Positions 1 through 64,000 of a stretch of DNA of 64,000 nt are shown piece after piece. The DNA is from Rhodospirillales bacterium URHD0017 (GTDB lineage: Bacteria; Pseudomonadota; Alphaproteobacteria; Reyranellales; Reyranellaceae). The notes under the pieces were generated by a model, which ran no database searches, was not told the DNA's origin, and saw only the letters and a list, made by a program, of their open reading frames with translations. The position numbers and the translations under genes are program-made. The DNA lies in the NCBI GenBank assembly GCA_900110395.1, contig FODP01000009.1:62001-126000 (forward strand), in the 5' to 3' direction. The number at the start of each line of letters is the position of its first letter. Positions within the stretch are counted from its first letter, which is position 1.

Positions 1-306
1 ATCCGCAGCACCGACGTGGTCGACGCCATGGTTAAAAGCTTCGAGGCCAACGAAGCCCAGCCGCTGGCCGAGCGCCTGATGCGCGCCATCGAGGCGGGCG
101 ACGCCGCGGGCGGCGAGCTGAAGCAGATCAAGTCGGCCGGCCTGATGGTCGCCCACCGCGAAAGCTTTCCCTTCGTCGACCTGCGCGTCGACCTCGATCC
201 GCGGCCGCTGGTCCAGCTGCGCTTCCTGTGGGAGCTCTATCAGCCGACGGCGGACGAGTACGTCGTGCGCGCCGTCAATCCCGACAGCGCGCCGAAACCC
301 GTCTAG
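1..306 (+). CDS. DUF1028 family protein, C-terminal part (5' end outside window)
   Basis: The reading frame is open from base 1, so the true start lies upstream. The visible 101 codons match the C-terminal half of DUF1028 proteins: a PLAERLMRAIEAGDAAGGE stretch, then a SAGLMVAHRE strand and a DLRVDLDP segment. These are Ntn-hydrolase-like proteins of unclear function that often sit beside amino-acid or peptide catabolism genes. The catalytic N-terminus cannot be checked here. The gene converges on the minus-strand TPR gene, and the two stop codons share one CTAG. Confidence 0.8.
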   Translation: MRSTDVVDAMVKSFEANEAQPLAERLMRAIEAGDAAGGELKQIKSAGLMVAHRESFPFVDLRVDLDPRPLVQLRFLWELYQPTADEYVVRAVNPDSAPKPV

Positions 307-2552
307 GCGACTTCGGGTTCGCGGCCGCGCAGGACCCGTCGCGCCAGGAGCACGACCACCACGAAGGCGATGGCCAGGGCAGCGAGCAAGCCGCTGTGCC
401 GCCAGGCTGAGCCCGCCATCTGCTTCAGCCAGGTCGTGACGCGCCGTTGCCAGAAGGTCTTCGCTGCCTCGAAATCGGGCTCGACGCACGCCCGGCCGAA
501 GTCCTTGGCCCACGCCTGATAGGCGCCGGTCGCGACGTAGCGCTTGTAGATGGCCGTGGCCCTGGCCTCGTCGCCGCTGTCGATGGCGTAGCGGGCCGCC
601 CAGCAGAGCGTTGCGGCATAGGCCTGCGAGCGCTGCGGCAACAGGTCGGCCGCGGCAACGGCTTTGTCTGCGGCGATGGGGCGATAGTGGAACCGGGCAT
701 CGGGCTTGGGCGCGCTGGCGGCGAAGCGATTTGCCTCGTCGGGCCCAAGCAGCGGGCTCGGTGATCGCGCCAAGCCGTTGGGACTGGCCTGGCCGTAGCC
801 GTCAGGAAACGAACCATAGACCTCCCACATGTCGGGCGGCCCCGATGTTCCCGTAAGGCCCATACCCTGCACGCGGATCATCGTCGCCAGCCTGAACAAA
901 GCCTCGCCGCGCGAGACTTTCTGCCATGGCCATTCGAACGACGGGGCGCTGGCCGCCTCGATGGCGGCGATATAGCCGCGGACATCCTCGACGTTGGCGC
1001 GGTTGCCGTCGGGTTCGTCCGACGTGCGGTCCGCCTTCTTCTCCGGAAAATAGGCGAGCGCTTCAGCCGTCCGTCCGGCGCGGACCAGGCGCCGCCCCAG
1101 CAAGCTGCGCAACCCCAAAATGGGAGAGGCCGACGAACGCCAGGCGTAATCCTTCGGCGGCGCCGGCGCCGCCGGCAGCCCGTCGACGAAGGTCTTCAGC
1201 TCATCGAGGGTCAGCACGCGCTCGGCGATATAGATGACATCGCCCCAATACGTGCCGGCCACCGGGAACAGGAGCTGCAGGGAATCGCGGTACTCGCCCT
1301 GGCTCAGCCGCATGACGGCGAGTTCGCCACGCAGCCGCGTCTTCGATCCGTCGTTCAGCGATTCCGCACCCGCCTGCTCGCTTGCAGTGAAGGCCGCCGT
1401 CCAGTCGCGCACGGCGGCTTCGCGATCGCCACGCCGCAAGGCGAGCTTGGCGCGCACCCACAGGCCCAATGGCTGGCTGGTCGCCGCCACCAGTCGCTCG
1501 GCGAGATCGTAGCGGCCGCCCTGGTAGGCAAGTGCCGCGAGACGATCGACATCGGCGCCCGATGGCGCCGCCTGAGACAACACGGCCTCAATGGCGCGCA
1601 CGGTTTCGGGGTCGCGGTTCTCCTTCTCGTCCCAGTATCCGCCGCCGCGCTCGAGCGAGACGAGATAGGCGACCACAAGCCGCTGGACCAGCGGATCGGC
1701 CATGGCGAGCTTGAGATCTTCCTCCTCGCGCAGCAGCAGCCGCGACACGTCGCCCAAGGACAGCAGCGCCGTCTGCGAGCCGCGGGCGGCCTGCTCGGCG
1801 TAGAGCCGGACTGCGTTGGCGATCAATCGTGCGAAGGCGCCATCGTCGATGTCGCTCGACGGCACCGGCCAGGGCGTCTCGATGAAGCCGGCTTCCACCA
1901 GGTCGAGCCGCGCCTCCTCGCCGAGGCTTGCGACGCCGAGCCCCATGGGATCGGGGGCGCCGGCCTCGGCGTAGCGGCGTGCGGCCTGGAAGGCGGCGCG
2001 GGCCAGGTCCAACTGGCCGAGCTGCTGATGGATGCGACCGCGCATGAAGGCGGCGGCAACCGCCCGCACCCGGCGCTGGTCCGGCGGCAGGCCGTCGATC
2101 GCTTCGAAGTAGCGCAGCGCGGCTTCCAGGCGATCAGCCTTGAACTCGACGGCGCCCGCGATGTAGGTGGCGACCGCCACGGGCAGGCCGGCGCCCGCCG
2201 CGAGGGCAGCTTCGCCATTGCCCGCCGCCCGCGCCGCCTCGAGCTTCGCCTCCAGCGCGGCGACGTCGCCGCCCGCCCCGAGATCGCGCCAAGCCCCGGA
2301 TTGCGCCTCTTCGCGTTCGCTCGCGACGGATTCCGGGACGTCCGCGCGCCCGGGCTCGACGGCGCGCGGCAGGGTCGTGGCCACAGCAACCAGGCGCGAT
2401 GCCTCGAACGGGAAGTTGAGCTCGACACGGTCGGATACCGTGCGATCACGGAAGGTCAGGAGTTGCCAGGGGAAGTTCGGCCCGCAGGCCAGCGCGCCGC
2501 CGATGCCGGCCGCCGCCAGCAGCGCGGCCACAGCGAACCTATTGAACGACAT
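303..2552 (-). CDS. Exported TPR-containing protein, unknown function
   Basis: 749 residues from the ATG at 2552. I chose this start because a GGGAGGG Shine-Dalgarno lies just upstream and because it begins a signal peptide (MSFNRFAVAALLAAAGIGGALA followed by Cys), possibly a lipoprotein. The open frame continues upstream without signal character. The middle (about 130-560) is Ala/Leu/Arg-rich helical repeat with TPR-like units (for example AALRYFEAIDGLPPDQ and DLARAAFQAARRYAEAG). One hydrophobic segment near the C-terminus (LLAALAIAFVVVVLLARR) would anchor it in the inner membrane. Its start overlaps the end of the upstream DUF3142 gene by 14 bases, so the two are probably translationally coupled. 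The function is not recognised. Confidence 0.75.
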   Translation of the reverse strand: MSFNRFAVAALLAAAGIGGALACGPNFPWQLLTFRDRTVSDRVELNFPFEASRLVAVATTLPRAVEPGRADVPESVASEREEAQSGAWRDLGAGGDVAALEAKLEAARAAGNGEAALAAGAGLPVAVATYIAGAVEFKADRLEAALRYFEAIDGLPPDQRRVRAVAAAFMRGRIHQQLGQLDLARAAFQAARRYAEAGAPDPMGLGVASLGEEARLDLVEAGFIETPWPVPSSDIDDGAFARLIANAVRLYAEQAARGSQTALLSLGDVSRLLLREEEDLKLAMADPLVQRLVVAYLVSLERGGGYWDEKENRDPETVRAIEAVLSQAAPSGADVDRLAALAYQGGRYDLAERLVAATSQPLGLWVRAKLALRRGDREAAVRDWTAAFTASEQAGAESLNDGSKTRLRGELAVMRLSQGEYRDSLQLLFPVAGTYWGDVIYIAERVLTLDELKTFVDGLPAAPAPPKDYAWRSSASPILGLRSLLGRRLVRAGRTAEALAYFPEKKADRTSDEPDGNRANVEDVRGYIAAIEAASAPSFEWPWQKVSRGEALFRLATMIRVQGMGLTGTSGPPDMWEVYGSFPDGYGQASPNGLARSPSPLLGPDEANRFAASAPKPDARFHYRPIAADKAVAAADLLPQRSQAYAATLCWAARYAIDSGDEARATAIYKRYVATGAYQAWAKDFGRACVEPDFEAAKTFWQRRVTTWLKQMAGSAWRHSGLLAALAIAFVVVVLLARRVLRGREPEVA

Positions 2553-3726
2553 CGACCCTCCCCGGTTCGCTGCAGCGCGCCCAGCCGATGATGCGCTTGC
2601 GCTCGGCGCGCAGGCGGTCGTTGCCTGTCGCCTCGAGGACCAGCGGCCGGCCGGTCGCCGCGAGCTTGAAGCCATTGGCGCCGTCGGCCATCTCGCACGC
2701 CGGATCGAGCCGGACCTGGCGCGGCAGCGGTGCATCGACGGGCCCGTCGTTGGACAAGGTCACCGTCCAGAGATCGGCGCGCTCCGCCGGCACCAGCCCG
2801 GCGCTCACGCGGACCGGCGGCAGGTCGCCGGCGATCACGGCCCGCCACGTCTGCAGGCTCCAGGCGCGCGAGTCCGCGTCGGTCGGCAACCGGAACCAGG
2901 CGACGCCGACCAGCCCCTCGGGCGCGCCAAGGCGCATGGCGTGCAGGAATTTTGCGACCGCCTCGGGCGCGGCGGCAAGCAGCTCGCCGCCTCTGCCGGC
3001 GCGCAAAGGCATCTCGCCTTCGACGCTCGCCAGCCGCCCATCCGAACGCCAGGTCACGCGCACATCGTAGGCGGGAAGCGCGACGCGGAAGGGCCGATGG
3101 ATGCGCCGGCCGAAGTCGCGGACCCAGCGCTCGGCCTGGTCCGGATCGAACAGGCCGCGGCGCGGATCGTCCACGGCATGGACCTGCAGGACGATCTCGT
3201 CGAGATCGCGGGTCAGCGGCTCGAGCTGGTTCGAGGTCATCCAGGTCGGCAGGGCGGTGATCGAGAGCTTCAGGGACGGCGCCAGCCGCGATCGCAGCGC
3301 GGCGAGGAAGCGGGTGTAGGTCGCAAGCCTGGAGGTCGGGCAGTCATAGTCGATCTCCACGCCGGCCAGGATCGCCGACACCGGCTCGAGGCGCGCCACG
3401 ACCTGGTCGAGCATCGCCGGTATCCGCGCCTCGTCGAGCCGGCCGTCGATCCTGATCACGCCGATCACCGGCCTTTGCGTGGCCTGGACGTCGGGCCAGG
3501 GGATGTTGACCGCAGCCCAGCGGCCCGATGCGTCGGCTTCGGCCAGGAGAAGGCGCCAGGCGCGGACGATGTCCGCCGACCGGCTGACGCTCGAGACGAC
3601 GGAGGGGGTCCAGGCCCGCTGCCAGACATAGGCGTCGTGCGGCAGGGGCGCGGCCGTGGCCCGAATCTGCGGCATCGACCCCGACAACCCGATCACGCAC
3701 AACAACACCGCGGCGAGCAACCGCAT
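2539..3726 (-). CDS. DUF3142 domain-containing secreted protein
   Basis: 395 residues with an N-terminal signal peptide (MRLLAAVLLCVIGLSGSMP). The body fits DUF3142: HDAYVWQRAWTPSV near the start, VEIDYDCP in the middle and a predicted TIM-barrel-like core with LQVHAVD and VALPAYDV strands. The family is uncharacterised but resembles glycoside-hydrolase-like barrels. The acidic VEIDYD strand end is where such folds place catalytic acids, which is an inference. It is the first gene of a two-gene unit with the overlapping TPR protein, and the pair probably acts together in the periplasm. Confidence 0.75.
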   Translation of the reverse strand: MRLLAAVLLCVIGLSGSMPQIRATAAPLPHDAYVWQRAWTPSVVSSVSRSADIVRAWRLLLAEADASGRWAAVNIPWPDVQATQRPVIGVIRIDGRLDEARIPAMLDQVVARLEPVSAILAGVEIDYDCPTSRLATYTRFLAALRSRLAPSLKLSITALPTWMTSNQLEPLTRDLDEIVLQVHAVDDPRRGLFDPDQAERWVRDFGRRIHRPFRVALPAYDVRVTWRSDGRLASVEGEMPLRAGRGGELLAAAPEAVAKFLHAMRLGAPEGLVGVAWFRLPTDADSRAWSLQTWRAVIAGDLPPVRVSAGLVPAERADLWTVTLSNDGPVDAPLPRQVRLDPACEMADGANGFKLAATGRPLVLEATGNDRLRAERKRIIGWARCSEPGRVDVVQ

Positions 3727-3785
3727 GACGCCTTCCTTCGGGACCGTCGCCGGCCCGCCGGCAGTCTACACCATTCGCGGCGTCT

Positions 3786-5441
3786 TCACTCGCCGGTCAG
3801 CGTTGCATCGACGATTTGCTGCGCCTGATCCAGCACGCTCCGCAGATGCTCTGCGCTTGTGAAGCTTTCGCCGTAGATCTTGTAGACGTTCTCGGTGCCG
3901 GACGGACGCGCTGCGAACCAGCCACCGTCCGAGACGACTTTTATGCCGCCGATGGCCGCTCCGTTGCCCGGCGCGTGGCTCAGCACCTCGCGGATCGGAT
4001 CGCCCGCCAGCTCGACGATCTTCACCTCTTGCGGCGACAGCTTGCCCAGCCTCTTCTTCTGCTCGACCGTCGCCGGCGCGTCGACGCGGTCGGCTGCCAT
4101 GGCGCCGAGATCGCGCGTCAGGTCGCGGTAGTGCAGGCCGGGGTCCCGGCCGGTGCGAGCGGTGATCTCGCCGGCCAGCAGGGCGGCGGCGATGCCGTCC
4201 TTGTCGGTCGTCCACACCGTGCCGTCGCGGCGCAGGAAGGAGGCGCCGGCGCTCTCCTCGCCGCCGAAGCCCAGGCTGCCGTCGAACAGGCCATCGGCGA
4301 ACCACTTGAAGCCGACCGGCACCTCGTAAAGCCGGCGGCCCAGCCGCGCCGCCACCCGGTCGATCATGGCGCTGCTGACCACCGTCTTGCCCACCGCCGC
4401 CGCCGCACTCCAGCCCGGGCGATGGCGGAACAGGTAGTCGATCGCGACGGCCAGGACGTGGTTGGGCGGCATCAGGCCGGTCGAGGGCGCCACGATGCCG
4501 TGCCGGTCATGGTCGGTATCGCAGGAAAAGGCGATGTCGTACTTGTCCTTGAGCCCGACCAGCCGGCGCATGGCGTAGGGCGAGGACGGATCCATGCGGA
4601 TGCGGCCGTCCCAGTCGAGCGTCATGAAGCCGAACTGCGGATCGACCCGGTCGCTGACCACGGCGAGATCGATGCGGTAGCGCTCGGCGATGCGCGCCCA
4701 GTAGTGCACGCCGGCGCCACCCAGCGGATCGACGCCCATGCGGATGCCCGACGCGCGGATGGCGTCGAAGTCGATCACGTTGCCGAGGTCGGCGACGTAG
4801 CTCTCGAGGAAATCGTACTCGCGCACGCACGGAGCGCGCCGCGCCTCGGCAATCGGCAGGCGCTGGAGGCCGTCGAGGCCATCCATCAGCAGGGCGTTGG
4901 CCTGCTTCTCGATCCAGCTCGTGATCGCGGTGTCGGCCGGGCCGCCGTTGGGCGGATTGTACTTGAAGCCGCCATCGTCGGGCGGATTGTGCGACGGGGT
5001 GATGACGACGCCGTCGGCGAGCCCCTCGCGGCGGCCACGATTGTGCACCAGGATGGCCTGCGACACCGCAGGCGTCGGCGTGTATTCGCCGCCCCGCGAG
5101 ATCATGGTCTCGACGCCGTTGGCGGCGAATACTTCCAAGGCGCTGTCGCAGGCGGGCTGCGACAGGGCATGGGTGTCGATGCCGACGAACAGGGGGCCGG
5201 TGATCCCCTCCTTGCGCCGGTAGAGGCAGATCGCCTGGGCGATCGCCAATACATGCGCCTCGTTGAAGGTGCCGGCGAACGACGAACCGCGATGGCCCGA
5301 CGTGCCGAAGGCCACGCGCTCAGTCGCGACCGCCGGATCGGGACGGCGGTCGGCGTAAGCTGCAAGGAGCTTCGCGACGTCGACGAGCTCGGCAGGTTGG
5401 ACGGGTTCGCCGGCCCGTCGATGGAGTCTTGGCTCAGTCAT
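3786..5441 (-). CDS. pgm: Phosphoglucomutase, alpha-D-glucose phosphate-specific
   Basis: Interconverts glucose 1-phosphate and glucose 6-phosphate in the cytoplasm, feeding glycogen, trehalose and surface-sugar synthesis. 551 residues from the ATG at 5441, matching the usual length of about 546. The longer open frame adds a non-conserved N-terminus. Family signatures are FGTSGHRGSS near residue 45, the active-site serine loop TPSHNPP (Ser about 150), the metal loop CDTDHDRHG, and the sugar-binding GGEESAG segment. A C-terminal ARPSGTEN phosphate-binding loop is intact. The gene is single and divergent from the lipoprotein gene. Confidence 0.95.
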   Translation of the reverse strand: MTEPRLHRRAGEPVQPAELVDVAKLLAAYADRRPDPAVATERVAFGTSGHRGSSFAGTFNEAHVLAIAQAICLYRRKEGITGPLFVGIDTHALSQPACDSALEVFAANGVETMISRGGEYTPTPAVSQAILVHNRGRREGLADGVVITPSHNPPDDGGFKYNPPNGGPADTAITSWIEKQANALLMDGLDGLQRLPIAEARRAPCVREYDFLESYVADLGNVIDFDAIRASGIRMGVDPLGGAGVHYWARIAERYRIDLAVVSDRVDPQFGFMTLDWDGRIRMDPSSPYAMRRLVGLKDKYDIAFSCDTDHDRHGIVAPSTGLMPPNHVLAVAIDYLFRHRPGWSAAAAVGKTVVSSAMIDRVAARLGRRLYEVPVGFKWFADGLFDGSLGFGGEESAGASFLRRDGTVWTTDKDGIAAALLAGEITARTGRDPGLHYRDLTRDLGAMAADRVDAPATVEQKKRLGKLSPQEVKIVELAGDPIREVLSHAPGNGAAIGGIKVVSDGGWFAARPSGTENVYKIYGESFTSAEHLRSVLDQAQQIVDATLTGE

Positions 5442-5559
5442 GCCCGTAGCTAGCCCGCCCCGCACGCTCCGGACAAGGCAAAGGCTGTTGCCGTCCCCAC
5501 AAATGTCATCCAACCTTCAAATCGGGGACGACGTTCAAGGCTTTTGGGGGCAAGCACAC

Positions 5560-6672
5560 ATGACCGATTTCCACCGGAGGTCCGGACGGCTGCGCCGTGC
5601 GGCATCGTTGGCGCTGGCTGTCGCCGCGGCAGGCTGCTCCTCGATCGGGCCGTCGACCATGCCGCGCGACCGCACCGATTATCTTTCGGCGCTGGCGATG
5701 TCGTGGAAGGAGCAGACGCTCAGCAACGTCGTCCATATCCGCTATGGCGATACGCCGGCCTTCATCGACGTTTCGTCGATCGTAAGCTCCTACGTGTTGA
5801 GCGGCGATGTCTCGGCCGGCCTCACCGTCAACTCCAACACGACGAGCCCGGCGAACGCAGTGCCGTGGAACACGTCGGTATTCGGGATCGGCGGCAGCTA
5901 CCAGGACCGGCCGACGATCTCCTACCAGCCGCTGGTCGGCGACAAGTTCACCAAGCGCCTGATCCGGCCAATCCCGCCGCTCGGCATCTTCGAACTGATC
6001 CAGGCAGGCAACGCCGCCGACGTCGTGTTGCAGTTCACGGTGCGCTCGCTGAATGGCATCCGCAACCAGGGCACATCAGGCGGCGTGTCAGTGCCGGCCG
6101 ATCCGCAGTTCTATCCGCTGCTCGATGCCTTCCGGCGGCTGCAGGTTGCCGGGCGGCTCAGCGTACGCTCGGAGAAGCGCGGCAGCGAGGAGTTCGGGAT
6201 CTTCGTCATCAGCGAGGGGCAGACGCCGCAGGAGCAGCAGGACATCAAGTTCGTGCGCGACACGCTCAGGCTGCGCACCGGCAAGGACGGCGAGCTCGTC
6301 ATCGTGTTCGGCGCCCATCAGCGCGTCGGCAACGAGCTTGCCGTGCTGTCGCGCTCGATGGGCGACATCCTGATCGATCTCGCCATGGACGTCGAAGTGC
6401 CGCCCGAGCATGTCGCCGAGGGCCGCACCGTGGCCACGGTGCGCACCATGTCGGCGCCCAATCCGCGGGATCGGCCGATGGTGCACATCCGCTCAGGATC
6501 GATGGCGCCGGCCGGCGCCTTCGCGTCGGTGCGCTACGGCAACACGTCGTTCTGGATCGATTCGAACGACTATGCCTCCAAGCGCACCTTCACCCTGCTG
6601 ATGATCTTCACCTCGCTGGCCGAGACCGGGGTCACGCCGCAGACCCCGCAGCTCACATTGCCGGTGCGGTGA
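5560..6672 (+). CDS. Putative lipoprotein, unknown function
   Basis: 370 residues from the ATG at 5560, chosen because it is followed by a basic n-region, a hydrophobic stretch and a lipobox (VAAAGCSS), with GGGGG about ten bases upstream. The mature part has a conserved-looking ALAMSWKEQTLSNVVHIRYGDTPAFIDVSS segment and an FGIGGSYQDRPTISYQPL strand region. No enzymatic motif is visible and I do not recognise a named family. It is probably anchored to a membrane facing the periplasm. It is followed by a palindromic intergenic repeat. Confidence 0.75.
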   Translation: MTDFHRRSGRLRRAASLALAVAAAGCSSIGPSTMPRDRTDYLSALAMSWKEQTLSNVVHIRYGDTPAFIDVSSIVSSYVLSGDVSAGLTVNSNTTSPANAVPWNTSVFGIGGSYQDRPTISYQPLVGDKFTKRLIRPIPPLGIFELIQAGNAADVVLQFTVRSLNGIRNQGTSGGVSVPADPQFYPLLDAFRRLQVAGRLSVRSEKRGSEEFGIFVISEGQTPQEQQDIKFVRDTLRLRTGKDGELVIVFGAHQRVGNELAVLSRSMGDILIDLAMDVEVPPEHVAEGRTVATVRTMSAPNPRDRPMVHIRSGSMAPAGAFASVRYGNTSFWIDSNDYASKRTFTLLMIFTSLAETGVTPQTPQLTLPVR

Positions 6673-6674
6673 CG

Positions 6675-6799
6675 CCGTCGTCCCGACCGGAGCGCGTAGC
6701 GCGTAGCGGGGGGACCTTCTCTCCACGATAGACGGCTTGTCGTGGAGAGTAGGTCCCTCCGCTCCGCCTCGCCGCGCTCGGCTTCGGTCGGGACGACGG
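6675..6799. repeat. Long imperfect palindromic intergenic element
   Basis: The outer arms (CCGTCGTCCCGACCG at 6675-6689 and its exact complement at 6785-6799) and an inner pair (CTCTCCACGA at 6719-6728 with TCGTGGAGAG at 6740-6749) make a nested hairpin filling the gap between converging genes. A related element, sharing TCGTCCCGACCGGAGC and GGAGGGATCT-like segments, occurs at 18509-18634. This suggests a dispersed REP/MITE-like family. It could also act as a bidirectional terminator. Confidence 0.7.
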
Positions 6800-6802
6800 G
6801 GT

Positions 6803-8422
6803 CTACCGCCGCTTGACCGTAATGCCCGCGGCCTCGCGGTCCCAGGTCCGGTCGGTGATACCGCGGTCGCGCAACTTGTACTTCTGGATCTTGCCATTCT
6901 CGGTCGCCGGCAGGACATCGACGAACTCGAGGAAGCGCGGCACGGCGAAATAGGCCATGCGCGACTCGCAGAAGCGGATGATCGCAACCTCGTCGAGCGC
7001 GCTGCCGGGCTGGCGCACGATCGCCGCCATCACCTCGTCCTCGGCGAGCTCCGAGCGCACCGGATAGGCGGCGGCGGTGGCGATCTCGGGATGGCTCAGC
7101 AGCACCTGCTCGACCTCGAACGAGGAGACATTCTCGCCGCGCCGGCGGATCGCATCCTTCAGGCGGTCGACGAACTTGTAGTAGCCGTCGGCCTCGCGGA
7201 CGACGCGGTCGCCGGTATGGAACCAGAGGTTCCGCCAGGCTTCGACCGTCTTCTCGGGCGTGCCGAAATAGCCGGTGGCGAAGGCAAAGGGCGCCGCGGC
7301 GCGCAGCATCAGCTCGCCCGGCGTGCCGTCCGGCACCTCGTTGTCCTCGTCGTCCACGACGCGCGCGTAAAAGCCCTCGGCCAGGCGGCCCATGGTGCCG
7401 GGCTTGCACTCGGCGATCGGTGAGCCGATCACGAAATTGGTCTCGGTCGAGCCGTAGCCGTCCAGGATGGCGATGCCGGTGCGCCTGGTAAACTCGGCAT
7501 GAAAGTGACCGGGCACGCCGGGGGCAAGCGCAATGCGCGTGCGATGCCCGTGCTCCGCAGGCGCAGCCTCGCGCGACAGCAGGATCGGCACCATCGCCCC
7601 CAGGAGATATGTCACCGTCGCGCGACGCTCCGCCAGCGTCGAGAAGAAGGCCGATGCCGAGAAGCGGCTCTCGAAGATCGCCGTCGCGCCAGTGATCAGC
7701 GCCTGGAAGAAGGTATTGAGCGCATTGGTATGGAAGAGCGGCAGGGTCGTGCAGAGGACGTCGTCGCCGCCGACGCCCAGCAGATGGGCCGTGTGGACGC
7801 CCCACCAGAAGAACTGCGCATGCGGGCAGCACACGCCCTTCGACGGGCCGGTCGTGCCGGAGGTGTAGAGGATCGCCAATGTGTCGCTCGGCCGGGTCGG
7901 CGCCGCGGCAACGGCCTCGCCCGCCGCCGGCAGAGGTCGTGCGATCGCCGGCGCCTTCACGCCGCTTGGCGAATCGATGACCCAGATCGTTTCCAGCGGC
8001 AGGGCCGTGAGATCGACGTGTTCGAGCGCCCCCAGCAAGGCGGCTTCGATCACCATGAGCCTGGCGCCGGAATCTTCCAGAATGTGGCGCAGCTGCAGGC
8101 CGCGCGATGCGGTGTTGATCGGCACCAGGATGGCGCCGAGCCAGGCCGCGCCCAGGAATATCTCGATGAACTCCGGGCGGTTCTCGCAAATGAGCGCGAC
8201 GCGATCGCCCTGGCGCAAACCAGCCGCGTGCAGCCGGCCGGCCGAGCGCGCGGCGAGCTCGGGCGTCTCGGCAAAGCTCCAGCTTGTCTCACCCGCCTGC
8301 ACCAGCGGCTTGGCGCCGAATTTCCGGGCCTGGGCCTGCAGCATGACCGCCACGCTGCGATCGCCCGGGGCGAAGAAACGGCTGGCATCAAGCGGTTCGC
8401 GGCTCGTCATCGCGGCGTCCAT
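6803..8422 (-). CDS. AMP-dependent acyl-CoA ligase (ANL superfamily)
   Basis: 539 residues. It activates a carboxylate to its CoA thioester with ATP. The P-loop is ILYTSGTTGPSKG, with DGYGSTETNF (A5), WFHTGDRV (A7), YYKFVDRLKDAIRRRGENVSS (A8 hinge) and GKIQKYKLR (A10 catalytic Lys), all intact. Sequence style is close to CaiC-like and other ligases acting on small acids, so the substrate cannot be fixed by sequence. It is the last gene of the ten-gene minus-strand operon, four bases from the MarR gene. In the proposed indole-acetate route it would make the CoA ester of indoleacetate or dioxindole-acetate (inference). Confidence 0.9.
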   Translation of the reverse strand: MDAAMTSREPLDASRFFAPGDRSVAVMLQAQARKFGAKPLVQAGETSWSFAETPELAARSAGRLHAAGLRQGDRVALICENRPEFIEIFLGAAWLGAILVPINTASRGLQLRHILEDSGARLMVIEAALLGALEHVDLTALPLETIWVIDSPSGVKAPAIARPLPAAGEAVAAAPTRPSDTLAILYTSGTTGPSKGVCCPHAQFFWWGVHTAHLLGVGGDDVLCTTLPLFHTNALNTFFQALITGATAIFESRFSASAFFSTLAERRATVTYLLGAMVPILLSREAAPAEHGHRTRIALAPGVPGHFHAEFTRRTGIAILDGYGSTETNFVIGSPIAECKPGTMGRLAEGFYARVVDDEDNEVPDGTPGELMLRAAAPFAFATGYFGTPEKTVEAWRNLWFHTGDRVVREADGYYKFVDRLKDAIRRRGENVSSFEVEQVLLSHPEIATAAAYPVRSELAEDEVMAAIVRQPGSALDEVAIIRFCESRMAYFAVPRFLEFVDVLPATENGKIQKYKLRDRGITDRTWDREAAGITVKRR

Positions 8423-8425
8423 CGG

Positions 8426-8947
8426 TCAGCTCTTCACGTGCGTATCGAGGTTGCGATGGAGCAGCGTCAGGTTCTGCAGCAGCTCCGACTGCGCCTCGAT
8501 ACTGAGCTCACCCAGGATGGACACGACCCACTCCTCGTGCCGCCGCGCCATGCGCAGGAAGCTTTCGCGGCCCTTGCGCGTGAGGCGGACGATGACGCTG
8601 CGGCGGTCGGCGGGATCGTAGGCGCGGACCACCAGGCCGCCCTGCATCAGCTTGTCGACCAGCCCGGTGATGGCGCCGTTGGACACGATCAGCCGGCGCG
8701 ACAGGTCGGACATGGTGAGCCCGTCGGGAAAGCGTTCGAGCTGCGCCAGCACGTCGAAGCGCGCCATGGAAGTCTTGAACTCCTTGCGCAGCCGCTGACT
8801 GAGGATGCTCTCCATCTTGCCCGAGCAGCCGATCAGCCTGAGCCACAGCCGCAGCTCGAGGTGTCCCTTCTCCTCGACCGCCATTGCGTGGCCGTTGGCC
8901 CGGCTGCGTGGCCTGGAGGTCGCCTGTCTGGTGATGGACCCGCTCAT
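8426..8947 (-). CDS. MarR family transcriptional regulator
   Basis: 173 residues with the winged helix at about 50-130: RFDVLAQLERFPDGLTMSDLSRRLIVSNGAITGLVDKL (helix-turn-helix), then DPADRRSVIVRLT (wing). These regulators usually repress catabolic genes and respond to an aromatic acid or CoA ester. It lies inside the operon it may control, 12 bases after the SDR gene. It is clearly related to the second MarR at 27397-27852, sharing MSDLSR, LVSNG/LIVSNG and the DRR wing, so the two probably recognise similar sites or ligands. Confidence 0.92.
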   Translation of the reverse strand: MSGSITRQATSRPRSRANGHAMAVEEKGHLELRLWLRLIGCSGKMESILSQRLRKEFKTSMARFDVLAQLERFPDGLTMSDLSRRLIVSNGAITGLVDKLMQGGLVVRAYDPADRRSVIVRLTRKGRESFLRMARRHEEWVVSILGELSIEAQSELLQNLTLLHRNLDTHVKS

Positions 8948-8959
8948 GTCGAAATTCCC

Positions 8960-9688
8960 TCAGATGACCAGCGTGCCGACGCTGGCGCCGCCGCAGACGT
9001 AGAGAACCTGGCCGGTGACGAACGACGCTTCCGGGCCGGCGAAGAACAGCACGGCGTTGGCGACGTCCTCGGGCTGGCCGAGCCGGCGCATCGGAATGGC
9101 CGCGGCCAGCGCGGCCTCGCGCTCGCTGCCGGCGGGAACGATCTCATGGAACATCTGCGTGCCCTGGATGGGACCAGGCGCCACCATGTTCACGGTGATG
9201 CCGAAGGGCGCCAGTTCCAGCGCCCATGTCCGGCCCATGCCGATGATGCCGGCCTTGGTCGCCGAGTAGGCCGTGCGGCCGGTGGCGCCCAGCGCGGCGC
9301 GCGAGGAGATCAGCACGACACGGCCGAAGCGGCGTTGCTTCATCTTCGGCAGCGACGCATCGAGCAGGATCAACGCCGTCCCGAGATGGAGCTGCGCCAG
9401 GGCTGCGATATCCGAAGCCGGCGTCGCCTCAACGGGATTGGGGCGGATGACGCCGGCGTTGTGCACGATGTGCGTGACGTCATGCTGGCCGGCGATCTCC
9501 GCCGCCACCTCGGCCGTCGCCTTGGCGTCCAGAAGATCGACCGTGCGGGCTTCCAGGCAGGGGTGCGACCAGTCAGGCTTGTCGAGGGCGAGCGAGACGA
9601 CGCGATGGCCGCGGTCGAGCATCGCCTTGGCGATTGCGGCGCCGATGCCGCCGCTCGCACCGGTGACGATGGCGGTCGCCTCGCTCAC
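8960..9688 (-). CDS. Short-chain dehydrogenase/reductase (SDR)
   Basis: 242 residues from the GTG at 9688. That start overlaps the upstream stop as GTGA and places the Rossmann motif TGASGGIG at residues 9-16. The open frame extends much further upstream but has no homology there. The NAG motif is present (HNAGVIRP), with catalytic Ser (VVLISSRA) and YSATK. It oxidises or reduces an alcohol/ketone with NAD(P). In the operon it could dehydrogenate a dihydrodiol or hydroxyl intermediate made by the Rieske dioxygenase (inference). Confidence 0.88.
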   Translation of the reverse strand: MSEATAIVTGASGGIGAAIAKAMLDRGHRVVSLALDKPDWSHPCLEARTVDLLDAKATAEVAAEIAGQHDVTHIVHNAGVIRPNPVEATPASDIAALAQLHLGTALILLDASLPKMKQRRFGRVVLISSRAALGATGRTAYSATKAGIIGMGRTWALELAPFGITVNMVAPGPIQGTQMFHEIVPAGSEREAALAAAIPMRRLGQPEDVANAVLFFAGPEASFVTGQVLYVCGGASVGTLVI

Positions 9689-10473
9689 GCATGGCTCCGC
9701 GGCACGAGCGCCAGCACGCGCAAGGGACTTCCCGAGCCGCGGCGGATTTTCAGCGGGGCCGCCACGATCACCGCCCCGGTCGGCGGCAGCAGGTCGAGAT
9801 TGGCGAGGCACTGCAGGCCGTAGCGGCCCTTGCCGTGCATGTAGTAGTGCGCGGGATAGGGCGGATTGAAATGAAAGGCCTGGCCCGCGTCGGTGCCGAT
9901 GGTCTCGGTGCCGAGGCCATGCAGGTCGCGTTCCTCGACCAGGAAGCGCACGACCTCGGGGCACGGGCCCGGCGTGTGCTGGCCGTCCTCACGCATGTTG
10001 ACGTAGTCCCGGCCGATCTTCTTGGACCAGTCGGTGCGCAACAGTACCCAGCTGCGCGGCGGGATGCGGCCGTGCTGCTTCTCCCAGGCCGTTACGTCGG
10101 CCACGGTCAGCTCGTAATCCGCGTTGGCCGCGGACTGCCTGGAGATGTCGATCACCGCGGCGGGCGCAATGAAGTTGGCCGCTGGAATCGTGTCGACAGA
10201 ATTGTTGGCGAGGTCCTTGCCGGAGATCCAATGGACCGGGGCATCGAAGTGCGTGCCGGTGTGCTCGCCCATGGAGATGTTGTTCCAGTACCAGGCCGAG
10301 CCACGCTCGTCGTAGCGCGAGACCTCTTCCATGCGGAACGGCGCACACTGGCCGAGCTCGGGCGGCATCACGATGGTGGGGAAATCCGGCGAAAGCGTGT
10401 GGGTGAGGTCGACGACCTCGATGTCGCCCGCGGCGACGGCGCCGGCAAAGGCCAGAAGATCGGGAGCGCCCAT
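9685..10473 (-). CDS. Cyclase family metal hydrolase (isatin hydrolase / kynurenine formamidase-like)
   Basis: About 262 residues. The metal-binding signature HTGTHFDAPVHW is typical of PF04199 hydrolases, which open cyclic or N-formyl amides. Characterised members include isatin hydrolase and kynurenine formamidase. A second conserved segment WVLLRTDWSKK and GTDAGQAFHFNPP follow. I place the start at 10473, where AGGAG lies ten bases upstream. An alternative ATG at 10494 would overlap the previous stop as ATGA. Next to a Rieske dioxygenase and IorAB, hydrolysis of isatin to isatinate is the most attractive role (inference). Confidence 0.88.
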   Translation of the reverse strand: MGAPDLLAFAGAVAAGDIEVVDLTHTLSPDFPTIVMPPELGQCAPFRMEEVSRYDERGSAWYWNNISMGEHTGTHFDAPVHWISGKDLANNSVDTIPAANFIAPAAVIDISRQSAANADYELTVADVTAWEKQHGRIPPRSWVLLRTDWSKKIGRDYVNMREDGQHTPGPCPEVVRFLVEERDLHGLGTETIGTDAGQAFHFNPPYPAHYYMHGKGRYGLQCLANLDLLPPTGAVIVAAPLKIRRGSGSPLRVLALVPRSHA

Positions 10474-10490
10474 GTCACCTGTACTCCTGC

Positions 10491-11732
10491 TCATGAGCCG
10501 AGCTCGCGCTCGAGCGCCTTGGGATCGACGGCGAGCCGCGCACGGATGTCCTCGGCGATGTCGCCGACGAATACGTCCTCCAGCCCCTGCTGCAGCGCGC
10601 GCACGACCGCACGAGCCAGCGCCGACGGCGCGACCTTGGGCGGCGGCACGGCCTGGTACCATTCGGTCTCGAGCGGGCCGAAGAAGGCGTTCAGCACCTT
10701 GACCCCACCCTGCCGCAGCTCGGCGCGCAGCGATTGCGCTGCCGAGAGGCACGCGGCCTCGGTCGCCGAGAAGGCGCCGTAGGCCGGCCAGTTCACCAGG
10801 GCATAGACCGACAACAGGTTCACGAACGCGGCGGCGGAGTTCACGCCGTCGGCGCCGCGCGCCCGCAGCACCGGGCCGAAGGCCTGGGCGAGCCGCGTCA
10901 GGCCGAAGTAGCGCATCTCGAGCTCCTCGCGCGCCACCGTCAGGCCCTTGCGGTCGATGAGGCCGCCGGTGCGCACGTACTCGGCGGTATTGATCAAAAT
11001 GTCGACGCGCGGCGCGAATTCGCCGGCGCACTCATTGACCGAGATGGTGTCGGTGAGGTCGAGGGCGACGATCTCGACGCGCTCGATCTTGCGCAGCCTG
11101 CCCTCGCCGGGGAACGGCTTCCACGGGTCGGCGACGCCGACGAAGATCACGCTGGCGCCCGCCTCCGACACCGCTTCGGCCAGCGCCTGGCCAACGGCGG
11201 TGCGACCGTCGGTGATCAGCACGCGGCGGAACTTGGGATCGCAGGTGAGCTCGCGCCACTGCGGGTCGTCGGCCATGTTCGGGGTGTCCTCCGCGGGCAG
11301 CGCCATGGCGATAGCCTGGCCCGATTTGTCGATCTTCAATTGCAGGCGTGTCCGCTCGCCCTCGCGCAGGTCGCCGTGCAGATGCGCCACGATCGAGGGA
11401 CCGGCATCGAGCTGGACCGTGCCGATGCGCCAGGGCATGCGCTCGCGGAAATAGACGTCGGTCGAGGTGCGAATGGTGGTCTCGGCCAGCAACGTGCCGC
11501 GATTGTCGACGTCGCGGAACGGCAGCCGCGCCGACAGGCAGCGCGGGCAGGCGTCGCGCGGCGGATAGATCACCGCGGCGCAGTCGGCGCAGACCTGCAG
11601 CCGGAAGCGGCCCTCGGCGGCGGCGGCCGTGAGCCCGAGCGCGGTGCGGCTGCGCACGCCCTGCGGCAGCAGCGGCACGCGTGTCTTCTTGAGCGGGTCC
11701 TTGCGCTTGGGGCGCTGCAGCGGCCTGGTCAT
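10491..11732 (-). CDS. DUF35 OB-fold/zinc-ribbon protein fused to an SDR domain
   Basis: 413 residues, two domains. Residues about 40-150 are a DUF35 acyl-CoA-associated module with a rubredoxin-like zinc ribbon (CADC...CPRC) followed by an OB fold. From about 168 onward there is an SDR-like Rossmann domain beginning RRVLITDGRTAVG, in which the usual glycine motif is altered (TDGRTAVG) and the YxxxK is weak (YGAFSATEA). DUF35 proteins normally partner a thiolase-fold protein, and the adjacent thiolase gene overlaps by four bases (ATGA). The SDR half may be structural rather than catalytic, given the missing Lys. Fusion of these domains is unusual. Confidence 0.85.
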   Translation of the reverse strand: MTRPLQRPKRKDPLKKTRVPLLPQGVRSRTALGLTAAAAEGRFRLQVCADCAAVIYPPRDACPRCLSARLPFRDVDNRGTLLAETTIRTSTDVYFRERMPWRIGTVQLDAGPSIVAHLHGDLREGERTRLQLKIDKSGQAIAMALPAEDTPNMADDPQWRELTCDPKFRRVLITDGRTAVGQALAEAVSEAGASVIFVGVADPWKPFPGEGRLRKIERVEIVALDLTDTISVNECAGEFAPRVDILINTAEYVRTGGLIDRKGLTVAREELEMRYFGLTRLAQAFGPVLRARGADGVNSAAAFVNLLSVYALVNWPAYGAFSATEAACLSAAQSLRAELRQGGVKVLNAFFGPLETEWYQAVPPPKVAPSALARAVVRALQQGLEDVFVGDIAEDIRARLAVDPKALERELGS

Positions 11733-12895
11733 GCGCCGCCTCCCGCCAGCAGCGCCGCGCCGCTCGCCAGGCCGCGATCATAGGTAATCATGCCGAAGCC
11801 CGAGACCAGGCCGATCTTCGCGTCGGGCACGGCGGCGCCCAGCGATTCGCCGGTGACCTGGCGCACGGCTTCGACCAGACCGAGAAAGCCGCCGGCGGCA
11901 CCGGCCTGGCCGACCGAGAGCTGGCCGCCCGATGTGTTGTGCGGAAAGCTGCCGTCGGCGGTGAGGGTATGCGAACGGACGAAGTCGGGACCCTCGCCCT
12001 TGGCGCAGAAGCCCAGATCCTCCATCTGCATCATGCAGATGACGGGGTAGTCGTCGTAGGTCTGCACGAAGTCGACGTCGTCGGCCGTCACGCCGGCCAT
12101 GGCGTAGAATTCCGGCAGGTCCATGGCCCAGCCGCCGCGATACTGGATGGGGTCGTCAGGGAAGGCGTTGTGGCGTTCGATGGTGGCAAGCAGCCGCGCC
12201 GCCGGTATCCCCTGCCCTTTGGCCACGTCCTCGCGACAAACCAGGAAGGCCTCGGCGCCGGCGCAAGGCATGACGCAGTCGAACAGGTGGATGGGGTCGG
12301 AGATGGCGCGCGCCCCCAGATACTCGTCGAGCGTCAGCGGCTTCTTCATCAGCGCGTGTGGGAACTTCAGGGCATTGTCCCGCTGGGCAACGCAGATCTT
12401 GCCGAAATCCTCGCGCGTCGCGCCATAGTGCTTCATGTAGTTGCGTGTGATCAGCGCGAAGCCTGAATTGGGCCCGCCCGAACCGTAGGGATAGACGGCG
12501 TCCTGGGCGAAGCGCGAGAAGGTCGAGAGCATGCGCCGGAAGGAATCGACCTGGTTGGTGTCGCCGGCGACGCAGACAACGAACTCGGCATCGCCGCATT
12601 GCACGGCGCGTGCCGCGCGGCGCAGGGCGACGACGCCGCTGGCGCCGCCCAGCGGCACGTGGTCGAGCCAGCGCGGGCTCAAGCCAAGGTGCTGGGTGAG
12701 GCCGATCGCGGTGTCGGGGCCGACGGTGAAGCTCGACAGCGACAGGCCATCGATGTCCGAACTACGCAGGCCCGCGCGCTGGACCACCTCACGCACGGCG
12801 CGGCCGACCCACCAGTGCGCGGTGTTGGTCGAGTAGCGTCGGTACGGGATGGTGACCGGCGCGGCGATGACGATGCCGTCGTAGGGCTGTCTCAT
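11729..12895 (-). CDS. Thiolase-fold lipid-transfer/aldolase-type protein lacking the nucleophilic Cys
   Basis: 388 residues from the ATG at 12895. Overall it matches the SCP-x/Ltp2 branch of thiolases: C-terminal HNTSGGQLSVGQAGAAGG and the GLVSGFGM motif. The position that carries the acyl-accepting Cys in true thiolases (CASG) reads GASG within PLGGASGVVALRRAA, so Claisen thiolysis is unlikely. Ltp2-type proteins with a DUF35 partner catalyse retro-aldol cleavage of beta-hydroxyacyl-CoA. The partner is encoded next door with an ATGA overlap. A retro-aldol releasing acetyl-CoA from a hydroxy-acyl-CoA intermediate is the proposed role. Confidence 0.88.
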   Translation of the reverse strand: MRQPYDGIVIAAPVTIPYRRYSTNTAHWWVGRAVREVVQRAGLRSSDIDGLSLSSFTVGPDTAIGLTQHLGLSPRWLDHVPLGGASGVVALRRAARAVQCGDAEFVVCVAGDTNQVDSFRRMLSTFSRFAQDAVYPYGSGGPNSGFALITRNYMKHYGATREDFGKICVAQRDNALKFPHALMKKPLTLDEYLGARAISDPIHLFDCVMPCAGAEAFLVCREDVAKGQGIPAARLLATIERHNAFPDDPIQYRGGWAMDLPEFYAMAGVTADDVDFVQTYDDYPVICMMQMEDLGFCAKGEGPDFVRSHTLTADGSFPHNTSGGQLSVGQAGAAGGFLGLVEAVRQVTGESLGAAVPDAKIGLVSGFGMITYDRGLASGAALLAGGGA

Positions 12896-12899
12896 CGCT

Positions 12900-13385
12900 T
12901 CACACGAAAAGCTGGATGCTGCCGAGCGCGGCATCGCAGTTGATGAGGTCGACGCGCTTCAGACGGATTTTCAGGGCGCCGTCGACCGTGGTGAGATGAT
13001 GCGTCACCCAGGCAGCGTAGAGCGTCTGCTCGTCGGCCCGGCTTTCGACGTAGTGCATCGGCGTCCAGGTGACGTAGCGCCCCTCACCGTCGTCGCGTTC
13101 GTCGACCTGCGGGGCCTGCAGCATGTGATGGCAGCGGCTCTTGGGGCTCTGGCTGTAGGTCGCCTTGCCCTTCAGGCGGTCGACGCGGATCTTCAGCAGC
13201 AGCTTGTCCTCGTACATCAGCGAGGTGGTGAGGCGGGGATCGGCCTGCCCCCATTCGACCGGCATCCAGTAGTGGCCGTCCTCGGTGAAGAGGTCGAGCC
13301 AGTCATCCAGGCGCTGCTGGTCCAGCAGCCGCGACTCGCGTACGACGAAGTCGATCAACTGCTGGTCGGTTGGAACGACAGCCAT
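12900..13385 (-). CDS. Ring-hydroxylating dioxygenase, beta subunit
   Basis: 161 residues with an NTF2-like fold typical of small subunits of Rieske aromatic dioxygenases: LLDQQRLDDWLDLFTEDGHYWMPV at 20-43 and a Cys-poor beta-sheet. It has a structural role, assembling with the alpha subunit as alpha3beta3. The start is the ATG at 13385, two bases after the alpha-subunit stop. The longer open frame through this region is an artefact of GC-rich antisense coding. Confidence 0.93.
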   Translation of the reverse strand: MAVVPTDQQLIDFVVRESRLLDQQRLDDWLDLFTEDGHYWMPVEWGQADPRLTTSLMYEDKLLLKIRVDRLKGKATYSQSPKSRCHHMLQAPQVDERDDGEGRYVTWTPMHYVESRADEQTLYAAWVTHHLTTVDGALKIRLKRVDLINCDAALGSIQLFV

Positions 13386-13387
13386 CG

Positions 13388-14704
13388 TCACGCGCCCATG
13401 GTCATGAATTTCGTCCAGGCGCGGAACTGGTTGCGCATCTGCCCTTCCGACGTGCCGTCGGTCACGACGTTGCGCTGCTCCGGCTCGTCGGCGGCGTAGA
13501 GGCGCTGGATGTTGACCCATTCGTTGCCGTTGCTGGCCAGGCCCGCCTGGGCGCGCTCGTAGACCTCGAGATCGTCGTGGCCCACGATCGAGGTCGGCGC
13601 ATTGACCAGCCGGTTGTACATCACCGTGCGCTCCAGCAGCATGTCCGGCGCCCCCACCAAACGAAACGCCCACGATTCGACCAGCGTCTTGTTGGCGGCG
13701 ACCGGCTTGAAGAGCCGCAATAGCTGGATCGGACCCTTCACCGTGACGTTGGGGAAATAGACCGTGTTGTGCCGGTTCTCGCCCAGGATCGCCTTGGCAC
13801 GTTCCTCGCCGTAGGCCGCCTTCATCTGGTCGAGGTAACCCGGCACGGCCGAATAGTCGGAATGGATGGAATGCGACACGCCGGTATGGCCGTGGCCGTT
13901 GTCCCAGATGCGGATGCCCATGGTCTGGAAGAATTCGTACGGGCTGGCGAACGGCGCATAGATCTCGACAGCCATCGGCTTCCTGGCGCCGGCCGGGGCC
14001 GATTTCCATACATCGACTGTCGTGCCCGCCGAGGACTGATGGGCGATCATCGGGTGGCAGGTGTCGGTCAGATTGTCGACCAGCATCTTCCAGTTGCAGG
14101 CGTGCCTGTAGCGCAGCACACCACCCGCCACTTCCAATTTTCCGGCCGGCGAGCGGTCGACCATATTGTCGATGCTCGAGAGAGCCTCGCCGAAGAACTC
14201 GTCGAAGCCAGGCCCGACGTCCGAAAGCTTGCCGAAGACGAAGCCGCGATAGTTGTGGACGTGGCGCACCGGCGTCATGCCGCGCGCGCCGTGGCTCTCG
14301 GCAAAGCCGGTATTGTCGTAGCCGCTCTTCAGCGGAACGGCAGCCAGGCTGCCGTCGAGGCGGAAGGTCCAGGCGTGGTACGGACAACGGAAGAAGCGGC
14401 CGACATTGCCGCAAGTGTCGCCGGTCAGCCGCGTGCCCTTGTGCGGGCAGCGGTTGTACAGAACCTTCACGCTGTCGGGGGTATCGCGCACCATGATGAC
14501 GGGCTGCGCGCCGATCGTCGTGGCGTAGTAGTCGCCCACCTTCGGCACCTGGCTGTCGTGGCCGACATAGATCCAGGTGTTGGCGAAGAGATGCTCCATC
14601 TCCAGCTCGAACAATTCCTGGTCGAGATAGAGATCGCGATGGACCTCGGTCTCGCGGACGAGGGCCGAGATCGCCTGCCGGTTGCCACGGTACCTGCTGA
14701 TCAT
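13388..14704 (-). CDS. Rieske aromatic ring-hydroxylating dioxygenase, alpha subunit
   Basis: 438 residues. The N-terminal Rieske [2Fe-2S] site is CPH (C86, H88) and CPYH (C107, H110). The catalytic domain has DNLTDTCHPMIAH, giving the bridging Asp214 and iron ligands His217 and His222. It hydroxylates an aromatic ring using O2 and electrons delivered by ferredoxin. No ferredoxin or reductase gene is present in the operon. The start codon overlaps the iorB stop (ATGA). Context with IorAB and a CoA pathway suggests an indolic or other bicyclic acid as substrate (inference). Confidence 0.94.
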   Translation of the reverse strand: MISRYRGNRQAISALVRETEVHRDLYLDQELFELEMEHLFANTWIYVGHDSQVPKVGDYYATTIGAQPVIMVRDTPDSVKVLYNRCPHKGTRLTGDTCGNVGRFFRCPYHAWTFRLDGSLAAVPLKSGYDNTGFAESHGARGMTPVRHVHNYRGFVFGKLSDVGPGFDEFFGEALSSIDNMVDRSPAGKLEVAGGVLRYRHACNWKMLVDNLTDTCHPMIAHQSSAGTTVDVWKSAPAGARKPMAVEIYAPFASPYEFFQTMGIRIWDNGHGHTGVSHSIHSDYSAVPGYLDQMKAAYGEERAKAILGENRHNTVYFPNVTVKGPIQLLRLFKPVAANKTLVESWAFRLVGAPDMLLERTVMYNRLVNAPTSIVGHDDLEVYERAQAGLASNGNEWVNIQRLYAADEPEQRNVVTDGTSEGQMRNQFRAWTKFMTMGA

Positions 14705-16233
14705 AGGAAGCTCTCGATGGTCTTGATGGTGTCGTCGAGCGTGCGTCCCTCGGCGTCGGCGAGCGCGGATGCACGAAGGCGGCGCATCCAGTCCGCCGCA
14801 TCCGGGCGGCCGTCGAGCTTCCCGGCCATCGCCATCAGGCGCGAGAACTTGCCTTCGCCCGAGTCGTGGGTGTCCGAATAGCCCTTCACCAGCCGGCGCG
14901 CCTCGAGGATCTCGGCTGCCAGCGCAACATCGCGACGGGCCACCGTACGGGCACGCTCGAGCCAGGCCTCGATGTGCGCCTGCTCACGGCGATGGCGCAG
15001 CGTGCCGCGGCGGAAGCGACGCAGGCCGGCCAGAAGATAAAGCGTCAGGAACCAGCCGATCGTGCCGGTGCGCACCCGCCGACCGTGATCGACAAAGCGG
15101 CGCAGAAAGCCAAGCACGCGCGGACTCGATTCGATCCAGAGCCCTAGTCCGGCCGGCAAGGTGCCGCAGACCTCTTCCATGCGCGGATGCATGAATTCCG
15201 TCGCGTAGACGAGCTGATCAGGCTGGGCCGCCACCTCCGCGCGCACGCGGGCGAAGCGGCTGTCGCGAGTCTTGAGGTCGGCAACGCGGATCACATCGTC
15301 ATAGGCCATGGCGCGCGCGATCTGCTTGGCGGCGGCAGTGGTGAGTGCGTTGGCGCCGAACTCGGCGAAGCTTTCAACACGGTCGAGGTACTCACGCCCG
15401 TAGGCGGCGTCCTGGAAATCCACGACGCGCCCCAGGCCGGCCGCGAGCATGCCGTGCACCGGCTCGGGCAGCTGGCGTGCGCGCTCGACCAGGGCGTCGA
15501 AGCCGGCATCGCCGACGGGCTTCAGGTCGGGAAGCTCCTTGCGGGTGGTATTGCCCGATGGCGCCGGCGACGGCGACCTGAGTTCCGTTACGGCCGCGTC
15601 GTAGGCGCGGCCGAAGGCGCTCAGGCTCGCCTCGACACCCACGCCTGCCTCGCGAATGGTCGCCTCGTAGGCGGCGCGCGGGAACGGCAGGGCGCCGGAG
15701 GCGGCGAGCGCGCCGAACAAGGCCGCCGAGATCACGCTTTCCGATTGCTCGGCGATGGCCGCCATGTCGAAGGCGAGGAACTGCCTGCTGGCGGCGCGCG
15801 CCGCCTCATAGACCTTGGCAGGGTCGCCGGCGCCGTCGCCGGGTGCGATCTTCTCGCTGACCGCGTAAGCGCGGTGCGACGAGGCGATCAGAGTCGTGCG
15901 GTCGGGGGACACCAGCCCGCGCTGCATGGCGCGGCCGGCCTCCATCAGCTCGGCGCCGATCACGATGTCGACCTCGCCGGGCACCGGCATCAGCGACAGG
16001 ACGGGACGCCGGCCCGAGCCGTCGGATTCTATGGCCTCGACGTAATAGATCGTGGCGCCCGTGCGTTGGGCGACGCCCGGCACCGACGTCGATTGCGCCA
16101 GCCAGCCCTGGCTCTCGATCAGCGCCACGATCCAGTCGACCAGCACGCCGCCACCCTGGCCACCCATGGCCATCACCGCGATGGCAGTGGGCCGTCGTGT
16201 GTCGAGGGTCGGCAAGGAAAGAACCGCGTCCAT
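14701..16233 (-). CDS. iorB: Indolepyruvate-type ferredoxin oxidoreductase, beta subunit
   Basis: 510 residues from the ATG at 16233, two bases after the iorA stop. The N-terminal 200 residues form the gamma-type pyruvate:ferredoxin oxidoreductase domain (VMAMGGQGGGVLVDWIVALIE, VPGVAQRTGATIYYVE). The extra C-terminal 300 residues (DUF6537-like) are the usual extension in proteobacterial aerobic IorB. With IorA it oxidatively decarboxylates an aryl 2-oxoacid to the acyl-CoA while reducing ferredoxin. Other candidates for the substrate are phenylglyoxylate-like acids such as isatinate. Confidence 0.9.
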   Translation of the reverse strand: MDAVLSLPTLDTRRPTAIAVMAMGGQGGGVLVDWIVALIESQGWLAQSTSVPGVAQRTGATIYYVEAIESDGSGRRPVLSLMPVPGEVDIVIGAELMEAGRAMQRGLVSPDRTTLIASSHRAYAVSEKIAPGDGAGDPAKVYEAARAASRQFLAFDMAAIAEQSESVISAALFGALAASGALPFPRAAYEATIREAGVGVEASLSAFGRAYDAAVTELRSPSPAPSGNTTRKELPDLKPVGDAGFDALVERARQLPEPVHGMLAAGLGRVVDFQDAAYGREYLDRVESFAEFGANALTTAAAKQIARAMAYDDVIRVADLKTRDSRFARVRAEVAAQPDQLVYATEFMHPRMEEVCGTLPAGLGLWIESSPRVLGFLRRFVDHGRRVRTGTIGWFLTLYLLAGLRRFRRGTLRHRREQAHIEAWLERARTVARRDVALAAEILEARRLVKGYSDTHDSGEGKFSRLMAMAGKLDGRPDAADWMRRLRASALADAEGRTLDDTIKTIESFL

Positions 16234-16235
16234 GA

Positions 16236-18386
16236 TCAGGCCAGCCGCAACCGCCGCTTGGCGCGCAGGCGCTGGAAGAAGCCGATGACGGCGGCGCGCA
16301 TCTGCGCCACCGCGCGGTCCCAGCCGGTGGGATTGATGATGATGTCGGCGCGATAGAAAGACGGGCAGAGCACGGCCGCCTCCGCGACGTCGCCGCAGTT
16401 GCCGCAGCCGACGCAGGAATTGTCGATCGACGCGACCGGATCGTCCTTCAGCGGATCGGCTGTCTGCTTGACCGACAGCGAGGGGCAGCCCGAGAGCCGG
16501 ATGCAGGCGTGATCGCCGGTGCAGACGTCCTCGTCGACGCCGAAGCGCTGGCGCACCATGCGCTGGCCCGCCTTCACCGCCTTGGCGAACAATGGCCGCT
16601 CGCGGCGCTGCCGGTTCAGCATGCATTCCGACGACGCCACGATCACCTTCGGTCCCGGCTGGTCGGTGGTCAGCGCTTCCTTCAGCGTGTCGCGCATGCG
16701 GCCGACATCGTAGGTGCGATCGATCTGGCGCACCCAGCCGACTCCCATGCCCTTGACGGCCTCGGTGATGGCATGGCGCGTCGAGCGCGACCGGTTGGCG
16801 GCGCGCGAGGATAAAAGGTCCTGGCCGCCGGTCGCCGCCGAATAGTGGTTGTCGACGACCAGGATCACGCCGTCGCTCTTGTTGAACACGGCGTTGCCGA
16901 TGCCCGAGGTCAGCCCGTTGTGCCAGAAGCCGCCGTCGCCCATCACGGCGATCGACCGCTTGGCCGCCTTCACGTTGAAGGCCGACGCCGAGGCGGCCCC
17001 CAGGCCGTAGCCCATGGTGGTCGTGCCGATATTGAAGGGCGGCATGATCGCGAACAGATGGCAGCCGATGTCGGCCGCGACGTGGTGCGGCCCCAGCTCG
17101 CGCTCGACCAGCTTCATGGCGGCGAAGATCGGCCGTTCGGGGCAGCCGGTGCAGAAGCCGGGCGGCCGCGCCGGCACGACCTCGGCCAACGCCCGCGCGT
17201 GCTTCTCTTCCAGCGCGGGCGGCGCGTTCGACGCGCGCACCGACGGCGCCAGCGAGTCGGGAATCCATTGCCGCACGAAGGCGCCGATCGCGTCGCCCAT
17301 GACCTGGGCGGTGTACTCGCCGGCCATGGGGAAGAGATCCTTGCCCGAGAGCGGAGTCGAGATGTTCGCCTGGCGCAGGATCTTGGCCAGCGCCTGCTCG
17401 ATGAAGTCGGGCTGCCCCTCCTCCACCAGCAGCACCGCGCGCTTGTTGCGGCAGAAGTCGGCGACCTCGTCGGGCACCAGAGGATAAGTGACGTTCAGCA
17501 CGTAGAGAGGAATGCGGCTGGTGCCCCAGACATCGGCGAGGCCAAGCCCCTGCAGCGCGCGCAACACGCCGTTGTACATGCCGCCCTGCAGGATGATGCC
17601 GACATCGGCGATGTCACCCGGCACGAACTCGTTCAGCCCGCGCTCCTTGATGAATTTTATCGCGGCGGGCCAACGCTTCTCGATCTTCTCCTTCTCATGA
17701 ACGTAGGAGGCAGGCGGCAGGACGACGCGGCCGGTATCGCGCCGTGGCGCCTCGAGCGCGTCCTTCACGCTCATCGCCGGCCGCTGGTTGGCCTTGGTGC
17801 GGAAGCTGCCGCGCACATGGCAGGCGCGGATGCGCACCTCCAGCATCACCGGCGTGTTCGACGCCTCCGAAAGCTCGAAGCCGGTTTCGACGGCGCGCAC
17901 GATGCTCTCGAGATCGGGCCGGGGATCGAGCAGCCAGACCTGGGATTTCATCGCATAGGCGTGGCTGCGCTCCTGCATGATCGAGGAGCCCTCGCCGTAA
18001 TCCTCACCGACGATGATCAGGGCGCCGCCGGTGACGCCGCCCGATGCCAGGTTGGCCAGCGCATCCGATGCAACGTTTGTGCCGACCGGCGACTTGAAGG
18101 TGACGGCGCCGCGAATGGGATACATGACCGATGCCGCCAAGGTCGCCGCGGCCGTCGCCTCGCTGGCGCTGGTCTCGAAGTGGACGCCGAGGTCGGACAG
18201 GATGTCCTGCGCGTCGGACAGCACGTCCATCAGATGCGAGATCGGTGCGCCCTGGTAGCCTGCGACGTAGCCCACGCCCGACTGCAGAAGGGCCTTGGTG
18301 ATGGCGAGGATACCTTCGCCATGGAACTCCTGCCCGTCACCGAGCCGGAGGTCCTCTACCTCTTTCGCGAAGGATCGTTCAGCCAT
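16236..18386 (-). CDS. iorA: Indolepyruvate-type ferredoxin oxidoreductase, alpha subunit
   Basis: 716 residues. Domains in order: pyrimidine-binding TPP domain with the Gly-rich GYQGAP loop, the PFOR II region, and a TPP-binding domain with GDGGFWHNG...VVDN at about 483-514. Two 4Fe-4S clusters follow near 622-674 (C-x5-C-x5-C and CVGCGNC...CP). It catalyses CoA-dependent oxidative decarboxylation of aryl 2-oxoacids with ferredoxin as acceptor. It is the first gene of the operon. A GAGGGA Shine-Dalgarno lies just upstream of the ATG at 18386, downstream of a strong promoter. Confidence 0.93.
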   Translation of the reverse strand: MAERSFAKEVEDLRLGDGQEFHGEGILAITKALLQSGVGYVAGYQGAPISHLMDVLSDAQDILSDLGVHFETSASEATAAATLAASVMYPIRGAVTFKSPVGTNVASDALANLASGGVTGGALIIVGEDYGEGSSIMQERSHAYAMKSQVWLLDPRPDLESIVRAVETGFELSEASNTPVMLEVRIRACHVRGSFRTKANQRPAMSVKDALEAPRRDTGRVVLPPASYVHEKEKIEKRWPAAIKFIKERGLNEFVPGDIADVGIILQGGMYNGVLRALQGLGLADVWGTSRIPLYVLNVTYPLVPDEVADFCRNKRAVLLVEEGQPDFIEQALAKILRQANISTPLSGKDLFPMAGEYTAQVMGDAIGAFVRQWIPDSLAPSVRASNAPPALEEKHARALAEVVPARPPGFCTGCPERPIFAAMKLVERELGPHHVAADIGCHLFAIMPPFNIGTTTMGYGLGAASASAFNVKAAKRSIAVMGDGGFWHNGLTSGIGNAVFNKSDGVILVVDNHYSAATGGQDLLSSRAANRSRSTRHAITEAVKGMGVGWVRQIDRTYDVGRMRDTLKEALTTDQPGPKVIVASSECMLNRQRRERPLFAKAVKAGQRMVRQRFGVDEDVCTGDHACIRLSGCPSLSVKQTADPLKDDPVASIDNSCVGCGNCGDVAEAAVLCPSFYRADIIINPTGWDRAVAQMRAAVIGFFQRLRAKRRLRLA

Positions 18387-18412
18387 CGGGCGTCCCTCAT
18401 CGCAACGGAGAT

Positions 18413-18441
18413 ATTTAAGGAGTGAAGCTTTTATCTGTCAA
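18413..18441 (-). promoter_or_regulatory. Sigma70-type promoter of the ior/Rieske operon
   Basis: On the minus strand, a perfect -35 TTGACA (18441-18436) is followed by a 17-base spacer and TTAAAT (18418-18413) as -10. It lies 27 bases before the iorA start codon. No comparable promoter is evident within the operon, whose genes are separated by 12 bases or less or overlap. Confidence 0.7.
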
Positions 18442-18508
18442 TCGATCGCGGTGCAGCCTTGACTATCGTTTTCGAGAAACTTTAGGATTGAAACATCTGG
18501 GCTCATCT

Positions 18509-18634
18509 CCCCTCGTCCCGACCGGAGCCGAGCGTAGCGAGGCGCAGTGGAGGGATCTATTCTGCTGGTGCATCAACAAGAACATATCCCTCGACTACGC
18601 CGCCCTTCGGGCGGCTTCGCTCGGGATGACGGGG
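18509..18634. repeat. Palindromic intergenic element related to the one at 6675-6799
   Basis: It begins CCCCTCGTCCCGACCGGAGC and ends with the approximate complement GCTTCGCTCGGGATGACGGGG, here given as two separate arms. Internal GGAGGGATCT and a mirrored ATATCCCTC are also present. The shared outer and inner motifs with the first element indicate a dispersed non-coding repeat family. It sits between the divergent iorA promoter and the converging hydrolase gene. Nothing coding is supported between 18442 and 18666. Confidence 0.65.
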
Positions 18635-18666
18635 AAATGGCCTACGGGGGCGGGCTTTTCATGGGA

Positions 18667-19461
18667 CTATCGCAGGCTCGACAGGAACTGGTCGATCGCA
18701 GCCGCGAAGGCATGCGGCATATGGTCGGGAAGCGGCACGGTGCCGGCTTCGATCTCGATCAATTTGCTGCCGGCGATGCTGGCGGCGACGCTGGGCGCAT
18801 GCGGATGGGCGTGCGGGTCGGCCATCGGCGCAATCACCAGGGTCGGGCAGCGCACCAGCGGCAGGCGCGGTTCCATCACGTAGCGGCCGACGACGCGATG
18901 GCCTTCGGCGGCCCGCGGCCCCGCCTTCAATGCATCGACGATGAAGCGCTCGAGAAGATCGCCGCGGCCCTCCGGATAGAAAGGCTGCCGCCTTCCCCAC
19001 AGCTCCTGAAGATGCCGGCCGTCGACATGTGCCGCGACCTCGTCGATCACGCGCTTGCCGGGCTCCTTCGCCCGTCGCGCCGCATCGACATAGGGGCAGG
19101 CCGACAGGATGAGCGCCTCGACGCGCTCCGGCTGCGACGCCGCCATTTCGACGGCGACGGCCGCACCCGTATGGTGGCCCGCGACAACGGCGCGGGCATG
19201 GCCCAGCGCCGACAACACTTCGTGGGCAGCCGCGGCCCAGGCCTCGATGGAATCGCTGCCGGCCGGCAGGGGCTCGGAATCGCCGAAGCCTACGGTATCC
19301 ATGGCGATGGCGCGATGGCGCGCGCCGAGCAGCGGCAGGACCTCGCGGTATTCGTCCCAGGAACGCGGCGTCTGGTGCAGCAGCAGGATCGGCCGTCCGG
19401 CGCCACAGGCGGCGACATGGACAAGTCCGGATTTGATGCGCACGAAAGAACGTTCGATCAT
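18667..19461 (-). CDS. Alpha/beta-fold hydrolase with atypical nucleophile elbow
   Basis: 264 residues from the ATG at 19461. The frame continues upstream into the plus-strand gene without homology. The fold is recognisable: LLLHQTPRSWDEY oxyanion strand, DTVGFGDS, and the strand before the elbow. The elbow itself reads AGHHTGA (residues 94-100), placing His97 where Ser, Asp or Cys is normal. The C-terminal acid and His (VPLPDHMPHAF) are present. It may be catalytically unusual or act by another mechanism. It is divergent from the ABC importer genes with only 37 bases between, and its substrate is unknown. Confidence 0.85.
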   Translation of the reverse strand: MIERSFVRIKSGLVHVAACGAGRPILLLHQTPRSWDEYREVLPLLGARHRAIAMDTVGFGDSEPLPAGSDSIEAWAAAAHEVLSALGHARAVVAGHHTGAAVAVEMAASQPERVEALILSACPYVDAARRAKEPGKRVIDEVAAHVDGRHLQELWGRRQPFYPEGRGDLLERFIVDALKAGPRAAEGHRVVGRYVMEPRLPLVRCPTLVIAPMADPHAHPHAPSVAASIAGSKLIEIEAGTVPLPDHMPHAFAAAIDQFLSSLR

Positions 19462-19498
19462 CGTCAGTACGGGGTAAGGGCTGAACAAGGAGAGGGCA

Positions 19499-20653
19499 AT
19501 GAAGAATAGCATTTTCGCGGCGGTCCTCGCCGCTTCTCTGGGCGCAGCAACGGCCGCGCAGGCCGAGATCACGGTCGGGTTCATCACCTCGCAGAGCGGG
19601 CCGGGCTCGTCGATCGGGGTGCTGTACGACCGCGGCATGAAGGCCGCCCTCGAGTATGCGAGCAGCGTGGGCGCCGAGAAGATCAAGTTCATCCAGCTCG
19701 ACGACGGCTCGGATCCGTCGGCGGCGACGCGCAACGCGCGCAAGCTCGTCGAGGAGAACAAGGTCGACCTGCTGATCGGTACCTCCACGGCCGCCTCGAC
19801 CAGCGCCATGGTGCCGATCGCCAACGAGCTGAAGGTGCCGATGATCGCCATCTCGCCGATCAGCGTGGCGGCCAACGACGCCGGCGACCGCTGGGCGATC
19901 GTCATGCCGCAGCCGCCCACCCTGATGGTCAAGGTGGTGGTCGACCGCATGAAGCGCGACGGCGTGAAACAGTTCGCCTATATCGGCTTCTCCGACGCCT
20001 GGGGCGACCTCGTCTACAACGGCGCGCAGAAGCCCGCCGAGGCCGACGGCCTGAAGATGCTGACCAACGAGCGCTATGCGCGGACCGACACGTCAGTGAC
20101 GGGCCAGGTGCTGAAGATGATGGCCGCCAAGCCCGACGCGGTGCTGCTGGGCGGTGCCGCGACCCAGGGCGCGCTGCCGGCGCTGGCGCTCACCGAGCGC
20201 GGCTACAAGGGGCCGCTCTACGGCACGCCGGCGCTGCTCAATACCGACTTCATCCGCGTCGGCGGCAAGTCGGTCGAGGGCGTGCAGGTCTCGGCCGGAC
20301 CGGTGATCGTGGCCGAGCAGCTGCCCGATTCGCACTTCAGCAAGAAGATCTCCATGGACTTCCGCGCCGCCTACCAGAAGGCGAACGGCACGCCGACATC
20401 GGACGGCTTCTCGGCCTACTCCTTTGACGCCTGGCTGGTGTTCCTCGACGCCGCCAAGCGGGCGATGGCGACGGGCGCCAAGCCCGGCACCCCGGAGTTC
20501 CGCGTCGCGCTCAAGAACGCGATCTTCAGCACCAAGGACCTGGTGGGCACGCACGCCATCTACAACTACAAGCCCAGCGACAGCTACGGCGTCGACGAGC
20601 GCTCGCTGGTGATGGTCCGGCTGGTCAACGGGCAGTGGAAGTTCGAGCCCTGA
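19499..20653 (+). CDS. Branched-chain/aromatic-type ABC transporter substrate-binding protein
   Basis: 384 residues, periplasmic. It has a clear signal peptide (MKNSIFAAVLAASLGAATAAQA) and the Peripla_BP_6 fold: VGFITSQSGPGSSIG, QLDDGSDPSAATRNARKLVEENKVDLLIGTSTAAST. AGGAG lies eight bases before the ATG. It starts a four-gene import operon. The position between two aromatic catabolic operons suggests an aromatic or indolic acid rather than leucine as ligand (inference). Confidence 0.93.
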   Translation: MKNSIFAAVLAASLGAATAAQAEITVGFITSQSGPGSSIGVLYDRGMKAALEYASSVGAEKIKFIQLDDGSDPSAATRNARKLVEENKVDLLIGTSTAASTSAMVPIANELKVPMIAISPISVAANDAGDRWAIVMPQPPTLMVKVVVDRMKRDGVKQFAYIGFSDAWGDLVYNGAQKPAEADGLKMLTNERYARTDTSVTGQVLKMMAAKPDAVLLGGAATQGALPALALTERGYKGPLYGTPALLNTDFIRVGGKSVEGVQVSAGPVIVAEQLPDSHFSKKISMDFRAAYQKANGTPTSDGFSAYSFDAWLVFLDAAKRAMATGAKPGTPEFRVALKNAIFSTKDLVGTHAIYNYKPSDSYGVDERSLVMVRLVNGQWKFEP

Positions 20654-20685
20654 GCCGATGGCGCTGAGCCGATGGCCCTGAGCCG

Positions 20686-21732
20686 ATGAACGGCGAGATC
20701 GCCGCGATCCTGGCGATGGATGGCATCGCCAGCGGGGCCATCTATGTCCTGATCGGCCTCGGCCTGGTGCTGATCTTCGCCGTGACGCGCGTGATCTTCG
20801 TGCCGTTCGGCGATATCGCGGCCTTCACGGCGCTGAGCCTCGCCTCGCTGGAAACGGGAGGCCGACCGGGCACGGTCGGCCTGGTGGCGGTGCTCGCGGT
20901 CCTGGCGACGGCGGTCGAGGCGATCGCTCTCGCGAGGAACCGCGCGTTCCATCGCCTGCCGCGCGCCCTGCTGTTCTACCTCGTCCTGCCGCTGATACCC
21001 GCAGCGGCGGTCTGGTTCGCTGCTGGCACGACCCTGTCGATGCCGCTCCGCATCGTGCTGTCGCTGGCCCTCGTCCTGCCGATCGCGCCATTGCTCGACC
21101 GCATCGTGTTCCGGCCGATCGCCGACGCCTCGGTCCTGCTGCTGCTTACCGTGGCGGTGGCGCTGCACTTCGCGCTGAGCGGGCTCGGCCTGATGTTCTT
21201 CGGGCCGGAAGGCGTGCGCACCAAGCCATTGACCGACGCCGTGTTCGACGTCGCGGGCCTCATCGTCAACGGCCAGATGCTGCTGATCCTGGCCGCATCG
21301 ATCGTCTTCTGCGGCCTGCTGTTCCTCTATTTCGAATTCACCATCCAGGGCAAGGCGCTGCGGGCGACGGCGGTGAACCGCGTCGGCGCACGCCTGGTCG
21401 GCATCCGGCCGACCTCGACCGGCACGATCGCCTATCTGCTGGCCTCCCTGCTTGCCGGCATCTCGGGCGTGCTGATCGCGCCGGTGACGACGATCTTCTA
21501 TGACTCGGGCTTCCTGCTCGGCCTGAAGGCCTTCGTCGGCGCCATCATCGGCGCCATGGTGAGCTATCCCGTGACGGCGCTGGGCGCGGTCATGGTCGGT
21601 CTGCTGGAAAGCTTCACCTCGTTCTGGCTCAGTGCCTACAAGGAAGTGCTGGTCTTCAGCCTGCTCATTCCCGTCCTGCTCTGGCGATCGCTCAGCTTCG
21701 CGGGCACCGAGGAGGAAGAGGCCGAGGAATGA
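20686..21732 (+). CDS. Branched-chain-type ABC transporter permease (LivH family)
   Basis: 348 residues and about nine membrane segments. Typical LivH features are the N-terminal GIASGAIYVLIGLGLVLIFAVTRV segment and, near 215-245, the EFTIQGKALRATAVNR cytoplasmic loop with NRVGARLVGI, the contact site for the ATPase. The stop overlaps the next start (ATGA). It forms the channel with the LivM part of the fused protein downstream. The short spacer before it carries three near-identical repeats of GAGCCGATGG-like sequence, from which the real ATG at 20686 is the one in frame. Confidence 0.92.
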   Translation: MNGEIAAILAMDGIASGAIYVLIGLGLVLIFAVTRVIFVPFGDIAAFTALSLASLETGGRPGTVGLVAVLAVLATAVEAIALARNRAFHRLPRALLFYLVLPLIPAAAVWFAAGTTLSMPLRIVLSLALVLPIAPLLDRIVFRPIADASVLLLLTVAVALHFALSGLGLMFFGPEGVRTKPLTDAVFDVAGLIVNGQMLLILAASIVFCGLLFLYFEFTIQGKALRATAVNRVGARLVGIRPTSTGTIAYLLASLLAGISGVLIAPVTTIFYDSGFLLGLKAFVGAIIGAMVSYPVTALGAVMVGLLESFTSFWLSAYKEVLVFSLLIPVLLWRSLSFAGTEEEEAEE

Positions 21733-23498
21733 CGCGCCTGCAATTCCACCTCGTCGCGGCCGCCGGGGTCCTGCTGCTCGTGGTCGCGCCGGCGCTGCTC
21801 AGCCCATTCAGCATCACGCTGCTGAACTTCATCGGCATCTACGCACTCGCCGTGCTTGGCCTGGTGCTGCTGTCGGGCATCGGCGGCATGCTGTCGTTCG
21901 GCCAGGCCGCGTTCGTCGGCATCGCCGCCTACGCCACCGCCTGGCTCACCGTAAAGGCGGGCTATTCGCCGTGGTTCGGGCTGGTCGTGGGCGTCGTGCT
22001 CACCGGCCTGGTCGCCGCCATCCTGGGCGCGGTGACCTTGCGGCTGGGTGGCCACTTCCTGTCGCTCAGCACCATTGCCTGGGGGCTCGCGACCTACTTC
22101 CTGTTCGGCAACGTGCCCATGCTGGGGCAGTACAACGGCATCAGCGAGATCCCGCCGATCGCCATCGGCGGCTATCCGCTGTCGAGCAGCAACAGCATCT
22201 ACTATCTGATCTGGGCCTTCCTGATCGTGTCCCTGGTGCTGTCGGCCAACCTTCTCGATTCGCGCGAGGGCCGCGCGGTGCGCGCCCTGCGCGGCGGGCA
22301 GGTCATGACGGAAAGCCTGGGCATCAATCCGTTCCGCGTGAAGCTCATCACTTTCGTGATCGCGGCACTCCTGTCGGCGCTGTCCGGTTGGCTCTACGCC
22401 CACATGAGCCGGTTCGTCAGTCCCGCACCCTTCGACGTCAGTGTCGGCATCCTCTACCTGCTGATGGCGATGGTCGGCGGCATGGCCACCCTCTCGGGTG
22501 CGATCGTGGGAGCGGCCGTCGTCACCCTGCTGAAGAACAGCATCCAGGACTGGCTGCCGGTGATCTCGCCGGGCGCCTCGGGCCAGCTCGAAGTCATCGT
22601 CTTCTCGGTGCTGTTCATCCTGCTGCTGCAACGGGCCCGTGCCGGCATCGTGCCCTTCGCGCTGCGCTGGCTGCCGCGCGTGCAGCCAGCCGCGCCTCTG
22701 GCCGCTGGCGCACTCGAGCATCGCCAGCAGCCCGAGCGCGGCCAGCCGATCCTGAGCGTCGCCGGAGCGACGCGCCGTTTCGGCGGTCTCGTCGCCGTCG
22801 ACAATGTCAGCTTCGAGGTCAAAGCCGGCGAGATTTTGGGGCTGATCGGACCCAACGGCGCCGGCAAGACCACGATGTTCAACCTGATCACCGGCGCGCT
22901 GCCGTTGAACCAGGGCAAGATCGCCTTCCTCGGACAGGACATCAGCCGCCGCGCGCAGCGCCAGATTGCCCGCGCCGGCATCGCCCGCACCTTCCAGCAC
23001 GTGAAGCTGCGCAAGACCATGACGCTCCTCGACACCGTGTTGCTGGGAACCTACGGCCGCACCCATTCCGGCTTCTTCGCCGGCGTGCTGAGACTCGACC
23101 GTGCCGAGGAGGCGCGGGCTGAGGCCGAGGCGATGCGGCAGCTGCAGCGCGTCGGCCTGGCGGATCGCGCCTTCGAACTGGCCGGCAACCTGCCGCTCGG
23201 CAACCAGCGCCTGCTCGAGATCGCCCGCGCGCTGGCCGCCGATCCGGCGCTGCTGATGCTCGACGAGCCTGCCGCTGGCCTGCGTTCGGCCGAGAAGGCC
23301 GACCTCGCCCACCTGCTCGAAGCGTTGCGGGCCGAAGGTCTCTCCATCCTTCTGGTCGAGCACGACATGGATTTCGTCATGGGCCTGGTCGACCGCACGG
23401 TGGTGATGGATTTCGGCGCCAAGCTCTGCGAGGGCACGCCCGCCGTCGTGCGCAGCGACCCGCGTGTCCAGGAAGCTTATCTCGGCGGGGTGGCGTGA
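21729..23498 (+). CDS. Fused ABC permease and ATP-binding protein (LivM-LivG fusion)
   Basis: 589 residues. Residues 1-310 are a LivM permease with multiple membrane helices and the GLVLLSGIGGMLSFGQAAFVGIAAY motif. From about 340 a LivG-type ATPase follows: Walker A GPNGAGKTT, ARTFQHVKL Q-loop, Walker B LLMLDEPAAGL and the switch His in LVEHDMDF. The signature reads LPLGNQRLLEIARAL instead of the usual LSYGQQR-like motif, an allowed but weak form. LivM and LivG are normally separate; the fusion saves one gene in the operon. An ATGA overlap links it to LivH. Confidence 0.93.
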   Translation: MTRLQFHLVAAAGVLLLVVAPALLSPFSITLLNFIGIYALAVLGLVLLSGIGGMLSFGQAAFVGIAAYATAWLTVKAGYSPWFGLVVGVVLTGLVAAILGAVTLRLGGHFLSLSTIAWGLATYFLFGNVPMLGQYNGISEIPPIAIGGYPLSSSNSIYYLIWAFLIVSLVLSANLLDSREGRAVRALRGGQVMTESLGINPFRVKLITFVIAALLSALSGWLYAHMSRFVSPAPFDVSVGILYLLMAMVGGMATLSGAIVGAAVVTLLKNSIQDWLPVISPGASGQLEVIVFSVLFILLLQRARAGIVPFALRWLPRVQPAAPLAAGALEHRQQPERGQPILSVAGATRRFGGLVAVDNVSFEVKAGEILGLIGPNGAGKTTMFNLITGALPLNQGKIAFLGQDISRRAQRQIARAGIARTFQHVKLRKTMTLLDTVLLGTYGRTHSGFFAGVLRLDRAEEARAEAEAMRQLQRVGLADRAFELAGNLPLGNQRLLEIARALAADPALLMLDEPAAGLRSAEKADLAHLLEALRAEGLSILLVEHDMDFVMGLVDRTVVMDFGAKLCEGTPAVVRSDPRVQEAYLGGVA

Positions 23499-23499
23499 G

Positions 23500-24213
23500 A
23501 TGGCGCTGCTCTCGATCGATCAGGTCAGCGTCGCCTACGACAAGGTCGAGGCGGTGCGCGGCGTGTCGCTTGCCATCGAGCCGGGCCAGATCGTGACCGT
23601 CATCGGCCCCAACGGCGCGGGCAAGACGACGCTGCTGGGAGCGGCGATCGGGCTGCTGCCGTGGCGCGGCCGCATGTCGTTCGACGGCATCGACCTGCGA
23701 CGGCTCGACGTCGAGGCGCGCATCGAACGCGGCTTCTGCCTGGTGCCCGAGACGCGCGAGCTGTTCGGCGACCTCTCGGTGTCGGACAACCTTTTATTGG
23801 GCGGCTATTCCCGGCGGCGTGACTCGGCGGGCGTGAAACGGTCCCTGGCCGACGTCTACGGGCGCTTCCCGCGGCTGAGTGAGCGCCGCAACCAGAAGGC
23901 CTCGACCCTGTCCGGCGGCGAGCGGCAGATGCTGGCGCTGGGCCGCGCCCTGATGGCCAAGCCGCGGCTCCTGATGCTCGACGAGCCCAGCCTCGGCCTG
24001 GCGCCGATCATCGTCCGCGAGGTCTTCCGGATCATCGCCTCCCTGCGCGAGCTCGGCGTGTCGATCCTGCTGGTCGAGCAGAATGCCCGGGCCGCCTTGG
24101 AAACGGCCGATTTCGGCTATGTGCTGGAGACCGGCGAGATCGTCCATTCCGGGGCTGCCGCCGACCTGATGCACGACCCGCGCGTCACCGCGAGCTATCT
24201 GGGCGGGCACTGA
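23500..24213 (+). CDS. Branched-chain-type ABC transporter ATP-binding protein (LivF family)
   Basis: 237 residues from the ATG at 23500, one base after the previous stop. Walker A GPNGAGKTTLL, signature LSGGERQMLALGRAL, Walker B LLMLDEPSLGLAP and switch VEQNARAAL are all canonical for LivF. It is the second ATPase of the importer and the last gene of the unit. Confidence 0.94.
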   Translation: MALLSIDQVSVAYDKVEAVRGVSLAIEPGQIVTVIGPNGAGKTTLLGAAIGLLPWRGRMSFDGIDLRRLDVEARIERGFCLVPETRELFGDLSVSDNLLLGGYSRRRDSAGVKRSLADVYGRFPRLSERRNQKASTLSGGERQMLALGRALMAKPRLLMLDEPSLGLAPIIVREVFRIIASLRELGVSILLVEQNARAALETADFGYVLETGEIVHSGAAADLMHDPRVTASYLGGH

Positions 24214-24223
24214 GGATTATTTC

Positions 24224-24243
24224 AGGTTTGAAAGTTTAGACCT
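24224..24243. promoter_or_regulatory. Candidate MarR operator
   Basis: An imperfect inverted repeat, AGGTTTGAA then AG then TTTAGACCT (7 of 9 positions symmetric), lies in the AT-rich gap before the monooxygenase operon that encodes a MarR protein. Similar half-site sequence (TTTAGGATTGAAAC at 18481-18494) lies upstream of the ior operon promoter, which belongs to the paralogous MarR. Its function is inferred only. Confidence 0.35.
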
Positions 24244-24260
24244 AAAGGATATATATCTTG

Positions 24261-24323
24261 CCGGAGCGCGGACCTCCGGGTCCGCATCATGATCATGAGC
24301 GGACCTGGAGGTCCGCGCTCCGG
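24261..24323 (+). repeat. Large perfect-type hairpin in the monooxygenase leader
   Basis: Two 25-base arms (24261-24285 and 24299-24323) are complementary at 24 positions, the odd one being a G-U pair in RNA, around a 13-base loop ATCATGATCATGA. The hairpin ends three bases before the AGAAGGAGAG Shine-Dalgarno of the next gene. It could be a terminator of the liv operon, an mRNA-stabilising leader, or a small mobile palindrome. Confidence 0.7.
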
Positions 24324-24338
24324 AGAAGGAGAGCTGAG

Positions 24339-26641
<2,303 letters not shown>

Positions 26642-26645
<4 letters not shown>

Positions 26646-27400
26646 TTTTAGGCAAACATGCGCTGGTGACCGGCGGCGGCACGGGTGTGGGGCGAGCGAT
26701 CGCGCTGGCGCTGGCCGAAGCGGGCGTTTCCGTCACCATCTGCGGCCGCCGCAAGGCCAAGCTCGAGGGCGTGGCCGGCGAGAACGCGCGGATTTTCCCC
26801 ATTGCGGCGGACGTCACCGATGAGGCCGCAATGGCCGGCCTCTACGCCGAGGCCGAGGAGCTCCGCGGACCGTTCGACATCGTCGTCGCCAATGCCGGCG
26901 GGGCGGAAAGCAGCCCGGCGCACAAGACGTCGCTCGCCGACTGGCAGCGTGCGCTCGATCTCAATCTCACCGGATCGTTCCTGACCGTAAAACCGGCCTT
27001 GGGCGGCATGACCAAGCGCAAGGCCGGCCGCATCGTCTTCGTCGCCTCGACGGCGGGACTGAAGGGCTACGCCTATGTGGCGCCTTATGTCGCCGCCAAG
27101 CACGGCGTCGTCGGCCTGATGCGGGCGCTCGCGACCGAGACGGTGAAGTCGGGCGTGACCGTCAACGCCGTGTGCCCGGGCTTCGTCGAGACCGACATGC
27201 TGGAGGAATCGGTGCAGCGCATCGTGCGCACGACCGGCCGCACTATCGAGCAGGCGCGTACGAGCCTCGCCAGCACCAACCCGCAAGGCCGCTTCATCCA
27301 GCCGAAGGAGGTCGCGGCGGCCGTGCTGTGGCTTTGCAGCGAGGCGGCAGGCTCAGTCACCGGCCAGGCGCTGTCGCTGTCGGGAGGCGAGACGTGGTGA
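26642..27400 (+). CDS. Short-chain dehydrogenase/reductase, 3-hydroxyacyl-CoA type
   Basis: 252 residues. Rossmann motif [14 protein letters not shown], catalytic Ser ([10 protein letters not shown]), YVAAKHG catalytic Tyr/Lys, and the [10 protein letters not shown] substrate loop are intact. The C-terminus [14 protein letters not shown] is typical of 3-oxoacyl/3-hydroxyacyl-CoA SDRs. It overlaps the monooxygenase gene by four bases (ATGA). It probably handles a hydroxyacyl-CoA formed after ring reduction and hydration of the anthraniloyl-CoA product. Confidence 0.9.
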
Positions 27401-27852
27401 GCGGACCGGTCTCCGCCTCCAAGGAGAAGCTCCGGCTCTGGATCCGGCTGCTGCGCGCCTCGCGCACCATCGAGGGCGAGCTGCGCGAACGGCTGGGCAC
27501 GGAATTCGACACCACACTGCCGCGCTTCGACGTGATGGCCGCGCTCTATCGAACGCCGGACGGCATGCTGATGAGCGACCTGTCGCGCTTCCTGCTGGTC
27601 AGCAACGGCAACGTCACCGGCATCGTCGACCGGCTGGTGTCGGAAGGCCTGGTGCAGCGCAGCCAGCGCAACGGCGATCGCCGCACGTCGATCGTGCAGC
27701 TGACGCGGACCGGCAAGGATACGTTTCGCACGATGGCGGCTGCCCACGAACGCTGGGTCGGCGAGCTCCTGGCCGGCGTCACCAAGAACGACGCCCGGCA
27801 GCTGACGTCGATGCTGAAGGCCTTTCGCAGCAATTGGGAGGGACGGGAATGA
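27397..27852 (+). CDS. MarR family transcriptional regulator
   Basis: 151 residues from the GTG at 27397, overlapping the SDR stop as GTGA. The winged helix at about 40-115 contains [40 protein letters not shown] and the [12 protein letters not shown] wing. It is a paralogue of the MarR at 8426-8947. It probably senses an aromatic acid or CoA ester and represses its own operon. Confidence 0.92.
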
Positions 27853-28661
27853 CCAGGATGGCGGGCTTCCGGCCAAAGCACTTCCTCTGGCAGGTCGAGG
27901 GCAAGGTCGCGCGCATCCAGCTCGACAGGCCGGAGCGCAAGAACCCGCTCACCTTCGACTCCTATGCCGAGCTGCGCGATACCTTCCGCGAGCTGCGTTA
28001 TGCCGAGGACGTCGACGTCGTGGTGTTCCTGCCCAATGGCGGCAATTTCTGCTCGGGTGGCGACGTGCACGACATCATCGGGCCATTGGTCGCCATGGAG
28101 ATGAAGGAGCTTTTGGCCTTCACGCGCATGACCGGCGACCTCGTGAAGGCGATGCTGAATTGCGGCAAACCGATCATCACCGCCGTCGATGGTGTCGCCG
28201 TGGGCGCGGGAGCGATCATCGTCATGGCCTCCGATATCCGCATCGCCACGCCCGAGGCCAAGACCGCCTTCCTGTTCACGCGCGTGGGCCTCGCCGGCTG
28301 CGACATGGGCGCGTGCGCGATGCTGCCCCGCATCATCGGCCAGGGCCGCACCGCCGAGCTTCTCTACACCGGCCGCAGCATGTCAGCGGCGGAGGGCGAG
28401 CGCTGGGGCTTCTATAATCGCCTGGTCGACGCCGCAGCGCTGGAGGCCGATGCGCTCGACATGGCCCGGCGCATCGCCTCCGGCCCGACCTTTGCGCACG
28501 GCATCACCAAGACCCAGCTGAACCAGGAATGGTCGATGGGGCTCGACCAGGCGATCGAGGCGGAAGCCCAGGCGCAGGCGATCTGCATGCAGACCCGCGA
28601 CTTCGAGCGCGCCTACCGTGCGTTCGTCGACAAGAAGACGCCGGTGTTCGAAGGGACCTGA
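27849..28661 (+). CDS. Enoyl-CoA hydratase/isomerase family protein
   Basis: 270 residues from the ATG at 27849, overlapping the MarR stop. Crotonase fold: [16 protein letters not shown], the oxyanion-hole strand [12 protein letters not shown] and the second Gly-rich loop [19 protein letters not shown]. The acidic residue at the second catalytic position is not obvious ([17 protein letters not shown]), as in several members acting on ring-derived CoA esters. Placed between the monooxygenase/reductase and the ligase, it likely hydrates or cleaves the reduced alicyclic CoA intermediate. Confidence 0.9.
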
Positions 28662-28663
28662 CC

Positions 28664-30280
28664 ATGCTGGGACCGAGCGCACACATCGACACCTTCAGCC
28701 GCGACAACCTTCCGCCCGCGGCGCAGCTGCCGGACTTCACTCTGGCCGGCTTCGACTATCCCGAGCGGCTGAACGTCGCCGTCGAGCTGACCGACCGCAT
28801 GGTCCAGAAGGGCTTCGGCGACAACACCGCGCTGATCGGCAACGGCCGGCGTCGCACCTACAAGGAGCTGACCGACTGGACCAACCGGCTGGCGCGGGCG
28901 CTGGTCGAGAACTACGGCGTGCGGCCCGGCAACCGCGTGCTGGTCCGCGCCGCCAACAATCCGGCCATGGTCGCCTGCTGGCTGGCGGCCACCAAGGCCG
29001 GTGCGGTCGTGGTCAACACCATGCCCATGCTGCGGGCGGGCGAGCTGGCGCAGATCGTCGACAAGGCCAAGATCGCGCTGGCGCTCTGCGACACGCGACT
29101 GATGGACGAGCTGGTGGCCTGCGCCAAGGACAGCCGGTATCTCGAGCAGGTCGTGGGCTTCGACGGCACGGCCAACCATGACGCCGAGCTCGATCGTATC
29201 GCGCTCACCAAGCCGGTGCGCTTCGAGGCCGTCGCCACCGGCCGCGACGACGTGGCCCTGCTGGGCTTCACTTCGGGCACGACCGGGGTACCCAAGGCCA
29301 CCATGCACTTCCATCGCGACCTGCTGATCATCGCCGACGGCTATGCCAAGGACGTGCTCGGCGTGACGCCGGACGACATCTTCGTCGGCTCGCCGCCGCT
29401 CGCCTTCACCTTCGGCCTGGGCGGCCTCGCAATCTTCCCCCTGCGCTTCGGCGCGGCGGCGACGCTTCTCGAGAACGCCTCGCCCGCGAACATGGTCGAG
29501 ATCATAGAGACCTACCGCGCCACCATCAGCTTCACGGCGCCCACGGCCTACCGCGCCATGCTCACGGCCATGGACGCCGGCCGAGATCTCTCCTCGCTGC
29601 GCATCGCCGTCTCGGCCGGCGAGACCCTGCCCGCCCCGGTGTTCAACGAGTGGCTGGCCAAAACCGGCAAGCCGATCCTGGACGGCATCGGCGCCACCGA
29701 GATGCTGCACATCTTCATCTCCAATCGCCTCGATGACCTGGCCCCCGGGTCGACCGGCAAGCCGGTACGCGGCTACGAGGCCCGGGTCGTCGACGAGAAC
29801 ATGAGGGAGCTGCCGCGCGGCACGGTCGGACGGCTCGCCGTGCGCGGCCCGACCGGTTGCCGCTACCTCGCCGACGAGCGCCAGCGCGCTTACGTGCGGG
29901 ACGGCTGGAACCTCACCGGCGATTCCTTCGTGCAGGACGAGGCCGGCTACTTCCACTTCGCCGCGCGCTCGGACGACATGATCATCTCGGCCGGCTACAA
30001 CATCGCCGGCCCCGAGGTCGAAGCCGCTCTCCTGGCGCACGCCGACGTGCTGGAATGCGCCGTGATCGGCGTTGCCGATGCCGAGCGTGGCCAGATCGTT
30101 CAGGCGCATGTCGTGCTGGCCGACGGAGTCGCGCCGGACGCCGAAACCGCCAAACGCCTGCAAGATCACGTCAAGGCAACGATCGCGCCCTACAAGTATC
30201 CGCGCTCGGTGAAGTTCACGCCTGCTCTGCCGAAGACCCAGACGGGCAAGATCCAGCGCTTTCTGTTGAGGAACTCATGA
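28664..30280 (+). CDS. Benzoate-CoA ligase family protein (probable 2-aminobenzoate-CoA ligase)
   Basis: 538 residues from the ATG at 28664, two bases after the hydratase stop. ANL motifs: GFTSGTTGVPKATMHFHRD, PPLAFTFGLGG, DGIGATEMLHIFIS, AARSDDMIISAGYNIAGPEVE and a final KTQTGKIQRFLLR. The PPLAFTFGLGG and GATEMLHIF segments are typical of benzoate/aminobenzoate-CoA ligases rather than fatty-acyl ligases. It would capture free anthranilate as its CoA ester for the monooxygenase in the same operon. Confidence 0.92.
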   Translation: MLGPSAHIDTFSRDNLPPAAQLPDFTLAGFDYPERLNVAVELTDRMVQKGFGDNTALIGNGRRRTYKELTDWTNRLARALVENYGVRPGNRVLVRAANNPAMVACWLAATKAGAVVVNTMPMLRAGELAQIVDKAKIALALCDTRLMDELVACAKDSRYLEQVVGFDGTANHDAELDRIALTKPVRFEAVATGRDDVALLGFTSGTTGVPKATMHFHRDLLIIADGYAKDVLGVTPDDIFVGSPPLAFTFGLGGLAIFPLRFGAAATLLENASPANMVEIIETYRATISFTAPTAYRAMLTAMDAGRDLSSLRIAVSAGETLPAPVFNEWLAKTGKPILDGIGATEMLHIFISNRLDDLAPGSTGKPVRGYEARVVDENMRELPRGTVGRLAVRGPTGCRYLADERQRAYVRDGWNLTGDSFVQDEAGYFHFAARSDDMIISAGYNIAGPEVEAALLAHADVLECAVIGVADAERGQIVQAHVVLADGVAPDAETAKRLQDHVKATIAPYKYPRSVKFTPALPKTQTGKIQRFLLRNS

Positions 30281-30677
30281 CCACGCACACGATCCTGCAA
30301 CCGGCCGGCTGGGCGAAACCCAAGGGCTATGCCAACGGCGTCGCGGCCCAGGGCCGCTTCGTCTTCGTCGGCGGCCAGATCGGCTGGAACGGACAGAGCC
30401 GGTTCGAGACCGACGATCTCGTGGGCCAGGTCCGCCAGACCCTGCGGAACGTCGTCGACGTGCTGGCCGAGGCCGGCGCCAAGCCCGAGCACGTCACGAC
30501 AATGACTTGGTATCTCACGAACAAGAAGGACTACCTCGGCAACCTGGAAGGCATCGGCAAGGCCTACCGCGAGGTCATGGGGCGCAATTTCCCGGCGATG
30601 GCCGTGGTCGAGGTCACGGCCTGGTCGAGGACCGCGCCAAGGTCGAGATCCAGGCCATGGCGGTCGTTCCGACCTGA
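30277..30677 (+). pseudogene. RidA family protein, C-terminus frameshifted
   Basis: The start overlaps the ligase stop (ATGA). The first 115 residues are a normal RidA (YjgF) protein: YANGVAAQGRFVFVGGQIGWN, MTWYLTNKKDY, GKAYREVMGRNFPAMAVVEV. At about 30619-30624 one base is missing. The resulting frame runs to 30726 with a nonsense tail, while the frame shifted by one ends in the expected VEDRAKVEIQAMAVVPT at 30677. RidA hydrolyses reactive enamines/imines, which fits deamination of an amino-cyclohexene-CoA intermediate. It may be an assembly indel rather than a true mutation. Confidence 0.8.
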
Positions 30678-30738
30678 CCTGCCACGAGTTCCGGACACCG
30701 GCACTGCATCGGCATTGTCGGAGTAGCCGAGGCCGGCT

Positions 30739-30770
30739 GGCCCGTCCGGAGACAAGCGACCGGACGGGCC
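30739..30770 (+). terminator. Hairpin after the anthraniloyl-CoA operon, probable terminator
   Basis: GGCCCGTCCGG at 30739-30749 and its exact complement at 30760-30770 form an 11-bp stem with a ten-base loop. There is no immediate U-tract; TTTTGG follows about 20 bases later. It sits 60 bases past the natural ridA end. Confidence 0.55.
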
Positions 30771-31059
30771 GTGGACGGTCTCTGCCGCAGCTTTTGGTTT
30801 CGGATCAACGATGCAAAGAGCAGGATGCGGAAGCAACGCAACAGCGCGACAGTATAACTAAAGTGTGGCTATGTCAATAACTCTGGTAGACAATGGCGAG
30901 TTTCGTTTTGGCGAGTTTTGGCGCTCCAGAGAGCCCCACACCTGGACGGCCTGACTGGCGATCACGCCATTCGTTGTGTCGCGCCCCTAAGTGCCAGCAA
31001 TGCTTTCACGCCGACCCCGCGCCTATCTGCACTTCGCGGAATGGCTTGGCGAACGGTCG
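30771..31059. other. Non-coding gap between converging operons
   Basis: No credible gene. It holds a short AT-rich stretch (30840-30895) with a minus-strand promoter-like pair, TTGACA (30877-30872) and TATACT (30856-30851) at 15-base spacing. A short direct repeat of TGGCGAGTTT lies around 30894-30925. The rest is ordinary GC-rich sequence without conserved reading frames. Confidence 0.5.
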
Positions 31060-31962
31060 CTACTCCTCACAGCGCGCCGCCGCTCGTTCGGCGGCAGTGG
31101 TTGCCTCGGCGCTGGCCTGGGTCAGTCGGCCGCCATAGCCCGAGCGCACGGCGCCGATGGCGAATACGCCAGGTGACACCGTCTCGAAGTTCGCGTCGGT
31201 GATCACAAAGCCCCGCTCGTCGCGCGCGACGTCGGCGGGGACCAAGGCGGCATTGGGTTGCAGGCCGACGAACACGAACAGGCCGCTGCAGGCCACGACC
31301 TCGTCGCCACCCGCCTCGTTGTCGCGCACACGCACGCCTTCGACACCCTTGTCGCCCAGCACCTCGACGATCTCGCTCGCCCAGCGCAGCTTGAAGCGCT
31401 CGTCGTCGGCGACTCGCGACACGTAGCTGCGCCGCGCACGGAACATCTCGCCGCGCGTGACGATGGTGATCGAACGCGCGAACTCGGCCAGATGGATCGC
31501 CTCGGATAGGGCGGCATCGCCGCCGCCTGCCACCACCACCTCGGCGTCGCGATAGAGTCCGCCGTCGCACCAGGCGCATTGCGACACGCCGCGGCCGGCG
31601 AGCCGTTCGGCGCCCGGCACGTCGAGCGTGCGCAGCGAAGCGCCCGTGGCCACGATCACCTGCTTCGCCCGCCACGTGCCGTCCGGACCGCTCAGCGTCT
31701 TGGACTGGATTGAATCGATGCGCGAGGGCACCAACGAGACGCCGAGCTCCTCGTTGCGACCGAGCAGTCCCGCCGCCAGTTCGGCGCCGCCCACGGCGCC
31801 GACGGCCGGCCAGCCATCGAGCGCACCCACGTTCATCACCAGCCCGCCCGGCATGCCGTCCGCAATGAAGTGGCCGACCGAGACGCCGGCCAGCGCCGCA
31901 TGATGGGCGGCCGTGAGACCGGCGATGCCGCCACCGATCACTGCGATGTCGAAACTCGCCAC
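31060..31962 (-). CDS. Thioredoxin reductase-like FAD/NAD(P) oxidoreductase
   Basis: 300 residues. FAD motif GGGIAGLTAAHHA at 10-22, NAD(P) motif VVAGGGDAALSEA, and a redox-active Cys pair CAWC (129, 132) at the position of CATC in bacterial thioredoxin reductase. The C-terminal FAD contact reads AIGAVRSGYGGRLTQASAEA. It should reduce a disulfide or selenenylsulfide partner with NAD(P)H. It is the last gene of the operon that encodes the UGSC selenoprotein, 12 bases after its paralogue, making that protein a natural redox partner (inference). Confidence 0.88.
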   Translation of the reverse strand: MASFDIAVIGGGIAGLTAAHHAALAGVSVGHFIADGMPGGLVMNVGALDGWPAVGAVGGAELAAGLLGRNEELGVSLVPSRIDSIQSKTLSGPDGTWRAKQVIVATGASLRTLDVPGAERLAGRGVSQCAWCDGGLYRDAEVVVAGGGDAALSEAIHLAEFARSITIVTRGEMFRARRSYVSRVADDERFKLRWASEIVEVLGDKGVEGVRVRDNEAGGDEVVACSGLFVFVGLQPNAALVPADVARDERGFVITDANFETVSPGVFAIGAVRSGYGGRLTQASAEATTAAERAAARCEE

Positions 31963-31974
31963 GGGCTCTACTCC

Positions 31975-33195
31975 TTACTTTTCGACCAGGGCTGCTGCAG
32001 CTTCGCGCGCATCGGCGAGCAGTGCCGTCCAATCCGCCGGCAGGCGCACCTCGCGCGTGAGGCAGGCCGGCGGGAAGCCCCAAGAGGGGCAATAAGCGTT
32101 CTGCGGGATGGGAATGTCGCCGCCCGCGACCACCAGCACGATGTCGTCGGGCGAACGCGTGGCGGGAATGTCGCCCGCCTTGGCCGCTTCTTCCACCCAG
32201 TCCGGCCAGCGGCGGCCCGCGACGATGCGTTCGGTCAGCCAGGACGTCTGCCAGTCGTCGCGGTCCCACCGGCCGCGCTCCCACAGGAAGCGCCGCACGT
32301 CGTCCTTGCTCATGCCACGGCGCGCGCAGTCGGCTGCGACGGCGGGCGCGATCAGCACGGTCGGCCGGCCGCTCCACAGGATGCCGAAGCCGGAGGCCGC
32401 CGTGCCCATGACGCTTGCGATCTCGGCCAGCCCGCCGGTGACGTTGATCACGCTCTCCGCCCGCGTCACCGTGACCGCGCTCGTCGGCTGCAATGGCGCC
32501 CACGGGCTCTGCGCCTCGTTCTCGGCGAGGCAAAGCGTGTAACGGCCGGGCTGGCCGAGGCCGGCGAAGGCCACCGCGCCGGGCCAGCCGCCGCCGATAT
32601 TGTGCATCACCAGGCGCAGCGCGCGGCCGATTGCGGCGTTGGCCTGCCAGCCGGGACCGAGCGCGCCGAAGCTCGCATTGACACCGATCTCGCACGCCAC
32701 CGGACCGTTGACGATCAGCATCGGCGTCACGTTCTCGTCTGTGGTCTGCACGCCGCGCATGTTAAAGTCGGGATCGAGCACGCACTCCACGGCGGCTAGC
32801 ACCACCGGCAGGTATTCTGGCCGACAGCCCGCCATCACGGCATTGGCCGCGACCTTCTCGACGGTGGCGAGCCCTTTTAGCGGCTCGACCTCGCCCAGCA
32901 CCTCGGTCGGCGCGCGGTCGGTGAAGACGAGCGCCTGCTTCACCCGAGCCACGGTCGGCGGCACGACCGGCAGGCCATCGCTCCAGCCGCGCCGCAGGAA
33001 CAGCTCCTGCAGGCGATCTTCGGCGCGCGGTCCGCGCACGACCTCGATGCGCTGGCGCGGGAAGTCGGCGGCGAGCGGGACCTTGGCTGAATGCCCCTGC
33101 TCGGCGGCGCGCTGCTTCAGGGTGTCGTCGATCCAGCCGCCTGCAGCCTGCTGCCCCGTGGGCAGCACGATCCAGAGGCTGCCGTCATCGCTCAT
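31975..33195 (-). CDS. Paralogue of the selenoprotein C-terminal module, function unknown
   Basis: 406 residues from the ATG at 33195, which overlaps the selenoprotein stop (ATGA). Residues from about 70 align with the C-terminal module of the upstream selenoprotein: WSDGLPVVPPT, NAVMAGCRPEYLPVVLAA, a VNGP segment and a LCLAENE/VLAENE segment. It lacks the N-terminal UGSC redox domain. One conserved Cys remains in MAGCRPEY. No catalytic motif of a known enzyme is evident. The close pairing suggests a heteromer with the selenoprotein. Confidence 0.85.
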   Translation of the reverse strand: MSDDGSLWIVLPTGQQAAGGWIDDTLKQRAAEQGHSAKVPLAADFPRQRIEVVRGPRAEDRLQELFLRRGWSDGLPVVPPTVARVKQALVFTDRAPTEVLGEVEPLKGLATVEKVAANAVMAGCRPEYLPVVLAAVECVLDPDFNMRGVQTTDENVTPMLIVNGPVACEIGVNASFGALGPGWQANAAIGRALRLVMHNIGGGWPGAVAFAGLGQPGRYTLCLAENEAQSPWAPLQPTSAVTVTRAESVINVTGGLAEIASVMGTAASGFGILWSGRPTVLIAPAVAADCARRGMSKDDVRRFLWERGRWDRDDWQTSWLTERIVAGRRWPDWVEEAAKAGDIPATRSPDDIVLVVAGGDIPIPQNAYCPSWGFPPACLTREVRLPADWTALLADAREAAAALVEK

Positions 33196-34928
33196 CCTTG
33201 CGCTTCGCCGAGCTTCATGCGCCAGCCCTTTGGCAGCTTCACGCTCCTGGTGGTCGGGAAACCCAGCATGCCGTTGTGCACGAACAGATAGCAGTTCGAG
33301 CGCAGCGGATCGCCCGACACCGCGATCATGATGTGCTCGGGCTTGGTCACCACCGGCACCAGCCGGTTGGGATCGTTGCCGGCGAAGACCTTGGGGATCT
33401 TGCCGAGCCGCACCCAGTCGTTGAGCGTGCGCTTGCCCGGCACCAGGTTGGTCCAGCCCCACAGGTACTTCTCGAAGAGATGCGCCGGCATGCGCGCATT
33501 CTCGAACAGCCAGTTCTGGACGTCCTGCTTGGTCATGGTCTTGGCAATAGTCTCGGCGATCAGCGGGCTCAGCACCAGCAATGGCCGGTAGGTGCCGGTC
33601 GCCATGCCGACGGTGAAGATCACCTCCCAGCCGGAGTGCGTCACCAGCGCATTGCCGAGATAAGGCAGCAGCTTCTCCGCACTGTCGCCGAACACCGAGA
33701 CGATGACGTTGCCGCCGGTGAAGCGCGAGATGGTGACGGCGCTCTCCCCTGCCGGCGCGCCCATGTCGGCAGCAATCGTCGGCCACTTCATCCTGGCCAG
33801 GCTGTCCTCGTTCTCCGCCAGCACCACGCGCCAGGTGTTGCCGAACGTGCCCTTGTCGTTCTGGTGCAACAGGAAGCCCGCGACGTTGCGCAGGTAGAGG
33901 CGCCAGAAGCGGCCGATCGAGGTGTTGGGCTGGAAGCCGTCGCGCAGCGCGCCCTGCTCGTAGTTGAAGCCGAGCTGCTTGATCAGCGGCCCGTTCAGCA
34001 CGATCAGGGTCTCCGCCCCCGGCGTGTTGCCGGAGTGCTCGACGCCGTACTGCGGATCGGCCATCGCCTCGGCGAGCGCGACCAGGATCGGCATGTATTC
34101 CGGACGGCAGCCCGCCATCACGCCGTTGACCGCGACGTTCCACACCGTGGCCATGCGGTTGTCGGGCAGCAGCTTGCCGATCGCATGGTCGGGCGCGAGG
34201 TCGGTGAAGGCCAGGAATTCGGCGACCTTTTCCTTGGTCGGCGGCACGACCGGCAGGCCGTCGCTCCAGCCATTCTCGAGGAACAGCCGATTGACCTCCT
34301 CGAAGCTGCCCTCGAAGACGATGTCCTGCGGATCGGGATCGGCGGTGGCCCGCACCGCGGCGATCTCGCCCGTGAGGTTGCGGATCACGTGCTCGACCGT
34401 CGTGCCAAGCACGTTGCTGCGCAGCTCGTCCGACGTCTGCACGTCGACATGGCCCGGCACGGTCGCGAGTGCGAGGTTGGGATAGCCCAAACCCACCGAG
34501 GTCGTCTTGGCCTGGCCCAGAAAGCCCTCGCAACAAAGCGAGGAGGTGGGCACGCCGGCCTGTTCTGCGATGGCGCTGACCCGCAACACGGCGGGTGTAC
34601 AGCTTCCTCAACAGCCCATGCCGGAGACGACCGCGTCGATGTTCATCGACTTGATCTTCCCCGGCAGTTCGCTGAGCACGCGGTGTTCTTCGTCGCCATG
34701 CGTCGATCCGAACGCATCGTGGTCGACGAAGTTCACACCCGCGAAGCGCTGGCCGAGCTCCTGCTTGAGGATCGGCCAGATCTCGTCGCCGCGGAACAGG
34801 TCGTCCCACAGGAAGGCGATGGTCTTGCCGTCGAGCGCGTCCAGCCTCTTTGCCAGTGGCTTGATCTCCACCGCCTTGGCGCTGCGTGGCCACACCACGG
34901 CATAGTCACCGCTGTTGCGTCGAGTCAT
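33192..34928 (-). CDS. UGSC-family selenoprotein with in-frame TGA (Sec107) and fused C-terminal module
   Basis: 578 codons, one of which is TGA at 34610-34608. The frame is open on both sides: upstream DAVVSGMGC, then TGA, then GSCTPAVLRVSAIAEQAGVPTSS. This reproduces the U-G-S-C motif of the UGSC (seleno)protein family, so the TGA is read as selenocysteine. The N-terminal domain (KTIAFLWDDLFRGDEIWPIL to about 190) has the family's fold. The C-terminal 360 residues match the paralogue downstream. GAAGGAG precedes the ATG. Conventional gene callers would split it at the TGA. It requires SelA, SelB, SelD and tRNA-Sec elsewhere in the genome. Confidence 0.88.
34575..34610 (-). promoter_or_regulatory. 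Bacterial SECIS-like hairpin directly after the Sec codon
   Basis: Seventeen bases after the UGA the RNA forms a six-base apical loop CGUGUU, closed by the perfect stem ACCCGC/GCGGGU. A three-base 5' bulge (UAC) and a second perfect stem GCUG/CAGC follow below. Position, length, bulge and a G in the first two loop bases agree with the general bacterial SECIS model. It lies wholly inside the coding sequence, as expected in bacteria. Confidence 0.75.
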
Positions 34929-34958
34929 GGCATTTTACTCCTTCACAAACAGTACAGG

Positions 34959-36260
34959 TCAGCCGCGCATCGTGGTCGGCAGCCACAGCGCGATTTCGGG
35001 CCACAAGCAGAGCAGGAGAATAACGAGCAACATCAGCCCGACGTAAGGGGCCGACCCTGCCGCCACCTCAGAGAATTTCGCACCACCTGATATGGCATGG
35101 ATCGTGAACAGGTTCAGGCCCACCGGCGGCGTGATCTGTCCGAGCTCGATCAGCACCGTGAGGATGACGCCGAACCAGATCAGGTCGAAGCCGAACGCCT
35201 TCACGACGGGCAACAGCACCGGCAGGGTCATGTAGATCATCGACACACCGTCGACGAAGCAGCCCAGCACGAGATAGAGCACGACCAGGGCGACGAAGAA
35301 CTGCCACTTGCCGAGCCCTAGGCCCATGACCCACTCGCTGACCGTCCGGCTCACACCGGAGTAGGTCAGCGCCGTCGACAGGATCTGGGCGCAGATGATG
35401 ATCAGCGCGACCATGCAGGTGGTCTTGACGGTCGCCATCAGCGATTCGGTGAACACCTTGCGCGTGAAGCTGCGATAGCCGAGCGCCAGGACGATGGCGC
35501 CGGCGGCGCCCAGGGCGGACGCCTCGGTCGGCGTAGCGATGCCGGAATAGATGCTGCCCAGCACGACGACGAGCAGGCCCAGCACGGGAAAGACATGGAC
35601 CGCTTCGCTGGCCCTCGACTTGCCGCTTGCCGCGTCGCGCGGCGGCGCATAGGAGGGCTTCATCAGCAGCAGGGCGGCGATGAAGACCATGAAGATGCCG
35701 GCCATCAGCAGGCCCGGCAGCACGCCGGCCATGAACAGGCGGGCAATCGATTCCTCTACCAGGGCGCCGTACAGCACCATGACGATGCTAGGCGGGATCA
35801 GGATGCCGAGCGTGCCGCCCGCGGCGAGCGAGCCGAAGACGGTCTTGGGCTCGTAGCCGCGCGACAGCATCTCGGGGATGGCGACGGTGCCGACCGTGGC
35901 CGCCGTGGCGACGCTCGAGCCGGACACGGCGGAGAACACCGCGCAGCTCGCGATGTTGGCATGCAGCAGGCCGCCCGGCAGGCGTCCGAGCAGGACCACG
36001 ACGCCGCGATAGAAATAGCTGCTGACGCCGCTGCGCAGGATGATCTCGCCCATCAGCAGGAACATCGGCACGGCGATCAGGATGTAGCTGTTCGCGTTGT
36101 TCCAGACGACCGACGACAGGGCGGTCAACCCGAGCAGGCCCTTGCTGAGATAGAGCACCAGCACACCGCAGATGCCGAGCGCGAAGGCCGTCCATTGGCC
36201 GGCCATCAGCATGACGGCGAGGCTTACCACCAGGATCAGGGTGAGGAGTTCCAGGTTCAT
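34959..36260 (-). CDS. dctM: TRAP transporter large permease (DctM)
   Basis: 433 residues with about 12 membrane segments. Typical DctM signatures are SGSSVATAATVGTVAIPEM, ILIPPSIVMVLYG and the C-terminal half beginning GIATPTEASALGAAGA and ending LIELGQITPPVGLNLF. It forms the sodium-driven transport core with DctQ. It is nine bases after dctQ and 30 before the selenoprotein gene. Confidence 0.95.
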   Translation of the reverse strand: MNLELLTLILVVSLAVMLMAGQWTAFALGICGVLVLYLSKGLLGLTALSSVVWNNANSYILIAVPMFLLMGEIILRSGVSSYFYRGVVVLLGRLPGGLLHANIASCAVFSAVSGSSVATAATVGTVAIPEMLSRGYEPKTVFGSLAAGGTLGILIPPSIVMVLYGALVEESIARLFMAGVLPGLLMAGIFMVFIAALLLMKPSYAPPRDAASGKSRASEAVHVFPVLGLLVVVLGSIYSGIATPTEASALGAAGAIVLALGYRSFTRKVFTESLMATVKTTCMVALIIICAQILSTALTYSGVSRTVSEWVMGLGLGKWQFFVALVVLYLVLGCFVDGVSMIYMTLPVLLPVVKAFGFDLIWFGVILTVLIELGQITPPVGLNLFTIHAISGGAKFSEVAAGSAPYVGLMLLVILLLCLWPEIALWLPTTMRG

Positions 36261-36269
36261 GATCGCCGC

Positions 36270-36779
36270 TCAGGGAATGTGCCGGACGCGGTCGACGATC
36301 CAGGCCACGAGCTGGAGCAGCAGGACTGCCAGCCCCAGCACCATCATCGATTGCGGGATCCATTCGGGCGTGTCGATGATCGACACGGCACGCGTATCGC
36401 GGTCGAAGGCGTAGATCACCTGGCGGATGCAGACCCAGAGGGTGACCGCCGAGAAGACCGTCGCCGTCAACACGATCAGCCAGCGCAGCGCCTGCTTGAG
36501 TTTGCCCACGGCACGGTCGTACAGCAGCTCGACACGGATGAAGCCGCCCTCGCGCAGGGTCCACGCCAGGCCGAGGAAGATCGCGGCGGCGTTGAGGTAG
36601 CCCGCGATCTCGTCGGTCACCAGCAGCGATGCATCGAACTGCCGCAGCACCGTCTCGATGCAGACGATCGCCAGGATGGCGACGACCGCGACCGCCGCGA
36701 GCACGCCGCAGGCCAAGGCGAGGCGTCTGGCCCAGCGGTCGAGCGCGCCGCGCGGCGGCGCTTCGGGGGAAGGTCGCAT
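36270..36779 (-). CDS. dctQ: TRAP transporter small permease (DctQ)
   Basis: 169 residues from the ATG at 36779. Four membrane segments: ALACGVLAAVAVVAILAIVCIETV, EIAGYLNAAAIFLGLAWTL, LRWLIVLTATVFSAVTLWV and MMVLGLAVLLLQLVAWIV. The conserved DEIAGYL and REGGFIRVELLYD segments are as in the family. The long overlapping open frame here is artefactual; the start follows the dctP stop by five bases. Confidence 0.92.
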   Translation of the reverse strand: MRPSPEAPPRGALDRWARRLALACGVLAAVAVVAILAIVCIETVLRQFDASLLVTDEIAGYLNAAAIFLGLAWTLREGGFIRVELLYDRAVGKLKQALRWLIVLTATVFSAVTLWVCIRQVIYAFDRDTRAVSIIDTPEWIPQSMMVLGLAVLLLQLVAWIVDRVRHIP

Positions 36780-36784
36780 GGCTG

Positions 36785-37798
36785 TCACTTGCCGAGCGCG
36801 GCCTGGATCTCCTTGAGCATCGCCGTGCCGTTGGCACCCTGCGAGGCCGACCACTGCTCCCAGTAGGGCCGCATCTTGGCGACGAGCGCGTCGACCTGCT
36901 CCTTGGGCGGCACGAAGAGGTCGACCTTGTACTGTGTCTTGAGGATTTCGAGATCCTTGGCCTCGTCGCCGAGATTGGCGGCGCGGAAGCGCGGCGCGTA
37001 GTCCTTGGCCACGGCATCGAGCTTGGCGCGCGTGTCGGCGTCGAGCTTCTCGTAGGCGGCGATGTTGACCAGCGTGTAGTCGGGCCCGCCGATATGGATG
37101 TCGCCCAGCCAGCCCCATTGCACGAACTCGTACCACTTGGCGCCGACGACGTTGAAGCCCGCGGTGATGAAGCCGTCGGCGACGCCGCGCTCCATGGCAA
37201 CCGGCACCTCCGCCGTGGTCAGGCTGACCGAGGAGGCACCGAGCTGCTTCAGCATTTCGGCCTGCTTGCCGTCGCTCGAGCGGATCTTGCGGCCCTTGAA
37301 GTCCTCGATGGTGCGGATCGGCTTGCCCTTGCCGAACACGTTCTGGATCGGCCAGGTGTGATAGAACAGGTTCTTCACGCCGGCCTTGGCGAACAGCGGC
37401 GCCGTGAACTTGTCGACGATCGGCCAGACCTTGTCGAGCTCCTGGGCGTTGCGCACGAGGAACGGCAGGCTGGTCATCGAGGCCAGCGGCACCGTCCCGG
37501 AGATGAACCCCATATAGGCTTCGGCGAGCTGCACCTGGCCGTCGCCCGCCACCTTGACGACCTCCGTCGCCCGGAACGGCAGCTCGCCGGCAGGCCGCAC
37601 CACGATCTCGAGCTTGCCGTTGGTCGCCTTCTTGACCTCTTCGGCGAACTCCTTGTAGCGCAGCGTGATCGGATGGGTGACGCCGGTCACGGCGTAGAGA
37701 TCCCACTTGGTGGGCGACTGTGCCGCTGCACGACCGCCCATCGCAGCGGCGCCAAGCAAGCCCATCACCATCGGACGTCGGCCAATCATCTTGTGCAT
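36785..37798 (-). CDS. dctP: TRAP transporter substrate-binding protein (DctP)
   Basis: 337 residues, periplasmic. The N-terminus (GRRPMVMGLLGAAAMGGRAAAQ) is a signal peptide with a twin-Arg but no perfect Tat motif. The core matches DctP: GELPFRATEVVKVAGDGQVQLAEAYMGFISG, the GRKIRS strand and conserved Arg that ligates carboxylates, then AEVPVAMERGVADGFIT. It would bind an organic acid, possibly aromatic or alpha-keto, for DctQM. Confidence 0.93.
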   Translation of the reverse strand: MHKMIGRRPMVMGLLGAAAMGGRAAAQSPTKWDLYAVTGVTHPITLRYKEFAEEVKKATNGKLEIVVRPAGELPFRATEVVKVAGDGQVQLAEAYMGFISGTVPLASMTSLPFLVRNAQELDKVWPIVDKFTAPLFAKAGVKNLFYHTWPIQNVFGKGKPIRTIEDFKGRKIRSSDGKQAEMLKQLGASSVSLTTAEVPVAMERGVADGFITAGFNVVGAKWYEFVQWGWLGDIHIGGPDYTLVNIAAYEKLDADTRAKLDAVAKDYAPRFRAANLGDEAKDLEILKTQYKVDLFVPPKEQVDALVAKMRPYWEQWSASQGANGTAMLKEIQAALGK

Positions 37799-37860
37799 CG
37801 TCTTGTCCCTCTTCCTGGTGTTTCCTCAGTTTGTCTTGTTGTCGGCTTTCAGGGTAATCA

Positions 37861-38829
37861 TCAGTCTCCCTTGAGGCCGGCCGCCTTGATCACCGGCTCC
37901 CATTTCTCGCGCTCGCGCTTCTCGAAGGCGGCCAGCAGATCGGGCGAGCCGCCGGCCGGCTCGAAGCCGATCTGCAGCAGCCGCTGGCGCGTCTCGGGCT
38001 GGGCCAGGATCCTGGCGACCTCGGCGTTCAGGCGATCGACGATCGCCTTGGGCGTGCCCTTGGGGGCGTAGAGCGCGTTCCACGCCGTCACTTCGAAGCC
38101 CGGGAAGCCCTGCTCCGCCACCGACTTCACGCCCGGCAGCAGCTCGCTGGATTTCAGCGTGGTGATGCCGAGCGGCTTCAGCTTGCCGCCCGATACCTGC
38201 GAGCGCGTCGCCGTCGCGGTGTCGATGATCACCGGTAGCTGGCCGCCGGTGACCTCGGTCATGGCGGTTGCCGATCCCTTGTAAGGAACGCCGAACAGCG
38301 GCGCGCCGCTCTGGGCCTTCAGCAGCTCGAACACCAGGCGCGCCGTGGTGCTGGGCAGCGCGATGTCGATCTTGTCGGGCTTGGCCTTGGCCGCCGCCAC
38401 CAGCTCGGACACGCTGTTGACCGGGAAAGACGGATTGGCCGAGATCACCATCGGCAGCATGGCGACCAGCGCCACCGGTTCGAAATCCTTTTGCGAATCG
38501 TAGCCCACGGACGGATAGAGGAACTCGTTCATGGTCTGCGTCGCCACGGTGCCCATCAGCAGCGTGTAGCCGTCGTTGGCCGACCGCGCGGCCTCGGCGG
38601 TGCCGATGTTGCCGCCCGCTCCCGGCTTGTTGTCGACATAGACCTGCTGGCCCAGCGCCTTGGTGAGCTGCTCGGCGAACAGCCGCGCGCCGACGTCCGT
38701 GCCCTGCCCCGCCTGGTAGGGCACGACGATCTTGATCGGCTTGGACGGCCAGGTCTGGGCATGCGACGGCAGGGCGAAGGCGAGGCTGGCGACAAGCGTC
38801 GCCGCCCGGACGAGGTTTCTTCTTTTCAT
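37861..38829 (-). CDS. Tripartite tricarboxylate transporter (TctC/Bug family) binding protein
   Basis: 322 residues from the ATG at 38829 (GGGAG seven bases before). Signal peptide MKRRNLVRAATLVASLAFALPSHA, then the Bug signature WPSKPIKIVVPYQAGQGTDVGARL and NKPGAGGNIGTAEAARSANDGYTLLMG. No TctA or TctB genes are nearby, as is common for this large family of orphan binding proteins. It sits just upstream of a complete TRAP system, so the operon has two kinds of binding protein. Confidence 0.92.
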   Translation of the reverse strand: MKRRNLVRAATLVASLAFALPSHAQTWPSKPIKIVVPYQAGQGTDVGARLFAEQLTKALGQQVYVDNKPGAGGNIGTAEAARSANDGYTLLMGTVATQTMNEFLYPSVGYDSQKDFEPVALVAMLPMVISANPSFPVNSVSELVAAAKAKPDKIDIALPSTTARLVFELLKAQSGAPLFGVPYKGSATAMTEVTGGQLPVIIDTATATRSQVSGGKLKPLGITTLKSSELLPGVKSVAEQGFPGFEVTAWNALYAPKGTPKAIVDRLNAEVARILAQPETRQRLLQIGFEPAGGSPDLLAAFEKREREKWEPVIKAAGLKGD

Positions 38830-38852
38830 CGTTTCACTCCCTAACAACTTTT

Positions 38853-39992
38853 TTATCTGCTCGGCAGCTCGACGATGCCGGTGCCGAGCACCGACAGCTC
38901 GTCGTCCTGGTTGCGCGCCTCCTGCTCGATCTCGACCAGGTGGCGGCCGCTCTCGACGAACTTGCGCTTCACTTTGGCGTTGATGAACAGGATGTCGCCG
39001 GCCGGATTGTGGCGGCGGATCTTGCAGGTCGCGTTGCGCAGGACACCGTCGTCGCCCATCCAGTTGGTGAGCTGATGGGTCAGCCACGAGGCGCGCTCGG
39101 GGCCGTAGTCGTAGGCGCCGGGAGCGCCGACCTCGTGGGCGAATTCCTCCTCCCAGTGCACACGCTCGGGACAGTCGGGAATGCCGAAGCGGTTGACGAT
39201 GCCGAGTCCCGGATGGGCGTCCACGAGCTTCCAGGCGAGCTTGTTGGCGCGGATGTAGAGGCCGCCCCAGCCCTGCGCGTAGGCGATGAAACCGGTCACC
39301 GTCATCGGCCCCTTGACCATGGTGGGCAGTGCCTCGTCCTCACGAACGTCCTGCCAGTAGCGCGTCTCGCTGCCTCGGATCTTCTCCTCGGCGTAGAGCT
39401 TGTAGGCGTCGGCCAGCTCCTGCTCGCTATAGCGGCGCGGCGGGCGCGCCTTGACGTCCTTGTACTTGGTGCCCTGCTCGCGGGCATGGTCGCGTTCGGT
39501 GCGGAAGCACCAGCTGTCGGCATCGGCTACCAGCTCGCCCTTCTGATTGAAGAAGTCGACGTGGTAGATCTGCTGTACCGCGCGGCCGGCGAACTTGGTG
39601 TCGTGCACGATCAGGTCCTTCAGCCAGGCTTCGGTCGTGATCTCGTCGTTGCGATGAACGGGCTTGTGCCAGTTCCAGTCCGAGCCCGACCACATCGCAT
39701 GGATGCCCGGCAGGCCGCCGACGTAGCCCGAGATGATTCGGCTGGTGGCGAACAGGAAGCTCGGCAGGGCGATGACGTCGCCGAACTTCGTCTTGCGGGC
39801 GTATTCCGGCACGCACCACAGCGGATTGTCGTCGCCGATGCCGTGGGCATAGTGGCGGATGTTGTCGCGCGTCGCCTCGTGGCACCACGGCTCGACCGTC
39901 ACGCCGATCTTCACGCCGATGCGCTGGCGCAGATCGTCGAGCCCCTTCTCGGTGATCTTCGGAAAGCTGCGTTCGATTGTGCTAGCCGACAT
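38853..39992 (-). CDS. MaoC/FAS1-N-like hydratase-dehydratase, double hot-dog protein
   Basis: 379 residues with two hot-dog domains. The N-terminal half (RHYAHGIGDDNPLW) matches the MaoC dehydratase N-terminal domain. The C-terminal half carries a related hot-dog fold with WLTHQLTNWMGDDGVL and KIRRHNPAGD. Such proteins hydrate enoyl-CoA or dehydrate hydroxyacyl-CoA esters. It overlaps the CoA ligase gene by 11 bases, suggesting it acts on the ligase product. Confidence 0.82.
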   Translation of the reverse strand: MSASTIERSFPKITEKGLDDLRQRIGVKIGVTVEPWCHEATRDNIRHYAHGIGDDNPLWCVPEYARKTKFGDVIALPSFLFATSRIISGYVGGLPGIHAMWSGSDWNWHKPVHRNDEITTEAWLKDLIVHDTKFAGRAVQQIYHVDFFNQKGELVADADSWCFRTERDHAREQGTKYKDVKARPPRRYSEQELADAYKLYAEEKIRGSETRYWQDVREDEALPTMVKGPMTVTGFIAYAQGWGGLYIRANKLAWKLVDAHPGLGIVNRFGIPDCPERVHWEEEFAHEVGAPGAYDYGPERASWLTHQLTNWMGDDGVLRNATCKIRRHNPAGDILFINAKVKRKFVESGRHLVEIEQEARNQDDELSVLGTGIVELPSR

Positions 39993-41529
39993 GAGCGTTT
40001 TCCCTCGTGCGTAGAATCTTGCGGTTGATCTTGCCGGCCGGCGTCTTGGGCAGCTCGGCGACGAACTCGACCTGGCGTGGATATTCGTGCTGGCTCAGCC
40101 TCTGTCGCACGAGATCCTGGATCTCGCGCGTAAAAGCCTCGTCGCCCTCGCGCTCGGCGACGACGAAGGCCTTCACGACCTGGCCGCGTAGCGCGTCGGG
40201 CACGCCGATCGCGCCGGCCTCGCGCACGTCGGGATGTTTCAGGATCGCGTCCTCGATCTCGACGGCGCTCATGGTCCAGCCGGCCGAGATGATGACGTCG
40301 TCGGCGCGGCCACCGTGGAAGAAGTAGCCGTCCTCGTCGGCGCGTCCGAGGTCCTTGGTGGCGATCCAGCGATCGCGGCGCCAGACCTTCATCTCGCCCG
40401 TGACGCCGGGCGCGCAGGGCTTGCCCTCGGCATCGTGCACCTCGACCCGGCCGCCGGGGATCGGCTTGCCGAGCGAGCCGCGCTTCACCGGAAAGTCCGG
40501 TGCTCCGGGATAGCTCACCAGGATCACGCCGATCTCGGTCGTGCCGTACATGCTGCAGGCGGGCTGGCCGAACGTCCGCTCGACGAAGTCGGCGGTCTCG
40601 CTGTCGATCGGCTCGCCGGTGAACGAGAGCTTCTGGATGCCGTAACGGTAGCGGTTCGCCGCGCCGGAGTTGCGCATCATGCGATAGTGCGTGGCCGCCG
40701 CAGAGATGTTGGTGAACCGGTGCTTTTCCAGCGCCGCAAGCAGCCGCTCGGCGTCGAACTTGCCGGCATAGGCGCCGACGGTGATGCCGAGCGCCAGCGG
40801 CGCCAGGGTGCCATGCCACAGGCCGTGGCCCCAGGCCGGTGACGACGGACAGATGAAGCGATCGCCCGGCCGCAGGCCCGTGCCGTAAAGCGCGGCCACC
40901 ATCAGAGTGACGATCGAGCGGTGGCTGTGCTTGACCGCTTCGGGAAGCTCGCGGGTCGTGCCCGACGTGTACTGGAAGATGGCGAGCGACTCGGCCGCGG
41001 TATCGGCCACGAAGTTGGGCTCGAAGCGCTGCAGCTCGGTGAAGAAGGCGGCGTCGGCCACGACGACGCGCGGGCCAGCCGACGTGAGTGACGGCGCCTT
41101 CTCGGCGTTGGTCACCAGGAGGCTGGGCTTGCAGTCGTCGACGCGGAGCTGCACGCCATCGGGCCCGAACAAGGTGAACAGAGGCACGGCGATGGCGCCC
41201 CGCTTCGTGGTGCCGAACACGGCTGCGTAGAAGGCGCGCGAAGGCTCGAGCATGACCGCGACGCGGTCGCCGGGCTGCACGCCCTCGGCCGCCAGCCAGT
41301 TGGCGAAGCGCGCGGAGTCTTCGGAAATGTCGCGGAAGCTCAGCGTCTCGCTCGCGCCGTCGGCGCGAATGACGATCACCGCGGGATTGGTACGGCCGGC
41401 ATGCCGGTCGATGCACTCGTGGGCGATGTTGAGGCGCGAGCGGTCGCCGTCGAACAGCTCCCACAGCTTCGCAGGCGAGAACGCCGCCTGCGCGTCCGCG
41501 TAGCTCGTCATGTCGGTCAGCCTCGCCAT
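39982..41529 (-). CDS. AMP-dependent acyl-CoA ligase
   Basis: 515 residues. ANL motifs: IFQYTSGTTRELPEAVKHSHRS, MYGTTEIGVI, GGRADDVIISAGWTMSAVEIED and KTPAGKINRKILR. The P-loop has TTRELPEAVKHS instead of TTGxPKGV, so the family-conserved Gly/Pro/Lys are replaced, though Lys is retained one residue off. It is close in style to benzoate/acetate-type ligases. It is the first gene of the selenoprotein operon, divergent from the IclR gene, and would activate the imported acid. An alternative start is the ATG at 41511. Confidence 0.88.
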   Translation of the reverse strand: MARLTDMTSYADAQAAFSPAKLWELFDGDRSRLNIAHECIDRHAGRTNPAVIVIRADGASETLSFRDISEDSARFANWLAAEGVQPGDRVAVMLEPSRAFYAAVFGTTKRGAIAVPLFTLFGPDGVQLRVDDCKPSLLVTNAEKAPSLTSAGPRVVVADAAFFTELQRFEPNFVADTAAESLAIFQYTSGTTRELPEAVKHSHRSIVTLMVAALYGTGLRPGDRFICPSSPAWGHGLWHGTLAPLALGITVGAYAGKFDAERLLAALEKHRFTNISAAATHYRMMRNSGAANRYRYGIQKLSFTGEPIDSETADFVERTFGQPACSMYGTTEIGVILVSYPGAPDFPVKRGSLGKPIPGGRVEVHDAEGKPCAPGVTGEMKVWRRDRWIATKDLGRADEDGYFFHGGRADDVIISAGWTMSAVEIEDAILKHPDVREAGAIGVPDALRGQVVKAFVVAEREGDEAFTREIQDLVRQRLSQHEYPRQVEFVAELPKTPAGKINRKILRTRENAHVG

Positions 41530-41555
41530 GACGGCATCCTGGCGCGCGGCGGCTT

Positions 41556-41590
41556 ATTGTACAATAGAATACGATTTTGTATATAGACAA
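41556..41590. promoter_or_regulatory. Palindromic sites between the ligase and iclR genes
   Basis: A perfect palindrome ATTGTACAAT (41556-41565) and a TTGT-N6-ACAA repeat (41577-41590) lie in an AT-rich 63-base divergent gap. They are plausible binding sites of the IclR protein controlling both directions. The first TTGTACAA half-sites recur in the second with wider spacing. Confidence 0.45.
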
Positions 41591-41592
41591 TC

Positions 41593-42369
41593 ATGACCGA
41601 TCGCCCCGGCCCTCGCATTCGCGCCGTTCCCGCCGTCACCCGCGCGATCGCGATCCTTCGCCTGCTGAGCCGCAGCCGCACACCGCTTGGCTTGAAGGCC
41701 ATCGCTCAGTCGTTGGGGCTGGTGCCGAGCACGACGCTGCACATCCTGCGGGCGCTGATGGCCGAGCAGCTGGTGCGCATCGAGCCACTCACCAAGCAGT
41801 ACAGTCTCGGCGTCGGCATGCTGCCGCTGGCGCGCGCCGTGCTGGAGAATGGCGACTTCCCCAATCTCGTGCGGCCCAGGCTCGACGAGCTGTCGAATCG
41901 CTATCCCGTCACGGCGATCGGCGTGGAGCTTCCCGATCTCGACCACATGATCGTCGTGGCGCTGGCGCGCAGCCAGGCGCCAGTGCGCCTGCATGTCGAT
42001 GTCGGCAGCCGCTTCCCCGCCTTGATCAGCGCCACGGGACGCTGTCTCGCCGCCTTCACCGAGCAGCCCTGGCCCGAGATCGAGAAACGCTTCCACCGGC
42101 TGCGCTGGCACAATGCGCCGGACTACGAGAGCTGGTGCAAGGAAGTCGACCTGACGCGCCGCCAGAAGTTCAGCATCGATCGCGGCAATTACATTTCCGG
42201 CGTAACCATCGTGGCCGTACCGGTGCTGAACGGCCGCGGCACGATCTCCCATACCTTGGCCGCGGTCGGCCTCGGCAACCAGCTCGACCGCACGACATCG
42301 ATCAAGCTCGCCCACGACATGAAGGGTGTCGCCGAGGAGCTGACGGCGCAGTTGGTGCCGCAGGCGTAG
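41593..42369 (+). CDS. IclR family transcriptional regulator
   Basis: 258 residues. N-terminal winged helix (AVTRAIAILRLLSRSRTPLGLKAIAQSLGLVPSTTLHILRALMAEQLV) and a C-terminal GAF-like effector domain (GSRFPALISATGRCLAAF, the ligand-pocket signature). Divergent from the selenoprotein operon, which it most likely regulates in response to the imported acid or its CoA ester. The ATG lies immediately after the palindromic sites, so autoregulation is likely. Confidence 0.93.
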   Translation: MTDRPGPRIRAVPAVTRAIAILRLLSRSRTPLGLKAIAQSLGLVPSTTLHILRALMAEQLVRIEPLTKQYSLGVGMLPLARAVLENGDFPNLVRPRLDELSNRYPVTAIGVELPDLDHMIVVALARSQAPVRLHVDVGSRFPALISATGRCLAAFTEQPWPEIEKRFHRLRWHNAPDYESWCKEVDLTRRQKFSIDRGNYISGVTIVAVPVLNGRGTISHTLAAVGLGNQLDRTTSIKLAHDMKGVAEELTAQLVPQA

Positions 42370-42451
42370 CGTTCGCCCAGCGGTACATCACCGGCATATC
42401 CGATCAGAATAAGGGTCGAAATACCGGACGGCGCTAGCTAGAAGGGCAGGC

Positions 42452-42991
42452 ATGAACGCCGAAACAAGCGCCGACTGGCGCGACGAGATCTTCGAGGTCC
42501 TGCAAACTCACGACATCAAGCAGGTCTATCACGTGCCCGATGCCGGCCATTCGCGGCTGATCGAGCATTGCCAGCGCTCGAACTCGATCCGCGTCGTGCC
42601 GCTTACGACGGAAGAGGAAGGCATCGCGCTTGCTGCCGGCGCCTGGCTGGGCGGCCAGCGCTCGGCGCTGCTGATGCAGAGCTCGGGCGTCGGCAACACC
42701 ATCAACATGATGGGGCTCACCAAGACGCTGCGCTTTCCGTTCCTGACCCTGATCACCATGCGCGGCGAGTGGGGCGAGTTCAATTCCTGGCAGTTCCCCA
42801 TGGGCCAGGGCACGCCCAAGGTGCTCGAGGCGATGGGCGTGCTGGTCTATTCGGTCGACAAGGCGAGCGAGGTGAAGGCCACGGTCGACGCTGCGGCGCG
42901 CGCGGCCTTCAACGGCGGCCAGTCGGTCGCCGTCCTGCTGCGCCAGAAGCTTATCGGCATCAAGGATTTCGGGAAGAAGACGAGCAAATGA
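42452..42991 (+). CDS. TPP-dependent decarboxylase, PYR-domain subunit (sulfopyruvate/phosphonopyruvate decarboxylase type)
   Basis: 179 residues covering only the pyrimidine-binding half of a TPP enzyme: HDIKQVYHVPDAGHSRLIEHC, the catalytic Glu in VVPLTTEEEGIALAAGAWLGG, LLMQSSGVGNTINMM. It resembles ComD, the alpha subunit of sulfopyruvate decarboxylase. It is encoded with its partner, overlapping by four bases (ATGA). The 2-oxoacid substrate is not defined by sequence. Confidence 0.88.
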   Translation: MNAETSADWRDEIFEVLQTHDIKQVYHVPDAGHSRLIEHCQRSNSIRVVPLTTEEEGIALAAGAWLGGQRSALLMQSSGVGNTINMMGLTKTLRFPFLTLITMRGEWGEFNSWQFPMGQGTPKVLEAMGVLVYSVDKASEVKATVDAAARAAFNGGQSVAVLLRQKLIGIKDFGKKTSK

Positions 42992-43617
42992 GCAATGGGC
43001 AAATGAGCAAGGCCACACTGCAGCGTCGTCCGCTGGTCAAGAAGATCCTCGGAGGCGCCGACGACGATCTTCTGGTGATCGCGGGCCTGGGCTCGTCGAA
43101 CTGGGATATCACCGAGGCGGGCGATCGCCCGCTCAACATGCCGCTGTGGGGCGCCATGGGCGCGCCAGTCAGCATGGGGTTGGGGCTCGCCCTGGCGCAG
43201 CCTGCCAAGCGGGTGCTGGTGATCACCGGCGATGCCGACCTGATGATGAGCCTTGGCTCGCTTGCCACGGTGGCAACGCAGCAGCCGGAGAACCTGGCGA
43301 TCGTCGTGCTCGACAACGAAAAGTTCGGCGAGACCGGCAATCAGGCCTCGCACACCAGCCCGCGCAACAACGGTCCGACCGACTCGGGCGCCGGCGCTGA
43401 CCTCGCCATGATCGCCAAGGGCTGCGGTATCGCCGATGTCGGCACCGTGCGAGACGCAAGCGAGGTGCCAGAGCTCGTCAAGGCGGCGCGCACCACGAAG
43501 GGCCCGGTCTTCCGCCTGGTCAAGGTGATCGTCGAGAAGCTCGAATTCGTCATGCCGCCGCAGGACGGCGCGCATCTGAAAGATCGGTTTCGTCAGGCGC
43601 TGCTGGGTCGCCCCTGA
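42988..43617 (+). CDS. TPP-dependent decarboxylase, PP-domain subunit (sulfopyruvate decarboxylase beta-like)
   Basis: 209 residues from the ATG at 42988. It holds the diphosphate-binding half with the TPP motif GDADLMMSLGSLATVATQQPENLAIVVLDNEKFGETG split across the protein. The GDG of the textbook motif reads GDA. Together with the upstream subunit it makes one complete decarboxylase, similar to ComDE. Its 3' end overlaps the convergent LysR gene by 25 bases. Confidence 0.88.
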   Translation: MSNGQMSKATLQRRPLVKKILGGADDDLLVIAGLGSSNWDITEAGDRPLNMPLWGAMGAPVSMGLGLALAQPAKRVLVITGDADLMMSLGSLATVATQQPENLAIVVLDNEKFGETGNQASHTSPRNNGPTDSGAGADLAMIAKGCGIADVGTVRDASEVPELVKAARTTKGPVFRLVKVIVEKLEFVMPPQDGAHLKDRFRQALLGRP

Positions 43618-44501
43618 CGGACGGCCGGCAGCTCGGCGATGAGCGGGGCGAGCGCCGGTGCCCGGTTCTCCGAATGCCATGACGCCACCGTCTCGACCTC
43701 GAACCCGCGCGCATCGAGCGCGAGATAGCGAACGTCGGGGCGCTGCAGCTTCGACATGCACTGCGGCACGAGGGCGACACCGAGGCCCGCCGCGACCAGC
43801 CCGAGGATGGTCTGCATCTGGATCGCCTCCTGGGCCAGATGCGGCGTGAAGCCCGCCTTCTGGCAGGCGGCGATTGCCAGGTCGTACAGTCCGGGCGCCA
43901 GCTCACGCGGGAACTGAATGAAAGGCTCCGCTGCCAGCGAGCGCAACGCGGTGCGACGGCGGCCGGCGAGCGCGTGATTGGCCGGTACGGCCGCTATCAG
44001 CGGCTCGCGGAAGACCGGCCGCATCGTCAGGCCCGACGCCGGCGACGGCAGTATGGAAAGTCCGAGATCGAGCTCACCCGAACGCAGCAGGGCCTGCTGG
44101 CGATCGCCGGTCAGTTCCAGCAGCTTCAAAGCGACATCCGGGTGCTTCTGCCGAAAGCGGCGGACCAGCGGCGGCAGGATGCTGTAGTCGACCGTGCTGA
44201 CGAAGCCGATGGTGAGCCGGCCGACCGTCCCTTGGGCGGCGCGGCGGGCATGGATGACAGCAGCCTCGGCCTGGCCGAGCAGGCGTCGCGCTTCGTCGAG
44301 CAGCACACGTCCCGCCTCGGTGAGCTCGACGCGGCGTTGCGTGCGGATCAAGAGCGGCGCGCCGACCTCGCGTTCGAGGGTGCGGATCTGCACGCTGAGC
44401 GGCGGCTGCGAGACGTTGAGCCGACGCGCCGCACGGCCGAAGTGCAGCTCTTCGGCGACGGCCACGAAGTAGCGAAGGCGGCGCAGATCGGGCGGGTTCA
44501 T
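43593..44501 (-). CDS. LysR family transcriptional regulator
   Basis: 302 residues. N-terminal helix-turn-helix LRRLRYFVAVAEELHFGRAARRLNVSQPPLSVQIRTLEREVGAPL, then a periplasmic-binding-protein-like effector domain (RLTIGFVSTVDYSILPPLVRRFRQKHPDV). It is of the BenM/CatR-like type that responds to aromatic or small acids. It is divergent from the dihydroxyacid dehydratase gene, its likely target. Its start codon overlaps an ATAC-N7-GTAT box. Confidence 0.94.
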   Translation of the reverse strand: MNPPDLRRLRYFVAVAEELHFGRAARRLNVSQPPLSVQIRTLEREVGAPLLIRTQRRVELTEAGRVLLDEARRLLGQAEAAVIHARRAAQGTVGRLTIGFVSTVDYSILPPLVRRFRQKHPDVALKLLELTGDRQQALLRSGELDLGLSILPSPASGLTMRPVFREPLIAAVPANHALAGRRRTALRSLAAEPFIQFPRELAPGLYDLAIAACQKAGFTPHLAQEAIQMQTILGLVAAGLGVALVPQCMSKLQRPDVRYLALDARGFEVETVASWHSENRAPALAPLIAELPAVRQGRPSSA

Positions 44502-44514
44502 ACCGAATCAGTAT
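44500..44514. promoter_or_regulatory. LysR-type box ATAC-N7-GTAT over the lysR start
   Basis: ATACCGAATCAGTAT is a perfect dyad of the consensus used by CatM/BenM-type regulators. A second dyad, CCAAT-N6-ATTGG (44524-44539), includes a TATATT that could serve as the -10 of the divergent dehydratase promoter. Occupancy would block lysR and set up control of the other gene. Confidence 0.55.
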
Positions 44515-44587
44515 CAATGGCAGCCAATCAATATATTGGACCAAGATTGGACGCAGGAGCAAGGCTGCCCCCTGAAGGAGCCCAGCC

Positions 44588-46306
44588 ATGCCACGCTTCG
44601 ACAAGAGCCGCCTGCCCAGCCGTTACGTGACCGAGGGACCGGAGAAGGCGCCAATGCGGGCAATGATGCTCGGCACCGGCCTTGCTCCGGCGGATCTCGA
44701 CATGCCGCTGATCGGCATCGCCACGACCTGGAGCGAATCCTCGCCCTGCAACATGCCGCTGCACGACCAGGCCCAGTTCGTGAAGACGGGCGTGCGCGAG
44801 GCGGGCGGCACGCCCTTCGAATTCACCTCGGCCAGCGTGACCGACGGGATCGCCAACGGCCATCGCGGCATGAAGGCGTCGCTGGTGTCGCGCGAGCTGG
44901 TGGCGGAGTCGATCGAGCTGGTCGTGCGCGGCCACTGCTACGACGCGATCGTGGGCCTCGCCGGCTGCGACAAGACACTTCCGGGCGTGATGATGGCCAT
45001 GGTGCGACTGAACGTGCCGTCGGTGTTCCTCTATGGCGGGTCCCTGCTGCCCGGCAACCTCGACGGCCGTCAGGTCGGCGTCGTCGAGGTGTTCGAAGGC
45101 GTGGGTTCGTACACCGGCGGCAAGATCAGCCGCGACGAGCTGCAGCGCCTCGAGATTGCCGCCTGCCCGACGATCGGCGCCTGCCCCGGCCAATACACGG
45201 CAAGCACCATGGCGGCGGTGTCCGAAGCCATGGGCATCGCGCTCCCCGGCTCCGGCTTTGTTCCGGCCGTCGACGCCAAGCGCGGCGCGATCGCTGCGGC
45301 CTGCGGGCGGACAGTGATGGACCTGATCGCGCGCAACATCCGGCCGCGTGACATCGTCACCCGGAAGTCGCTGGAGAACGCCGCCGCCGTCGTTGCTGCC
45401 TCGGGCGGATCGACCAACAGCGCCCTTCACCTGCCGGCGATCGCCAACGAAGCCGGCATCAAGTTCGATCTGGCCGATGTCGTCGACGTCTTTCGCCGCA
45501 CGCCCTATCTCGCCGACATGAAGCCGGCGGGGCGCTACATGGCGATCGACCTCTACCGCATCGGCGGCGTGCCCGTTCTGATCAAGGCGTTGCTCGACGG
45601 CGGCTACCTGCATGGCGATTGCCTGACGGTCACCGGCAAGACGCTCGCCGAGAATCATGCCGACGTGGTGGTCCCGGACGGACAGGACATCTTGCGGCCG
45701 GCTAAAAATCCCTTCTCGCCGAGTGGAGGCGTGGTCGGCCTCAAGGGCTCGCTCGCACCGGAAGGTGCGATCTGCAAGGTCGCGCACCTCCATCGTCGCG
45801 CGCTGACCGGTCCAGCCCGCATCTTCGAATCGGAGGAAGACTGCCTCGCCGCCGTGCTGCGGCGCGACTACAAGGCGGGCGAAGTCCTGGTGATCCGCTA
45901 CGAGGGTCCGCGCGGCGGGCCGGGCATGCGCGAGATGCTGGCGACGACATCCGCCGTCTACGGCCAGGGCATGGGCGAGGAGGTGGCGCTGGTGACCGAC
46001 GGGCGGTTCTCGGGCGGCACGCGCGGCCTCTGCGTCGGTCATCTCGGGCCCGAGGCCGCCGTCGGCGGACCGATCGCGCTCGTCAAGGACGGCGACATGA
46101 TCGCCATCGATGCCGACGCCGGCACGATCGAGCTGCTGGTGTCCGCGGCCGAGCTCGACGAGCGCCGCCGCCACTGGCAGCCGCGCACCACCTTGCATCC
46201 GACGGGCGCGCTGTGGCGCTATGCCCAGACCGTCGGCAACGCCGCCGGCGGCGCCGTCGTGCATCCCGGCGCGAGCGCCGAGAAAGTCAGCTACGCCGAC
46301 GCCTGA
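44588..46306 (+). CDS. ilvD: Dihydroxyacid dehydratase family protein (IlvD/Edd)
   Basis: 572 residues, usual length. Iron-sulfur cysteines are visible at SPCN (C54), AGCDK (C127) and GACPGQY (C199), with the [11 protein letters not shown]-terminal loop. It dehydrates 2,3-dihydroxy acids to 2-oxo acids; in the Ilv pathway this makes 2-oxoisovalerate. Placement next to a LysR regulator and an FAD oxidoreductase suggests a catabolic paralogue, possibly for a sugar acid, rather than the biosynthetic enzyme (inference). Confidence 0.92.
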
Positions 46307-46326
46307 CGGGCCGGTACAGTGCCCGG

Positions 46327-47433
46327 ATGAGCCGGGCCAGACGCATCGTCATCTGCGGCGGCGGCGCCATCGGCGCCGCCATTGCCTACTTCCTCAGCCG
46401 GCGCGGTGCCGAGCCCATCGTGATCGAGCGCCACCAGGTCGCCGGTTCGGCTTCCGGCAAGTCGGGCGGCTTCCTGGCCTTCGACTGGTGCCGCGGCAGT
46501 CCGCTCGACCGGCTGGCGCGACGCAGCTTCATCCTGCATGCCGAGCTGGCCGATACCCTCGCCAATCCTTGGGGCTATCGCCGTCTCGACACCTATGGCG
46601 GCTACGCCGTCGAGGGCGGCGAACGCCGTCCCGGCGAGCGGCCGTGGCTGTCCGAAGGCGTGACGATCACGGGCCGCCTCGGCTCGCCGCAGACGACGGC
46701 GATCGTCGACCCGCGCGCCTTCACGACGGGCCTGATGGCCGCCGCCGAGAAGCACGGTGGCGCGCTTCGGCACGGCACGGCCGTCGACCTGGTGCGCGAC
46801 AAGAACGGTGTTCGTGGCGTGGTGCTCGAAGACGGCGAGATCGTCGACGGCGACGGCGTGGTCATCGCCATGGGTCCGTGGTCGATCCTGGCAACGCGCT
46901 GGCTGCCATTGCCCGCGGTGTACGGCTACAAGGGCCACAGTCTCATCTTCCGGACTGGCGAGGCGATCCCGGCGGAAGCGCTGTTCCTCGAATACCGGGA
47001 ATCGACGGGCGAGGTCCTGACGCCGGAACTGTTCCCGCGCGCCGACGGCACGACCTGGGTGTGCGCGGTATCGAGCACGGAACCGATGCCCATCGATCCC
47101 GCGCAGGTGTCGCCCGACGAGGGCGCGCACGAGCGGCTCGAGGCGATGTGCCGGGCCATCTCGCCGGCGCTCGCGGCGGCGCCGATCACGGCGCGACAGG
47201 CCTGCTTCCGGCCGGTCACCGACGATGGCCTGCCGATGATCGGCGCCGTGGCGGGCGTCGATGGCGCCTATGTCGCCACCGGACACAGCGTCTGGGGCAT
47301 GCTGAACGCGCCCGCGACCGGCGAGGCCATGGCCGAGCTGATCCTCGACGGTGCGGCGCAGCATGTCGACTTGGGGTCTTTCGCCCCCGGTCGCCTGCGC
47401 GCCTTCGATCCGGCGCGCCTTCGCCGGGCCTGA
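46327..47433 (+). CDS. FAD-dependent amino acid oxidase-like oxidoreductase (DAO family)
   Basis: 368 residues from the ATG at 46327, where the FAD motif IVICGGGAIGAAIAYFLSRRGAEPIVIE starts at residue 7. The DAO family C-terminus reads RPVTDDGLPMIGAVAGVDGAYVATGHSVWGMLNAPATGEAMAELI. It oxidises an amine or secondary amino acid with FAD. The HSVWGMLNAP segment is the usual substrate-contact region of the glycine/sarcosine oxidase group. Twenty bases separate it from the dehydratase, so they may be cotranscribed. Confidence 0.9.
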   Translation: MSRARRIVICGGGAIGAAIAYFLSRRGAEPIVIERHQVAGSASGKSGGFLAFDWCRGSPLDRLARRSFILHAELADTLANPWGYRRLDTYGGYAVEGGERRPGERPWLSEGVTITGRLGSPQTTAIVDPRAFTTGLMAAAEKHGGALRHGTAVDLVRDKNGVRGVVLEDGEIVDGDGVVIAMGPWSILATRWLPLPAVYGYKGHSLIFRTGEAIPAEALFLEYRESTGEVLTPELFPRADGTTWVCAVSSTEPMPIDPAQVSPDEGAHERLEAMCRAISPALAAAPITARQACFRPVTDDGLPMIGAVAGVDGAYVATGHSVWGMLNAPATGEAMAELILDGAAQHVDLGSFAPGRLRAFDPARLRRA

Positions 47434-47443
47434 GGGGCGTCTC

Positions 47444-48283
47444 ATGTCGCAGTTCTCGGTACGGCTTCTCCTGAGCACGGATACCTTGACCGTCCGCGAC
47501 GTGGTTTGCGATGGCGCCTGCCGGCACGCCAGTGCCGAGGAATGCACCGCCGCGACGCATCTGGTCTTCCCTTATCGCGGGGTCTACGTCCGGCACCTGG
47601 GTCGAAGCGATGCCGTGGCCGAAGCCAACCAGGTGTTGTTCTTCAACGAGGCCGAAGGCTACCGGGTCAGCCACCCGATCTCCGGCGGCGACGCTTCTCT
47701 CGATCTGATGATGGACGATGCGACGGTGCGCGAGCTGGCGCCGGGAGGCATGGTGCGCCAGGGCAGCATGGTTGCTTTCGATCAGCAGCGCCTGCGCATC
47801 GATCCGCGGACGCAGGCGCTGGTGGCGCTGCTGCGCCACAGCTTGAGCCGCCACCTCGCGGACACACTGGAGGCGGAAACGCTGGCCCTGACGCTGATCC
47901 GGCGCGCGCTCGGTGAGCGGACATCGCACGCCGCCGGCGCCAGCCCCGGTCGGCGCAAGCTGGTCGACCGTGCCAAGGTCGTGTTGTCGACGGACCTGAC
48001 GCGGCGGTGGACGCTTGCCGAGATCGGCACGGAAGTCGGCGTCTCGCCGGTCTACCTGACGCAGGTGTTCCAGCAGGTCGAAGCCATGCCCCTCTATCGC
48101 TACCACCTCCGCCTGAGGCTGGCGCGCGCCTTGGACCTGCTTGGCCGATATGACGACCTCACCGCGCTCAGCGTGGACCTCGGCTTCTCCAGCCACAGCC
48201 ATTTCAGCGCCGCCTTTCGCCAGGCCTACGGCCGCACACCGGCCGAGTTCCAGCGCTCGATCCGTCCGCGCCGAGGCCGGTAG
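47444..48283 (+). CDS. AraC family transcriptional regulator
   Basis: 279 residues from the ATG at 47444. The C-terminal 100 residues form the double helix-turn-helix: RWTLAEIGTEVGVSPVYLTQVFQQVEAMPLYRYHLRLRLARALDLL and DDLTALSVDLGFSSHSHFSAAFRQAYGRTPAEF. The N-terminal effector region is cupin-like (CRHASAEECTAATHLVFPYRGVYVRHL) but has no recognised ligand site. It probably controls the short plus-strand operon that follows. Confidence 0.93.
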   Translation: MSQFSVRLLLSTDTLTVRDVVCDGACRHASAEECTAATHLVFPYRGVYVRHLGRSDAVAEANQVLFFNEAEGYRVSHPISGGDASLDLMMDDATVRELAPGGMVRQGSMVAFDQQRLRIDPRTQALVALLRHSLSRHLADTLEAETLALTLIRRALGERTSHAAGASPGRRKLVDRAKVVLSTDLTRRWTLAEIGTEVGVSPVYLTQVFQQVEAMPLYRYHLRLRLARALDLLGRYDDLTALSVDLGFSSHSHFSAAFRQAYGRTPAEFQRSIRPRRGR

Positions 48284-48371
48284 ATCGCTAAAGATTCTGA
48301 CAGCGGCCAGCCGTCTGAAATGCCTTTTTCCATCCCAGGCCGAGATCCCGGCTCCTGGAGGAGATGGAAAG

Positions 48372-48536
48372 ATGACTGCGAGAACCTGTGCGGCTTGCGA
48401 CTGCGAGCTCGATGGCACGGCCATCAAGATCAAGCTCGGCGGCAATACGGTCGAGGTGTGCTGCGAGGCCTGTGCGCGGGCCCTCAACGAAGCCGATGCG
48501 TCGATCTCGACCGACGCACATGTTAGGGAAGGTTGA
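48372..48536 (+). CDS. Small Cys-rich, TRASH-like metal-binding protein
   Basis: 54 residues from the ATG at 48372, with GGAG ahead (GGAGGAGATGGAAAG). CAACDCELDG at the N-terminus and CCEACARALNE form a paired CxxC zinc-ribbon arrangement (C6, C9, C11, C30, C31, C34). The 33 C-terminal residues end in a DAHVREG tail. Similar small proteins can be metal chaperones or regulators. It is three bases from the hydrolase gene, so they are cotranscribed. Confidence 0.7.
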   Translation: MTARTCAACDCELDGTAIKIKLGGNTVEVCCEACARALNEADASISTDAHVREG

Positions 48537-48539
48537 GCG

Positions 48540-49412
48540 ATGGCCTCTCCGACCAAGCGCAGCGTGGCAACAGCGTCCGGCCGCATCGCCTACGCCGAAG
48601 CCGGATCAGGGCCGGTTGCCCTGTTCGTCCATGGTGTTTTGCTCAACGGCCATCTGTGGCGCCACCAACTCGCGGCCCTGTCCGATGTACGTCGCTGCAT
48701 CGCCGTGGACCTGCTGGCGCATGGCGACACCGAGATCGCGCCCGATCAGGACGTGTCGGTGACGGCCAATGCCCGGATGCTGTGCGCGGTCATGGACGTC
48801 CTCGGGATCGACAAGGTCGACCTGGTCGGCAACGACAGCGGCGGCGGCATCGCCCAGATCTTCGCCGCGTCAAACCCCTCGCGCGTGCGCAGTCTTACGC
48901 TCACCGACTGCGACGTCCATGACAACTGGCCGCCGGAAGCGTTCAAGCCGTTCCTCGAGATGGCGGCAGCCGGAGGCCTGCGCGGCACGCTCGACGCCAT
49001 GCTGGCCGACAAGAACGTCTACCGCTCGGCAGGGGCGCTGGGACCGGCCTACGAACATCCCGAGCGGGTGACCGACGAGACCATCGAGACCTATCTGCGT
49101 CCGCTGGTGAGCACCGAGCAGCGCACACGCGACTTCCAGCGCTTTCTCGCCGAATTTGACTGCAAGCACACCGTCGCCGTGGAGAAGCAGCTGCGGACGC
49201 TCGATGCGCCGACGCTGATCGCCTGGGGGACCGACGACATCTACTTCGATGTCCGATGGTCGCACTGGTTGGCCAGCACCATCCCCGGTACGCGCAGGCG
49301 GGTCGAGCTCGAAGGGGCGCGGATCTTCTTTCCCGAGGAACGCGCCGGGGAATTCAATCGCGAACTCCGCAGCCACTGGATGGCGGCAGAGGGCGAGCGG
49401 AGCAAACGATGA
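48540..49412 (+). CDS. Alpha/beta-fold hydrolase, haloalkane dehalogenase-like
   Basis: 290 residues. Fold landmarks: ALFVHGVLLNGHLWRHQLAAL and the elbow LVGNDSGGGIAQ, in which Asp99 is the nucleophile as in dehalogenase/epoxide hydrolase relatives. The acid lies in AWGTDDIYF. The C-terminal catalytic His region reads GARIFFPEERAGEF, with no His in the usual place, as in some uncharacterised relatives. Catalysis is therefore uncertain. It is in an operon with the small Cys-rich protein and overlaps the next gene (ATGA). Confidence 0.85.
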   Translation: MASPTKRSVATASGRIAYAEAGSGPVALFVHGVLLNGHLWRHQLAALSDVRRCIAVDLLAHGDTEIAPDQDVSVTANARMLCAVMDVLGIDKVDLVGNDSGGGIAQIFAASNPSRVRSLTLTDCDVHDNWPPEAFKPFLEMAAAGGLRGTLDAMLADKNVYRSAGALGPAYEHPERVTDETIETYLRPLVSTEQRTRDFQRFLAEFDCKHTVAVEKQLRTLDAPTLIAWGTDDIYFDVRWSHWLASTIPGTRRRVELEGARIFFPEERAGEFNRELRSHWMAAEGERSKR

Positions 49413-50181
49413 GCGACACCAGGAAGAAGGCCGACGACTTCCATGGGCTGCACGTTCCCGGACGGCCCTTCGTGTTGTTCAATATCTGGGACGCCGGGAC
49501 AGCGAAGGCGGTCGCAGCGTCCGGCGCACGTGCGATCGCAACGGGAAGCTGGTCGGTCGCGGCCGCCAATGGCTTCAAGGATGGCGAGGACCTGCCGCTC
49601 GACCTCGCGATCGACAACTTGGCGCGGATCGCGGGCGCGACGACCCTGCCGGTGAGCATCGACATCGAGAGCGGTTACGGCAGGACGGCGGACGCGGCGG
49701 GCCGGACGATCGCGCGCACCATCGAGGCCGGCGCGATCGGATGCAACCTGGAGGACAGTTTCCCCGAAAGCGGCAAGTTGCGCGACACGGCCGAGCAGGT
49801 GGAAGCCTGCGCACGGCGCGCCGGGCAGCCGATATGGCCGGCTTTCGCTACTTCATCAATGCGCGCACCGACGTCTTCTTCCAGGAAGCGACGGAAGGAC
49901 AGGACGAGGCCATGCTCGCGGCCGCGATCGAGCGCGCCCGCGCCTATGCCGACGCCGGCGCCGACGGGCTCTTCGTTCCCGGTCTCGCCGACGGGGCGAT
50001 GATGGCGCGCCTCGTCCGCGCCTCTCCCCTGCCCGTGAACATCATGGTCGACGACCGAACGCCGGGTCTTGCCGTGCTCGCCGAGGCCGGCGTTGCCCGT
50101 ATCAGCCACGGACCGAGGCCATACTTGGCGGCGATGGAAAAGCTGGAGCAGCTCGCCCGCGCAGCAATGACCTCCCTCTAG
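49409..50181 (+). pseudogene. Isocitrate lyase/PEP mutase family protein, interrupted by a frameshift
   Basis: It begins at the ATG overlapping the hydrolase stop. The first part (LFNIWDAGTAKAVAASGARAIATGSWSVA, PVSIDIESGYG, GCNLEDSF) is normal for the PEP mutase/ICL-like family. At about 49811-49830 the frame changes by a missing base. The next frame then carries the conserved FRYFINARTDVFFQEA and GADGLFVPGLADG to the stop at 50181. All motifs are present, so the break may be a sequencing or assembly error. Members split C-C or P-C bonds of phospho- or 2-hydroxy acids. Confidence 0.8.
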
Positions 50182-50190
50182 AGGGCATGT

Positions 50191-50212
50191 TTTTGCCCGA
50201 ATTCGGGCAAAA
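50191..50212. promoter_or_regulatory. Perfect 22-base palindrome before the glmS unit
   Basis: An exact inverted repeat with arms TTTTGCCCGAA and TTCGGGCAAAA, centred on an EcoRI-like AATT, lies 38 bases ahead of the start of the 92-aa gene. There is no following U-tract, so an intrinsic terminator is unlikely. It looks like an operator for a dimeric regulator. Confidence 0.5.
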
Positions 50213-50249
50213 CGGTACAGTTCGGCTCCCCAGCCGACTAGAGGTCTCC

Positions 50250-50528
50250 GTGAACGACGCCGAGTTGGACGATTTGAACGAGCTCGTGGAGTACCTGGCC
50301 CGGACATCGAGATTGGAGCCACAGGAGGCTCGTCGCGTGGTCGACGAGGTCCTGTCGTTCCTGGTCGAGGAGCCCGAGTCGTTCGTCCGCCGACGCCACC
50401 TGGCGCTGCAGCGGCAGGGTCTCGCGAACACCGCGATCTTCGCCCGGCTGCAGGCCGAGCTCGCCCAGCGCCGCTTCCCGGCGCCGGCCTACACCACGCG
50501 GCAGCTGCGCCGCATCATCTACGGCTAG
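50250..50528 (+). CDS. Conserved small helical protein upstream of glmS
   Basis: 92 residues from the GTG at 50250, with GAGG six bases before. The frame continues upstream through the palindrome without coding character. It is entirely helical and highly charged (LDDLNELVEYLARTSRLEPQEARRVVDEVLSFL), with RRRHLALQRQGL and a C-terminal YTTRQLRRIIYG. No family recognised. Ten bases separate it from glmS, so it may be translated from the same mRNA. Confidence 0.7.
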   Translation: MNDAELDDLNELVEYLARTSRLEPQEARRVVDEVLSFLVEEPESFVRRRHLALQRQGLANTAIFARLQAELAQRRFPAPAYTTRQLRRIIYG

Positions 50529-50538
50529 GACCTTCTTT

Positions 50539-52359
50539 ATGTGCGGCATCGTCGGTTACATCGGCAAGCGTCAGGCTGCTCCCATCCTGATGGCCGGGCT
50601 CAATCGCCTGGAATACCGCGGCTACGATTCGGCCGGCATCGCCATCGCCAACAAGGGCGCGCTCAGGATCGCCAAGCGCAAGGGCCGCGTGCGCGAGCTC
50701 GATGAGCTCAGGCCGCTCCGCTTCAAGGGCACGTCGGGCATCGCCCATACGCGCTGGGCGACCAACGGCGAGCCGAGCGACCGCAATGCCCATCCCCACA
50801 GCGACAGCGCCGGCCGTTACGCCGTCGTGCACAACGGCATCATCGAGAACGCCGCGGCGTTGCGGGCACAGCTCGCGACCCAAGGGACGACCTTCAGCTC
50901 CGACACCGACACCGAGGTGATCGCCCATCTGGTCGCAATGATGGACGACGGCTCGCCGCTCGAGGCCGTGGTGAGCGCGGTCCTTAAGCTGGTGGTCGGC
51001 ACCTATGGCCTTGCGGTCATGGATGCCGAACGCCCCGACGTGCTGGTCGTGGCGCGCAACGGCAGTCCGGTCATGCTGGGTTTGGGCGACAAGGAGACGC
51101 TGTTCGCCTCCGACGCGTCGGCCCTGGTGCGGCACGCCACCAGCGTCGTGCATCTCGACGATGGCGAGATCGCGGTCGTGCGCGCCGACGGCTATGAGAC
51201 GCGCAAGCTCGACGGCACCAGCACGGTCAAGACGCCGTCGGCGATGGTCTGGAAGGACGAGTCCTTCGACAAGGGCGCGTTCGACCACTACATGCGCAAG
51301 GAGATCGCCGACCAGCCCGAGGCGCTGCGGCGCACGCTGAGCGGACGGCTGGAGCCGCGCTTCCAGACCACGCATCTCGGCGGCATCACGCTCTCGGCGC
51401 CCGAGCTTCTGGACGTACGCCGCATCCGGATCCTGGGCTGTGGCGCTGCCTATATCGCAGGAGTCATGGGCGCGCACCTGATCGAGCAGCTGGCGCGCAT
51501 CCCCTGCCAGGCCGAGCCCGCGTCGGAGTTCCGCTACCGCAATCCCGTGATCGAGATGGACACGCTCTACATCGCCGTCAGCCAGTCGGGCGAGACGTTC
51601 GACACCCTGGCGGCCGTGCAGGAGGTCAAGCGCAAGGGCGGCCGCGTGATGGGCATCGTCAACGTCGTCGGCAGCACCATTGCGCGCGAATGCGGCCAGG
51701 GCATCTATCTGCATGCCGGGCCCGAGGTCGCCGTGGTCTCGACCAAGACCTTCACCTGCAGCATCGTCGCCTTGGCGCTGCTCGCCGTCCACCTCGGCCG
51801 CCTGCGCGACCTTTCGAACGCCAACGGTGCGCGCCTGCTGAAGGCGCTGGACGCCCTGCCCGACCGCGTCGCGGCGATCCTCGAGCGCGAGGACGAGATC
51901 GCCCGCCTGGCTGAATTCTTCCAGGGCGCCGAGCACGCCTTCTATGTCGGCCGAGCCGCGGGCCACGCCATCGCCATGGAAGGGGCGCTGAAACTCAAGG
52001 AGATCAGCTACCTCCACGCCGAGGCCTATCCCGCCTCCGAGCTGAAGCACGGACCGCTCGCCCTGGTGACGCCCGAGACACCGACCGTGATCGTGCTGCC
52101 GCGCGACGATCTTTTCGCCAAGAACGTCTCGACCATCGAGGAGGTCAAGGCGCGCGGCGGGCCGGTCATTGCCATCACCCATCCGGGCGAGACGCATGCC
52201 CCTTTCGACCGCTCGTTCGAGGTGCCGGCGCTCGAGCCCGAGCTCGATCCCCTGCTCCTGTACATTCCGCTGCAGCTCCTCGCCTATCACGTGGCCCGGC
52301 AGCGCGGATGCGATATCGACAAGCCGCGCAACCTCGCGAAATCCGTCACGGTCGAGTAA
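50539..52359 (+). CDS. glmS: Glutamine-fructose-6-phosphate transaminase (isomerizing)
   Basis: 606 residues, usual length. N-terminal glutaminase with Cys2 as nucleophile (MCGIVGYIG) and the ammonia-channel RWATNGEPSDRNAHPH. Two SIS domains follow: IRILGCGAAYIAG and GRAAGHAIAMEGALKLKEISYLHAE, and the C-terminus ends KPRNLAKSVTVE. It makes glucosamine 6-phosphate for peptidoglycan and LPS. Nearby sequence does not contain a glmS ribozyme-riboswitch, which is expected in this phylum. Confidence 0.95.
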   Translation: MCGIVGYIGKRQAAPILMAGLNRLEYRGYDSAGIAIANKGALRIAKRKGRVRELDELRPLRFKGTSGIAHTRWATNGEPSDRNAHPHSDSAGRYAVVHNGIIENAAALRAQLATQGTTFSSDTDTEVIAHLVAMMDDGSPLEAVVSAVLKLVVGTYGLAVMDAERPDVLVVARNGSPVMLGLGDKETLFASDASALVRHATSVVHLDDGEIAVVRADGYETRKLDGTSTVKTPSAMVWKDESFDKGAFDHYMRKEIADQPEALRRTLSGRLEPRFQTTHLGGITLSAPELLDVRRIRILGCGAAYIAGVMGAHLIEQLARIPCQAEPASEFRYRNPVIEMDTLYIAVSQSGETFDTLAAVQEVKRKGGRVMGIVNVVGSTIARECGQGIYLHAGPEVAVVSTKTFTCSIVALALLAVHLGRLRDLSNANGARLLKALDALPDRVAAILEREDEIARLAEFFQGAEHAFYVGRAAGHAIAMEGALKLKEISYLHAEAYPASELKHGPLALVTPETPTVIVLPRDDLFAKNVSTIEEVKARGGPVIAITHPGETHAPFDRSFEVPALEPELDPLLLYIPLQLLAYHVARQRGCDIDKPRNLAKSVTVE

Positions 52360-52364
52360 GGCCG

Positions 52365-52751
52365 TCACGCCACGGCAATCGCTTCGATCTCCACGAGCCA
52401 CGCCGGATCGAGAGTCTGCACGACGATCGCCGTCGTCGGGATGCGCCGGCTGCCGAGCGCGCGCTCGCGGGCGGCGCCGTTGGCCGCGGCGTATGACGGA
52501 TCGCGCAAATAGCTCGTGAGGCGGACGATGTTGTCTGTTGTCATGTTCGCATCGGCAAGGATGGTGCGGATGTTGTTCCAGATCAGCTCGAGCTGCTCAT
52601 CGAGGGTGTTCGGCGCCGAACCATCGGTACGCAGGCCCATCGTGCCCGCGACATAGAGAAACCGCTCGGGCTGGCGGACTTCGAGCGCGTGAACATAGTC
52701 GGGCGTCGCGGCATAGATGCCGACGACGGGATTGTGGACGATCTGTTGCAT
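52365..52751 (-). CDS. RidA family protein
   Basis: 128 residues from the ATG at 52751. Typical RidA core: PERFLYVAGTMGLRTDG, QLELIWNNIRTILADANMTTDNIVRLTSYLRDPSY, TTAIVVQTLDPAWLVEIEAIAVA. The catalytic Arg normally found near the C-terminus of active imine deaminases is not clearly present in this region (TTAIVV), so this may be a non-RidA subfamily member. Converges on glmS with five bases between. Confidence 0.88.
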   Translation of the reverse strand: MQQIVHNPVVGIYAATPDYVHALEVRQPERFLYVAGTMGLRTDGSAPNTLDEQLELIWNNIRTILADANMTTDNIVRLTSYLRDPSYAAANGAARERALGSRRIPTTAIVVQTLDPAWLVEIEAIAVA

Positions 52752-52852
52752 GGCCCCCGTGTACAACAAATTCGGCGCGCCACGCACGGTTGACTTGATA
52801 GCGGACACCGCATAGGTTCCGCGCCCTTTTCTTCCACCGGCGGACGGTCGCC

Positions 52853-53845
52853 ATGCCGCAGATCCTCGTCGAGGCGCTGGCCAAGACCTATCGCGTCGCT
52901 GAACGCGCGCCAGGCCTCGCCGGGGCGCTGAGCGGCCTCGTACGCCGGCGCTGGCGCGCGGTGCATGCCCTGGCCGACATCTCGTTCAGCCTCGAGGCCG
53001 GCGAACTGCTGGCCTTCATCGGACCCAACGGGGCGGGCAAGTCCACGACGGTGAAGATCCTGTCGGGCATCCTGCGGCCCACCAGCGGCCGCGTCGAGGT
53101 GGGCGGCCTGGTGCCCTACGAGGACCGCGTGCGCCACGTGGCGCGCATCGGCGTCGTGTTCGGCCAGCGCAGCCAGCTCTGGTGGGACCTGCCGGTGATC
53201 GACGGCTTCGACTTGCTGGCCGACATCTATCGCGTCGAGGCCGAGCGCTACCGGCGCCGGCGCGACGAGCTTGTCGCCATGCTGAGGCTCGAGCCGCTGC
53301 TCGACCAGCCGGTACGCCAGCTCTCGCTCGGCCAGCGCATGCGGGCGGAGTTCGCCGCGGCGCTGCTGCACGATCCGGCCATCCTGTTCCTCGACGAGCC
53401 GACCATCGGGCTCGATGCGCCGTCGAAGCTCGCCGTGCGCGACTTCGTGCGTCGGCTCAACCGCGAGCAGGGTGTGACCGTGCTGCTCACGACCCACGAC
53501 ATGCACGACGTCGAGGCGTTGGCCGAGCGCGTCATCGTCATCGGCCAGGGCCGCCTGCTGACCGACGGCCCGTTCGAGAGCCTGCGGGCCAGCGTGCTCG
53601 CCGAACGGCGGCTCCACATCGACTTTGCAGACGCCGCACCGGAGGTCGAGATGCCGGGCGTCACGGTCCGGGCGCGCAGCGCGCGCTCGCTCGAGCTTGC
53701 CTTCGATCCCGCGAAGATCCCGACGCCGAAGCTGATCGCCGCCATCACCGCAGAGCACGCCGTCGATGACATCCATGTCGAGGAGCCCGCCATCGAGGAG
53801 GTGATCGCCCGCTTCTACGACCTGCACGATGCGGGCGAGGCATGA
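52853..53845 (+). CDS. ABC-2 type exporter, ATP-binding protein (COG4586)
   Basis: 330 residues. Walker A IGPNGAGKSTT, signature LSLGQRMRAEFAAALLHDP, Walker B LFLDEPTIGLDAPSKLAVRDF and the switch LTTHDMHDVEALAE. The C-terminal 90 residues are a small regulatory extension. It is the first of a three-gene exporter with two permeases, both overlapping or closely spaced. Probably a drug/lipid/polysaccharide exporter; the cargo is unknown. Confidence 0.93.
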   Translation: MPQILVEALAKTYRVAERAPGLAGALSGLVRRRWRAVHALADISFSLEAGELLAFIGPNGAGKSTTVKILSGILRPTSGRVEVGGLVPYEDRVRHVARIGVVFGQRSQLWWDLPVIDGFDLLADIYRVEAERYRRRRDELVAMLRLEPLLDQPVRQLSLGQRMRAEFAAALLHDPAILFLDEPTIGLDAPSKLAVRDFVRRLNREQGVTVLLTTHDMHDVEALAERVIVIGQGRLLTDGPFESLRASVLAERRLHIDFADAAPEVEMPGVTVRARSARSLELAFDPAKIPTPKLIAAITAEHAVDDIHVEEPAIEEVIARFYDLHDAGEA

Positions 53846-54669
53846 CGATGCCGGTTCGCCCCTATCTCGCGGCCTTCCGCGCGCGCTTCCAGCTGATGCT
53901 GCAGTACCGCGCGGCAGCGCTGGCGGGCTTTGCCACGCAGCTCTGGTGGGGCGCCATCCGCATCCTGGTCTTCGCCGCCTTCTACGGCGTCAATGCCGCG
54001 GCAGCGCCGATCAGCTTCACCGACGCCGTGACCTACGTCTGGCTCGGCCAGGCGCTCCTGGCGCTGCAGCCCTGGTCCGCCGATCCGGAGATCGGCCAGG
54101 CGGTACGCACCGGCGGCGTCGGCTACGACCGGCTGCGGCCGCTCGATGCCCATGGCTATTGGTACGCGCGCAGCATGGGTTGGATGCTGGCCCGCGCCCT
54201 GCCACGCGCCGTGCTGATGGTGCTGGCGGCGGGCATCGTGCTGCCACTGGTAGGTCTTGGTGCGTGGGCCTGGCGGCCGCCGTCCGGCGTGACGGCGGCG
54301 CTGCTGTTCGTGCCCGCCTTCGTCCTCCTGACGATGCTGGGTGCCGCCATCCTGACGCTGGCGAACGTCATCGTGGCCGCGAGCCTCAACGAGCGTGGCG
54401 TGAATGCCATCCTGACGCCGCTGGTGATCGTCTTCTCCGGCAGCCTGCTGCCGCTCGATTTTTATCCCGATGCCTGGCGGCCGTTCCTGCACGTGCAGCC
54501 GTTCGCGGGCCTCGTCGACATTCCGTTCCGCATCTATTTCGCCGATCTCAAGGGCTCCGCGGCCCTGCGCGGCCTCGCGCTGCAGGCCGGCTGGACGCTG
54601 GCGCTGATCGGCCTCGGGCGCCTCGCCATGGAGCGTGTGATGCGCCGGCTGGAAATGCAGGGCGGGTGA
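53842..54669 (+). CDS. ABC-2 type exporter permease (COG4587)
   Basis: 275 residues and six membrane segments, of the daunorubicin-type ABC-2 family: RAALAGFATQLWWGAIRILVFAAFYGVN, FVLLTMLGAAILTLANVIVAASLNERGVNAILTPLVIVFSGSLLPLDFYPD. The start overlaps the ATPase stop (ATGA). It pairs with the next gene to form a heterodimeric membrane domain. Confidence 0.9.
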   Translation: MTMPVRPYLAAFRARFQLMLQYRAAALAGFATQLWWGAIRILVFAAFYGVNAAAAPISFTDAVTYVWLGQALLALQPWSADPEIGQAVRTGGVGYDRLRPLDAHGYWYARSMGWMLARALPRAVLMVLAAGIVLPLVGLGAWAWRPPSGVTAALLFVPAFVLLTMLGAAILTLANVIVAASLNERGVNAILTPLVIVFSGSLLPLDFYPDAWRPFLHVQPFAGLVDIPFRIYFADLKGSAALRGLALQAGWTLALIGLGRLAMERVMRRLEMQGG

Positions 54670-54672
54670 CCC

Positions 54673-55476
54673 ATGAACGCACTCGCCCTCTATGGCCGTT
54701 ACGTCGCCACCTCGCTGCGTGCGCAGGCGCAGTACCCTACGGCGACTTTGATGCTCACCGCAGGCCACTGCGCAGCCACGGCGATCGAGATCCTGTGCGT
54801 GTTCGCCCTGTTCCATCGCTTCGGATCGGTCGGCGGCTGGACCTTCGGCGAGGCCGCCGTGTTCTACGCGCTGGTCAACATCATGTTCTCGCTCGCCGAC
54901 ATGCTGAGCCGCGGCTTCGAGGTGTTCGGCGCCGACTTCGTGCGCACCGGCGCCTTCGACCGCGTGCTGTTGCGGCCGCGCGCGGCGGCCCTGCAGCTCG
55001 CCGGCCACGAGGTGCGGCTGTCGCGATTGGGACGGCTGCTGCAGGCCAGCGTCGTGCTGATCTTCGCGACCAACCTCGTGCCGATCGCCTGGGATGCGTC
55101 GACGATCGCGATCGCGGTGTGGGCGGTTGCCGGCGGCGTGGCGCTGTTCATGGGCCTCCTGGTGCTGCAGGCCACGCTCGCCTTCTGGACGGTCGACAGC
55201 CTGGAGATCATGAACGTGCTGACCTACGGCGGCGTCCAGGCGGCGCAATATCCGCTCAACATCTACGCCGCCTGGTTCCGGCAGGTGCTGACCTTCGGCC
55301 TGCCGTTGGCCTGCGTCGCCTACTATCCGGTGCTGGCCATCCTCGGGCGACCCGATCCGCTGGGCGCACCCGACTGGTTCCTGCCGCTTGCACCGATCGC
55401 TGGTTTCGCGTTCCTTGCGCTGTCGTTCGTCGCCTGGCGCGCCGGCATGGCGCGCTACTCGTCGACCGGCAGCTGA
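54673..55476 (+). CDS. ABC-2 type exporter permease (COG3694)
   Basis: 267 residues and six membrane segments (LMLTAGHCAATAIEILCVFALFHRF, AVFYALVNIMFSLADMLSRGFEVFGAD, QAAQYPLNIYAAWFRQVLTFGLPLACVAYYPV). It differs clearly from the upstream permease, as in COG4586/4587/3694 systems. Three bases separate it from the upstream gene. Confidence 0.9.
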   Translation: MNALALYGRYVATSLRAQAQYPTATLMLTAGHCAATAIEILCVFALFHRFGSVGGWTFGEAAVFYALVNIMFSLADMLSRGFEVFGADFVRTGAFDRVLLRPRAAALQLAGHEVRLSRLGRLLQASVVLIFATNLVPIAWDASTIAIAVWAVAGGVALFMGLLVLQATLAFWTVDSLEIMNVLTYGGVQAAQYPLNIYAAWFRQVLTFGLPLACVAYYPVLAILGRPDPLGAPDWFLPLAPIAGFAFLALSFVAWRAGMARYSSTGS

Positions 55477-55503
55477 ACATGGCAGCTGAGAAGGAACGGG
55501 TAG

Positions 55504-56466
55504 ATGGAATACCGACCACTGGGAAAAACCGGCCTCACGGTCAGCGTCGCGGGGCTCGGTTGCGGCGGCAACAGCCGCCTCGGCCTGGGGCGCGGCGCCA
55601 GCGTCGACGACTGCGTGGCGATCGTGCGGACGGCGGTCGACCTCGGCGTCAACTTCCTCGACACGGCCGAGGCCTATGGCACCGAAGAGATCGTCGGTGC
55701 CGCCGCCCGATCCTACGACCGCGACAAGCTCGTGATCTCGACGAAGGCGATCTTCAATACCAGTGACACCGCCGAAACCGTGACCCGCAAGGTGGAGGCC
55801 TCGCTGAAGCGGCTCGGACTCGACTACGTGGATGTCTTCCATTTCCATGCCGTCAGCCCGGCGGCCTACGAACACCATCGCGATGTCCTGGCGCCCGCTC
55901 TCGTGAGAGTCAAGGAGCAGGGCAAGGTGCGCCATGTCGGCATCACCGAGACGAGCCCCAACGATCCCGAACAGAAGACGCTCGCCCGGGCGATCCAGGA
56001 AGCGCCCTGGGAAGTCACCATGCTGGCCTACAGCCTCATGAACCAGGGCGCGCGTCACAAGATCTTTCCAGAAACGCAGCGCCAGGGAATCGGCACGCTC
56101 CTGATGTTCGTCGTGCGCAACATCTTCAGCAACGCCGCCTATCGCCACGACATCTTCGCCAAGCTGGTCGAGCAAGGCGAGCTCGACGCCTCGATCCTGT
56201 CCGACGGCGATCCGCTCGCATTCGTCGTTGGCGAAGGCGGCGCCGAAAGCATCACCGACGCGGCATACCGCTACGCGCGCCACACACAGGGCGTCGATGT
56301 CGTCCTGTTCGGGACCGGCAACAAAGCCCACGTCAAAAGCAACGTCGATTCGATACTGCGCCCGCCGCTGGCACCCACCATCGTCGAGCGGCTTCACGCC
56401 TCGTTCGGACACCTGAAAGGCGTTGGACTGGACCGGCCGGGCCCCGTCAAAGTTGCAAACAGGTGA
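55504..56466 (+). CDS. Aldo/keto reductase
   Basis: 320 residues. NADPH-dependent AKR fold: GLGCGGNSRLG, catalytic Asp/Tyr in NFLDTAEAYGTEE, STKAIF and the HFHAV segment carrying His. It reduces aldehydes or ketones; substrate unknown. It ends with an unusual DGDPLAFVVGEGGAESITDAAYRYARHT region followed by VVLFGTGN, the cofactor phosphate site. It stands alone after the exporter genes and precedes the Crp/Fnr gene by 76 bases. Confidence 0.92.
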   Translation: MEYRPLGKTGLTVSVAGLGCGGNSRLGLGRGASVDDCVAIVRTAVDLGVNFLDTAEAYGTEEIVGAAARSYDRDKLVISTKAIFNTSDTAETVTRKVEASLKRLGLDYVDVFHFHAVSPAAYEHHRDVLAPALVRVKEQGKVRHVGITETSPNDPEQKTLARAIQEAPWEVTMLAYSLMNQGARHKIFPETQRQGIGTLLMFVVRNIFSNAAYRHDIFAKLVEQGELDASILSDGDPLAFVVGEGGAESITDAAYRYARHTQGVDVVLFGTGNKAHVKSNVDSILRPPLAPTIVERLHASFGHLKGVGLDRPGPVKVANR

Positions 56467-56542
56467 TAGGGCTCGCGTCGCTCTTGTGCCGCTTGGCGTA
56501 ACTGGCCAGACTGCCAGCAGGCCAAGGCACGGTGCCGCTGGA

Positions 56543-57217
56543 ATGACGCCACAGGATCTGCTCCGCCTCCATCCTTTCTTCGCCGAGCTTTCGGAGCAGG
56601 ACGGCGAGGTGTTGTTAACGCGCACACGGACCAGGCGTGTTCCGGCCGGATACATACTCTTCCAGGAAGGCGACGCCGGCGATGGCCTCTACGGCATCCT
56701 GGCAGGCCGCGTTGCCTTCACCGTGGACTCCGTGCAGGGCAAGGGCCTGATCCTCAATGTCCTCGGACCCGGAGAATTCTTTGGCGAGATCGCCCTGCTG
56801 GACGGCAAAGGGCGCACCGCGACGGCGGTGGTGCGCGATGCCTGCGACCTGCTGTTCATTGCGCGCAAGGAGTTCATGGCCTTCTTCGGGCAAAGGCCCG
56901 AAGCGATGTCCCGCATCATCGAGCTTCTCTGTGCGCGGCTGCGGCGGTCGACCGAATACATTGCCGATACCGCCTTCCTGGATCTTTCCACGAGGTTGGC
57001 CAAGCAGCTGGTCAGCCTGGCGCATGACGATGACTCGCCACAGGAGCCTGCTTTGCGCATTTCCCACGCCGAGCTCGCAGCCATGCTCGGGGTTTCACGA
57101 GAGCGCGTGAGCATGCAGCTGGCCGCGTGGAGCGACAGGGGTATCCTCGACCAGGGCCGCGGCCGCCTAGTCGTCCGCGACCGGCAGGCGCTGCAACATG
57201 TCATCGCCAACGGCTGA
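56543..57217 (+). CDS. Crp/Fnr family transcriptional regulator
   Basis: 224 residues from the ATG at 56543. Cyclic-nucleotide-binding fold (GYILFQEGDAGDGLYGILAGRVAF, GPGEFFGEIALLDGKGRTATAVVRDACDLLFI) with the phosphate-binding FFGEIALLDGKGRTATA, and a C-terminal helix-turn-helix RISHAELAAMLGVSRERVSMQLAAWSDRGIL. No Fnr-type Cys cluster. It overlaps the adenylate cyclase gene by 20 bases, linking a nucleotide sensor to its probable producer. It is a paralogue of the protein at 61232-61936. Confidence 0.93.
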   Translation: MTPQDLLRLHPFFAELSEQDGEVLLTRTRTRRVPAGYILFQEGDAGDGLYGILAGRVAFTVDSVQGKGLILNVLGPGEFFGEIALLDGKGRTATAVVRDACDLLFIARKEFMAFFGQRPEAMSRIIELLCARLRRSTEYIADTAFLDLSTRLAKQLVSLAHDDDSPQEPALRISHAELAAMLGVSRERVSMQLAAWSDRGILDQGRGRLVVRDRQALQHVIANG

Positions 57218-59441
57218 GGGCGGGAGCACCGCCCGTCGCCGGCGGCTGTCAGCCATCGTCCAGGCTGACCTCTCCGGCTATGTGCGGCTGATGGAAGGTG
57301 GCGAGGATCGCACGGTCAGCCGCCTCAAGTCGGTACGTGCCGAGATATGGCTGCCTGCCGTCGACGCCGCGGGCGGCCGGATCGTGAACATCGTGGGCGA
57401 CTCCGTGCTGGCCGAATTCAGCTCGGCGGTGGCAGCGGTCGCGGCAGCGATCGACATCCAGGAGCGGATGGCGCGCTTCAACGACGCGCTCGTCGAGGAA
57501 CAGCGCCTGATGTTCCGCATCGGGCTGCATCTCGGCGAGGTTCTCGTCGACGAGACCGAGACGATCTTTGGCGACGCCGTCAATGTCGCCTCCCGCATCC
57601 AGCTGATGGCCGAGCCGGGCGGGATTGCGGCATCGCGGGAAATCCGTGACGCCACGCATCTGCTGGCGGATTGCACTTTCGTCGATGGCGGCAAGCATCG
57701 GGCCCGGCATGTCCGCCGTCCTCTGCAGATCTATCATGTCCACAGGCATGAAAGCGCGTCAGGTGCCCTCGCCCGCAGAACGGGCGTCACGAGCCGCCGA
57801 CCGGGTCTGTGGGGAGCCATCGCCGCAGCCATGGTGCTGTTTACCGGCGGCGGCTATCTGGCCTTTACGACAAATCCGACAGCACCGGTCAGCACGGCGG
57901 CGCTCACCCTGTCGGCCGAGCAGCTCGAACAGGCACTGGCCGAGCGGCGCCGGGCCGACGCCTTGGCGGCGGAGAAGCGCCAGCTGGAGGCACAAGCGCG
58001 ACAGCGCGCCGATGCGGAAGCCGAGGCCAAGCGGCGGGCCGATGTCGAGCTCGAGAATGCACGACAAGCGCGCCAGAAAGCCGAACGAGAGTTGGCCCAG
58101 TTGAAGGCCGATATCGAAGCGCGACGCCGAGCCAAAGGCGGTCGCGATGATCAGTCGGCAGCGATAGCGCAGCGCACGGCCGAGGAAGCCGCGCAGCACA
58201 AAGCCGAAGCCGAAGCCACCGCCCTGCGCGAAGCCGAGGAAGCGGCGGCGAAGAAGGCCGAGGCGGACGCCGCCAACAAGCAGCAGGCCGACCAGGCGCT
58301 GGCGGTGGCCACCGACCGGCGCGAGCAGGCCGAAGCAGAGGCACGCGCCGCGGCAGCCAGGACCGCGCCCACCGCGCCGACCCTCAAGGAGCAAGCCGAG
58401 ACCGCGGAACGGGACCTACGGCTTGAACCGGCGGATCGCCGGCGCCTTCAGGTGGCGCTGACCTCGCTCGGCTTCGATACGCGCGGCGACGACGGCGTGT
58501 TCGGCCCGCGCTCGCGCGAGATGATCGCGAACTGGCAGAGGGCACGCAATCAGTCGGCAACGGGATTCGTGACCAAGGCCCAGCAGCAAGCGCTTCTGCA
58601 GCAGGCTACGGCAACGTTGTCGAAGGACGACGAGCAGAGGAAGGCCAAGGCAGGCATTCCGCCGGCGACCGAGGCATTCGCAGCGCTACCGGCCAGCCCG
58701 TCGGAATCGACAGACGGGCTGTGGCGAGGGACGTATGAGTGCGGCCGGAACGGCAACACTAAGCCGTTCACTCTGAAGCCGGAAGTGCGTCTGAAGGCGG
58801 GTAATGGGACCTGGTACACGACCAGTGCCTCGGCGACGAACGACAACACGCTTGGCATCAGCGTGGCAATCGACGGAACCAAGGTCAGTGTATCGCGTCG
58901 GACCGGTTCCAGCGGCGGAAGTATTGCCAGCGCCGCAAGCCCCGACACATCACCGCTGTTGGGCTCGCTCGAAGGCAACGCCATCCTTGCGAACAACAAC
59001 AAGTGCACGATGGTGCTGGTGCGGGATGGCGCGCCTGTCCACGCTGCCATCGCCAGCCAACCGATCGCCACGGCATATGACGGCAACGCCTCCTCCTTGC
59101 CCTCTCCCGATGGGCTGTGGCGTGGGACCTACAAGTGCGACCAAGGCCTGGTGACGGAGACGCAGCGCGGCGCCCCGTTTGTCATCGACCTCAGCTTGCG
59201 CTTGACGAACGGTTCGGCGACATGGCGAACGGCGGGGCCAAGCCAGGCCAACGGCAACAGCTTCGATGTTGCCGTTTCAGTCGTTCGCGATGTCGCGAAT
59301 GTTGCCCGCACGCTTGCGATCGGAAGCAGCGGCGTGGGATCTCGCGCCACGCTGACGGGCCGTTACGACGGCGCCACCATCAGTGCGACAGGCAAGGAAC
59401 GATCCGGCCGCGATTGCACGCTGGCTCTGACGCGCTCCTAG
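57198..59441 (+). CDS. Class III nucleotide cyclase fused to coiled coil, peptidoglycan-binding and repeat modules
   Basis: 747 residues. Cyclase domain 15-180: metal Asp24 (QADLSGY) and Asp68 (VGDSVLAEF), NxxxR (N129, R133). The adenine-recognising Lys of the GRIVK motif is Asn64, while the Asp of FGDAVN (D126) is kept, so activity or base preference may be altered. One membrane helix at about 203-224. Then a long Ala/Glu/Arg/Lys-rich coiled coil (235-395), a PG_binding-like module (415-470), and two copies of a DGLWRGTY...CTMVLV beta repeat (510-747). The C-terminal part would lie in the periplasm, coupling envelope state to a cyclic nucleotide signal (inference). Confidence 0.88.
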   Translation: MSSPTAEGGSTARRRRLSAIVQADLSGYVRLMEGGEDRTVSRLKSVRAEIWLPAVDAAGGRIVNIVGDSVLAEFSSAVAAVAAAIDIQERMARFNDALVEEQRLMFRIGLHLGEVLVDETETIFGDAVNVASRIQLMAEPGGIAASREIRDATHLLADCTFVDGGKHRARHVRRPLQIYHVHRHESASGALARRTGVTSRRPGLWGAIAAAMVLFTGGGYLAFTTNPTAPVSTAALTLSAEQLEQALAERRRADALAAEKRQLEAQARQRADAEAEAKRRADVELENARQARQKAERELAQLKADIEARRRAKGGRDDQSAAIAQRTAEEAAQHKAEAEATALREAEEAAAKKAEADAANKQQADQALAVATDRREQAEAEARAAAARTAPTAPTLKEQAETAERDLRLEPADRRRLQVALTSLGFDTRGDDGVFGPRSREMIANWQRARNQSATGFVTKAQQQALLQQATATLSKDDEQRKAKAGIPPATEAFAALPASPSESTDGLWRGTYECGRNGNTKPFTLKPEVRLKAGNGTWYTTSASATNDNTLGISVAIDGTKVSVSRRTGSSGGSIASAASPDTSPLLGSLEGNAILANNNKCTMVLVRDGAPVHAAIASQPIATAYDGNASSLPSPDGLWRGTYKCDQGLVTETQRGAPFVIDLSLRLTNGSATWRTAGPSQANGNSFDVAVSVVRDVANVARTLAIGSSGVGSRATLTGRYDGATISATGKERSGRDCTLALTRS

Positions 59442-59462
59442 ACTGGAACTGCGAATCGCCCG

Positions 59463-59484
59463 TTGTGTAACCCAGGTTACACAA
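59463..59484. promoter_or_regulatory. Palindromic operator-like site, copy 1
   Basis: Arms TTGTGTAACC and GGTTACACAA are perfectly complementary with CA between. The inner 18 bases (GTGTAACCCAGGTTACAC) recur exactly at 61180-61197. It lies 22 bases after the cyclase stop and 133 bases before the TonB-like gene start. Crp/Fnr-type symmetry and two Crp/Fnr genes nearby make them the leading candidate binders. Confidence 0.6.
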
Positions 59485-59617
59485 GCTCGGCGCGTCGGGT
59501 GCTACCGCTTGTCATTGTCAACCCCTGTACAGGTTTCAAAGGCGATGAACCGCGAGCGATACCATCCCAATGCGATAGATGGGTCGGTGATCAGCGGTGC
59601 GATTCAGAAGGTGGACG

Positions 59618-60541
59618 ATGGATGGTCCGACACCAAACCGAGCTATCAAGAACTCGGGAATGCCCGTCTCTTCCCTCGTTCTCTCCACTGTATTTCATGT
59701 TTCCATCATTTTTGCTCTTCTTTGGTCCCTGCCAACGACGAGCACCCCATTGATGCCGGAGGTCGCCATCGAACTGACGATTGAACGGCAGACCACATCC
59801 TTGGCCGCCATGATTCAATCGGTGGCTATCCCGGAACCTCCAGTCGATAGCCCTCCGATCCAACCGGCTCTACCCGTTCCGCAGCAACCGGTACCCCAAG
59901 TGGAATCCGCACAAACTCCAACTTTGGAGAACGCCGTCCCTGAACCGCAGCCTCCGCCGCCGAACACCATTGCGCTTTTGGAGAACGCCCTCCCTCAACC
60001 GGCGCCTCCGCCGGAACCAACCCTGCGTGACTTTCCGAAGGCGGAATCGGTTGTCCGCAAGATCGAGGAGAAAAGGCCGTCCCCCAAGTCTGATCCCAAA
60101 CCTGACTTGAACAAGGCCTTTGAGCCGCCGCCGGGGGGGACACTGCCAAATGCTTCGCCACCAACTCCGCTTCCGAACCGAGCGGATGTCGTCCAACCCA
60201 ACAAAAAATCGAAGAATTACCTGGAGCGGATGGGCATAAAGCCTTCGCACATCGCTACACTGACTGAGAAATCAGGAGCTACCTGCGTTCAGGACTCTGA
60301 ACCCTACAAATTGGAGATAACGAACGATAAATTGACGGCGACAAACTCACATGGAGTCATGTTCAGCATCACAGTTCCGGCAAACGGAGAAATCTATCAT
60401 CGTTACAAGCGTGTTCCGGTGGCTGGGGATAGAAACCCGTTTAGGTTTGTTGAGTATTCAATGATAGGGAATGTAAAAACGGGGAAGCTGGAAATTTGGC
60501 TCGGTCACTCTCCGTGCGTCTACAAGGTCAACCTATATTGA
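59618..60541 (+). CDS. Proline-rich TonB-like protein of atypical composition
   Basis: 307 residues from the ATG at 59618 (AAGGTGG six bases before). One N-terminal membrane helix (SSLVLSTVFHVSIIFALLWSLP), a Pro-rich linker (60-190) with repeats of VPQQPVPQVE/PPPPNTIALLENALPQP, and a C-terminal domain of unknown type with two Cys (ATCVQD and SPCVYK) that could form a disulfide. The architecture resembles TonB/TolA-type envelope-spanning proteins, but the C-terminal TonB fold is not evident. Base composition drops to about half GC toward the 3' end, suggesting foreign origin or relaxed constraint. Confidence 0.75.
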   Translation: MDGPTPNRAIKNSGMPVSSLVLSTVFHVSIIFALLWSLPTTSTPLMPEVAIELTIERQTTSLAAMIQSVAIPEPPVDSPPIQPALPVPQQPVPQVESAQTPTLENAVPEPQPPPPNTIALLENALPQPAPPPEPTLRDFPKAESVVRKIEEKRPSPKSDPKPDLNKAFEPPPGGTLPNASPPTPLPNRADVVQPNKKSKNYLERMGIKPSHIATLTEKSGATCVQDSEPYKLEITNDKLTATNSHGVMFSITVPANGEIYHRYKRVPVAGDRNPFRFVEYSMIGNVKTGKLEIWLGHSPCVYKVNLY

Positions 60542-60566
60542 TTGGCGGCATCCAACTTACCGCGGG

Positions 60567-60872
60567 ACAGAGGGACTCTGGCGAGGGACATACGACTGCA
60601 GCCGCAAAGGCGACGATTGTTTCATGCCATTCACGCTGAAACCTGAAATACCAACGAAGGACAGGTACGCGGCGCATCCTTCGTGGACAAACGATCAGAC
60701 ACTCGGCATCAACGTCTCGATCGACGGAATCAGCGTACTCATAACGCGCCGAAGCACTGGTAGCAGCGCAAACGCGAGCAGGGCACCGCTGTCGGGACGA
60801 CTCGCAGGGAACTCTATTCAAGCGAGCAACAACGTTTGTACTCTGGCGCTGATACGGGCCGCTTCTCGCTAG
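60567..60872 (+). pseudogene. Orphan copy of the cyclase C-terminal repeat
   Basis: In this frame the translation reads TEGLWRGTYDCSRKGDD, MPFTLKPEIP, DQTLGINVSIDGISVLITRR, CTLALIRAA, then TAG. It matches the repeat modules of the cyclase at 57198-59441 (DGLWRGTYECGRNG, PFTLKPEV, NTLGISVAIDGTKVSVSRR, CTMVLVRDG). It has no upstream start or signal and seems a detached fragment left after duplication. Alternatively it is a very small gene using the ATG at 60624. Confidence 0.6.
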
Positions 60873-61007
60873 CACCACAGTCGATGCCGTGTCCCCGGTC
60901 ACGCGGCTGGCGAGGGATCATGATAGAGCCGCGCCAAGTCCGTGGGGTCACTACCTGACGAACAGTTCGACGTCGTCGATCTCTTGTATCAGGCTGGAAG
61001 CAGACAT

Positions 61008-61131
61008 GGAGGTCGACTTTATGGGTTTTGACCCTAGTTCCGGCCACATGGTTGGCGGCAATCCCGAAGCGGCGGCCGATTCTTTCGTCATGACGAAGGC
61101 TTTCCTCGATGCGCGGCTCAAGTCGAAATAG
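61008..61131 (+). pseudogene. Remnant of a dienelactone hydrolase C-terminus
   Basis: The frame ends GHMVGGNPEAAADSFVMTKAFLDARLKSK, which aligns with the last residues of the hydrolase at 62661-63478 (GHSVGAHPEARADSFAMAKAFLDARLK). The upstream part of this frame has no similarity. It is an isolated tail of a duplicated gene, directly ahead of the second operator copy and second Crp gene. Confidence 0.6.
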
Positions 61132-61179
61132 CGCTATCGCTCAGGGCGCGGGATAGCCATTACGTTAGCGCGAATCGCC

Positions 61180-61197
61180 GTGTAACCCAGGTTACAC
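61180..61197. promoter_or_regulatory. Palindromic operator-like site, copy 2
   Basis: GTGTAACCCAGGTTACAC, an eight-base-arm dyad identical to copy 1 at 59463-59484. Located 35 bases before the ATG of the second Crp/Fnr gene, the position expected for autoregulation. Confidence 0.65.
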
Positions 61198-61231
61198 CGC
61201 CTGCCGCGCTGCCCGTGCGAAGGTATCGCCG

Positions 61232-61936
61232 ATGACACCGCACGACCTCTTGCGAGCGCACCCCATCCTCGGCGCGCTGACTGACGGCGAGGCGCGGGCG
61301 CTGCTGAGGAGCGCCCGCTGCCGGACGGTCGCCGCCGGCGAGATCGTCTTCCTCCGCGACGACCCCACGGACGGTCTCTACGGCGTGCTCTCGGGAAGCG
61401 TCTTGATCGTGGTCGACTCGGCGGAAGGCAAGGAACTTGTCCTCAACAAGCATGGCGCTGGGGAGTTCTTCGGCGAGGTATCGCTTCTGGATGGCGAGGG
61501 GCGCAGCGCCACGGCCGTGGCGTACGAGTCGTCGAGACTGGTCCATATCGATCGCGACAGATTGCTGGCTTTCCTCAAGCAGCGCCCCGACGCCCTGCTG
61601 CGCATCGTCCAGCTGCTGTGCGCGCGTATGCGCCGCGTCACCCATCTGGTGGAAGACTCGATCTTCCTGGATGTCTCGACGCGGCTGGCCCGACAGATCG
61701 TCGCCCTGACGGACACGCGTATGCTGCCCCGCGAACACGCCGGCACGGCCACCCTTCACCTCTCGCAAAACGATCTCGCGCGCATGTTGGGCGTGTCACG
61801 CGAATTCGTCGGCAAGCAGCTCACGGCATGGCGCGATTCGGGCATCGTCGAACTCAGCCGCCGACGGCTCACCGTTCGCGACGCCGGGGCGCTGGAACGC
61901 CTGTGCGTGGGTGAGCGCCAGGCCGGTCGCCCGTGA
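61232..61936 (+). CDS. Crp/Fnr family transcriptional regulator, paralogue
   Basis: 234 residues, 60 bases or less after the operator copy. Cyclic-nucleotide-binding domain (GEIVFLRDDPTDGLYGVLSGSVLIVVDSAEGKELVLNKHGAGEFFGEVSLLDGEGRSATA) and C-terminal helix-turn-helix LHLSQNDLARMLGVSREFVGKQLTAWRDSGIV. It is the second Crp/Fnr gene of the region and resembles the first at 56543-57217 over its full length. The C-terminal extension of ten residues is unique. Ligand unknown. Confidence 0.93.
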   Translation: MTPHDLLRAHPILGALTDGEARALLRSARCRTVAAGEIVFLRDDPTDGLYGVLSGSVLIVVDSAEGKELVLNKHGAGEFFGEVSLLDGEGRSATAVAYESSRLVHIDRDRLLAFLKQRPDALLRIVQLLCARMRRVTHLVEDSIFLDVSTRLARQIVALTDTRMLPREHAGTATLHLSQNDLARMLGVSREFVGKQLTAWRDSGIVELSRRRLTVRDAGALERLCVGERQAGRP

Positions 61937-62039
61937 CGATGGCAATTTCGTTCGGCAAGTGTGAACGGGTTCGCAGAAGGCGCCCATGGCTCTCTTCATC
62001 CTGCAGTCGGCACTCACCGCCACATCTGGAGGTCCGACC

Positions 62040-62390
62040 ATGCGCCTGTTCGTTCTCAGCACTTTCACCGCCGCCGTCGCGGTAGCCGGTTCGACGTCGA
62101 TCACGGCGCCCGCCGTTGCCCAGGCCCAGGCGCCCTGCGGCCCCGTCGCCTATTCGGTGGCTGAGCAGAAGTATGTCGGCGTGCCCTGCGCGCCCACGGC
62201 GCCGCAAGCCGAGGCCGGGAAAGCCGCGCCCTGCGGACCCGTCGCCTATTCGGTCGCCGAGCAGAAGTACGTCGGTGTCCCCTGCACGGCGCCCACGCCC
62301 AAGGCGGAGGCCGGCAAGGCAGCCCCCTGCGGGCCCGTCGCCTATTCGGTGGCCGAACAGAAGTATGTCGGCGTGCCCTGCACTCACTAG
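62040..62390 (+). CDS. Secreted protein with three tandem Cys-flanked repeats
   Basis: 116 residues from the ATG at 62040, preceded by GGAGGT at ideal distance. Signal peptide MRLFVLSTFTAAVAVAGSTS...APAVAQA. The mature part has three near-identical repeats, each beginning PCGPVAYSVAEQKYVGVPC (20-residue units), separated by short Ala/Pro/Lys-rich linkers. Each unit has a Cys at both ends, so a disulfide-closed loop per repeat is likely. Function unknown; it looks like an exported structural or adhesive protein. Confidence 0.75.
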   Translation: MRLFVLSTFTAAVAVAGSTSITAPAVAQAQAPCGPVAYSVAEQKYVGVPCAPTAPQAEAGKAAPCGPVAYSVAEQKYVGVPCTAPTPKAEAGKAAPCGPVAYSVAEQKYVGVPCTH

Positions 62391-62421
62391 CCTGACGACC
62401 GCCACGATCGCCGCCGGCATC

Positions 62422-62601
62422 GTGGTGATTGCCTCAGCCTTGTTGCGGGCGCCGCGGGCCGAGGGCACTGAACTGGAGGCGCACGCTCATCGTGCCCTCC
62501 TGCACTGGCAGCAAGGCGACATTGCTGGCGCACGACACGAATTCGGCGAGGTCCTGCGGCTGAAGCGCCAGCAGACCGATGCCCTTGTGGAAGAGATCTG
62601 A
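62422..62601 (+). CDS. Possible small TPR-like protein
   Basis: 59 residues if started at the GTG at 62422. The hydrophobic N-terminus (VVIASALLRAP) and a TPR-like HRALLHWQQGDIAGARHEFGEVLRLKRQQTDALV helix pair give it weak coding character. No Shine-Dalgarno is visible, and start choice is uncertain. It may be noise in a GC-rich stretch. Confidence 0.3.
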   Translation: MVIASALLRAPRAEGTELEAHAHRALLHWQQGDIAGARHEFGEVLRLKRQQTDALVEEI

Positions 62602-62660
62602 CGCCGGCGAAGCGGCCATCGCCCCTGCTGTCGCCGACGTCGATCCTCGAGGAAGGCTCC

Positions 62661-63478
62661 ATGCGCTACACGACGTCATTGGCGACGGCAGCACTCGCGT
62701 TGGTGTTGCCCTTCCTCCTTGCACACTGCGAAAGCGTGCGGGAACCGCTGACCTACGATGCCAATTCGGTTGGCAAGCCCAACAGCGGCGCTGCCATGGA
62801 ACTGTGGCTCCCGGCCCTTTTCCGGCCGTCATTGTGATGCATGGCTGCGCCGGGATCGGCACCCACCACCGCGGATGGGCCGGGCGTCTGACGGAATGGG
62901 GCTACGCTGCAGCCCTCCTTGACAGTTTCCATCCGCGCAACGCGAACTCGACGTGCTGGAACGTAATGAGCAACCCCCGGCCCGCTCTGATGGCTCAGGA
63001 TGCGTTCAACGCCGCAACTTACCTGCGGACGCTGCCGATCATTCAGCCCGATCGTATCGGGACCATCGGCTTCTCTCGTGGCGGCAGCGCGGCGCTGCAC
63101 ACGGCCGTCGCAAGCGGCGCGCCGCCCGATCGCGGCGGCCGTCCCTTTCAGGTGGTGGTCGCCTACTATCCGGGATGCCTTCTCAAGAAGCCCGGCGAGC
63201 CGGAAAAGATCCTTGGTGAGCCGGCAAATGATGTGCTGATCCTGATCGGCAAGAACGACGAATGGACGCCGGCACTGGATTGCCTGAAGTACGTCGAATT
63301 GCAGTCCGCCTTTCCTCATGCATCGACGATCAAGGTGTATCCAGGCGCGGTCCACGTCTTCGATATCCATTTTCAAGTGTATGTGGATCAGGAGGGCCAC
63401 TCGGTAGGCGCGCACCCCGAGGCAAGGGCCGACTCCTTCGCGATGGCGAAGGCCTTCCTCGATGCGCGGCTCAAGTAG
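62661..63478 (+). pseudogene. Dienelactone hydrolase family protein, frameshifted near its N-terminus
   Basis: The proper start is the ATG at 62661 (AGGAAGG six bases before), giving a signal peptide MRYTTSLATAALALVLPFLLAHC and then ANSVGKPNSGAAMELWLP. At about 62807-62815 a base is missing and the frame shifts to GPFPAVIVMHGCAGIG, which continues to the stop. The hydrolase core has a Ser nucleophile (IGFSRGGSAAL) rather than Cys, and a C-terminal DIHFQVYVDQEGHSVG. Without the shift it would be an exported dienelactone-hydrolase-like esterase. Confidence 0.8.
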
Positions 63479-64000
63479 TCAGCCGAACGTGCGGCGGTAG
63501 CTCTTGATCATCAGCTCGTCGAGACGCGCGCCGGGCTCGAAGTCGGCCATGCCCTCGGGCCGCTCGAGGCCGGGGATCTGGCGCTCGCACTCCGACGGCG
63601 CGCCGATCACCTGCGTCACGGGATAGAGCGACGACCAGGCCGGGACGCCCGCGTAGTCCTCCTCCTCGTCCGCCACGTGCTTGTCGCGGATCTTGCCCGA
63701 GGCATACTCGATCTCCATGCCCATCATGGTCGTGGCCTTGAACTCCTGCTTGTTGGGCTGGCGGATCAGCTTGGAGCGTCCGGGATAGACGCGGTCGATG
63801 AAGCGGTCCATCAGGCGGAGCTTCGTCTCCACGTCGTCGATGATGTGCGCTGTGCCGAACGCCATCACCGCCCGGTAGTTGACCGAATGGTGGAAGCCCG
63901 ACCGCGCCATCACCAGCGCGTCGAGATGCGTGACGGTGAGGCAGACCGGCACGCCCTGGCCCTGGGTGCGGATCATCCGGCTGGCCGACGAGCCGTGCCA
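63479..64000 (-). CDS. Pyridoxamine 5'-phosphate oxidase-like FMN-binding protein (5' end outside window)
   Basis: At least 174 residues; the start is beyond base 64000. The reading frame begins WHGSSASRMIR and continues VPVCLTVTHLDALVMARSGFHHSVNYRAVMAFGTA. These match the FMN-binding split-barrel of the flavin-nucleotide-binding, NimA-like family. The C-terminal ALRRTFG-like tail (MIKSYRRTFG) and PVTQVIGAPSECE are typical. It is convergent with the hydrolase gene, the stops being adjacent. Confidence 0.9.
   Translation of the reverse strand, partial: WHGSSASRMIRTQGQGVPVCLTVTHLDALVMARSGFHHSVNYRAVMAFGTAHIIDDVETKLRLMDRFIDRVYPGRSKLIRQPNKQEFKATTMMGMEIEYASGKIRDKHVADEEEDYAGVPAWSSLYPVTQVIGAPSECERQIPGLERPEGMADFEPGARLDELMIKSYRRTFG

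Follow-up and report, generated by a model that had tools for sequence, protein, structure and literature searches.

The minus strand of the 64,000-nucleotide stretch of Rhodospirillales bacterium URHD0017 analysed here (the window) carries a gene that is interrupted by an in-frame TGA and followed by two further genes, for a paralogue of its C-terminal domain and for a thioredoxin-reductase-like flavoprotein (Table 1). The initial annotation had taken the adjacent open reading frames 34928-34608 and 34589-33192 to be one and the same frame, and both the frame calls and the reading of the sequence itself confirm this: a single TGA, at 34610-34608, lies between them, and read-through from 34928 to 33192 yields a product of 578 amino acids in which the motif DAVVSGMGC-U-GSCTPA occupies residues 98-113. 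The start codon is the ATG at 34928, with a Shine-Dalgarno-like AAGGAG (34943-34938) 9 nt upstream, and the gene's own terminator, the TGA at 33194-33192, overlaps the ATG (33195) of the next gene in the sequence ATGA. That the motif at the TGA is the U-G-S-C motif of the UGSC family, and that homology continues on both sides of it, was borne out as well, as the Pfam UGSC profile matches across the TGA (E 5.8e-25) and the alignment of relatives extends over either side.

Table 1. Features of the UGSC fusion locus (positions in the window)
Feature	Position	Strand	Remarks
UGSC fusion selenoprotein gene	33192..34928	-	578 aa + stop TGA; joined frame, PF24696 match, homology on both sides
TGA codon for predicted selenocysteine 107	34608..34610	-	TGA in 79/79 relatives reaching the motif; Cys in distant homologues
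Putative SECIS apical hairpin ACCCGC-CGUGUU-GCGGGU	34579..34596	-	11 nt after UGA; invariant codons, closing-pair covariation
UGSC domain (residues 11-186)	34371..34898	-	PF24696; predicted Rossmann/flavodoxin-like
C-terminal partner domain	33195..34346	-	without Pfam/NCBIfam family; invariant Cys274 (NGVMAGC)
Stand-alone paralogue of the C-terminal domain, 406 aa	31975..33195	-	37% identity to residues 209-577; ATGA overlap with fusion stop
Thioredoxin-reductase-like flavoprotein, 300 aa, CAWC	31060..31962	-	PF07992 E 5e-33; TIGR01292 216.8 bits
TRAP transporter large permease, directly upstream of fusion	34959..36260	-	named by eye; same gene cluster in 16/80 loci

Membership of the N-terminal domain in the UGSC family is supported over the whole domain, the match to PF24696 covering profile positions 2-171/172 at 88.8 bits against a gathering cut-off of 25. 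The NCBIfam equivalog model NF041046, by comparison, gives 44.8 bits, far below its cut-off of 125; the protein is therefore assigned to a divergent, fused subfamily, and annotation relying on the NCBI model would miss the fusion gene. The expectation that standard annotation yields a broken gene finds its counterpart on the conjugative IncP plasmid p2-T1 of Acidovorax sp. T1 (L192, 5947-7497), where a UGSC fusion with an in-frame TGA is annotated merely as a 97-aa hypothetical protein and the remainder has no listed gene. UGSC selenoproteins and a UGSC/'Unknown_1' fusion were reported in 2008 (PMC2398784); recent reviews mention UGSC selenoproteins without a function (PMC13188914, PMC9312934), and our literature search found no paper that assigns one. 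The fusion gene joins these selenoproteins known since 2008 (PMC2398784) within the divergent fused subfamily. With the family (PF24696, NF041046, PMC2398784) it shares the full-length domain, the UGSC motif and a TGA-encoded selenocysteine (Sec). It differs in having a cysteine (Cys106) before the Sec and a C-terminal domain of 384 residues, and unlike many stand-alone copies, which read UGSC[TS]xC, it lacks a third cysteine.

The AF2 model of the protein (pLDDT 89.9, pTM 0.90) shows alternating strands and helices in the N-terminal domain, with Sec107 placed between the third strand (99-105) and helix 110-123. The best matches of this domain in VIA-align are of the Rossmann/flavodoxin type (Z up to 10.9), that is, generic and unspecific alpha/beta folds. 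A fold search with the whole protein returned poor global matches (FtsZ, fumarase), and a sequence search of the PDB with the family profile gave chance matches alone. The 2008 report groups UGSC with thioredoxin-like redox proteins and proposes a thioredoxin fold (PMC2398784); our model does not favour this proposal, though a ranked list of structural matches, among which no thioredoxin fold is listed, leaves it formally tenable.

A SECIS-like hairpin had been claimed to follow the TGA, and one is present, at 34596-34579. Its distance of 11 nt from the UGA equals that of the fdhF element in E. coli. Codon conservation was scored over 58 relatives in the 218 columns whose amino acid is conserved, and just four of these columns, residues 112, 113, 114 and 116, have a codon that never varies, all of them within the hairpin; as the relatives share ancestry, counts obtained by shuffling are no probabilities, and the weight of this result rests on the contrast between the four hairpin columns and the other 214. 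Moreover, the outermost, closing pair of the hairpin covaries (28 G-C, 16 A-U, 3 G-U and 5 unpaired; n=52), whereas slid controls show almost no such covariation. The folding energy of the hairpin taken alone is unremarkable (z -1.43), and an Rfam scan of the whole window gave no match. On evidence that is evolutionary and not energetic, the predicted hairpin is under selection at the RNA level.

For the codon itself, relatives were sought in a genome collection with patterns of the C-terminal domain, a search blind to the TGA, and 480 were found. Among the best 80 of these, every one of the 79 that reach the motif has TGA at the codon for Sec107. Their identities are 57-97%, and most of them are metagenome bins; they belong to Alpha-, Beta- and Gammaproteobacteria, Rokubacteria, Nitrospinota, Chloroflexi and Actinobacteria. 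Metagenome bins labelled Bordetella parapertussis and Klebsiella pneumoniae (L136, L142, L183) have UGSC loci resembling those of environmental Betaproteobacteria, and these labels look wrong. Viral contigs yielded no relatives. Exactly one TGA is likewise found in all five UGSC genes of the organism's own genome and in 74 of the 75 UGSC matches in a sample of its class. The one remaining match (G264, L042), the only one of the class without TGA, is of the Cys type, reading CGSC, although its genome has selB, and it offers a natural Sec/Cys comparison. More distant homologues without TGA, found in plasmid records, read CGSC in Haloterrigena, Halalkalicoccus and Variovorax and CSTC in Neorhizobium. 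Asked whether the TGA column holds Sec or Cys, the alignment thus answers with TGA throughout the close relatives and Cys in the haloarchaea, Neorhizobium and Variovorax, and, as read from these sequences, column 107 is Sec or Cys across the family. That the main clade has no Cys form suggests a chemistry dependent on selenium. The C-U-G-S-C redox centre that the initial annotation had proposed stands in part. Cys110 is invariant across the aligned relatives; Cys106 is shared by the 79 close relatives without exception, but deeper branches have Gly or Ser in its place, and for this reason only Sec107 and Cys110 define the family, Cys106 being a trait of the main fusion clade.

The machinery for selenocysteine, proposed as a check on the claim, is complete in the 8.18-Mb genome, whose nearest named relatives at the UGSC locus are Reyranella (97% protein identity). 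Contig C21 bears selA and selB together with tRNA-Sec (anticodon TCA, ARAGORN), which stands 32 bases after the selB stop, and selD is found on contig C29, all above curated cut-offs. Within the class sample, 27 of 28 genomes that bear UGSC have a selB above cut-off, as against 2 of 20 that lack UGSC (Fisher p 5e-10), and the single UGSC genome without such a selB is only 77% complete. In two betaproteobacterial loci (L159, L160) selA-selB lie less than 8 kb from the fusion, as does selB in a third locus (L137).

These data bear on other readings of the interrupted frame. As TGA is one base from TGC or TGT, a Cys gene might have become a pseudogene by nonsense mutation, or appear as one by a sequencing error; with TGA in all 79 of the motif-reaching relatives (best 80 of 480) across phyla and in five of five UGSC genes of the genome itself, and with a selected hairpin and the full Sec machinery, this reading would require one error common to all these assemblies and is in practice refuted, its probability being negligible. 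Only slightly less improbable is it that translation truly stops at the UGA and re-initiates at the GTG at 34589 to give a second protein. The frame is indeed open there, with the GTG 18 nt after the TGA. This reading is nevertheless rejected because the conserved motif G.C.P lies between stop and GTG, because the split would cut one predicted domain, and because a Cys codon carries the frame straight through in the relatives from haloarchaea, Neorhizobium and Variovorax. Finally, read-through, which the frame demands in any case, might insert another amino acid, be it Trp as in code 4 or the product of some other recoding. This we consider virtually inconceivable and reject, since tRNA-Sec, SelA, SelB and SelD are present, the homologues without TGA have Cys and never Trp in this column, and the gene itself terminates with TGA. 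The locus is almost certainly one intact two-domain UGSC-family selenoprotein gene and not two broken pieces. We hold it to be very nearly certain, from sequence evidence, that SelB and tRNA-Sec would insert Sec at the UGA at 34610-34608, under the direction of the hairpin that follows it after 11 nt; that an intact two-domain selenoprotein, hairpin-directed decoding and a Sec107-Gly-Ser-Cys110 active centre are jointly present is highly probable.

What, then, is the C-terminal domain to which UGSC is fused? It matched no family in Pfam or NCBIfam. Its sole invariant cysteine is Cys274, in the motif NxVMAGC. Modelled alone it reaches a pLDDT of 89.8, and its structural matches are weak (Z <=4.9). 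There is a weak resemblance to the fold of the class I fumarate hydratase alpha domain and cyanuric acid hydrolase (Foldseek E 3e-4, VIA Z 4.9), with an RMSD of 5-6 A and only one invariant Cys in the partner domain; we do not take it as a sign of membership. The association of the domain with UGSC is nearly without exception: in 117 of 118 copies UGSC is fused or adjacent to it, counted as 29 of 30 in the class sample and 88 of 88 domains in 80 genome loci, with L031 as the sole exception and with some genomes possibly common to the two sets. UGSC is the N-terminal part of the fusions, whereas stand-alone UGSC genes mostly follow the partner gene.

A paralogue of the partner domain follows the fusion gene in 51 of the 80 loci, and after it comes, in 41 of the 80, a thioredoxin-reductase-like flavoprotein with CxxC, the two genes mostly overlapping, often by 4 bases, or lying less than 40 nt apart. 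About half of the 80 loci, some of them cut short where a contig ends, lack the flavoprotein gene, as do most of the stand-alone UGSC loci in the organism's own genome. Another UGSC copy of this genome (G000:C48:487000-490500, L080) is accompanied by two partner-domain genes and by a flavoprotein gene that has diverged (184 bits). Among the Cys forms, Haloterrigena has the trio of UGSC, partner and flavoprotein, and the flavoprotein is also found near the Variovorax and Neorhizobium homologues. The plasmids of Haloterrigena and Halalkalicoccus (L193 and L194) both carry the Cys form with the partner domain, and in Haloterrigena the flavoprotein gene stands in the same order. Like thioredoxin reductase (TIGR01292), the flavoprotein of the present locus has FAD/NAD(P) domains and a CxxC (CAWC), but unlike the equivalogs of that model it stays at 216.8 bits against a cut-off of 343.45; by its sequence it would be a dedicated relative of thioredoxin reductase and not the housekeeping enzyme.

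Possible kinship with the Sec-containing reductases GrdB and PrdB comes from the surroundings of the motif. Class proteins matching Pfam GRDB read ...VDAVVLTPV-U-PVC...E..GIPT, and the fusion protein resembles GrdB/PrdB (PF07355) in having Sec-x-x-Cys after the strand that follows VDAV, then a helix and E..GIPT. A comparison of the UGSC fusions with the GRDB-matching proteins by hhalign scored 53.2 at a probability of 92% and aligned the Sec and resolving-Cys columns, over an alignment of 71 columns in which Cys was entered for Sec on both sides, which raises the score; 42 control comparisons with unrelated neighbour families reached at most 24.8, and with stand-alone UGSC alone the probability drops to 40%. 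PF07355 itself gave no match to the fusion protein at E <= 10. The motif of GrdB has been described as UxxCxxC (PMC13188914), and this pattern is shared by many stand-alone UGSC copies (UGSCSSC). Unlike the loci of GrdB and PrdB, that of the fusion has no recognised GrdA/GrdC or PrdA partners beside it and has another partner domain. A search of PrdB-like loci for the UGxC motif found none, because the motif there is UPxC, and a PrdB-like protein compared with PDB sequences had no solved relative. The relationship is probably one of remote homology, as far as profile comparison can tell, and not of membership. The genome itself encodes a second kind of selenoprotein, a GrdB/PrdB-like protein with an in-frame TGA (VPV-U-PACTRAV; G000:C15:87449-87667, L094).

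Clustering of the wider neighbourhood used codon-usage scoring; the longest ORFs in GC-rich DNA give shadow ORFs. The TRAP permease directly upstream of the fusion gene possibly serves substrate uptake. Genes that recur in the neighbourhood encode TRAP and tripartite tricarboxylate carriers, CoA transferases and MaoC-like hydratases, several of them named by eye. Elsewhere in the window, on the plus strand at 42452-43617, two adjacent short genes resemble, by eye, the subunits of sulfopyruvate/phosphonopyruvate decarboxylase.

We propose that the fusion protein is most likely a reductase that acts on a small metabolite through its selenol and would be fed from NAD(P)H via the flavoprotein. Its N-terminal alpha/beta domain would bear the active centre Sec107-Gly-Ser-Cys110 where the third strand ends. 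The C-terminal domain with its invariant Cys274 may, somewhat more probably than otherwise, contribute the second half of the active site, where it would bind the substrate with Cys274 close by. It is rather probable that the thioredoxin-reductase-like flavoprotein would hand electrons from NAD(P)H to the Sec107/Cys110 centre. With less confidence, we suggest that the Sec selenolate might reductively attack a small metabolite, brought in by the neighbouring transporters, in the manner of GrdB/PrdB, the oxidised Sec-Cys pair then being re-reduced. The main rival of a metabolite reductase is a genuine Sec protein that acts in detoxification, as a peroxidase or thiol-disulphide enzyme whose oxidised Sec is recycled by the thioredoxin-reductase-like protein. 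Such an enzyme would suit the UxxC motif, the neighbouring flavoprotein and the grouping of UGSC with thioredoxin-like redox proteins in PMC2398784. However, the model predicts a Rossmann/flavodoxin-like fold, the listed matches include no thioredoxin fold, and the neighbours are uptake systems and genes of acyl-CoA/carboxylate catabolism rather than stress genes. Moreover, Cys is never used in the main clade, which is unusual among peroxidases. We therefore regard the detoxification enzyme as unlikely, though not negligibly so.

In the literature searched, no mention was found of the partner domain, the operon with the flavoprotein, the haloarchaeal Cys version or the link to GrdB/PrdB. Quite tentatively, UGSC, its partner domain and the thioredoxin-reductase-like flavoprotein might constitute an undescribed three-part reductase system, remotely akin to the glycine and proline reductases, that would use Sec in Sec-using environmental bacteria and Cys in haloarchaea and reduce a small imported carboxylate or similar compound. 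The partner domain and the neighbouring reductase gene provide a first testable idea of the role of the UGSC fusion, and together with a probable fold and distant kin among reductases with a Sec nucleophile, the partner domain and the likely reductant gene make the function of UGSC directly testable.
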